33,256 nucleotides of DNA, from NCBI GenBank assembly GCA_945917985.1, contig CAMEIH010000031.1:1-33256 (forward strand), read 5' to 3'. Source of the DNA: an uncultured Clostridium sp. (GTDB lineage Bacteria; Bacillota; Clostridia; Lachnospirales; Lachnospiraceae). Positions 1 through 33,256 of the stretch are shown piece after piece (position 1 is the first letter of the stretch; every line of letters starts with the position of its first letter). A model generated the notes under the pieces. The model worked only from the letters and a program-made list of their open reading frames with translations, did no database searches and was not told the origin of the DNA. The position numbers and the translations under genes are program-made.

Positions 1-187
1 GAAGGTGATGCCTGCCAAGAGGAAATGTGAAAAAAGAAGAAAAAAATTGAAAGCACAGGCATTGTGCAGGCAGGCATTGTGGATAACCTGCCGGAAATTC
101 AACAAAGTCTGTGAAAACTTACATTTCAAAAAAATGGCAGGCATAAAACAGAATTTACCTTTCAGAGCTGAAATGCGGAAAGAAGAA
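1..187. other. Left edge, no supported gene
   Basis: I see no convincing gene here. In frame 1, positions 1-30 read nine codons followed by TGA, which could be the tail of a gene entering from the left, but nothing identifies it. A 67-codon open frame at 5-208 has a lysine/arginine-rich composition without recognisable motif or ribosome site. The stretch 52-83 contains a short direct repeat, CAGGCATTGTG, twice (at about 57 and 73). Confidence 0.4.
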
Positions 188-216
188 TTGCCTTTCGGTC
201 TAAATTAGACTATACT
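188..216 (+). promoter_or_regulatory. Promoter for ispG-polC, with a palindrome in the spacer
   Basis: TTGCCT (188-193), a 17-nt spacer and TATACT (211-216) form a near-consensus housekeeping promoter. Transcription would start near 223, giving a short leader before the AGGAGG at 241-246. The spacer contains a perfect inverted repeat, GTCTAA-A-TTAGAC (198-210), lying between the two boxes where a repressor could act. The promoter is seen in the sequence; the operator role is inferred. Confidence 0.7.
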
Positions 217-251
217 AATAGCATATGGAAAGATATTTTCAGGAGGCAGTC

Positions 252-1307
252 ATGACAAGAGAACAGACGAAAGTGATCAGGATCGGTGACAGACTGATCG
301 GCGGAGGCAATCCCATTCTGATCCAATCTATGACAAATACAAGAACAGAGGATGTGGAGGCTACCGTTGCCCAGATTAAGAGACTGACAGAGGCGGGCTG
401 CGAGATCATCCGCTGTACAGTGCCCACTCTGGAAGCAGCGCAGGCAATCAAAGAGATCAAGAAGCAGATTACCATTCCACTGGTGGCAGATATTCATTTC
501 GACTATAAAATGGCGATTGCAGCCATGGAAAACGGCGCGGATAAAATCAGAATCAATCCCGGCAATATCGGCGGCAAAGATAAGGTGGCAGCAGTGGTCA
601 GGGTAGCAAAGGAGAGAAACATTCCGATTCGTGTCGGTGTGAACAGTGGATCCCTTGAGAAAGAGCTGGTGGAGAAATATCACGGTGTCACGGCAGAGGG
701 AATTGTGGAGAGTGCTCTTGACAAGGTACATATGATTGAAGATCTGGATTATCAGAATCTGGTGATCAGCATCAAATCCTCTGATGTGCTGATGTGCGTG
801 AAGGCTCACGAGATTTTGGCTGCACAGACCGACTATCCTCTGCATGTAGGGATCACGGAGTCTGGTACCATCATCAGCGGCAATATCAAATCATCCATTG
901 GTCTTGCGCTGATCTTACATCAGGGGATCGGCGATACGATCCGTGTTTCCCTGACAGGAGATCCGGTGGAGGAAATCAAATCCGCAAAGCTGATCCTGCG
1001 TACGCTTGGACTTAGAAAGGGCGGAATCGAAGTGGTGTCCTGCCCTACCTGTGGCAGAACAAAGATCGATTTAATCGGTCTTGCCAATCAGGTGGAGACG
1101 CTGGTTGCCGGTTATCCCCTTAATATCAAAGTGGCTGTGATGGGCTGCGCCGTAAACGGTCCGGGAGAAGCGAGGGAAGCAGATATCGGAATTGCCGGAG
1201 GAATCGGAGAGGGCCTTTTGATCAAGAAAGGCGAAATCATAAAGAAAGTGCCGGAAAGTGAGCTGCTTTCGGTGCTGAAAGAGGAGCTTGACCATTGGCA
1301 AGGATAA
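252..1307 (+). CDS. ispG: 4-hydroxy-3-methylbut-2-en-1-yl diphosphate synthase (IspG/GcpE)
   Basis: This enzyme reduces methylerythritol cyclodiphosphate to HMBPP in the MEP isoprenoid pathway, using a [4Fe-4S] cluster and reduced ferredoxin or flavodoxin. The 351-residue length fits the two-domain bacterial form (TIM barrel plus cluster domain). Cluster ligands are visible as Cys264 and Cys267 (CPTCGR) and Cys299 (GCAVNGPGE), with the conserved catalytic Glu306. The start at 252 is preferred over an in-frame ATG at 225 because AGGAGG (241-246) precedes it by 5 nt and the conserved N-terminus (TREQTKVIRIG) begins there. It is followed after 36 nt by polC with no terminator between them, so the two are probably co-transcribed. 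Confidence 0.97.
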   Translation: MTREQTKVIRIGDRLIGGGNPILIQSMTNTRTEDVEATVAQIKRLTEAGCEIIRCTVPTLEAAQAIKEIKKQITIPLVADIHFDYKMAIAAMENGADKIRINPGNIGGKDKVAAVVRVAKERNIPIRVGVNSGSLEKELVEKYHGVTAEGIVESALDKVHMIEDLDYQNLVISIKSSDVLMCVKAHEILAAQTDYPLHVGITESGTIISGNIKSSIGLALILHQGIGDTIRVSLTGDPVEEIKSAKLILRTLGLRKGGIEVVSCPTCGRTKIDLIGLANQVETLVAGYPLNIKVAVMGCAVNGPGEAREADIGIAGGIGEGLLIKKGEIIKKVPESELLSVLKEELDHWQG

Positions 1308-1343
1308 ATACAGCTCTTTGCATGTGAAGAGAAGGAAACAGAA

Positions 1344-4300
1344 ATGGCAAAACAGTTTTTTGACGTATTTCCCAATTTGAAATTGGACAAAAAGAATCAG
1401 GATTTATTTGAACAGGCAACCGTAGAAAAGGTCTCTGCAACAAAAAGCAGGGACCTGATTCGCGTTACCTTTCGTTGTGATCATCTGATTCAAAAAGAAA
1501 ATGTCCTCAAAGTGGAGGAGCAGATCAAAAAACAGTTTTTTGAAAATCATTCCGTGCGGGTGAAGCTGTATGAGAGGTTTAAGCTTTCCGACCAGTATAC
1601 TCCGGAGAATCTGATGGATATTTATAAAGACAGCATTCTTTTGGAACTTCGAAATTACAGTCCGGTGGAATATAATCTGTTCAAAGGTGCAGATATTACT
1701 TATCCTTCCGGGCAGGAGATGAATCTCGTGGTTGAAGACAGTGTTCTTGCCAGAAGCAAGGCGGATGAGCTGGTAAGAATTCTGGAGAAAATCCTCAATG
1801 AAAGATGTGGGTTCCGGGTAAGAATATCCGTTCAGTATAAGGAAAAAAAGACAGGAAAATATAAGGAAGAAGACGACCTGAAGATCAAAAGGCAGGTAGC
1901 AGAGATTACGTCGAGAGCCTTTGGTGCTTCAGAGAAAGGAGAGGAAGCTGTTCTTTCGGAAGAACCCTCAGATACAGTATCTGAGGCACATACAGATGAT
2001 TCACCGGAGAAAGAGAAAAAATCGGAGTCTCCCGACAAACCGATAGAGAAGAAATCTGCCGAAAAGCAGAAAGAAAAAGGTTTCGGGAAAGGCTTCCAAA
2101 AGGGAGATTATAAAAAGGGCGATTTCAAGAAAGGTGAGTTTAACCGTTCCGTGAAACGTTCCGACAATCCCGATGTGATTTACGGCCGTGATTTTGAGGA
2201 GGAAGCCATACCCATCGAGGATATCATCGGTGAGATCGGAGAGGTGGTGATCCGGGGTAAGATCATTCACTTTGACAGCAGGGAGATCAAGAATGAAAAG
2301 ACCATTCTGATGTTTGATGTCACTGATTTCACGGACACCATGACCATCAAAATGTTTGCACGCAATGACCAGGTGGCGGAGATCACGGCAGGGATCAAGG
2401 TGGGTGCCTTTGTAAAGCTTAAGGGTGTCACTATGGTGGATAAGTTTGACAGTGAGCTTACCATAGGCTCCCTTGCAGGCATCAAGAAAATTCCCGATTT
2501 TACCACCTCCCGCAGCGATAACAGCCTGCGAAAGAGAGTGGAGCTTCACTGCCACACCAAGATGAGCGATATGGACGGTGTTTCCGAGGCCAAGGATATT
2601 GTAAAGCGCGCCTACAAATGGGGACATCCCGCCATCGCCATCACGGATCACGGAGTGGTGCAGTCCTTCCCGGATGCCAATCATGTGTGGGAGGATCTCT
2701 GGAAGGAAGAGAAAAATAAGAGAAAAGAGGCCGGAGATCCAAATCCGGACAAACAGGATTTCTTCAAGATCATTTACGGCATGGAGGCTTACCTTGTGGA
2801 TGATTTGAAGGAAATCGTCACGGGAGATGAGGGACAGGATTTTACCTCCGACTTTGTGGTATTTGATATCGAGACCACGGGCTTTTCCCCTGTGAACAAC
2901 AGGATCATCGAGATCGGAGCGGTAAAGGTTTCAGGTGGCGCAATCACTGACCGGTATTCCACCTTTGTGAATCCTGGTGTGCCCATTCCCTTTGAAATCG
3001 AGAAGCTGACGAGTATCAACGATTCCATGGTCATGGATTTTCCGTCCATTGAAACCATTCTTCCGGAATTCCTTGCGTTCTGTGAGGATGCGGTGATGGT
3101 GGCCCACAATGCCAATTTTGACATGAGCTTTATCATGGAAAATGCAAGGAGACTTGGCATCGAAAAGAAGTTTACCTATGTGGATACCCTGGGGATTGCC
3201 AGAATCCTTCTGCCTCATCAGGCCAAGCATACCCTGGACGCCGTGGCAAAGACACTGGGGATTTCCCTGGAGAACCACCACAGAGCGGTGGATGATGCGG
3301 AGTGTACCGCGGAGATTTTCGTAAAATTTATACCGATGCTTAAGGAGCAGGGCGCGGATACTCTTGCGAAGGTCAATGCCATGGGTGCATCCAGCCCCGA
3401 TATTGTAAAAAAGCTGACAAGCTATCATGCCATCATCCTGGCAGAGAATAATATAGGAAGAGAGAATCTTTACAGGCTGGTGTCGGAGTCCCATTTGAAT
3501 TATTTTGCAAGGCAGCCCAGAGTGCCAAAGAGTCTTCTCATGAAATACAGGGAGGGGTTGATCCTGGGAAGTGCCTGCGAGGCTGGAGAACTTTACCGCG
3601 CTCTCCTGGACGGAAGACCGGAGGAGGAGATTGCCAGGATTGTGAATTTCTATGATTATCTGGAAATCCAGCCCCTTGGCAACAATAAGTTTATGATCGA
3701 ATCCGACAGGATCCCTGCGGTCAACAGCATGGAAGATATCATGAATTTCAATCGCAGGATCGTGGAACTGGGGGAGGAATTTGGTAAGCCTGTGGTGGCA
3801 ACCTGTGACGTTCATTTTCTGGATCCCGAGGATGAAGTATACAGAAGGATCATTATGGCGGGCAAAGGCTTTGATGATGCGGATCAGCAGGCGCCTCTTT
3901 ACCTGCGCACTACTGAGGAAATGCTGAAGGAGTTTGAGTATCTTGGCAGTGACAAGGCGGAGGAGGTGGTTATCACCAACACCAATAAGATTGCGGACAG
4001 AATCGATGTGATGGCACCAGTAAGGCCGGACAAATGTCCGCCCGTGATCCCGGACAGTGACAAGACACTGACAGAAATCTGCTATAACAGGGCACATGAA
4101 CTCTATGGAGAAGAACTGCCTAAGATCGTGGAAGACAGACTGGAGAAAGAACTTCACTCCATCATCAGCAACGGCTTTGCGGTGATGTATATTATTGCCC
4201 AGAAGCTGGTTTGGAAATCCGTGGAGGACGGCTATCTCGTAGGCTCCCGAGGCTCTGTGGGCTCTTCCCTTGTGGCATTTATGGCGGGAATCACGGAAGT

Positions 4301-5930
4301 AAATTCCTTAAGTGCCCATTATCGCTGTCCCAATTGTCACTATTACGACTTTGATTCCCCGGAGGTAAGAGCCTATGCCGGTAATGCGGGCTGTGACATG
4401 CCGGATAAGCTTTGCCCGAACTGCGGCAAGCCTCTTGTGAAAGACGGTTTTGACATTCCTTTTGAAACCTTCCTGGGATTTAAAGGAGATAAGGAGCCGG
4501 ATATTGACCTGAACTTCTCCGGAGAATATCAGAGTAAGGCTCATAAATATACAGAGGTTATTTTCGGTGCCGGTCAGACCTATCGTGCCGGAACCATCGG
4601 TACCCTGGCAGATAAGACAGCCTTTGGGTATGTGAAGAATTATTATGAGGAGCGGGGCAAGCGGAAGCGGAACTGTGAGATCAATCGTATCGTCCTTGGA
4701 TGCACGGGAGTCCGCAGAAGTACGGGACAGCATCCGGGCGGTATCATCGTGCTTCCCATGGGTGAGGACATCAACTCCTTTACACCGGTACAGCATCCCG
4801 CCAACGATATGACAACGGATATTGTTACCACCCATTTTGATTATCACTCCATTGACCACAACCTGTTAAAGCTTGATATCCTGGGACATGATGATCCTAC
4901 CATGATCCGTATGCTGCAGGATCTGACGGGGATTGATCCGACCACCATCCCTCTTGACGATCCTCAGGTTATGTCACTGTTCCAGAATACATCGGCTCTC
5001 GGCATCACGCCGGATCAGATTGACGGCTGCCCTGTGGGATCCCTTGGCATTCCGGAATTCGGTACGGATTTCGTGATCCAGATGCTCCTCGATACCAAGC
5101 CTAAGTGCTTTTCTGACCTGATCAGGATCTCAGGGCTCGGCCACGGAACGGACGTATGGCTTGGCAATGCACAGACGCTGATCCTGGAGGGAACGGCTGA
5201 CATTTCCCACTGTATCTGCTGTCGTGACGATATAATGATCTATCTGATCAATCAGGGAGTGGACAGTGCATTGTCCTTTACCATCATGGAGAGTGTCCGT
5301 AAAGGAAAGGGATTAAAGCCGGAATTCGAGGCTGCCATGAAGGAAAAGAATGTGCCGGACTGGTATATCTGGTCCTGCAAGAAGATCAAGTACATGTTCC
5401 CCAAGGCCCATGCGGCAGCCTATGTCATGATGGCATGGAGGATCGCTTACTGCAAGATCAATTATCCGCTGGCCTACTATGCAGCCTTTTTCTCCATTCG
5501 TGCCAAGGCTTTTTCCTATGAATTGATGTGTCAGGGGCAACAGCATCTGGAAAATGTGATGGCGGATTACAAGAGAAGAGGTGACAGCTTATCCCAGAAG
5601 GAGCAGGCTGCCTACAGAGATATGAAGATCGTGCAGGAAATGTATGCCCGGGGATTTGAGTTTGTTCCCATAGACATTTTCAGTGCCCAGTCCAGAAGCT
5701 TTCAGATCGTGGACGGAAAGCTGATGCCTTCCTTAAACAGTATTGACGGTCTGGGTGAAACAGCAGCGGATGCCATTGTGGAGGCGGCAAAGGACGGTCC
5801 TTTCCTGTCAAAGGATGATTTCCGGCAAAGAACCAAGGTATCAAAGACCATCGTGGATCTGATGGACAGCTTAAATCTGCTCGGAAAACTGCCGGAATCC
5901 AATCAGATCAGTCTGTTTGACTTTGTCTGA
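1344..5930 (+). CDS. polC: DNA polymerase III alpha subunit, PolC type
   Basis: This is the Gram-positive chromosomal replicase with built-in proofreading. Domains in order are an N-terminal region (about 1-170), a charged insert (about 185-275), an OB fold (about 295-380), PHP part one (about 398-480, LHCHTKMSDMDG and ITDHG), a DEDD exonuclease (about 503-680, FDIETTGF, NANFDMSF, HRAVDDA), PHP part two, then the polymerase core. The core has a Cys4-type zinc site (CPNCH...CPNCGK, from about 994), the catalytic DIDLNFSG segment (about 1050), and a C-terminal helix-hairpin-helix (about 1463). At 1528 residues it is longer than the roughly 1440 of Bacillus PolC, mostly because of the lysine/glutamate-rich insert. 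The ribosome site is AGAAGG. Confidence 0.98.
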   Translation: MAKQFFDVFPNLKLDKKNQDLFEQATVEKVSATKSRDLIRVTFRCDHLIQKENVLKVEEQIKKQFFENHSVRVKLYERFKLSDQYTPENLMDIYKDSILLELRNYSPVEYNLFKGADITYPSGQEMNLVVEDSVLARSKADELVRILEKILNERCGFRVRISVQYKEKKTGKYKEEDDLKIKRQVAEITSRAFGASEKGEEAVLSEEPSDTVSEAHTDDSPEKEKKSESPDKPIEKKSAEKQKEKGFGKGFQKGDYKKGDFKKGEFNRSVKRSDNPDVIYGRDFEEEAIPIEDIIGEIGEVVIRGKIIHFDSREIKNEKTILMFDVTDFTDTMTIKMFARNDQVAEITAGIKVGAFVKLKGVTMVDKFDSELTIGSLAGIKKIPDFTTSRSDNSLRKRVELHCHTKMSDMDGVSEAKDIVKRAYKWGHPAIAITDHGVVQSFPDANHVWEDLWKEEKNKRKEAGDPNPDKQDFFKIIYGMEAYLVDDLKEIVTGDEGQDFTSDFVVFDIETTGFSPVNNRIIEIGAVKVSGGAITDRYSTFVNPGVPIPFEIEKLTSINDSMVMDFPSIETILPEFLAFCEDAVMVAHNANFDMSFIMENARRLGIEKKFTYVDTLGIARILLPHQAKHTLDAVAKTLGISLENHHRAVDDAECTAEIFVKFIPMLKEQGADTLAKVNAMGASSPDIVKKLTSYHAIILAENNIGRENLYRLVSESHLNYFARQPRVPKSLLMKYREGLILGSACEAGELYRALLDGRPEEEIARIVNFYDYLEIQPLGNNKFMIESDRIPAVNSMEDIMNFNRRIVELGEEFGKPVVATCDVHFLDPEDEVYRRIIMAGKGFDDADQQAPLYLRTTEEMLKEFEYLGSDKAEEVVITNTNKIADRIDVMAPVRPDKCPPVIPDSDKTLTEICYNRAHELYGEELPKIVEDRLEKELHSIISNGFAVMYIIAQKLVWKSVEDGYLVGSRGSVGSSLVAFMAGITEVNSLSAHYRCPNCHYYDFDSPEVRAYAGNAGCDMPDKLCPNCGKPLVKDGFDIPFETFLGFKGDKEPDIDLNFSGEYQSKAHKYTEVIFGAGQTYRAGTIGTLADKTAFGYVKNYYEERGKRKRNCEINRIVLGCTGVRRSTGQHPGGIIVLPMGEDINSFTPVQHPANDMTTDIVTTHFDYHSIDHNLLKLDILGHDDPTMIRMLQDLTGIDPTTIPLDDPQVMSLFQNTSALGITPDQIDGCPVGSLGIPEFGTDFVIQMLLDTKPKCFSDLIRISGLGHGTDVWLGNAQTLILEGTADISHCICCRDDIMIYLINQGVDSALSFTIMESVRKGKGLKPEFEAAMKEKNVPDWYIWSCKKIKYMFPKAHAAAYVMMAWRIAYCKINYPLAYYAAFFSIRAKAFSYELMCQGQQHLENVMADYKRRGDSLSQKEQAAYRDMKIVQEMYARGFEFVPIDIFSAQSRSFQIVDGKLMPSLNSIDGLGETAADAIVEAAKDGPFLSKDDFRQRTKVSKTIVDLMDSLNLLGKLPESNQISLFDFV

Positions 5931-5948
5931 CGGCAGAAATCTATTCAT

Positions 5949-5977
5949 TTGTGTTTGTGAGACAAAAGTGCTATAAT
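5949..5977 (+). promoter_or_regulatory. Promoter for the degV gene
   Basis: TTGTGT (5949-5954), a 17-nt spacer and TATAAT (5972-5977) lie in the 91-nt gap after polC. A start near 5984 would leave a leader of about 38 nt. Confidence 0.65.
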
Positions 5978-6021
5978 CGTTTCAAAATTGAAAAGAAAAT
6001 GAACTCTGAGAGGATTGTAAA

Positions 6022-6909
6022 ATGGGAGATTATGTTTTGAGCTGCTGTTCCACAGCTGATTTATCAAAGGAACGTTTTGAAAAGAGACAGATCCAGTATA
6101 TATGTTTTCACTTTGAACTGGGTGGAAAAGAATATCTTGACGATCTGGGGGTTTCTGTTCCGCCGGAAGAATTATATAGAAGGATGATAGCGGGAGAGGA
6201 TACCAAGACATCCCAGGTCAGTGTTGGAGACTATGAAGCCCTATTTGAAAAGAACCTGAAGGACGGAAAGGACATTCTGCATGTCACCCTTTCCTCCGGA
6301 ATTTCCGGAACCTACAACTCTGCTTGTGTGGCAAGAGATGAATTGAAAGAACGCTATCCGGACAGGAAAATCTATGTGGTGGATTCGCTGGCTGCGTCAA
6401 GCGGTTACGGGCTCCTCATGGAAACGCTTGCAGATCTTCGGGACTCCGGTATGGGAATTGACGAACTGTATCGGTGGGCGGAAGAAAATAAGCTAAAGCT
6501 TCATCACTGGTTTTTCTCCACAGATTTGACTTTTTTTATCAAAGGAGGAAGAGTTTCTAAAACAGCAGGCTTTATCGGTTCCGTCATGAATATCTGCCCG
6601 CTTCTCAATGTGGATTTTGAGGGAAAACTGATTCCCAGGGAGAAGATCCGCACCAAAAAGAAAGTCATTGCCAGAATTGTGGAACAAATGGAGACAAATG
6701 CGCAGGATGGACTTGACTATTCCGGCAAATGTTTCTTAAGCCATTCCCTGTGCCAGGAGGATGCAGATGCAGTGGCAGCGCTTGTGGAGGAAAAGTTTAA
6801 GAAGCTGAACGGAAAGGTAGAGATATTCCCCATCGGTGCCACCATCGGAAGCCATACAGGCCCCGGAACCGTAGCGCTGTTCTTCTGGGGAAATAAAAGA
6901 GAGAACTAA
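6022..6909 (+). CDS. DegV family fatty-acid-binding protein
   Basis: DegV/FakB-type proteins bind a fatty acid in a two-domain alpha/beta fold; in Firmicutes, FakB presents it to the kinase FakA for phosphorylation. Family signatures are visible: KTSQVSVGDYEALFE (about residues 65-79), the HVTLSSGISGTYNSA ligand-site segment (about 92-106), and VVDSLAASSGYG (about 120-131). The length of 295 residues is normal. GAGAGGA nine bases before the ATG is the ribosome site. The gene stands alone behind its own promoter and ends at a strong terminator. No FakA kinase is nearby, so which fatty acid or partner it serves cannot be said. Confidence 0.92.
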   Translation: MGDYVLSCCSTADLSKERFEKRQIQYICFHFELGGKEYLDDLGVSVPPEELYRRMIAGEDTKTSQVSVGDYEALFEKNLKDGKDILHVTLSSGISGTYNSACVARDELKERYPDRKIYVVDSLAASSGYGLLMETLADLRDSGMGIDELYRWAEENKLKLHHWFFSTDLTFFIKGGRVSKTAGFIGSVMNICPLLNVDFEGKLIPREKIRTKKKVIARIVEQMETNAQDGLDYSGKCFLSHSLCQEDADAVAALVEEKFKKLNGKVEIFPIGATIGSHTGPGTVALFFWGNKREN

Positions 6910-6949
6910 ATCTTTTCCAATGATATTATAGGAATTAGCAGACCGTAGA

Positions 6950-7000
6950 AAAATACCTGTTTCCATGATAGGAAACAGGTATTTTCTATAGCAATTTTTT
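6950..7000 (+). terminator. Intrinsic terminator of the degV gene
   Basis: A perfect 15-bp stem (6950-6964 with 6971-6985), loop ATGATA, is followed by a T-rich run ending at 7000. The A-run on the left arm would also allow function on the other strand. Confidence 0.85.
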
Positions 7001-7002
7001 CA

Positions 7003-7030
7003 TTGACATCTATTTCTTAAGTGTTATAAT
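7003..7030 (+). promoter_or_regulatory. Promoter of tRNA-Val
   Basis: Consensus TTGACA (7003-7008), a 16-nt spacer and TATAAT (7025-7030) lie directly before the tRNA. The predicted start is only about 3 nt before the mature 5' end, so the 5' leader would be almost absent. Confidence 0.85.
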
Positions 7031-7039
7031 CATTTTTAT

Positions 7040-7113
7040 GGAAGCATAGCTCAGCTGGGATGAGCGTTCGCCTCACACGCGAGAGGTCACGGGTTCGAGC
7101 CCCGTTGCTTCCA
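7040..7113 (+). tRNA. tRNA-Val (CAC)
   Basis: A full cloverleaf is visible: acceptor GGAAGCA/TGCTTCC, D stem GCTC/GAGC, anticodon stem TTCGC/GCGAG with loop CTCACAC (anticodon CAC, reading GUG), and T arm ACGGG-TTCGAGC-CCCGT. The discriminator is A at 7113. CCA is not encoded: the next bases are a run of seven T (7114-7120), which probably serves in termination. Confidence 0.95.
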
Positions 7114-7145
7114 TTTTTTTATTTATATGAAAACATTTTGGACAA

Positions 7146-7187
7146 ATAAAAAACACCTATCCGTTATGACGGAACAGGCATTTTTCG
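7146..7187 (-). terminator. Terminator of tRNA-Glu
   Basis: Read on the minus strand, an imperfect hairpin (core CCGT-CATA-ACGG, extended by CCTG/TAGG with one bulge) is followed by a run of T. It lies about 30 nt after the tRNA-Glu 3' end. A separate 16-nt palindrome, CTGTTATTAATAACAG (7195-7210), lies between the tRNA and this hairpin. Confidence 0.6.
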
Positions 7188-7214
7188 GGTTGGGCTGTTA
7201 TTAATAACAGTTAG

Positions 7215-7286
7215 CAGCTCGTAGCGGAATCGAACCGCTGATTCTGCCGTGAGAGGGCAGCGTCTTAACCGCTTGACCAACGAGCC
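7215..7286 (-). tRNA. tRNA-Glu (CTC)
   Basis: The cloverleaf on the minus strand has acceptor GGCTCGT/ACGAGCT, a D arm with GGTCAAGCGGTTAAGAC, anticodon stem CTGCC/GGCAG with loop CTCTCAC (anticodon CTC, reading GAG), and T arm AGCGG-TTCGATT-CCGCT. The first acceptor pair is G1-U72 rather than G-C, and the discriminator is G73. CCA is not encoded. It runs convergently towards tRNA-Val, about 100 nt away. Confidence 0.93.
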
Positions 7287-7321
7287 ACACGATTGGTAAA
7301 CATATCGTACTTGCTTATTCT

Positions 7322-7349
7322 ATTATAAGTTGGAGAAGAATGCAAGCAA
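7322..7349 (-). promoter_or_regulatory. Promoter of tRNA-Glu
   Basis: On the minus strand, TTGCTT (7349-7344), 16 nt and TATAAT (7327-7322) precede the tRNA, whose mature 5' end is 35 nt beyond the -10 box. The -35 overlaps an AT-rich 12-bp inverted repeat (7342-7353 with 7380-7391) that follows the upstream gene's stop codon and may be its weak terminator. Confidence 0.55.
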
Positions 7350-7399
7350 AATTTTCAAAATTTTATAAATTTTTTAAAAAATTTTGTTTGCTTTCATTC

Positions 7400-9079
7400 T
7401 CATATCAGATCATACAGGGCATGTGCCAGCCCGTCGTGATCATTGTCGTAAGCGGTGATGGTGGTAGCCGCCATTTTGATATCATCACTGCCATTTATCA
7501 TGGCAATGCCCATGCCTGCTTCCTCAATCATGGAAATATCGTTTCCCGCATCTCCCGCAGCTACCGACAGAGCCGGATTGATGGAAAGCAGCTCGCAAAG
7601 CTTTTTCACTGAGGCACCTTTTCCGGAAACGGAAGGGAAAACCTCCAGATAATAGGGATTGGAATATAGGAGTGTGAGGCCTTCCTTTTCGGCCCAGGGC
7701 AGGAGGGACTTACGGAAAGCCTCCGATTTTTCCAAATCATGGAGTTCGATGATCAGGCACTTACAGGATCCGCTTTCTTCCACTTCTTTTATATCCTCAC
7801 TGATGATCACAGGTGTCTTAATCACACGCTGGTAATAATGAAGTTCTTCATCGTCAGAGGGAGAGATGATGTGGGTGTCAGTGTAAGTGTGGAAATGCAG
7901 TCCCTGTTTTTCAGCAGCTTTCTTTACGTAAAGAATCTGGTTGTAGCTCAGGGATACCTGATAGATGGTCTTTCCTGTTTCACAGTCCACAATCTGACCG
8001 CCGTTGTAGCCGATCAGATACATGCCGGGATAATTCAGGTTAAGGTATTCCTTTACACTTCTGACACTGTTGATGTCACGACCGGAGCAGAGTACCAGCT
8101 TATGTCCGGCTTTTGCCCACAGGTCAAGGACCTTTCTGGTATAGTCACCGATCTGCTTCTCCGAGTTAAGCAGTGTACCGTCAAGGTCGGTAAACAGGAT
8201 TTTTGTCTTTTTATATTGTTCGGGATGCATTTTCATTTCGCTATGCTTCTTTTTCAGATTCGTCAGTATTTCCTCGGGAATAAAGAGTTTGCCGTAGCCC
8301 ACCGCCAGGTCAAGGCCGGGCTTGGCATTGCCGTGAAAATCGCTTCCGCCGCTGATACAAAGGTCGTATTTCGCGGCAAGAGTGCGCATCTGTCTCTCCT
8401 CGGAGGGAGAGTAGGTGCTGTATACGGCTTCTATGCCCACAAGGCCCATATCCTTTAAGGTGGCAACCATTTTTTCCAGTCTTGCATCACTCATATGATA
8501 CAGAATCGGGTGAGCAAGAATGGGGATGCCCCCTGCCTTCAGGATGATCTCCACAGCCCGCATGGGCGTAATCTTTTTCCGCGGAACAAAACAGGGACCA
8601 TTGTCACCGATGTACCGGTCAAAGGCTTCTTTAAGGCTCTTGGTATAGCCGTGGTTTAAAAGGAATTTGGCATAGTGGGAACGGGTGATCACACTGTCCG
8701 GGAATTCCGACGTCAGTTCCTCATAGGTCACCGGCATGCCGTGCTCGGTGAGACGCCTGCACATCTCCTTGTTCCGGATGATGCGGCCATTCACGAAGTT
8801 CACAAGCCTTCTCTTAAAAAAATCGCTTTTATAATCAATATAGAGCCCTACGATGTGGATGTCCTTTCCCTCATATTCGGAAGAAAATTCAATACCGGGG
8901 ATTACTTCAATGGGTTTGCCCTCTGCGGCTTTCAGAGCCTCGTCGATACCGTCTGTGGTATCGTGGTCGGTAAGGGCAAAGGCTGTGAGGCCTTTTTCAA
9001 GGGCGTAAGTAACAAGTTCGGACGGCGTGTAACTGCCGTCCGACTTGGTGGAATGTACGTGTAAATCTACAATGTTCAT
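7400..9079 (-). CDS. Two-domain phosphatase: PHP phosphoesterase fused to Cof-type HAD hydrolase
   Basis: The N-terminal half (about 1-285) is a PHP metal-dependent phosphoesterase of the YciV/RNase AM class: DLHVHSTKSDGSY with metal-binding His7 and His9, LTDHDTTDG, ILAHPI and GSDFHG. The C-terminal half (about 290-559) is a Cof-type HAD phosphatase: FTDLDGTLLNSEK with nucleophile Asp298 and acid/base Asp300, LCSGRD, and GDAGNDISMIEEAG. PHP enzymes of this class hydrolyse 3',5'-nucleotide bisphosphates or short RNA; Cof-HADs act on small phosphometabolites. The substrate here is unknown. ATG 9079 lies 2 nt after the stop of the upstream ABC-F gene, so translation is probably coupled. A TTG six bases earlier is an alternative start. 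Confidence 0.9.
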   Translation of the reverse strand: MNIVDLHVHSTKSDGSYTPSELVTYALEKGLTAFALTDHDTTDGIDEALKAAEGKPIEVIPGIEFSSEYEGKDIHIVGLYIDYKSDFFKRRLVNFVNGRIIRNKEMCRRLTEHGMPVTYEELTSEFPDSVITRSHYAKFLLNHGYTKSLKEAFDRYIGDNGPCFVPRKKITPMRAVEIILKAGGIPILAHPILYHMSDARLEKMVATLKDMGLVGIEAVYSTYSPSEERQMRTLAAKYDLCISGGSDFHGNAKPGLDLAVGYGKLFIPEEILTNLKKKHSEMKMHPEQYKKTKILFTDLDGTLLNSEKQIGDYTRKVLDLWAKAGHKLVLCSGRDINSVRSVKEYLNLNYPGMYLIGYNGGQIVDCETGKTIYQVSLSYNQILYVKKAAEKQGLHFHTYTDTHIISPSDDEELHYYQRVIKTPVIISEDIKEVEESGSCKCLIIELHDLEKSEAFRKSLLPWAEKEGLTLLYSNPYYLEVFPSVSGKGASVKKLCELLSINPALSVAAGDAGNDISMIEEAGMGIAMINGSDDIKMAATTITAYDNDHDGLAHALYDLI

Positions 9080-9081
9080 AA

Positions 9082-10722
9082 TCAATCTTCGTCTTCTTCA
9101 TCTTCCTGCTTTGTGTAAACAGTACGTTTTCTTGCCATTTCATCACTTTCCAGATATTCATCATAGGTGGTGATCTTGTCGATCATCGTGCCGTTTGGAA
9201 GGATTTCCATAATACGGTTTGCGGTGGTCTGTACAAATTGGTGGTCATGACAGGAGAACAGCGCTACGCCCGGGAACTTGATTAATCCGTTGTTGAGGGC
9301 GGTGATGGACTCCATGTCCAGGTGGTTGGTGGGCTCATCCAGAACAAGGCAGTTGGCACCGCTGATCATCATTTTGGAAAGCAGGCATCTTACCTTTTCT
9401 CCACCGGATAAAACCTTGACTTTTTTTACACCGTCTTCTCCGGCAAACAGCATACGTCCCAGGAAACCGCGGACATAAGTCACATCCTTGACGGGAGAGT
9501 AGCCGGTGAGCCAGTCGACGATGGTGTAGTCATTGTCAAATTCTTTGGTGCTGTCCTTGGGGAAGTAGGCCTGGGAAGTGGTGACACCCCATTTGAAGGT
9601 ACCTTCATCCGGTTCCATTTCACCCATCAGAATCTGGAAGAGTGTAGTCTTTGCCAGCTCATTTCCGCCCACAAAAGCAACCTTGTCATCATGACCCAGA
9701 ATAAAGGAAATATTGTCAAGTACCTTTTCCCCGTTTATAGTTTTGGAAATGCCTTCCACGGAAAGCACTTCGTTGCCGATCTCGCGGTCGGGACGGAAAT
9801 CGATATAGGGATATTTACGGCTGGAGGGTTTGATTTCATCCAGCTCGATTTTTTCAAGGGCACGTTTTCTGGAAGTAGCCTGCTTGGATTTGGAAGCGTT
9901 GGCGGAGAAACGGGAGATGAATTCCTGAAGCTCCTTGATCTTTTCTTCCTTTTTCTTGTTGGCTTCCTTCATCTGCTTGATCAGAAGCTGGCTGGATTCA
10001 TACCAGAAGTCGTAGTTTCCGGCATAGAGCTGAATCTTACCGTAGTCGATATCCGCCGTGTGGGTACATACTTTATTTAAGAAGTAACGGTCATGGGAAA
10101 CCACGATGACAGTGTTTTCAAAATTGATCAGAAATTCTTCCAGCCATGCAATGGCGTCAAGGTCAAGGTGGTTTGTGGGCTCGTCGAGAAGGAGGATGTC
10201 AGGGTTCCCGAAAAGCGCCTTTGCAAGCAGTACCTTCACCTTTTCATTACCGTTTAAATCCTTCATGATAGCGTAGTGATATTCGGTGTCGATGCCGAGA
10301 CCGTTCAGCAGCATGGCAGCGTTTGACTCTGCTTCCCAGCCGTCCATTTCCGCAAATTCAGCTTCCAACTCGCTGGCCCGGATACCGTCCTCGTCGGTGA
10401 AATCTTCCTTTGCATAAATGGCATCCTTTTCCTTCATAATCTGGTAAAGCCGCTCATTACCCATGATAACCACATCCATAACAGGATATTCATCATATTT
10501 GAAATGATCCTGCTCCAGGACGGATAAGCGCTGGCCCGGAGTCATGGTGATATCTCCGTTTGTGGTTTCCAGCTGGCCTGACAGGATTTTTAAGAAGGTG
10601 GACTTTCCTGCGCCGTTGGCACCGATAAGTCCGTAACAGTTTCCTTCGGTAAATTTGATATTGACATCTTCAAATAAGGCTTTCTTGCCTACTCTATACG
10701 TTACATTATTTGCACTGATCAT
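9082..10722 (-). CDS. ABC-F family ATPase, YkpA/YbiT subgroup
   Basis: ABC-F proteins have two ATPase domains without membrane segments and act on ribosomes. Domain 1 has Walker A GANGAGKST (34-42) and LLLDEPTNHLD. Domain 2 has LSGGEK and LVLDEPTNHLD, but its Walker A position reads GGNELAKTT (352-360), lacking the glycine before lysine; domain 1's signature is LNGNEK rather than LSGGE. As I recall it, Bacillus YkpA shows similar departures, so this looks like a subgroup trait. The linker between domains contains lysine-rich coiled coil. AGGAG precedes ATG 10722 by about 9 nt. Not a transporter; a resistance role is not indicated. Confidence 0.92.
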   Translation of the reverse strand: MISANNVTYRVGKKALFEDVNIKFTEGNCYGLIGANGAGKSTFLKILSGQLETTNGDITMTPGQRLSVLEQDHFKYDEYPVMDVVIMGNERLYQIMKEKDAIYAKEDFTDEDGIRASELEAEFAEMDGWEAESNAAMLLNGLGIDTEYHYAIMKDLNGNEKVKVLLAKALFGNPDILLLDEPTNHLDLDAIAWLEEFLINFENTVIVVSHDRYFLNKVCTHTADIDYGKIQLYAGNYDFWYESSQLLIKQMKEANKKKEEKIKELQEFISRFSANASKSKQATSRKRALEKIELDEIKPSSRKYPYIDFRPDREIGNEVLSVEGISKTINGEKVLDNISFILGHDDKVAFVGGNELAKTTLFQILMGEMEPDEGTFKWGVTTSQAYFPKDSTKEFDNDYTIVDWLTGYSPVKDVTYVRGFLGRMLFAGEDGVKKVKVLSGGEKVRCLLSKMMISGANCLVLDEPTNHLDMESITALNNGLIKFPGVALFSCHDHQFVQTTANRIMEILPNGTMIDKITTYDEYLESDEMARKRTVYTKQEDEEDED

Positions 10723-10778
10723 GTCTGTGACTCCTCATCTTTAAAATAATTTTCAACTAGTTACCATAACAATTACCT

Positions 10779-10807
10779 ATTTTATAGTGCGCATCATGAT
10801 TTTGCAA
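10779..10807 (-). promoter_or_regulatory. Promoter of the ABC-F / PHP-HAD operon
   Basis: On the minus strand, TTGCAA (10807-10802), a 17-nt spacer and TAAAAT (10784-10779) lie 56 nt before the ABC-F start codon. Confidence 0.6.
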
Positions 10808-10847
10808 GCAAATTACGTAAAAAGATGGTAAAACCGAGGGAGAGGGA

Positions 10848-10876
10848 TAGATTTTCATAAGTTTCAATGCTACAAT
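10848..10876 (+). promoter_or_regulatory. Possible promoter of the MFS-GDPD operon
   Basis: A good -10 (TACAAT, 10871-10876) has only a weak -35 (TAGATT, 10848-10853) at 17 nt. It is the best candidate in the divergent gap with the ABC-F gene. Confidence 0.35.
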
Positions 10877-10931
10877 AAATACAATAATGATTTCCACCGT
10901 GAAATCGAATAAGGAATTGTGAGGATAGAAG

Positions 10932-12245
10932 ATGAAACTGAACTACAGGAGAACTTTTTTGATCGGACTGGCATTTTTGTCCATTTGTGCTTTCTGGCAG
11001 ATGTATGACAACATTATTCCGCTGATTTTGCAGAATACCTTCGGAATCGGTGAGACCATTACAGGAGCCATCATGGCGGCAGATAATGTGCTGGCGCTCT
11101 TCCTGCTCCCTGTTTTTGGTGCCATATCTGACAGGGTAGATACGAAATTTGGAAAGAGAATGCCTTTTATTGCGGGTGGCACGGTGCTTGCCGTGATTTT
11201 TCTGATGATCCTTCCGGCGGCCGACAGAAGGGAGAATTTGATCCTTTTTGTGATCGCACTTTTTGCACTTCTTGTCTCCATGGGATTATACCGCTCACCT
11301 GCGGTGGCACTGATGCCGGATTTAACTCCAAACAAGCTTCGCAGTAAAGGCAATGCGGTTATCAACCTGATGGGTGCAGTGGGAGGTGTCTATACCCTGA
11401 TTATGATCAAACTCCTTGTGGGCAAAGGAGAGCGTCCCGATTACACGCCGCTGTTTGTCAGTGTGGCAGCTCTCATGGTCATTGCCGTAGGCGTTCTTGT
11501 GATCACCATTCAGGAAAAGAAGGTAAAGGCAAAGGTAGATGCGGAAGTGAAGGCCTATGAAGAAAAGGCCGGTGTGATGGTGGAGACAGAGGACACCGTG
11601 GAAAAGGAAGAGGAAGGACCTAAGACTGCCATGCCCAAAGAGGTAAAGCGCAGTATGATCTTTTTGCTTGCGTCCATTTTCCTTTGGTTTACTGCCTATA
11701 ATGCCGTTACCACAGCCTTTTCCCGTTATACCAAAGTGGTCTGGAAATTGGAGGGCGGCGGATTTGCAGACTGTCTCATGGTGGCAACAGTTGCGGCAAT
11801 CTTAAGCTATATTCCCATCGGCAACATTGCAAGCAAGGTGGGACGAAAGAAGACCATTATGGGTGGCGTTGTTCTGATGAGTGTGTGCTATTTTGCCGCA
11901 ATTTTTGCAGGTACCTATCACCCGCTTGTCAATGTTGCGTTCGCAGCGATCGGCGTGGGCTGGGCTGCCATCAACGTGAATTCTTATCCCATGATTGTGG
12001 AGATGAGTAAGGGATGCGACATCGGAAAGTTTACGGGTACTTATTATACTTTTTCCATGACGGCACAGATATTTACCCCTGTGTTATCCGGCTTTTTGCT
12101 GGAGAAAGTCTCCTATAGGACCTTGTTCCCCTATGCTTTTATTTTTTCCGTTCTGGCATTTTTCACCATGACACAGGTGCATCACGGAGATGCAAGACCG
12201 GATAAAAAGAAAAGTGTACTTGAAAATTTTGATGTAGATGACTAA
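10932..12245 (+). CDS. MFS transporter, SLC45/GPH-like
   Basis: A secondary transporter of the major facilitator superfamily with about 12 hydrophobic segments in 437 residues. The loop-2/3 motif appears as GAISDRVDTKFGKRMPFI (about residues 60-77), the form seen in sugar-cation symporters and the SLC45 group. A long charged cytoplasmic loop (about 195-235, rich in Lys and Glu) separates the two six-helix halves. TGAGGA before ATG 10932 is the ribosome site. The glycerophosphodiesterase gene follows after 42 nt without a terminator, suggesting co-transcription. The substrate cannot be read from sequence; a sugar or a phosphodiester-related compound would suit the neighbour. Confidence 0.85.
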   Translation: MKLNYRRTFLIGLAFLSICAFWQMYDNIIPLILQNTFGIGETITGAIMAADNVLALFLLPVFGAISDRVDTKFGKRMPFIAGGTVLAVIFLMILPAADRRENLILFVIALFALLVSMGLYRSPAVALMPDLTPNKLRSKGNAVINLMGAVGGVYTLIMIKLLVGKGERPDYTPLFVSVAALMVIAVGVLVITIQEKKVKAKVDAEVKAYEEKAGVMVETEDTVEKEEEGPKTAMPKEVKRSMIFLLASIFLWFTAYNAVTTAFSRYTKVVWKLEGGGFADCLMVATVAAILSYIPIGNIASKVGRKKTIMGGVVLMSVCYFAAIFAGTYHPLVNVAFAAIGVGWAAINVNSYPMIVEMSKGCDIGKFTGTYYTFSMTAQIFTPVLSGFLLEKVSYRTLFPYAFIFSVLAFFTMTQVHHGDARPDKKKSVLENFDVDD

Positions 12246-12287
12246 GATAGATTGTAAAATCTTAAAGAAATACGAAGGTGAAATGAA

Positions 12288-13118
12288 ATGACAGCGTTGT
12301 ATGTGGTTTTAATTGTAATTTTAGTATTGATTGTACTCTATTTTCTGGCTATCAAACCAAGGCTCTCCAGGCAGAAACAGTGGGCTCCCTTTAAAGGTGT
12401 CTACTATGCCCACAGAGGTCTCCATGACAATGAATCGGAAGCCCCTGAGAACTCAATGCCGGCTTTTAAGAAAGCAGTGAAGGCCGGTTACGGGATTGAA
12501 CTTGACGTGCAGCTTACCAAGGACAGAGTTCCTGTGGTGTTCCATGATTTTACGTTGGAGAGAGCCTGCGGTAAGCCGGGTAAAGTCTATGAGTATACCT
12601 ATGAGGAACTGCAGCAGTTTCCCCTGTTTCAGAGTGACGAACGGATTCCTAAATTTGAGGAGGTCCTCAAGGCAGTGGACGGGAAGGTACCTCTTATTGT
12701 GGAGATCAAGCTGGAATGGATGGATCTTACGGTGTGTGCTTATGCAGATAAACTGCTGAAAGAATACAAAGGACTGTATTGTATCGAGTCCTTTAACCCT
12801 CTGGTTCTGACCTGGTACCGCAGATATCATAATGATGTGCTGAGGGGTCAGCTTTCCGATGCTTTTCTGAAGGAAGGGGAGTACAAGGGTGTTTTATACT
12901 GGCTTTTGCAGAATCTTTTGCTGAACTGGATGACAAAACCGGATTTTGTGGCCTACAATCACAAATATGCGGATAATTTGTCCAGAAGACTTTGCAGAAA
13001 GCTGTATAAGAATATGGCGGCAGCCTGGACCATCAAGAGTGAGCAGGAGCTTGAGACTGCAAAAGAGGAATTTGATGTATTTATTTTTGATTCCTTTATT
13101 CCGAAAAAGCAAAAGTAG
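12288..13118 (+). CDS. Membrane-anchored glycerophosphodiester phosphodiesterase
   Basis: Hydrolyses glycerophosphodiesters to glycerol-3-phosphate and an alcohol. One N-terminal membrane segment (residues 3-22) is followed by the GDPD TIM barrel: YYAHRG with catalytic His42, NSMPAF, ELDVQ with metal ligands Glu71 and Asp73, and VVFHDFTLER with the second catalytic His86; then VEIK. The C-terminus ends in a barrel strand (VFIFDSF) and lysines. Orientation of the anchor suggests a membrane-associated catalytic domain, but the side is not certain. AGGTGA precedes the ATG by about 7 nt. Probably in one operon with the MFS gene, which may import the substrate or product. Confidence 0.9.
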   Translation: MTALYVVLIVILVLIVLYFLAIKPRLSRQKQWAPFKGVYYAHRGLHDNESEAPENSMPAFKKAVKAGYGIELDVQLTKDRVPVVFHDFTLERACGKPGKVYEYTYEELQQFPLFQSDERIPKFEEVLKAVDGKVPLIVEIKLEWMDLTVCAYADKLLKEYKGLYCIESFNPLVLTWYRRYHNDVLRGQLSDAFLKEGEYKGVLYWLLQNLLLNWMTKPDFVAYNHKYADNLSRRLCRKLYKNMAAAWTIKSEQELETAKEEFDVFIFDSFIPKKQK

Positions 13119-13213
13119 GTAATATGCTAAGCATTTTATTGGTAAAAATCATGTAAAAAACATTCAAAAACAAAAAAATATGCATTATTTTTCACAAAAA
13201 AGATGCAATTATG

Positions 13214-13237
13214 AAGGGAATATGTTATAATTCCCTT
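13214..13237 (+). promoter_or_regulatory. ppdK promoter with -10 box inside an inverted repeat
   Basis: An extended -10 element, TGTTATAAT (13223-13231), without a good -35, lies inside the perfect inverted repeat AAGGGAAT (13214-13221) / ATTCCCTT (13230-13237), spaced by 8 nt. A dimeric regulator bound here would cover the -10 box. No canonical CRE, CodY or Rex motif was recognised. Confidence 0.55.
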
Positions 13238-13253
13238 AGTGAATTATTTGATG

Positions 13254-13327
13254 CAGGATAAGAGTACAAGGACGTACGTTTTTATACCATGGGCTTTCGT
13301 CCATGGTATATTCGTTCCATTATCCTG
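13254..13327 (+). promoter_or_regulatory. Structured 5' leader of ppdK
   Basis: The leader of about 115 nt contains nested pairing. An outer stem CAGGATAA (13254-13261) / TTATCCTG (13320-13327) encloses a perfect 10-bp hairpin TATACCATGG (13283-13292) / CCATGGTATA (13301-13310) with loop GCTTTCGT. The ribosome site GGGAGAG lies downstream, outside both stems. No T-tract follows, so it is not a terminator. I do not recognise it as a known riboswitch. Confidence 0.5.
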
Positions 13328-13355
13328 TAAATTTTCTTAAAAAGGGAGAGACACG

Positions 13356-15980
13356 ATGGTAAAATGGGTTTATTCTTTTGAAGAAGGTAATGCGGACATG
13401 CGTAACCTCCTTGGAGGAAAAGGTGCAAATCTTGCAGAGATGACTAATCTTGGTCTGCCGATTCCCCAGGGATTTACGGTTACCACGGAAGCATGTACTG
13501 ATTACTATGCAAATGGCAGACAGATTTCAGATGAAATCAAAGAACAGATTTTTACAACACTTTCAGCGCTGGAAGTAAAGCAGGGCAAGAAATTCGGAGA
13601 TACGGAAAATCCGCTCCTCGTTTCCGTTCGTTCCGGTGCGAGAGCATCCATGCCCGGCATGATGGATACCATCTTAAATCTGGGGCTTACCGATGTGGCG
13701 GTTGAAGGCTTTGCGGCAAAGACCGGCAATCCCAGATTCGCATATGATTCTTATCGTCGTTTCATTCAGATGTTTTCCGATGTGGTTATGGAGATTCCCA
13801 AATCTTTCTTTGAGCGAATTCTGGATGAAATCAAGGAGAGCAAGGGCGTTAAATTTGATACGGAGTTAACGGCTGATGACTTAAAGGAAGTTATCGTACG
13901 CTTTAAGGCAGTTTATAAAGATAAGATGGGGGACGATTTCCCCCAGGATCCCAGAGTGCAGCTGATGGAAGCCGTAAAAGCGGTGTTCCGTTCCTGGGAC
14001 AATGAGAGAGCTATCGTTTACAGACGAATGAATGATATTCCCGGTGACTGGGGAACAGCTGTCAACGTGCAGGCCATGGTATTCGGTAACATGGGCAATA
14101 CCTCCGGTACAGGTGTAGCCTTCACCCGAAATCCTTCTACCGGTGAAAAAGGTATTTATGGTGAATACCTGATCAATGCACAGGGAGAGGATGTTGTGGC
14201 CGGTATCAGAACACCACAGCCCATTACCAGACTGGAACAGGATCTTCCGGAATGCTATCAGCAGTTTATTGCAATTGCAAACAAGCTGGAAGATCACTAT
14301 CGCGATATGCAGGATATGGAGTTTACCATCGAGGAAGGTAAACTGTTCTTTTTACAGACAAGAAACGGAAAGAGAACCGCACCTGCAGCTCTTCAGATTG
14401 CCTGTGACCTTGTGGATGAAGGCAAGATCACACCCGAGGAAGCAGTGCTTCGTATTGAAGCGAAATCTTTGGATCAGCTTCTTCATCCTACCTTTGATGC
14501 AGATGCGCTGAAGGCAGGTGTTGTGATCGGACAGGCACTTCCCGCATCTCCCGGTGCTGCGGCAGGTAAGGTTTACTTTACCGCTCAGGAAGCAAAGGCA
14601 GCTCATGAAAAGGGAGAAAGAGTAGTACTGGTTCGTCTGGAGACATCACCGGAAGATATTGAAGGTATGCATGCGGCAGAGGGTATCCTTACTGTAAGAG
14701 GCGGTATGACAAGCCATGCAGCGGTTGTAGCCCGTGGTATGGGAACCTGCTGTGTATCCGGTTGCGGTGAAATTTCCATCAATGAGGAAGAAAAAGTATT
14801 TGAACTTGGCGGACACGTTTATCATGAAGGAGATTACATTTCCTTAGACGGTTCCACCGGTAAAATTTATGACGGAGACATTAAGACAAAGGAAGCAGCT
14901 ATCAGCGGCAACTTTGAGAGAATTATGAACTGGGCAGACTCTTTCCGTAAATTGCAGGTTCGCACCAATGCTGATACACCTGCGGATGCAGCCAATGCAG
15001 TGAAATACGGTGCAGAGGGAATCGGACTTTGCCGTACAGAGCATATGTTCTTTGAACCTGACAGAATTCCCAAGATCCGTCAGATGATTCTTGCGAGAAC
15101 CCAGCAGGAAAGAGAAAAGGCATTAAATGAACTGATCCCCTATCAGAAGGGAGACTTCAAGGGACTTTATGAAGCGATGGAGGGCAGACCGGTTACCATC
15201 CGTTTCCTGGATCCCCCGTTACATGAGTTTGTTCCCACTGAAAAGGATGATATTGATGATCTCGCCATCAAGATGATGATGACAGCGGAGCAGGTACAGG
15301 AAATCTGTGATTCTCTCCATGAGTTTAACCCCATGATGGGGCACAGAGGATGCCGACTTGCCGTTACTTATCCGGAAATTGCCAGAATGCAGACAAGAGC
15401 CGTTATGGAAGCAGCCATTGAAGTGAAAGCGGAAAAGGGATATGATATCGTTCCCGAGATCATGATTCCTCTGGTAGGCGAGAAGAAAGAGCTTAAGTTT
15501 GTCAAAGATGTTGTGGTAGAGACAGCAGAGCAGGTAAAGAAGGAAAAAAATTCCGATATCCAGTATCATATCGGAACCATGATCGAAATCCCGAGAGCAG
15601 CGCTTCTTGCTGATGAGATTGCAGAGGAAGCAGAGTTCTTCTCCTTCGGAACCAACGATCTGACCCAGATGACCTTCGGTTTCTCCAGAGATGATGCCGG
15701 CAAGTTCCTTGGTGACTATTACAAACATAAGATCTACGAATCCGATCCTTTTGCAAGACTGGATCAGAAGGGTGTGGGACAGCTGGTACAGATGGCAGCC
15801 GAGAAAGGCAGAAAGACAAGACCGGATATCAAGCTTGGTATCTGCGGCGAGCACGGCGGAGATCCTTCTTCTGTTGAGTTCTGTCACAAGGTAGGTCTTA
15901 CTTATGTATCCTGCTCACCTTTCAGAGTTCCCATTGCAAGGCTTGCGGCAGCACAGGCAGCTATCAACAGCAAACAGTAA
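13356..15980 (+). CDS. ppdK: Pyruvate, phosphate dikinase
   Basis: Interconverts pyruvate, ATP and phosphate with phosphoenolpyruvate, AMP and pyrophosphate; in clostridia it works in glycolysis with pyrophosphate or in gluconeogenesis. The 874-residue length equals that of the structurally known Clostridium symbiosum enzyme. Domains: N-terminal ATP-grasp (about 1-340; GGKGANLAEM, SVRSGARASMPGMMDT), the swivelling phosphohistidine domain with His454 in GGMTSHAAVVARGMG, and the C-terminal PEP/pyruvate TIM barrel with GHRGCRL, FGTNDLTQMTFG and the catalytic Cys830 in GICGEHGG. GGGAGAG precedes the ATG. It is a single-gene unit with a structured leader and a terminator near 16110. Confidence 0.98.
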   Translation: MVKWVYSFEEGNADMRNLLGGKGANLAEMTNLGLPIPQGFTVTTEACTDYYANGRQISDEIKEQIFTTLSALEVKQGKKFGDTENPLLVSVRSGARASMPGMMDTILNLGLTDVAVEGFAAKTGNPRFAYDSYRRFIQMFSDVVMEIPKSFFERILDEIKESKGVKFDTELTADDLKEVIVRFKAVYKDKMGDDFPQDPRVQLMEAVKAVFRSWDNERAIVYRRMNDIPGDWGTAVNVQAMVFGNMGNTSGTGVAFTRNPSTGEKGIYGEYLINAQGEDVVAGIRTPQPITRLEQDLPECYQQFIAIANKLEDHYRDMQDMEFTIEEGKLFFLQTRNGKRTAPAALQIACDLVDEGKITPEEAVLRIEAKSLDQLLHPTFDADALKAGVVIGQALPASPGAAAGKVYFTAQEAKAAHEKGERVVLVRLETSPEDIEGMHAAEGILTVRGGMTSHAAVVARGMGTCCVSGCGEISINEEEKVFELGGHVYHEGDYISLDGSTGKIYDGDIKTKEAAISGNFERIMNWADSFRKLQVRTNADTPADAANAVKYGAEGIGLCRTEHMFFEPDRIPKIRQMILARTQQEREKALNELIPYQKGDFKGLYEAMEGRPVTIRFLDPPLHEFVPTEKDDIDDLAIKMMMTAEQVQEICDSLHEFNPMMGHRGCRLAVTYPEIARMQTRAVMEAAIEVKAEKGYDIVPEIMIPLVGEKKELKFVKDVVVETAEQVKKEKNSDIQYHIGTMIEIPRAALLADEIAEEAEFFSFGTNDLTQMTFGFSRDDAGKFLGDYYKHKIYESDPFARLDQKGVGQLVQMAAEKGRKTRPDIKLGICGEHGGDPSSVEFCHKVGLTYVSCSPFRVPIARLAAAQAAINSKQ

Positions 15981-15994
15981 TTGAAACTGCTTGT

Positions 15995-16082
15995 TTTCTG
16001 GGAACTTATGAAATACCTAGAGACTATATGATTCGAAGCGCAAGGCTTTATCATAGTCAAAATACATTTCGTTTCCCGGAAA
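15995..16082 (+). other. Structured 3' region after ppdK
   Basis: Three nested inverted repeats are visible: TTTCTGGGAA (15995-16004) / TTCCCGGAAA (16073-16082), GACTAT (16022-16027) / ATAGTC (16053-16058), and AAGC-GCAAG-GCTT (16036-16048). They would fold as one elongated RNA before the terminator. Function unknown; it may be a stabilising 3' UTR or part of a small RNA. Confidence 0.4.
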
Positions 16083-16109
16083 AGATTATAATGAAGCTAT
16101 ACATTGTTT

Positions 16110-16140
16110 AGGGAGTCTGTAATAGGCTCCCTGTATTTTT
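16110..16140 (+). terminator. Intrinsic terminator downstream of ppdK
   Basis: AGGGAGTCT (16110-16118) pairs with AGGCTCCCT (16124-16132) through one G-U pair, loop GTAAT, followed by GTATTTTT. Confidence 0.85.
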
Positions 16141-16240
16141 GCGCAAATAGCGAGGGAAGATGGATGCTTGCATCCAGTTTTGACGAGCATCGAGACAGCC
16201 TGAGAAATATTTCTCAGGCATGAAATTTTGCGTACTGTGA
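16141..16240. repeat. Palindrome-rich non-coding segment, possible interspersed repeat unit
   Basis: No gene is seen. The segment holds a hairpin TGGATG-CTTG-CATCCA (16161-16176) and a perfect 22-nt palindrome (16198-16219, arms GCCTGAGAAAT), flanked by TTTGCGCAAAT (16138-16148) and AAATTTTGCG (16223-16232). The dense symmetry suggests a short structured repeat or RNA element. Only one copy is present in the window, so the repeat nature is inference. Confidence 0.3.
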
Positions 16241-16259
16241 ACCTTGTAGAAAAATGTGG

Positions 16260-16288
16260 TTGATTAATTCGAGAATATGTACTATAAT
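16260..16288 (+). promoter_or_regulatory. Upstream promoter of the DUF3800 RNA/gene unit
   Basis: TTGATT (16260-16265), a 17-nt spacer and TATAAT (16283-16288). An imperfect inverted repeat (CGAGAATATGT near 16270 and ACATAAGTTCG near 16298) brackets the -10 box. Confidence 0.55.
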
Positions 16289-16320
16289 TAAATGAGAACA
16301 TAAGTTCGAAAAAATAGTTA

Positions 16321-16349
16321 TTGCATAAATTTGTTTTTCTGCATATAAT
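16321..16349 (+). promoter_or_regulatory. Proximal promoter of the DUF3800-associated RNA
   Basis: TTGCAT (16321-16326), a 17-nt spacer and TATAAT (16344-16349). The predicted start near 16356 coincides with the foot of the first RNA hairpin, 61 nt below the upstream promoter. Confidence 0.75.
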
Positions 16350-16355
16350 AATAGT

Positions 16356-16436
16356 GTAAACAAGTTTACAATGGGCTGGTCGAAAGACCCAGGTCCAACC
16401 TATTTGGCGGGGAGACTCCCCGCCGTTTTTTATTTT
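16356..16436 (+). ncRNA. Small structured RNA upstream of a DUF3800 gene
   Basis: Three hairpins follow one another. P1 is TGTAAA-CAAG-TTTACA (16355-16370). P2 (16373-16396) pairs GGGCTGGTC with GACCCAGGTCC through two single-base bulges and a GAAA tetraloop (16382-16385). P3 is the GC-rich terminator stem GGCGGGGA-GAC-TCCCCGCC (16406-16424) with a T-tract. A promoter sits exactly upstream. CCAA (16395-16398) could alternatively pair with TTGG (16404-16407), competing with the base of P3. From memory, several conserved RNA motifs named DUF3800-I and onward occur upstream of genes of this family; whether this RNA belongs to one is not tested. It could be a stand-alone RNA or a leader controlling the gene. 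Confidence 0.65.
16406..16436 (+). terminator. Intrinsic terminator between the small RNA and the DUF3800 gene
   Basis: An 8-bp GC-rich stem, GGCGGGGA (16406-16413) with TCCCCGCC (16417-16424), loop GAC, is followed by GTTTTTTATTTT. The AGAGG ribosome site of the next gene begins directly after the T-tract, so gene expression needs read-through. Confidence 0.85.
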
Positions 16437-16445
16437 AGAGGTATT

Positions 16446-17126
16446 ATGAAGGAATTAAGTGTGTTTGTAGATGAATCCGGAGATTTCGGTGAATATGAAA
16501 AGCATGCGCCATATTATATTATTACCATGATTCTACATGACCAGAGCGTTGATATATCAGCAGAAATTAGTAAGCTAAATGAAGTGTTAAAGAATATGGG
16601 GTATGGTAACGAACAGGCGATTCATACAGAACCGCTAATAAGAAGAGAAGATCCATATACATATTTTCAGCCACATGAAAGACGTGCGATATTTTCGAAG
16701 TTATTTTACTTCACGCTCGGATGTGATATTAAATATAAGTCGTTTGTCTATAGAAAATCTGAGTATGAAAATATATTCAAGTTGGAAGCAAGAATGGCGA
16801 GAGATTTATCACAGTTTATTAGGGACAACCTTACATATTTTCAGAGCTTCAGCAAGGTCATTTTATATTATGATAACGGGCAACATGAATTAAATCGTAT
16901 TCTTAATACGGTGTTTGCGACACAGTTGGTTGATTATGATGTACGAAAAGTTATTCCAAACGAATATCGTTTATTCCAAGCAGCAGATTTGATTTGTACT
17001 TTGGAATTATTGCGAGTGAAAACAGAGCATCAGGATTTAACTAATTCAGAAAAGAGAATTTTTCATTCTAAGAGAGATTTGAAGAAGGATTTCTTGAAAG
17101 GAATTAAGAAGAAAGAATTTGTATAG
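16446..17126 (+). CDS. DUF3800 domain protein
   Basis: The family signature is clear: FVDESGDFG at the N-terminus (Asp9, Glu10), an acidic strand ILYYDNG (Asp143) and FQAADLIC near the C-terminus (Asp181). These spaced acidic residues resemble an RNase H-like metal site, so a nuclease activity is a reasonable inference, unproven for the family. Length is 226 residues. The start at 16446 follows AGAGG (16437-16441) by 4 nt; an in-frame ATG at 16371 would have translation run through the RNA hairpins and terminator and is rejected. Codon use and base composition are more AT-rich than ppdK, suggesting transfer. The neighbouring structured RNA suggests an RNA-protein pair, possibly defence or toxin-antitoxin; this is a hypothesis. 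Confidence 0.85.
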   Translation: MKELSVFVDESGDFGEYEKHAPYYIITMILHDQSVDISAEISKLNEVLKNMGYGNEQAIHTEPLIRREDPYTYFQPHERRAIFSKLFYFTLGCDIKYKSFVYRKSEYENIFKLEARMARDLSQFIRDNLTYFQSFSKVILYYDNGQHELNRILNTVFATQLVDYDVRKVIPNEYRLFQAADLICTLELLRVKTEHQDLTNSEKRIFHSKRDLKKDFLKGIKKKEFV

Positions 17127-17296
17127 AGAATATGACACTATGCTCTTTACATGAGCAGAGTGAGACAATTAATGTTTTATGGGAGAAGAATAATGCATGG
17201 ACTAATATTGTTAAAGTTTCTTTGGTAATCAATATATAACCTATGAAAAATAATCGGAATTGCAAAAGCACTTTTACATAAAAGGAGAATGGCATA

Positions 17297-18130
17297 ATGG
17301 ACAGATTTATGAATATTAAGGAGAAATTGCTTTCCTTAGCCAGGGAAGATGAAGATATTAAGGCAGTTGTTTTGATAGGCTCTTCAACCAGAGATACGGT
17401 AAAAGCAGATGAATATTCTGATTTGGACGTTGTGATTACAACAGTAAAACCGGAAGGATGGTTATACGGAGATTATCCGGAAAAACTTGGGAGTGTGAAA
17501 ATATCTTTTGTTGAACCAACACTTGGTGGTGGAAGAGAAAGAAGAATGTTATATGACGGTTCGCTTGACGTTGACATGATTATATTTACACCGGGTCAGT
17601 TTGAAAAAGCGATAAGGGAAGGCGTCGCAAGCTGGGTTATGAACCGAGGATATGAGATAATGTATGATGCAGGAGGATATTCGGGACTGTTAGAAGAGAA
17701 TATTTCGCATGAGCTTAAGCCCACAGATTTATCGGAACCGGAATTTAATAATATGGTAAACGATTTCCTCTTCCATACCATATGGGCATCCAAAAAGATA
17801 CTTCGTGGTGAATTGTGGACCGCTAAAATGTGTATTGACGCTTATTTAAAAAAATATCTGCTGAACATGATTGAGATGTATTCAGTGTCAAAATACCATG
17901 TTGATGTATGGCATGATGGAAGATTTCTGGATCGATGGGCCGAGAAGGAAATTCTTATGGATTTGGAAAAGTGCTTTGCCCACTATGACAGGAAGGATAT
18001 GGTATCTGCTTTGTTGTCTACCCTAGAGCTTTTTTGCAGATTGGCAAGTCAGACAGCAGAAATAAAGGGGTACAAATATCCTGAAGAGGCTGAAGAATAT
18101 ACTAAGGTTTTGTTGGAGAAAACAAAGTGA
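17297..18130 (+). CDS. Aminoglycoside 6-adenylyltransferase (AadE/ANT(6)) family nucleotidyltransferase
   Basis: The protein matches the streptomycin adenylyltransferase family: a conserved N-terminal region (KLLSLAREDEDIKAVVLIGSS), the catalytic nucleotidyltransferase motif GSSTRDTVKADEYSDLDVVI (about residues 28-47), a third acidic position in LDVDMIIF (about 95), then a helical C-terminal half with YLKKYLLNMIEM and a region like the AadE tail (FCRLASQTAEIKGYKYPE). Length 277 residues is normal. Clinically known AadE proteins are only distantly similar by eye, so it may adenylylate another substrate or be a chromosomal homologue without resistance. AAAGGAG precedes ATG 17297 by 9 nt. The last codon and stop overlap the next gene's GTG start. 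Confidence 0.8.
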   Translation: MDRFMNIKEKLLSLAREDEDIKAVVLIGSSTRDTVKADEYSDLDVVITTVKPEGWLYGDYPEKLGSVKISFVEPTLGGGRERRMLYDGSLDVDMIIFTPGQFEKAIREGVASWVMNRGYEIMYDAGGYSGLLEENISHELKPTDLSEPEFNNMVNDFLFHTIWASKKILRGELWTAKMCIDAYLKKYLLNMIEMYSVSKYHVDVWHDGRFLDRWAEKEILMDLEKCFAHYDRKDMVSALLSTLELFCRLASQTAEIKGYKYPEEAEEYTKVLLEKTK

Positions 18131-18945
18131 AAAAATATATGTTACCGATTATTATGTTGACAATATTCGAAACCATAGCAGTTACTCTGTGGTTGACAAT
18201 GGATAATTTGTTTTACCTGTTTAATTTCAGTTATATTGGAATCTCAATATCTCTTGGAATATTTCTGTTTATTAAAAAGTATAAGTATGCTCGCCGCATT
18301 ACACAGCTTCTGGTTGGATTATATATGCTGGTATATTTGGGGTTAATCAGCAATGAAAATATGCAGATTGAGGGATTCTGGTATTATCTTTTTACAGGTG
18401 TATTTGAAGCTGCAACCATTCATTATGCGGTCGCAAAAATTTTTGGACCTTTACTTTTTGGCAGAGGCTGGTGCGGTTATGCCTGTTGGACGGCAATGGT
18501 ACTTGATTTCCTGCCATATAAAGTTCCTGAAACACCAAGAAAAAAGATTGGATGGATAAGGTATCTTACGTTCGCAGCTTCGCTTGTATTTGTTTCAGCA
18601 TTATTTCTTGCACAGGTTGGCAACTTTGAAAGAATCATGTTTTGGGCGTTTATTATAGGAAATGTATTGTATTATACTGTCGGGATCATATTGGCATTTG
18701 CTTTTAAGGATAATCGTGCATTTTGCAAATACATATGTCCAATTACCGTATTTTTGAAACCCATGAGTTATTTTTCGTTATTACGAATTAAATGTGATAA
18801 AAGCAAATGTATCTCTTGTGGGAAATGCAAAAAAGTATGCCCGATGGAAGTAGATGTTACGGATAATTCCAGAAAACGAAAAAATGGCACAGAATGTATT
18901 CTTTGCTTTGAGTGTGTTAAGAATTGTCCAAAGGATGCATTGTAA
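18127..18945 (+). CDS. NapH-like membrane protein with two [4Fe-4S] ferredoxin motifs
   Basis: About five to six membrane helices (around 5-24, 30-50, 57-74, 90-112, 146-164, 170-193) precede a C-terminal polyferredoxin. Clusters: CxxCxxCxxxCP at Cys228, 231, 234 and 238, and again at Cys257, 260, 263 and 267. The membrane part has the family pairs Cys116/Cys120 (GRGWCGYACW) and Cys200/Cys204 (FCKYICP). NapH/RnfB-like members pass electrons between quinol or ferredoxin and periplasmic or membrane partners; the partner is unknown here. The start is GTG at 18127, overlapping the upstream TGA as GTGA, with GGAG 8 nt before it, so translation is coupled to the nucleotidyltransferase. Composition is AT-rich. 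Confidence 0.85.
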   Translation: MKKYMLPIIMLTIFETIAVTLWLTMDNLFYLFNFSYIGISISLGIFLFIKKYKYARRITQLLVGLYMLVYLGLISNENMQIEGFWYYLFTGVFEAATIHYAVAKIFGPLLFGRGWCGYACWTAMVLDFLPYKVPETPRKKIGWIRYLTFAASLVFVSALFLAQVGNFERIMFWAFIIGNVLYYTVGIILAFAFKDNRAFCKYICPITVFLKPMSYFSLLRIKCDKSKCISCGKCKKVCPMEVDVTDNSRKRKNGTECILCFECVKNCPKDAL

Positions 18946-18966
18946 ATTGGCAAAAGGAGAGTTCCT

Positions 18967-20787
18967 ATGTCGGATACAGAGAATAAAGAAAAAAGAAAAC
19001 GCAATTTATCAAGAATTTCCAATCTGTTGTCTATAATAGCAGGAGTGGTTCTGATACTCTTTTTGGGATGGTTGTATGTGACAGATAATGTGGAAGTACG
19101 GCAGAGCAGGAACGATTCCGGCTTTACCACAGTTAAGGATTACACCTGCGTGGAAATCGAGGATGAAGAGGCGCCCATCGGGGTTAAGAAGGAATATACA
19201 TTTACCCTGAGTGAAACGCTGAACGGTGATTCCCATCTTGCTTTTTACACGGTTCATCAATATGTGGATGTCTGGCTGGACGGAGAAAATATCTATAGCC
19301 TGAAACCTTCCGACACGAAAAGAATCAGTAAGACGGTGGGCAGCAACTGGGTAATGATTCCCCTTTACCGAAAAGATGCCGGAAAAGAGGTTCGGGTTAC
19401 AATTACACCGGTGTATGAAAGCTTTCGTGACAGAGAGGTGGAGTTCCTGATCGGGTCATCGCTGGCAATTTATACCAACAGGTTGTCCAAAGACCTCCCT
19501 CAGCTTATTCTGGGGATTATGGCTGTTTTTGTGGGGCTGGTTTTTGGCTGTGTTGCAGCATATAATCTGATCAAAAAGCGTCGCGGAAAGGATCTGGCAG
19601 CGCTGGGAGCTTTTTCTGTTATGCTGGGACTCTGGAGACTGACTGATACAAGATTCACTCCTTTTATGCTTCAGGAGAAGCCGGTACTTTTGTTTTATGT
19701 TTCTGTGACGATGCTGATGCTCGGTATGGTGCCGGTAGTCAGATGGATAGAAGGACATTCCTATAAAGAAAGCCGTCGTGTGCTGGATATCTATTGTATT
19801 GCAGCTGCATTGATCTGTCTGATTCAGCTGTTCCTTCAGTTTTTGGGGATACTTGATTTGCGGGAAACGCTTTTTATCACCCATATTGTAATTGCTGTAG
19901 GAATTGCGGTAGTAATTGGCAGTGTCATTTACGAGAAGAAAAAATATCCCCGGAAACCTGAAATGCAGATAGCGAAAAAACTTCCGCTGATCTGCCTTTT
20001 GGGAATCATGGCAGATGTTGTTGCTTTTTATGTCAAAGGTAACTCATCCGGATTATTGTTTTCTCTGTTGGCGTTTCTTTTATATATTGTGTTTACGGGA
20101 ATTGCCACCATGTTCAATTACAGCGAGCAGGAGATGCAGCTTGCTGAGAAGGACAGGCAGTTGGCGGAAAAAGAAAGGAAACTGACAGAGAGACGTATCG
20201 CTACCATGATGAGCCAGATCAGGACACACTTTATTTTCAATGTTCTGACTGCGATTAGCGGATTTTGTAAATATGATGCTGAAAAAGCAGATGAGGCGCT
20301 GATTCTATTTTCACGCTATCTGAGGCGAAATATCAAGATTATTGAGGAAGAAGGACTGATTGATTTTTCAAAGGAGTTAGAGCAGCTTCAGGATTATGTC
20401 GCCCTGGAACAGCTTAGATTTCCGGATACGATCACCTTTGAAAAAGAAATCGAGGAGACAAACTTTCGGATTCCGCCGCTTACCATACAGCCAATCGTGG
20501 AGAATGCGATCAAGCATGGACTGGTGGAACATGGCAGAAGCGGCAGGGTAAAGCTTCAAACCATGAGCGATGAAAGAAATATTATCATAACGGTAAGTGA
20601 TGATGGTATCGGGTTTATACCGGAGGAATGTATCAGAGAGGAGTCCGTGGGAATCAGAAATGTCAGGTTCAGACTGGAAAGCATGGTAAGGGGCAGTCTT
20701 ACAATTGAAAGCAGCCCCGATAAAGGAACAAAGGTAACGATCTATATACCTAAGGAGGAAAAAAATGGATTTAAAAGAGTATCGTGA
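18967..20787 (+). CDS. 7TMR-DISM sensor histidine kinase, LytS/YesM type
   Basis: Layout: membrane helix (about 20-37), an extracytoplasmic beta-rich domain (about 45-170, with YVDVWLDGENIYSL like a carbohydrate-binding fold), seven membrane helices (about 178-400), a coiled coil (about 385-415), a His_kinase domain with His421 in QIRTHFIFNVL, an N box (PIVENAIKHG) and a G box (DDGIGF). LytS-type kinases usually have Pro before the His; here it is Thr420. The signal is unknown. AAAGGAG precedes the ATG. No response regulator is adjacent; instead the gene overlaps an ADP-ribosylglycohydrolase gene by 23 nt. The first roughly 110 nt of the gene share the AT-rich character of the upstream block; the rest does not. 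Confidence 0.88.
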   Translation: MSDTENKEKRKRNLSRISNLLSIIAGVVLILFLGWLYVTDNVEVRQSRNDSGFTTVKDYTCVEIEDEEAPIGVKKEYTFTLSETLNGDSHLAFYTVHQYVDVWLDGENIYSLKPSDTKRISKTVGSNWVMIPLYRKDAGKEVRVTITPVYESFRDREVEFLIGSSLAIYTNRLSKDLPQLILGIMAVFVGLVFGCVAAYNLIKKRRGKDLAALGAFSVMLGLWRLTDTRFTPFMLQEKPVLLFYVSVTMLMLGMVPVVRWIEGHSYKESRRVLDIYCIAAALICLIQLFLQFLGILDLRETLFITHIVIAVGIAVVIGSVIYEKKKYPRKPEMQIAKKLPLICLLGIMADVVAFYVKGNSSGLLFSLLAFLLYIVFTGIATMFNYSEQEMQLAEKDRQLAEKERKLTERRIATMMSQIRTHFIFNVLTAISGFCKYDAEKADEALILFSRYLRRNIKIIEEEGLIDFSKELEQLQDYVALEQLRFPDTITFEKEIEETNFRIPPLTIQPIVENAIKHGLVEHGRSGRVKLQTMSDERNIIITVSDDGIGFIPEECIREESVGIRNVRFRLESMVRGSLTIESSPDKGTKVTIYIPKEEKNGFKRVS

Positions 20788-22303
20788 CAGGATTTCCGGC
20801 TGTTTTCTTGGAAAGAATATCGGAGGGACCCTGGGAATGCCCATGGAATGGGAGAGAAAGAAGAATAATGTGACATATTACACTCATGATATTACGGGGG
20901 AACCCCTTCCCAATGATGACCTCGACATTCAGATTCTCTGGCTGCTGGCATTGGAGGAAAAGGGGATTGATGTGGATGCAAAGGTGCTTGGTGAATACTT
21001 TAACGAGTACATGATCTTCACCCATGCGGAGTATGGGACCGCTAAGACCAATTTGCGTGCCGGTTTGCAGCCTCCTGTCAGTGGCAGCTTCAATAATTCC
21101 TTTAAGGACAGCTGTGGCTCCTATATCAGAGCAGATATCTGGGCATGCCTGTATCCGGGATATCCTCAGCTTGCGGCAAAATATGCTTTTGAGGATGCCA
21201 TTGTGGATCACGGTGATGGTGAAGGCGTCTATGCGGAGATATTTGTGGCAGCCATGGAAAGTGCGGCTTTTTATGAGAAAGATGTACGGGAACTGATCAA
21301 TATCGGACTCAGCTATATTCCGGAGGATTGTGCAGTCAGCAAGGTGATCAGAGATGCGGTTTCTATCTATGATAAGGGAATGAGTATAGAGGAAAGCCGG
21401 GAATATATGATGCAGCATTATATCGGTCATCTGGAATGGCATGCCATTGCGGATGAGGATGAAAAAAAGGGTTACGCCGAAGGCAAAATGGGATGGGATG
21501 TCCCCTCAAACATCATGATCATTATTTACGGTCTTCTTTACGGCGGGGGAAATTTTGAGAAGGCAATGTGTACGGCAGTAAATTACGGTGAGGATACAGA
21601 CTGTACTGCGGGAACCATCGCCGCTTTGTATGGCATCATGTACGGAACAGGAATTTTTGATGAAAAATGGGTGAAGCCCATCGGAAACAAGCTTGTTACC
21701 ATCAGCATCAATCCTTTCCTGATGTATGGGAAGATTCCGAAGACCGTGGATGAACTGACAGACCGCGTCCTTTCTCTGCATCAGCATGCCTTCGAAAAAT
21801 ATCAGCTGACCGGATGGAAGGGAGAAAGCTTCTACGCCAAGCCGTATTTTAAAAATATCTATTGCGAGATGAAGGTGGTGCGTTTTCAGTTTCCTTATCT
21901 GAATGTCCGACTGGATTATCTCGGGGATCCTGTCATAAGAAGCGGTGAGCCGAAGAAGATCAGATTTGTGCTCTCCAATACCTCTAAAGCAGTAACCTCG
22001 GACAGAGTTAATGTATATCTGTATGCGAGAGAGGGCTGTCAGATTGCACCTCAGCAGGAACAGGCAGTTTTTCTCACTATGGCGCATATGGGAGACGGCA
22101 TTAAGGAGATTACATATGAGATTACGGTGGAGGGACCGCTGAAACCGATCTACCGTTTTGTGGCAGAATTCATTTATGAGGACAGTCAGAATAACAAGGC
22201 GATGGAAGTGCCTTTTGTGCTGGTATCGGAAAACGGAGTAACCGTGCCGGTGAAATGGGAAAAGAGAGGACCGGCGGCTACGCCCAATATGCCAAGGATT
22301 TAA
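20765..22303 (+). CDS. ADP-ribosylglycohydrolase (DraG/ARH) family protein
   Basis: ARH-fold enzymes remove ADP-ribose from proteins or hydrolyse ADP-ribosylated small molecules using a two-Mg site. Both metal motifs are present: NDDLDIQ (Asp51, Asp52, Asp54) and GEDTDCTAG (Glu276, Asp277, Asp279). The catalytic domain covers about 1-345; the last 150 residues (about 355-512) are predicted beta-rich and look like an added beta-sandwich, which DraG itself lacks. A perfect ribosome site, TAAGGAGG (20751-20758), lies within the 3' end of the kinase gene, and the coding regions overlap by 23 nt. A strong bidirectional terminator follows. Substrate is unknown. Confidence 0.88.
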   Translation: MDLKEYRDRISGCFLGKNIGGTLGMPMEWERKKNNVTYYTHDITGEPLPNDDLDIQILWLLALEEKGIDVDAKVLGEYFNEYMIFTHAEYGTAKTNLRAGLQPPVSGSFNNSFKDSCGSYIRADIWACLYPGYPQLAAKYAFEDAIVDHGDGEGVYAEIFVAAMESAAFYEKDVRELINIGLSYIPEDCAVSKVIRDAVSIYDKGMSIEESREYMMQHYIGHLEWHAIADEDEKKGYAEGKMGWDVPSNIMIIIYGLLYGGGNFEKAMCTAVNYGEDTDCTAGTIAALYGIMYGTGIFDEKWVKPIGNKLVTISINPFLMYGKIPKTVDELTDRVLSLHQHAFEKYQLTGWKGESFYAKPYFKNIYCEMKVVRFQFPYLNVRLDYLGDPVIRSGEPKKIRFVLSNTSKAVTSDRVNVYLYAREGCQIAPQQEQAVFLTMAHMGDGIKEITYEITVEGPLKPIYRFVAEFIYEDSQNNKAMEVPFVLVSENGVTVPVKWEKRGPAATPNMPRI

Positions 22304-22306
22304 TAA

Positions 22307-22345
22307 AAAAGGATTCTCTATTTAACAGAGAATCCTTTTGCTTTT
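22307..22345. terminator. Bidirectional terminator between convergent genes
   Basis: A perfect 13-bp stem, AAAAGGATTCTCT (22307-22319) with AGAGAATCCTTTT (22327-22339), with T-rich ends on both strands. The left arm ends at the stop codon of the minus-strand ACT gene, whose last codons form the right arm. Confidence 0.85.
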
Positions 22346-22722
22346 AAATATTCTTCCACTTCAAAAATGTCATCGGTATGGATGATAAGAACCGGTTTGC
22401 CCGTATCTCTGTTAAAGCAAAGATAAATGTAATCTACACTGATGTTTCCTTCGGATAAACTGATCAGCAGATGGTTCAGATTTCCCACTTCATCACTCAT
22501 TTCCACACCCAGAATATCATTGGCGCGGCAGAGATACCCTTTTTTTGACAGGGCAGTAAGAGCTTTTTCCGTATCGGAAACAATCATTCTGACAATACCG
22601 TATTCTGCACTGTCATTAGTCACAGACCCCAGGATGTTGATATTTTCTTCCTTGAGTATCCCGGTAATTGCCTGAAAAGCGCCTTTCTGATTTTCTGCAA
22701 ATATAGATACCTGTTTTAACAT
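22318..22722 (-). CDS. Tandem ACT-domain protein
   Basis: Two ACT domains fill the protein (about 1-68 and 69-134): LKQVSIFAENQKGAFQAITGILKEENINI, then GVEMSDEVGNLNHLLISLSEGNISVDYIYL. ACT domains bind amino acids and regulate enzymes or act as small sensors. A stand-alone pair without an enzyme part is known next to phenylacetate-CoA ligase genes in anaerobes, but that gene is not in this window. GAGGTG lies 7 nt before the ATG at 22722; upstream in-frame starts are not needed. The 134 residues fit a double ACT protein. Confidence 0.85.
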   Translation of the reverse strand: MLKQVSIFAENQKGAFQAITGILKEENINILGSVTNDSAEYGIVRMIVSDTEKALTALSKKGYLCRANDILGVEMSDEVGNLNHLLISLSEGNISVDYIYLCFNRDTGKPVLIIHTDDIFEVEEYLKAKGFSVK

Positions 22723-22748
22723 GATATTCACCTCACGAATTCTTAAGT

Positions 22749-22775
22749 AAAGATGCCGCAGGAGCATCTTTTTTT
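22749..22775 (+). terminator. Plus-strand intrinsic terminator opposite the ACT gene leader
   Basis: AAAGATGC (22749-22756) pairs with GCATCTTT (22764-22771), loop CGCAGGA, followed by T to 22775. Only the plus strand has the T-tract. It would stop read-through antisense to the ACT gene before the HD-GYP promoter; on the minus strand it is a hairpin in the ACT leader. Confidence 0.6.
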
Positions 22776-22804
22776 ATATTATCATATCTGTGCCTCTTTT
22801 TCAA
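22776..22804 (-). promoter_or_regulatory. Probable promoter of the ACT-domain gene
   Basis: On the minus strand, TTGAAA (22804-22799), a 17-nt spacer and TAATAT (22781-22776). The -10 adjoins the plus-strand terminator T-tract. Confidence 0.5.
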
Positions 22805-22864
22805 AAAAATCTGTATTACGGGCATTTTTTTCTTTATAATACGCACATAAAACCGACGAAATAC

Positions 22865-22907
22865 TTGTTTCCAAATGGTATATTTGATATGATCTTATTG
22901 ATAAGAT
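22865..22907 (+). promoter_or_regulatory. Promoter of the HD-GYP gene with palindrome at the start point
   Basis: TTGTTT (22865-22870), 17 nt and TATGAT (22888-22893). A palindrome ATCTTAT-TG-ATAAGAT (22892-22907) overlaps the -10 edge and predicted start, a typical place for an operator. A second TATAAT at 22835-22840 has no good -35. Confidence 0.5.
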
Positions 22908-22945
22908 GCAACAAGGTGTTGTGTCAGGGGGTAGGTGTAAACATT

Positions 22946-24034
22946 ATGGGGAAAAAGAGTATTCTGATGGTAGATGATGTGAAGCTGAATCATGAGGCGG
23001 CAAGGGACGTGCTGGAGGATACTTATGATCTATATGAGGCACTCTCGGCTAAGGAAGCTTTTGACATACTGGAGACAATCATTCCTGATCTGATTCTGCT
23101 TGATATCATTATGCCGGTGATGGACGGTTATGAAATGCTGAAGATTTTGAAACATAATGAGAAATTGAAGCACATACCGGTCATTTTCCTGACGGCAGAT
23201 AACAGGCCGGAAGCCGAGGTGGAAGGCTTTAACAGCGGTATTGTGGATTACATCACAAAGCCTTTTGTGCCAATCGTCATGAAAAAAAGAATTGAGACGC
23301 AGATCGAACTGGCAGAGTACCAGCGAAGTCTGGAGGCAAAGGTGGCAGAAAAGGTAGAAGAGATTGAACAGATGTATGATCTGATCTCAACCAGCTTTGC
23401 CGGTCTTGTAGAGTCACGGGACGGCGTGACGGGAGGACATTTGAAGAACACCTCCATTTATTTCTCTGCTTTTGTAAAGCATCTGATCACCATACCAAGG
23501 TATCAGGAACAGCTTTCTACTCAGATGGTGAAGAAGGCCTGCAGAAGTGCGCCGCTTCACGATGTGGGTAAGATTGCCATAAAGGATGCCGTTCTTCAAA
23601 AGGCAGATTCCCTGAATCATGAGGAATTTGAGCAGATGAAAATGCACTCCGTGATCGGCGGACAGCTTTTTGAATTTATCAAGGATAGGATACCGGACAG
23701 AGAGTTCGGTGAGATCGCAGAACAGATCGCAAGGTATCATCACGAAAAATGGAATGGACAAGGATATCCTGACGGACTGAAGGAAACAGAAATACCGTTG
23801 GTAGCCAGAATTATGAGCATTGTAGATGTCTATGATGCCCTGACTTCGGAAAGACCCTATAAAAAGCCTTTTTCTCATGAGAAATCCATGGCGATTATTG
23901 CGTCGAAAAGCGGAATCGATTTTGACCCTGATCTTGTGACAGAATTTCTCAATATTGAGTCAAAGATGAAAGAATGCCTGCGCACCAAAGAAGAAGTACT
24001 AATCAGACAACAGTTTTTTACAGTCAGCTTATAA
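22946..24034 (+). CDS. Response regulator with HD-GYP domain (c-di-GMP phosphodiesterase, RpfG type)
   Basis: An N-terminal receiver domain (about 1-120) with phosphoacceptor Asp53 in LLDIIMPVMDG and K in ITKPF is joined by a coiled coil (about 125-155) to an HD-GYP domain (about 160-355). Catalytic residues are intact: HD at 205-206 (APLHDVGKIA), the HHEKWNGQGYP stretch with GYP at 273-275, and D in VDVYDALTS. HD-GYP enzymes hydrolyse c-di-GMP to pGpG or GMP. The start at 22946 follows GGTAGGTG and gives the standard receiver N-terminus (KKSILMVDD); earlier in-frame codons add a low-complexity stretch. No cognate kinase is adjacent. Confidence 0.9.
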   Translation: MGKKSILMVDDVKLNHEAARDVLEDTYDLYEALSAKEAFDILETIIPDLILLDIIMPVMDGYEMLKILKHNEKLKHIPVIFLTADNRPEAEVEGFNSGIVDYITKPFVPIVMKKRIETQIELAEYQRSLEAKVAEKVEEIEQMYDLISTSFAGLVESRDGVTGGHLKNTSIYFSAFVKHLITIPRYQEQLSTQMVKKACRSAPLHDVGKIAIKDAVLQKADSLNHEEFEQMKMHSVIGGQLFEFIKDRIPDREFGEIAEQIARYHHEKWNGQGYPDGLKETEIPLVARIMSIVDVYDALTSERPYKKPFSHEKSMAIIASKSGIDFDPDLVTEFLNIESKMKECLRTKEEVLIRQQFFTVSL

Positions 24035-24058
24035 ACAAGGGGAGCCATGGTGTGAGAC

Positions 24059-24931
24059 TTAACGGAGAAGAAAATGACTTTCCTGCATGACTTTCGGCGA
24101 GATTCCGTATTCCTTTTTGAAAGCACGGAAAAAGGCTGAGTAATCTTTAAAACCATAGGCTTCATAAGTTTCAACGACAGAATGACCGCCAAGAAGGGCC
24201 TGCCTGCAGAGGGCAAGCCTTTTTTTTGTGATATATTGATGGACGGAAAAACCCAGATTGTCCTTGAAAACATGGGAAATGTGATATTTACTTACAAAAA
24301 ATTCTTTTGACAACCGGTCAAGAGAAAGATCCTCATCGATATGCCCTTCTATGAAATTGCAGATATTCTGATACAGTGTATTTGAAACTGCAGCAGTTTC
24401 CGGATGCTCCTTCTCATAAACCAGACGATTGACATAAAGAATCAGGTCGCCGGCGTAAAGACTAAGAAGCGGATCCCGCCCAAAGCGATTGCCTTGCATT
24501 TCCATAAGGAGTTGGATGATCTTTGACTGAATCGTATGAAAGCTGATCTTATCATTATGAAAAATATAATTTTTTTTGATCTGTACCATCTGCATCAGAT
24601 AACCGTAATCAACGGATTGCTGAAGAAGAGCGTTGCAGAATTCCTGACTGATCCAGAAGACAAAGCGCCTGTAGGGCAGTTCCATGCTGTGAATGACCGC
24701 CATATGGGAAATATGAGGTGGAATTACGATGACATCTCCGTAAGAAAGAGGAAACGTTTCCTGGCCGATCCGTATGCTGACATCGCCCTCCAAAAAAAAG
24801 TAAAATTCATAATAGTCATGGGTATGAAGGGACATCCTGGGTTTTGCAGAGTCGTCATAATAGTATAATTCGAAATCCTTTGAAAGCATGTACTGGCGTG
24901 TGCTGAACCGGGTCTTAAATTTTTTCTGCAT
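24059..24931 (-). CDS. AraC family transcriptional regulator
   Basis: An N-terminal cupin-like effector domain (about 30-130; LHTHDYYEFYFFLEGD, IPPHISHMA) and a C-terminal pair of helix-turn-helix motifs (about 190-285; LSKEFFVSKYHISHVFKDNLG and AYGFKDYSAFFRAFKKEYGISP) make a typical 290-residue AraC/XylS regulator. Divergent orientation to uxuA-uxuB, across a 196-nt gap, suggests it controls hexuronate use, possibly sensing a pathway intermediate. Its 3' end lies 24 nt from the convergent HD-GYP stop, with no terminator visible between them. GGAG precedes the ATG by about 11 nt. Confidence 0.88.
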   Translation of the reverse strand: MQKKFKTRFSTRQYMLSKDFELYYYDDSAKPRMSLHTHDYYEFYFFLEGDVSIRIGQETFPLSYGDVIVIPPHISHMAVIHSMELPYRRFVFWISQEFCNALLQQSVDYGYLMQMVQIKKNYIFHNDKISFHTIQSKIIQLLMEMQGNRFGRDPLLSLYAGDLILYVNRLVYEKEHPETAAVSNTLYQNICNFIEGHIDEDLSLDRLSKEFFVSKYHISHVFKDNLGFSVHQYITKKRLALCRQALLGGHSVVETYEAYGFKDYSAFFRAFKKEYGISPKVMQESHFLLR

Positions 24932-25012
24932 GATTTTTGATTCTCCGTTTTTTAGTTGTTTTGCCGACAGAAATTTTTATTTGTGAGAACAATTAAAGCA
25001 TACAGGAATACC

Positions 25013-25075
25013 GCAAATTTTGCAATGTTTTTGACAAATATGCCAATGGATTTGGAGCAATGCTGTTTCTATAAT
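25013..25075 (+). promoter_or_regulatory. uxuA promoter region with candidate activator sites
   Basis: A perfect -10 (TATAAT, 25070-25075) has a poor -35 (TGGATT, 25047-25052), as expected for an activator-dependent promoter. Upstream lie a palindrome GCAAA-T-TTTGC (25013-25023) and three related words, TGCAATG (25021), GCCAATG (25042) and AGCAATG (25056). These could be AraC-family half sites; this is inference. Confidence 0.45.
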
Positions 25076-25127
25076 AGTATCAGAGAATATGATAAAAAAA
25101 GTGTTAAGGGAAGGCAGGTATAAGCAT

Positions 25128-26216
25128 ATGGAAATGACGATGAGATGGTTTGGTTCCCAATTTGATACGGTCACTTTAAGGCAGATCCGTCAGGTCCCGG
25201 GGGTGACGGGCGTTATCACTACGCTGTATGATACAGTGCCCGGAGAGGTTTGGAGCCGGGAAAGAATCAGGGCATTGAAGGAAGAGGTAGAGGCTGCAGG
25301 TCTTCATATAGCGGGAATTGAAAGCGTTAACATTCATGATGCCATCAAGACCGGTGCCCCGGAGAGAGAGCAGTATATTGAAAATTACATAGAAACGCTT
25401 GAAAATCTCGGCAAAGAGGATATTCATCTTGTCTGCTACAATTTTATGCCGGTATTTGACTGGACCAGAACGGAGCTTGCGCGGGTCCGTTCAGACGGTT
25501 CCACTGTTCTCGCCTATACCCAGAAGGCGATTGATGCTTTGGATCCCGAGAAAATGTTTGCATCTATAAAGGAGGATGCTAACGGCAGCGTTATGCCGGG
25601 CTGGGAACCGGAGCGCATGGTTCATGTAAAAGAGCTTTTTGAGATGTATCGGGATATTGATGATGAGAAGCTGTTTGACAATCTGAGGTATTTTTTGGAA
25701 AGGATCATGCCGGTCTGCGACAAATATGATATCAACATGGCAATCCATCCGGACGATCCGGCCTGGAGTGTGTTTGGACTTCCCAGAATCATCATCAATA
25801 AGAAAAATATATTACGTATGATGAGCATGGTGGATAACCCTCACAATGGGGTTACCTTTTGTTCAGGATCTTACGGTACAAATCTGGAAAATGATCTTCC
25901 TGATATGATACGCTCCTTAAAAGGACGAATTCATTTTGCCCATGTCAGAAATCTGAAATTTAATTCTCCCACAGATTTTGAGGAGGCAGCTCATCTTTCT
26001 TCTGATGGAAGCTTTGACATGTATGAGATCATGAAGGCTCTTTATGAGACCGGATTTGACGGTCCTATTCGTCCGGATCACGGCAGGATGATCTGGGACG
26101 AAGTGGCAATGCCGGGATATGGCCTTTATGACAGAGCTCTGGGTGCTGCCTATTTAAACGGCTTATGGGAAGCCATTGAAAAGAGTCACAATGAGAAGGG
26201 AAGCCTGAAAAGATGA
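25128..26216 (+). CDS. uxuA: Mannonate dehydratase
   Basis: Dehydrates D-mannonate to 2-keto-3-deoxy-D-gluconate in glucuronate catabolism; Mn/Fe-dependent TIM barrel. At 362 residues it matches the Gram-positive UxuA. Family segments: MTMRWFGSQFDTVTLRQIRQVPGVTGVITTLYD at the N-terminus, NMAIHPDDPAWSVFGLPRI (about 220-238), FCSGSYGTN, and HVRN and RPDHGRM near the end, which supply metal-binding His/Cys/Asp. The start at 25128 is chosen over an in-frame ATG at 25089 because AGGCAGG sits about 9 nt before it and the conserved EMTMRWFG follows. It overlaps uxuB by 4 nt (ATGA), so the two are coupled. Confidence 0.96.
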   Translation: MEMTMRWFGSQFDTVTLRQIRQVPGVTGVITTLYDTVPGEVWSRERIRALKEEVEAAGLHIAGIESVNIHDAIKTGAPEREQYIENYIETLENLGKEDIHLVCYNFMPVFDWTRTELARVRSDGSTVLAYTQKAIDALDPEKMFASIKEDANGSVMPGWEPERMVHVKELFEMYRDIDDEKLFDNLRYFLERIMPVCDKYDINMAIHPDDPAWSVFGLPRIIINKKNILRMMSMVDNPHNGVTFCSGSYGTNLENDLPDMIRSLKGRIHFAHVRNLKFNSPTDFEEAAHLSSDGSFDMYEIMKALYETGFDGPIRPDHGRMIWDEVAMPGYGLYDRALGAAYLNGLWEAIEKSHNEKGSLKR

Positions 26217-27826
26217 AGCTGAAGGAAAAAGAATTAAAAAACAGGGAAGCATGGGAGAAAGCAGGGTATCGTCTGCCCCGGTATGACCGGGAACAAATGG
26301 TAAAGGAGACAAAGGAACAGCCTTTTTGGATCCATTTTGGGGCAGGAAACATTTTTCGCGCTTTTCAGGCAAATGTGGTACAAAATCTGCTGAATACAGG
26401 TGTCCTTGACAGAGGCCTGATCGTTGCGGAAGGATATGATGATGAGATCATAGAAAAGATATATCATCCTCATGACAATTATTCCATCCTTGCCACTTTA
26501 AAAGCGGACGGAATGATAGAAAAGACGGTAATAGGAAGTATAGCGGAAGCGCTGGTTCTTGATCCTGGAAAGGAGAAGGATAAGAAGCGCTTACAGGAAA
26601 TCTTCGAAAAGGATTCTCTTCAAATGGCTTCTTTTACCATTACGGAAAAAGGATATGTACTGACTGACGGCAAAGGAGAATTTCTTGCGTCTGTACAGAG
26701 CGATTTTGAAAAGGGTCCTGAAAGACCGGCAAGCTATATCGGCAGGGTGGCTTCTCTTTTATATGCCCGTTTCCTCGCAGGGGAAAAGCCGATTGCCATG
26801 GTGAGTATGGACAATTGCTCCCACAACGGAGATAAGCTTTATACGGCGATCAATACGTTTGCCGGCAAGTGGGAGGAAAAGGGTCTCGTAAAAAAGGGAT
26901 TTCAAAAATATGTTAATGATAAGAGCAGGGTATCTTTTCCCTTAACGATGATCGATAAGATCACACCACGTCCTGACGCATCTGTAGAGAAACTGCTTAA
27001 GCAGGACGGAATAGAAGATACAGCCCCTGTAATCACCGCAAAGAATACGTATGTTGCACCCTTTGTCAATGCGGAAGAGTGTGAGTATCTTGTGATTGAG
27101 GATGCTTTTCCAAACGGAAGGGAAGCACTGGAAAAGGGCGGATTGATGTTTACGGACCGCGAAACCGTGGATAAGGTGGAGAAGATGAAGGTATGCACCT
27201 GCTTAAATCCGTTACATACGGCGCTTGCGGTGTTTGGTTGTCTTCTTGGCTATGATTTGATCTCCGAGGAAATGAAGGACGATACGCTGCGAAAACTGGT
27301 GGAAGGAATCGGGTACAGGGAAGGGCTTCCGGTGGTCACGGATCCCGGTATTATCCATCCGAGGGAGTTCATTGATACGGTGGTAAAGGTGCGTATTCCC
27401 AATCCTTTTATGCCGGATACACCACAGAGAATAGCCACGGATACCTCCCAAAAGCTTGCGATCCGCTATGGAGAAACAATCAAGGCATATGCAGCCTCCG
27501 ATCATTTAAAGGTATCCGATCTTACTCTGATTCCCCTGGTGTTTGCAGGGTGGCTCCGCTATCTGATGGCAGTAGATGACCAGGGGAATTCATTTATCTT
27601 AAGCCCCGATCCGTTGTTGGGTGAGGTGTGCCCTGTTGTAAACAGTATCGATCCGGGAGAAAAAGACGAGGTAAAAGAGAGGTTGAAACCGATTCTGTCA
27701 AATAGTAAAATATTTGGTGTGGACCTCTGTCAGACAGGACTGGCAGAGAAGGTATGCGACTATTTCGTGGAGATGGCCACAGGAAAGGGCGCAGTCCGTG
27801 CCACTTTAGAGAGATATGTTTTATGA
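26213..27826 (+). CDS. uxuB: Fructuronate reductase / mannonate oxidoreductase (mannitol dehydrogenase family)
   Basis: Reduces fructuronate to mannonate with NADH, the step before UxuA. The polyol-specific long-chain dehydrogenase fold is visible: an N-terminal Rossmann segment [14 protein letters not shown] (about 44-57), [12 protein letters not shown] (about 205), and [11 protein letters not shown] in the C-terminal domain. The 537-residue length is slightly above the 480-500 of E. coli UxuB but usual for clostridial members. The start ATG overlaps the uxuA stop. The 3' end is 16 nt from nfo, with no terminator. Related mannitol or altronate dehydrogenases cannot be excluded on sequence alone, but the pairing with uxuA supports uxuB. 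Confidence 0.9.
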
Positions 27827-27842
27827 AGGGAGAATAAAAATC

Positions 27843-28676
27843 ATGTTGAGAATCGGTTGCCATCTGTCTTCCGCCAAAGGCTTTCTGGCTATGGGAAAGG
27901 AAGCTGTTAACATAGGAGCAAATACCTTTCAGTTTTTCACCAGAAATCCGAGAGGCGGAAGCGCTAAGGCCCTGGATTTTGAGGATATCAGGAATTATCT
28001 TTCCTTTGCGGAAGAAAATGGTATCGGGAATATTCTCGCCCATGCTCCTTATACCTTAAATGCATGTGCCAAGGATGAGGGACTTAGGAAATTTGCATTT
28101 GAAACCATGCAGGATGATCTGCGGCGCCTTGAGCATCTTCCGGGGACCATGTACAATTTTCACCCGGGAAGCCATGTGAGTCAGGGAGCGGAAAAGGGGA
28201 TTGAACTGATTGCAGAGCATTTGAACCGTCTTTTTGAAGAGGAATTTTCCACCACGGTTCTTCTGGAAACCATGGCGGGCAAGGGCTCTGAGGTGGGAAG
28301 AAGCTTTGAGGAGCTTCGGGCCATTATGGATAAGGTGGATAAAAGAGAAAAGCTTGGAGTGTGTCTTGACACCTGCCATGTATTTGACGGCGGCTATGAT
28401 GTGGTAAATGATCTTGACGGCGTCCTTAAGGAATTTGACAGTGTCATTGGTCTTGATAAACTAAAGGCAATCCATCTGAATGACAGCTTAAATACTCTGG
28501 GCTGTCATAAGGATCGTCATGCAAAAATCGGAGAGGGTGGAATCGGTTTGAACGCCATGGAGAAGATCATCAATGACGAAAGACTGAGAACGCTGCCTTT
28601 TTATCTGGAAACGCCCAATGAACTTCCCGGATACCAGAAAGAAATTGCCCTTTTAAAAGGGCTTTACAGGGACTGA
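27843..28676 (+). CDS. nfo: Deoxyribonuclease IV (AP endonuclease IV)
   Basis: Cleaves DNA 5' to abasic sites in base-excision repair using three zinc ions in a TIM barrel. Conserved blocks: [10 protein letters not shown] (about 4-13), HAPYTLN (about 66-72), NFHPGSH (about 103-109), [13 protein letters not shown] (about 138-150), [15 protein letters not shown] (about 172-186), [26 protein letters not shown] (about 206-231) and LETPNE. These contain the expected His, Glu and Asp zinc ligands. At 277 residues it has the usual length. AAGGGAG precedes ATG 27843; the start 27 nt upstream lies inside uxuB and is not favoured. Its 3' end overlaps the convergent KdpE-like gene by 13 nt. Confidence 0.95.
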
Positions 28677-29377
28677 TCACCTTCAGCCATGCGATAGCCG
28701 ATTCCGATTTCCGTAAAAACGTGTTCGGGAGCCGCAGGATTTTTTTCTATCTTGCGGCGGATGTTGGCCATATTTACACGCAGAATCTGATTGTTATTGT
28801 CCACATACGGACCCCATATTTTTTCCATGATATAGGAATAGGTCAGCACTTTTCCGCTGCTTTTGGCAAGAAGGCTGAGGAGTTTAAATTCAATCTGGGT
28901 AAGATGGATCATTTCTCCCTTTAAGGTTACCAGATGTTTTTCGTAGTCAATCACGAGATCACCGTGGTGATAGGCCAAAAGACCGGCATTATTTCCGGCA
29001 TTCAGCTGGCTGCTGTGGCGCAGAGAGGTACGGATCCTGGCAAGCAGTTCCACTGTGCCAAAAGGTTTGGTGATGTAGTCATCCGCACCGAAATCCAGAG
29101 CTTTTGCCTTTTCCTGCTCATGAGTTCTGGCAGAAATCACAATGATGGGAACGCAGCTCCATTCACGCAGCTTTTTGATCACATCGATACCATCCATATC
29201 GGGTAGACCTAAATCAAGCAAAACCACATCGGGACAGAGAGAAGCGCACAAATGCAGCCCTTCTGTTCCACAGGATGCGGTGGTTATCTTATAATTCTGA
29301 TTCTTCAGGGTAGTGGCAATAAAAGAACGGATATTTTCTTCATCCTCAATCAATAAAACAGAAGATTTTGGGATCAT
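28664..29377 (-). CDS. KdpE-like response regulator (OmpR family)
   Basis: A receiver domain (1-120) with acidic pocket LIEDEEN and phosphoacceptor Asp55 ([11 protein letters not shown]), Ser/Lys switch positions (VISA, ITKPF), then a winged-helix DNA-binding domain (about 135-235; [31 protein letters not shown] and [13 protein letters not shown]), closest by eye to KdpE. KdpE normally activates the kdpFABC potassium pump, which is not in the window. The start at 29377 is chosen because AAAGGAGG precedes it, within the 3' end of the kinase gene; the kinase stop is one base upstream, so translation is coupled. The target promoter is unknown. Confidence 0.88.
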
Positions 29378-29378
29378 T

Positions 29379-30485
29379 CTATTTTTCCTCCTTTGGAAGT
29401 GTAAAAGTAAATAAACAGCCATGTTCGTGGTTGTAAGCGTTTATCTTTCCGCCATGAGCGGTTATGATGGTCTTGCAGATCGACAGTCCTATCCCCATGC
29501 CTTTATGTACATCGCTGGCCGCCATTGGTGTGTAGGGGGAACCGTCAAAGATTGTATCGAGCTTTTCGGGGGGAATGCCCACACCATAGTCTTTTACCTT
29601 AAAGGTAACAAAACGGGGCTCCTCTGTAACGGTCAGTTCGATAGGAAGTGTACTTCCGGCATGTACCACGGCATTTTCAAGAAGATTGATAATAACCTGC
29701 TCGATCAGCATGGCATCCATGGGAATGAGCAGATAGTTATCGGGAACGGTCACTTTGACATCGGCATCCGGCAGGCGCTTACAAAGGCGTCTTATCGCTT
29801 CCGCACAGACTTCCTCTACAGACTCTAAAGAAGTGGCTATCTTCATGGAACGCTCATCGATCCTGGTGACTGAGAGAAGATTTTCCACCATGTTGAGAAG
29901 CCAGTTGGAATCATCGTTAATATGACTTACGATCTGAAGCTTTTCTTCCTCCGTAAGGGAAGTGCGGTTATCAAGGTAAGTGGAACTGTTGCCGATGATA
30001 CCGGTCAGGGGAGTGCGGAGATCATGGGAAACACTTCGAAGGAGATTTGCCCGCATTTTTTCTTTTTCAGCCTCCATAAGCAGCTTTTCACGCTCCAGAA
30101 GAATAGCTCCCTGGGATTTGATCTGGGAAGTCATGGTACTGATGGTGAGAGAGATAATCAGCATGAAAAGAAAGGTGACCGGATATCCGGTAAGCGTAAA
30201 ATTCAACTCAAAATAAGGGTATGTAAACAGATAATTGACACAGATAACTCCAATCAGCGAGGAGAGGATCCCATATAGATAGCCGGTAGTAAAACGGGCG
30301 ATCAAAACAAGGGCCGTGATATATACCAGAGCAATGTTGGAGGGATTTTCAGGCACATGATGAAAAAACCAGAAGGCTGCACCGGTGGCAACTCCCGACA
30401 AGGTCAGAGTAATCAATATATTTTTGGCAATCAGGCCTGATTTGGTGGAAAAAAATGTTTTCAGCTTTTCAAATAATGTTTTCAT
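29379..30485 (-). CDS. KdpD-like sensor histidine kinase without the N-terminal KdpD domain
   Basis: A short (368-residue) kinase. Four membrane helices (about 20-115, DUF4118 type as in KdpD) lead to a HisKA domain with His154 in SVSHDLRTPLTG, then an ATPase domain with N box (LLENAVVHAG), G1 (DYGVGIPPEKL) and G2 (GMGIGLSICK). Full-length KdpD (about 900 residues) has a long cytoplasmic KdpD/USP sensor region in front; it is absent here. Start ATG 30485 has only AAAGG 12 nt upstream; the promoter predicts the transcript to begin at this ATG. Cotranscribed with the downstream regulator. Confidence 0.88.
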   Translation of the reverse strand: MKTLFEKLKTFFSTKSGLIAKNILITLTLSGVATGAAFWFFHHVPENPSNIALVYITALVLIARFTTGYLYGILSSLIGVICVNYLFTYPYFELNFTLTGYPVTFLFMLIISLTISTMTSQIKSQGAILLEREKLLMEAEKEKMRANLLRSVSHDLRTPLTGIIGNSSTYLDNRTSLTEEEKLQIVSHINDDSNWLLNMVENLLSVTRIDERSMKIATSLESVEEVCAEAIRRLCKRLPDADVKVTVPDNYLLIPMDAMLIEQVIINLLENAVVHAGSTLPIELTVTEEPRFVTFKVKDYGVGIPPEKLDTIFDGSPYTPMAASDVHKGMGIGLSICKTIITAHGGKINAYNHEHGCLFTFTLPKEEK

Positions 30486-30491
30486 AATCCC

Positions 30492-30520
30492 ATTATACCT
30501 TTAAAAGGCAGATAGGGCAA
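30492..30520 (-). promoter_or_regulatory. Promoter of the KdpDE-like operon, predicting a leaderless mRNA
   Basis: On the minus strand, TTGCCC (30520-30515), a 17-nt spacer and a perfect TATAAT (30497-30492). Only six bases (GGGATT) separate the -10 box from the ATG at 30485, so +1 falls on the A of the start codon. Confidence 0.65.
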
Positions 30521-30590
30521 TTTTCGATTTGTTAAGAAAATGCAAAGATTTTGCCGGGAAAAATAAATAGTAATTATTGCCTTTCTATAC

Positions 30591-30596
30591 TATAAT
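30591..30596 (+). promoter_or_regulatory. Possible -10 box of the 30619 gene
   Basis: A perfect TATAAT is present 22 nt before the start codon, but no recognisable -35 at 16-18 nt. If used, the leader would be about 17 nt, containing the GGAGAGG ribosome site. Confidence 0.35.
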
Positions 30597-30618
30597 GAAT
30601 GTAGGAGAGGGGGATGTT

Positions 30619-31332
30619 ATGCAGATCAGAAATGATTATACTTCTTTTCAGAACAGAAATTATCAGGAAGGCCATACCCATCATATTACAGAGTGCCTGC
30701 AGGAGGATCAGGTAAAGCAAAAGGAAGGGGCGCTCGGTGCAGGAAAGGGAGATTCCGGGTTAAAAAACAGCACCGTTGCATTTTCTAAGGACGGTGATAC
30801 ATACAGTATGACTGCGGGACAAGTGACGGAGCAAAATAGGACGGGGAAGACAGGGAGAGGTGTTTTTAAGAATTTCTGGGATTCACTGGGGGAAGAAACA
30901 TCCGGAGAAAAACAAAATACGAGGAATCTGTGGAGAGAGAATCTGCTTTCCGGGATACATGGTGCGGCAACCTCCATCAGAGATACGTTTCAGTATCAGA
31001 TAGTGGAAAGAGTGCAGAGAGTTCCCGCAAAAATAAAGGCAGTGCTTCAAAGTGCAGGTGCAAGATTCCGCCGGGAAAAAGATGCGTTTACAGCACTGAC
31101 AGACGGTCAGACTCCCTCAGGTAAAAACAATTCGGGTAAGGAAAAGAGCAAAGACGGGCAGGTTACATCAACCGGGAAAGAGGATGATATTCCCACGAAG
31201 GTGCGAAGCCACAGTCATCTCATGGATTCCTACAGCAGAACAGGGGAATACTGCCAGCTGAATGATAATCTGACTTACGGGAAAAACAGGAGTGGAAGAA
31301 AAGAACAATGGACAAGAACAAGACAGAACTGA
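30619..31332 (+). CDS. Uncharacterised hydrophilic protein
   Basis: I do not recognise this 237-residue protein. It has no signal peptide or membrane helix; it is rich in Gly, Lys, Ser, Thr, Asn and Gln and looks largely disordered, especially residues 1-75 and 165-237. A better-ordered, probably helical stretch is near 80-160 (NFWDSL, NLWRENLLSGIHGAATSIRDTFQ, RVQRVPAKIKAVLQSAGARF). GGAGAGGGGG directly upstream supports the start at 30619; codon use is like the neighbours. The end overlaps the next gene by 25 nt, suggesting an operon with it. Function unknown. Confidence 0.7.
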   Translation: MQIRNDYTSFQNRNYQEGHTHHITECLQEDQVKQKEGALGAGKGDSGLKNSTVAFSKDGDTYSMTAGQVTEQNRTGKTGRGVFKNFWDSLGEETSGEKQNTRNLWRENLLSGIHGAATSIRDTFQYQIVERVQRVPAKIKAVLQSAGARFRREKDAFTALTDGQTPSGKNNSGKEKSKDGQVTSTGKEDDIPTKVRSHSHLMDSYSRTGEYCQLNDNLTYGKNRSGRKEQWTRTRQN

Positions 31333-32123
31333 TTATACTGGGAACAGGGAATGCCATGGCAGTGGAATGCTATAATACCTGCTTTGCAATCCGTAAGGAA
31401 GAGGAATATTTCCTTACGGATGCGGGTGGCGGAAATGGAATCTTCAGACAATTGAAGGCGGCAGAGATCCCCATTCCTGCTATTCATGAGATATTTATCA
31501 CCCATGCGCATACGGATCATATTCTGGGAATGGTATGGATGGTGAGAAAAATTGCTGCTATGATCATCAGTGGAAAATATCAGGGAACATGCACAATCTA
31601 TTGTCATAAAGAAGCCGGGGAAGCACTTCTGTCTATCTGTAGACTGACGCTTGCAGAAAAGTTCCTGAAATGGATTGGTGACAGGATTCTTATCTGTGAG
31701 GTGGAGGACGGAGAGGAAAAAGAAATCCTTTCCATGCCTGTCCGGTTTTTCGATATCGGTTCCACCAAGATGAAACAGTTTGGATTTCAGATGGAGATAG
31801 CAGGAAAGAAGCTGACCTGTCTGGGGGATGAGCCTTTTCATGAGGTGGAGAGAAGATATGCAGTAAACAGCGATTATCTGCTCTGTGAGGCTTTCTGCCT
31901 TTATGAGGACAGGGAAGTATTCAAACCCTATGAAAAGCACCACAGCACAGCGCTTGATGCGGGACGACTTGCCGATGAGCTGTCTGTGAAAAACTTAGTC
32001 CTTTATCATACGGAGGACTCTTCTTTAAGTACCCGGAAGCAGCGCTACGGAGAAGAGGCCGAAAAGAATTTCAGCGGGAAAGTATATGTGCCCGATGACC
32101 TGGAACGTATAATAATTGCTTGA
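31308..32123 (+). CDS. MBL-fold metallohydrolase, RNase Z-like
   Basis: A metallo-beta-lactamase-fold protein of 271 residues. The zinc motif THAHTDH gives His66, His68, Asp70 and His71; LGTGNA at the N-terminus, GDEPFHE (about 166) and LYHTEDSS (about 233) supply the later ligand positions. The order resembles RNase Z and its small relatives, which cut tRNA precursors or cyclic phosphodiesters. The His of the usual later 'GD' motif (third ligand region) reads LGDEPF, so the second zinc may be less canonical. The start overlaps the preceding gene by 25 nt; no strong ribosome site is visible, only GAAGAAAAG, so translation may depend on coupling. Confidence 0.82.
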   Translation: MDKNKTELIILGTGNAMAVECYNTCFAIRKEEEYFLTDAGGGNGIFRQLKAAEIPIPAIHEIFITHAHTDHILGMVWMVRKIAAMIISGKYQGTCTIYCHKEAGEALLSICRLTLAEKFLKWIGDRILICEVEDGEEKEILSMPVRFFDIGSTKMKQFGFQMEIAGKKLTCLGDEPFHEVERRYAVNSDYLLCEAFCLYEDREVFKPYEKHHSTALDAGRLADELSVKNLVLYHTEDSSLSTRKQRYGEEAEKNFSGKVYVPDDLERIIIA

Positions 32124-32148
32124 TAAAATCAGGGAAAAACGTTATACT
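32120..32148 (+). promoter_or_regulatory. Promoter of the GGDEF-like gene
   Basis: TTGATA (32120-32125), a 17-nt spacer and TATACT (32143-32148); the -35 begins inside the preceding stop codon region. The start would be near 32155, 32 nt before the ATG. Confidence 0.75.
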
Positions 32149-32186
32149 TATGAACAGGGAATCAAGGATACAGGAGAGGTTATCAT

Positions 32187-33119
32187 ATGGGATATCAGGC
32201 AATACCTTATGACAAAAGAATCAAAGAGAATATCAGAAATTATTCTTTTTCCAATCTTTACAACATGGATGTGGTGAAGAATTATCTTCAGAATCTTGCG
32301 GATGTTCTGGAAATCAATATTCTTCTTACGGACAGACACGGGGAAAAAGAAATCGTCATCGGTGACAGCTTCCTTGGCTTTTATCCGGATGTGGTGAATG
32401 AGCCGGGAAGAAAGGTGCGCGTGCAGAACCGCACCATCGGACATTTATATATTAAGGAAATTATTTCAGACAGGAACAGTGCGCAGATAAACAGTATGGT
32501 GGACAGCACCGTTCAGCTTTTGGAAGATCTTGGAGAGGAAACATATCTTCGCCATGAGACCAGTATCTATCTGGAGGAACTCGAGGTACTCCTTAAGGAA
32601 AAGCGCCGCCAGATCATTCAGAATGAGAAGAACGATGCACTCACAGGCGTCTTTCACAAGAATTATTTTGATGAAAGAATGGAGGTCATTGACCGCGCAG
32701 AGGTAGTGCCTGTAGCAGTGCTGAATGTGAATATCAATGACTGGAAGTTTGCCAATGACCATTTTGGGGATGAGGAAAGTGACAGGCTGATCAGGATCGT
32801 GGCAGAAATCCTGAAGAAGGAAGCCAAGCCTGACTTTATTGTAGGGAGGATTGACGGAGATGCATTCGGCGTGCTGATTCCCATGGCAACGGAAGGGGAA
32901 GCGGAAGAATATGCAAGACAGATCCAGAACGACTGTGATACATACGAGGACAAGGTTCTTGCTCCTTCTGTGGCTGTAGGCGTGGTATATAAGACGAATA
33001 TTGAAGAAAAGCTGGAGGACAAATTGTCAGATGCCGAGTATGAGATGTTCAACAATAAATTTGAAGTCAAAAATGCGCCGGGATATCAGGAGAGACTGAA
33101 AAAGGGAATTTCATTATAA
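32187..33119 (+). CDS. Degenerate GGDEF-domain protein
   Basis: The N-terminal 140 residues have a PAS/GAF-like feel (NLADVLEINILLTDRHGEKEIVIGDSFLG, then RTIGHLYIKE), a coiled coil (about 128-148), and a C-terminal GGDEF fold from about 150 (NDALTGVFHKNYFDERM). The active-site loop is DGDAF (223-227) instead of GGDEF; the other conserved strand reads VNINDWKFANDHFGDEESD. An RxxD inhibition site is not seen. Catalysis is therefore doubtful; GTP binding or a sensory role is more likely. CAGGAGAGG precedes the ATG by 7 nt. It has its own promoter and ends at a terminator. Confidence 0.8.
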   Translation: MGYQAIPYDKRIKENIRNYSFSNLYNMDVVKNYLQNLADVLEINILLTDRHGEKEIVIGDSFLGFYPDVVNEPGRKVRVQNRTIGHLYIKEIISDRNSAQINSMVDSTVQLLEDLGEETYLRHETSIYLEELEVLLKEKRRQIIQNEKNDALTGVFHKNYFDERMEVIDRAEVVPVAVLNVNINDWKFANDHFGDEESDRLIRIVAEILKKEAKPDFIVGRIDGDAFGVLIPMATEGEAEEYARQIQNDCDTYEDKVLAPSVAVGVVYKTNIEEKLEDKLSDAEYEMFNNKFEVKNAPGYQERLKKGISL

Positions 33120-33157
33120 TAAGATGTAAAAACGATTACTCGTAATATAAAAATAGG

Positions 33158-33200
33158 GCGATATCAAATCGGATAAACAGTCCGGGGTGATATCGCTTTT
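33158..33200 (+). terminator. Terminator after the GGDEF-like gene
   Basis: GCGATATCA (33158-33166) pairs with TGATATCGC (33188-33196); an inner CGGA/TCCG pair (33170-33173 / 33181-33184) sits in the loop. TTTT follows. Confidence 0.8.
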
Positions 33201-33204
33201 GATT

Positions 33205-33256
33205 GTGCGCCTGGCGGCGCACGTTTCCAATGGGTGCAAGTCGTGTGTTCTGCAAG
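33205..33256 (+). mobile_element. 5' end of a probable group IIC intron (cut by the window edge)
   Basis: The sequence starts with GTGCG, the bacterial group II intron 5' consensus, and forms a stem GTGCGCC-TGGC-GGCGCAC (33205-33222). ATGGGTGCAAGTC follows near 33233. The layout resembles the start of the Oceanobacillus iheyensis class IIC intron, as I recall it (GUGUGCC..., AUGGGUGCAGUC). Class C introns insert just after intrinsic terminators, which is exactly the position here. The rest of the element lies outside the window. Confidence 0.6.

Follow-up and report, generated by a model that had tools for sequence, protein, structure and literature searches.

A DUF3800-XI RNA and its DUF3800 gene in Lachnospiraceae: one-way association, solitary RNA copies in chromosomes and phages, and a possible type III-like module

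Organization of the locus

The window, meaning the whole stretch of 33,256 nucleotides that was analysed, carries on its forward strand a compact arrangement of promoter, small structured RNA, terminator and a gene coding a DUF3800 protein of 226 amino acids (positions 16446..17126). The promoter (16321..16349), identified by eye, combines a -35 hexamer TTGCAT (16321-16326) and a -10 hexamer TATAAT (16344-16349) separated by a 17-nt spacer. It lies near the left edge of a cassette shared with another locus (L045), whose homology to the window (87.8% identity) begins at position 16320. A preliminary description of this DNA had called the promoter near-consensus. The locus is upheld, but the qualification was generous: the -35 hexamer matches that of a sigma-70-like promoter at 3 of 6 positions and the site is absent from the list of a promoter scan, which returned 6 promoter-like sites against 6.0 expected.

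The RNA comprises an optional 5' hairpin, P1 (16355..16370), defined by folding, a core hairpin, P2 (16372..16397), and a terminator hairpin, P3 (16406..16424), identified by folding, terminator scan and compensatory changes. P2 is built of a 6-bp basal stem, a 2-nt bulge, a 4-bp apical stem and a GAAA loop. A linker beginning with ACC (16398..16405), delimited from aligned RNA copies, connects it to P3, and ACC or CC after GGUCCA is retained in most class I copies. P3 is followed by a T-tract (16426-16436), a Shine-Dalgarno-like AGAGG (16437-16441) and the ATG start codon at 16446. The three-hairpin RNA ending in a terminator, with the ribosome site placed right after the T-tract, was thus correctly recognised at first reading: the fold has a minimum free energy of -32.3 kcal/mol (z -3.85; 0/200 shuffles as good) and the scan picks up the terminator as one of 3 terminator-like sites in the region, where 0.6 would be expected. 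The absence of tandem repeats, pointed out earlier as a difference from ToxI, also holds, none being found at 16200-17200.

The genome from which the window derives has three copies of the RNA, each accompanied by a full-length DUF3800 gene. The gene adjoining the cassette in the window (17297-18130) matches streptomycin adenylyltransferase (PF04439, E 1.3e-30).

The RNA family and its structure

The covariance-model search that the preliminary description had proposed identified the RNA as Rfam DUF3800-XI (RF02975; match at 16372-16421, directly upstream of the DUF3800 gene; 66.2 bits versus a gathering score of 37.8). The RNA-protein pair, put forward as a plausible new system, is therefore not new in itself. 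Since the RF02975 model (48 positions) extends from the start of P2 to inside P3, P1 falls outside it. The optional character of P1 is apparent after dereplication of 94 loci to 86: perfect stems of at least 6 bp upstream of P2 occur in 30% of these, versus 5% after shuffling.

Among 21 aligned class I RNAs, pairing is kept in 97.5% of the cells and two-sided changes are found at 9 pairs versus a shuffled mean of 4.3, with a covariation score of 0.324 (shuffled mean 0.142; best slid control 0.083). Covarying pairs are thus present upstream of orthologues, as expected from a structured RNA in the first interpretation of the locus. A second class of the RNA is also base-paired, as judged by eye, with basal stems of the UGAUCU/GGAUCA type, an apical GGGC/GCUC stem and a longer bulge. 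Unpaired parts of the RNA are short, consisting of a 4-nt loop and a linker of ~6-9 nt. Several DUF3800-associated motifs have Rfam entries (e.g. DUF3800-I, -IX and -XI), and the accessible text of the literature searched on DUF3800 assigns them no function.

The DUF3800 protein

The protein matches PF12686 (DUF3800) with 38.5 bits, the Pfam cut-off being 21. A Pfam scan at E 0.001 gave no other family, leaving the protein outside RNase HII and outside ToxN/AbiQ/CptN/TenpN by sequence. Sequence relatives in the PDB were absent up to E 10, and none of the PADLOC models matched up to E 1. The AF2 model (pLDDT 92.9) has RNase HII as best match among solved folds, the top-ranking rows showing 9-16% identity, with integrases as weaker matches. 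Asp9, Glu10, Asp143 and Asp181, singled out beforehand as a candidate RNase H-like acidic site, are invariant in 63/63 aligned proteins. The predicted fold of the protein is RNase H-like and close to that of RNase HII.

Association of the RNA with the protein

A profile search with the protein found at least 332 relatives in GTDB genomes, of which the best 80 were used, and 17 loci in IMG/VR. In the matches listed, the relatives are labelled Lachnospiraceae, Treponema, Fibrobacter, Flexilinea, Actinomycetes and others, with several metagenome bins among them. In 92 of 93 loci (the best 80 of at least 332 from genomes plus 13 viral ones), the match to RNA model R1 begins 57-151 nt upstream of the protein, the weakest matches being L134 (21.1 bits) and L067 (22.0). 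At the remaining locus, L104, the contig begins inside the RNA. An in-frame stop interrupts 5 of the 93 proteins. The other four viral loci are two cut proteins with the RNA (L138, L139) and two loci without such RNA (L140, L141), whose proteins show 40-42% identity over 43 residues only. Distances between RNAs and between proteins correlate over 62 loci (Mantel r 0.519; 0/2000 permutations as high), as expected for a jointly inherited pair.

The association was also counted in both directions in 397 Lachnospiraceae genomes. The protein profile detected 34 full-length, stop-free DUF3800 genes, 33 of which have the RNA 70-150 nt upstream; the gene of the 34th (G837:C142) starts 50 nt from a contig end. 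Apart from this contig-end case, no intact DUF3800 protein without RNA was seen in the 397 genomes, and two genomes lacking any RNA match (G887 and G1082) contain a protein fragment. Conversely, model R2 found 89 RNA places in 64 genomes. Excluding five with less than 700 nt downstream (L184, L192, L203, L229, L254) and two without P2 (L252, L253), 82 are assessable: an intact gene follows 33 of them and a broken or partial gene 13, and for 36 the profile detects none, although the first few codons can still be recognised by eye at some of these. An intact protein is thus missing at 49 of the 82 assessable copies. The association is one-way: the RNA often persists without the protein, not the reverse. 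A phylum-wide sample had 3 positives in 398 genomes, the window's own included and under stricter filters, which suggests a family concentrated in Lachnospiraceae and scattered elsewhere.

Solitary and decayed chromosomal copies

RNA-only copies retain on average 9.17 of the 10 base pairs of P2 and 6.78 of the 7 of P3 (36 rows), compared with 9.34 and 6.94 at intact loci (35 rows, two of them second weak matches) and 9.67 and 6.93 at broken-gene loci (15 rows); at least 16 of the 17 pairs stand in 69% of the 36 RNA-only rows versus 91% of the 35 intact-locus rows, all these values being biased towards intact RNAs because the copies were found with a structure model. The promoter is not part of the RNA model used to find the copies; promoter-like sites are present at 18/36 RNA-only copies (shuffled 0.18), 17/33 intact loci (0.21) and 4/15 broken loci (0.14).

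In the first sample, five copies (L005, L017, L020, L030, L037) have internal gene deletions with both gene ends kept. L020 occupies the same place as its intact orthologues L021/L022, which indicates decay in place. Another candidate of this sample, L032, was discarded as a false positive lying inside an ORF. Proximity of RNA-only chromosomal copies to tRNAs showed no clear difference (3 tRNAs for 33 intact loci, 4 for 39 without intact gene). Pairs of RNA-only copies with common flanks, sought as a measure of constraint, were not found. Second RNA copies lie near the first, sometimes in convergent orientation (L041 4970-5135, L111 5693-5754, L063 6595-6660, L023 307-368, L168 3258 and 5486), which looks like the decay of several adjacent loci.

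The transferred unit and its surroundings

Over window positions 15000-18500, similarity to L045, a locus of another Lachnospiraceae genome, is confined at E 1e-5 to 16320-17125. Likewise, L059 and L061 have 818 bp in common at 99.1% in different places, L059 stopping there at a contig end. Judged from these alignments, the transferred unit is promoter, RNA and ORF only, ~0.8 kb. In 12 loci measured, the left edge of the common unit precedes the RNA by 21-94 nt, and its right edge falls anywhere from 7 nt short of the gene end to 38 nt past it; the sequence shared by L077 and L125 extends further. The edges vary among pairs and no terminal repeat common to the aligned edge sets was seen, so that precise transposition is not supported.

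For each of the 80 genome loci, the closest ORF on either side was also compared with protein families (127 ORFs of 90-600 amino acids; longer ORFs and missing sides were dropped). No PADLOC family matches more than 2 of the 127 neighbours (best 25 of 84 families) and no Pfam family more than 5 (best 25 of 130 families), although single neighbours match AbiEi, Cas1 and others. A defence-island setting, lacking a recurrent defence family, is therefore unsupported and was rejected.

Copies of the RNA in phages

Six motif scans of IMG/VR gave 32 virus records carrying the RNA. Four contain an intact DUF3800 gene (L125, L147, L153 and L169, the latter being the record of L136) and one, L154, a broken gene start at a contig end. 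The other 27 have the RNA only, with no adjoining DUF3800 gene, and represent ~22 distinct loci because L144/L152, L145/L149/L155, L146/L150 and L161/L164 are repeats. PF12686 was found in none of the 25 RNA-only records searched whole, which may be fragments (L146 and L325 were outside this search). Phage status follows the IMG/VR classification, in some cases together with tRNA/ROOL context, for G392, G393, G403, G405, G406, G407, G408, G409, G411, G412, G413, G414, G415 and G1134; G393 also codes integrase and DnaB families. Only one of 50,697 isolated phages (a partial match) and one of 72,556 plasmids (31% identity) were positive.

RF02975 scores above threshold in at least 14 distinct phage loci among the matches listed. 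L158, L159, L161/L164, L162, L163, L165 and L170 lie outside those matches and score 22.7-35.9 bits with R2, mainly over P2. Of the inner-stem pairs on which the search pattern places no constraint, 50/51 are complementary; these are three apical pairs in each of 17 distinct sequences, L169 with its DUF3800 gene among them. Two compensatory pairs set apart the P2 hairpins of the related phages L157 and L160 (83.4% over 845 bp). P3 is lacking or altered in several phage copies and the T-tract is often missing, while P2, the part retained in phage copies, is kept. A decoy would consequently need to act through P2 alone.

Two genomic settings recur. In the first, the RNA lies between an exonuclease gene (phrog_284 in L145, L148 and L151; homologues in L150, L299 and L312) and a terminase gene. 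Terminase families are found near the RNA in L148, L150, L151 and L155, and portal families in L148 and L150. The terminases of these phages are down to 32% identical. The RNA is present in 10 of 65 terminase-related phage loci (L258, L259, L272, L261, L312, L313, L314, L299, L146, L151). Two of these, L312 and L299, were reached via the terminase instead of the motif; they keep GGGCUG and GGUCCACC and have a replaced apical stem. A terminase check detected phrog_2 in 10/24 records and phrog_9 in 0/9 others. In the second setting the RNA is found within tRNA arrays together with ROOL and drum RNAs, and an excerpt of PMC12286853 places ROOL RNA near phage tRNA islands. Drum RNA (RF02958) stands head-to-tail with RNA-only DUF3800-XI in L145 (11384-11551, 88.5 bits; also in L149 and L155) and in L165 (2977-3134, 52.5 bits).

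Three P2 matches in phage records overlap cow-rumen-3 (RF03083) matches that remain below the threshold of 86.7 bits: G409:C1:13094-13183 (70.8 bits), G405:C1:10276-10406 (70.0) and G408:C1:5362-5474 (62.4). No DUF3800 gene was found in these three records. A second RF03083 place in G409 exceeds the threshold (108.4 bits), and P2 of the window aligns to the RF03083 3' hairpin with 19.4 bits, below it. Cow-rumen-3 is a 141-nt RNA with further hairpins, unlike DUF3800-XI, yet the two seem to have a P2 hairpin module in common.

Several further features were observed in the virus records. The terminase frames of G394 and G402 (L144, L156) cross 2 TAG codons, and a tRNA with a CTA anticodon is present in L156; these phages are perhaps TAG-recoding. 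A Twister-P5 ribozyme match (L171 2321-2374) lies in a phage record with an RNA-only copy. In L143 (12236-12436), on a contig with integrase and DnaB families, the RNA is followed by a 67-amino-acid ORF with a signal-peptide-like start in place of DUF3800. The IMG/VR contigs of L128/L129, L130 and L131-L137 have the RNA and a DUF3800 gene, compatible both with prophage cargo and with host flanks.

Proposed function and alternatives

The gene order, the lack of intact proteins without RNA, the persistence of solitary RNAs and the RNA-only phage copies agree with an RNA that keeps a harmful protein in check. On this reading, given a probability of roughly 0.53, the locus would be a type III-like module of toxin-antitoxin or abortive infection, with the DUF3800 nuclease under restraint by the RNA and decoy RNAs carried by phages. 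A single promoter would drive a short, stable RNA made up of P2, P3 and optionally P1. Transcription would mostly end at P3, with occasional read-through yielding the DUF3800 mRNA, so that the RNA would be in excess. The RNA may bind the RNase H-like protein via the basal stem of P2 together with the ACC-like linker, keeping the acidic D-E-D-D site inactive. An infecting phage that stops or degrades host transcripts would cause the labile RNA to drop, and the freed nuclease might then damage nucleic acid and abort the infection. P2 copies in phages, whether within tRNA/ncRNA arrays or next to the terminase gene, would act as decoys that keep the nuclease bound.

The preliminary description had left open an RNA-guided or an RNA-inhibited nuclease. 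The second option is favoured by the common RNA-only copies, the lack of protein-only ones and the occurrence of the RNA alone in phages; guiding is less so, given the short unpaired parts. Some findings speak against the restraint reading. An obligate cofactor RNA would equally give no protein without RNA, and under neutral decay an RNA of 60 nt outlasts a gene of 680 bp. Among the 65 terminase-related phage loci, those with the RNA are a minority of 10. A classic defence gene is at odds with the missing common defence family in the neighbourhood and with the near absence from isolated phages and plasmids.

The most serious competitor, clearly the less probable of the two, is an active ribonucleoprotein: the RNA, as obligate cofactor or guide, would bring the DUF3800 nuclease to a target, and the RNAs of phages would serve as sponges. 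It accounts for the RNA found with every intact protein away from contig ends and draws on the DUF3800 proteins that accompany Cas12a2 (V-A2) and VI-F loci, as reported in the available portions of PMC10910872 and PMC12669027. A guide has little unpaired RNA to work with here, however, and if the RNA were purely a cofactor, its persistence with promoter-like sites once the gene is lost would be hard to explain. The estimate for restraint was set slightly lower, and that for a cofactor slightly higher, because RNA-only copies are more decayed and the promoters of broken loci weak.

Two other explanations are improbable to a similar degree. DUF3800 could be an RNase H-fold transposase or recombinase working with the RNA, the solitary RNAs being internal-deletion derivatives of a mobile element. 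The minimal transferred unit, the gene ends kept in internal deletions and the weaker matches of the predicted fold to integrases agree with it, but the variable edges devoid of a common terminal repeat do not, nor does L020, decayed where its orthologues stand intact. Alternatively, the RNA could be a simple attenuator that only sets DUF3800 expression, or an unrelated trans-acting sRNA, as the P3 terminator upstream of the gene and the existence of solitary copies allow. Attenuation, however, does not need the covariation and kept sequence of P2, which phage copies without the gene, and often without the T-tract, still preserve. That the hairpin serves phage tRNA-array biology and was later borrowed by the bacterial family is highly improbable: many phage copies do lie among tRNAs, but divergent phages (L145, L146, L148, L150, L151, L155) have the exonuclease-RNA-terminase order with no tRNA in the locus, and at least 14 distinct phage loci reach the RF02975 threshold.

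If the RNA restrains the nuclease, an RNase H-fold effector would be added to the systems with RNA antitoxins. A broader and more tentative proposal, held with somewhat less than even confidence, is that the tRNA-array islands of small RNAs in large gut phages (the DUF3800-XI hairpin, cow-rumen-3 and possibly drum) are decoys against RNA-restrained nucleases such as DUF3800. Part of the unexplained repertoire of phage ncRNAs would then be an anti-defence arsenal, orphan RNA families would point to the host nucleases that they disarm, cow-rumen-3 would gain a role and phage tRNA arrays would be worth reading for RNA decoys. The one-way association and the RNA-only phage copies provide a testable function for at least one DUF3800-associated RNA.

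Comparison with known systems

The fold of ToxN differs from the RNase H-like fold predicted for the DUF3800 protein. Type III toxin-antitoxin loci have the order promoter, small structured RNA, terminator, protein gene (accessible text of PMC12373285). The same order, with a promoter identified by eye, is found here, and the likeness to type III and AbiF loci perceived in the preliminary description is real at this level. The antitoxins of ToxIN, CptIN, TenpIN and AbiQ are, however, tandem-repeat RNAs, while the locus has a single P2 and no repeats. Together with the different fold this excludes the locus from the ToxIN family, and assignment to type III proper was rejected as two defining features fail, the repeat RNA and a toxin of the ToxN/AbiQ/CptN/TenpN families. 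Phage mimicry of the ToxIN antitoxin is on record as pseudo-ToxI (PMC3475682, in the portion available).

In AbiF/RCd22 of Clostridioides difficile an ncRNA neutralises the neighbouring toxic protein by direct binding, according to the same accessible text (PMC12373285). A structured ncRNA adjoins a protein gene in both cases; toxicity and binding, reported there for AbiF, would have their counterparts here. As far as that text goes, AbiF/RCd22 differs by its Abi_2/AbiD/F protein, a family unrelated to DUF3800, by its two abiF motifs and by being prophage-borne. The DUF3800 proteins of Cas12a2 and VI-F loci share with the window protein an RNase H-fold domain and an RNA-linked immune setting, but are described in the portions available as CRISPR accessories, those of Cas12a2 having TPR domains, in contrast to the stand-alone protein of the window. 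RNase HII / RNase H2 is the closest in predicted fold, but identity is low and DUF3800 the sole Pfam assignment. The locus is best placed as a member of the RF02975-PF12686 pair, with the gene directly downstream of the RNA. To an Rfam entry that holds a name and a type only, the present analysis adds the RNA copies of phages, the finding that the association runs one way and the extent of the transferred unit.
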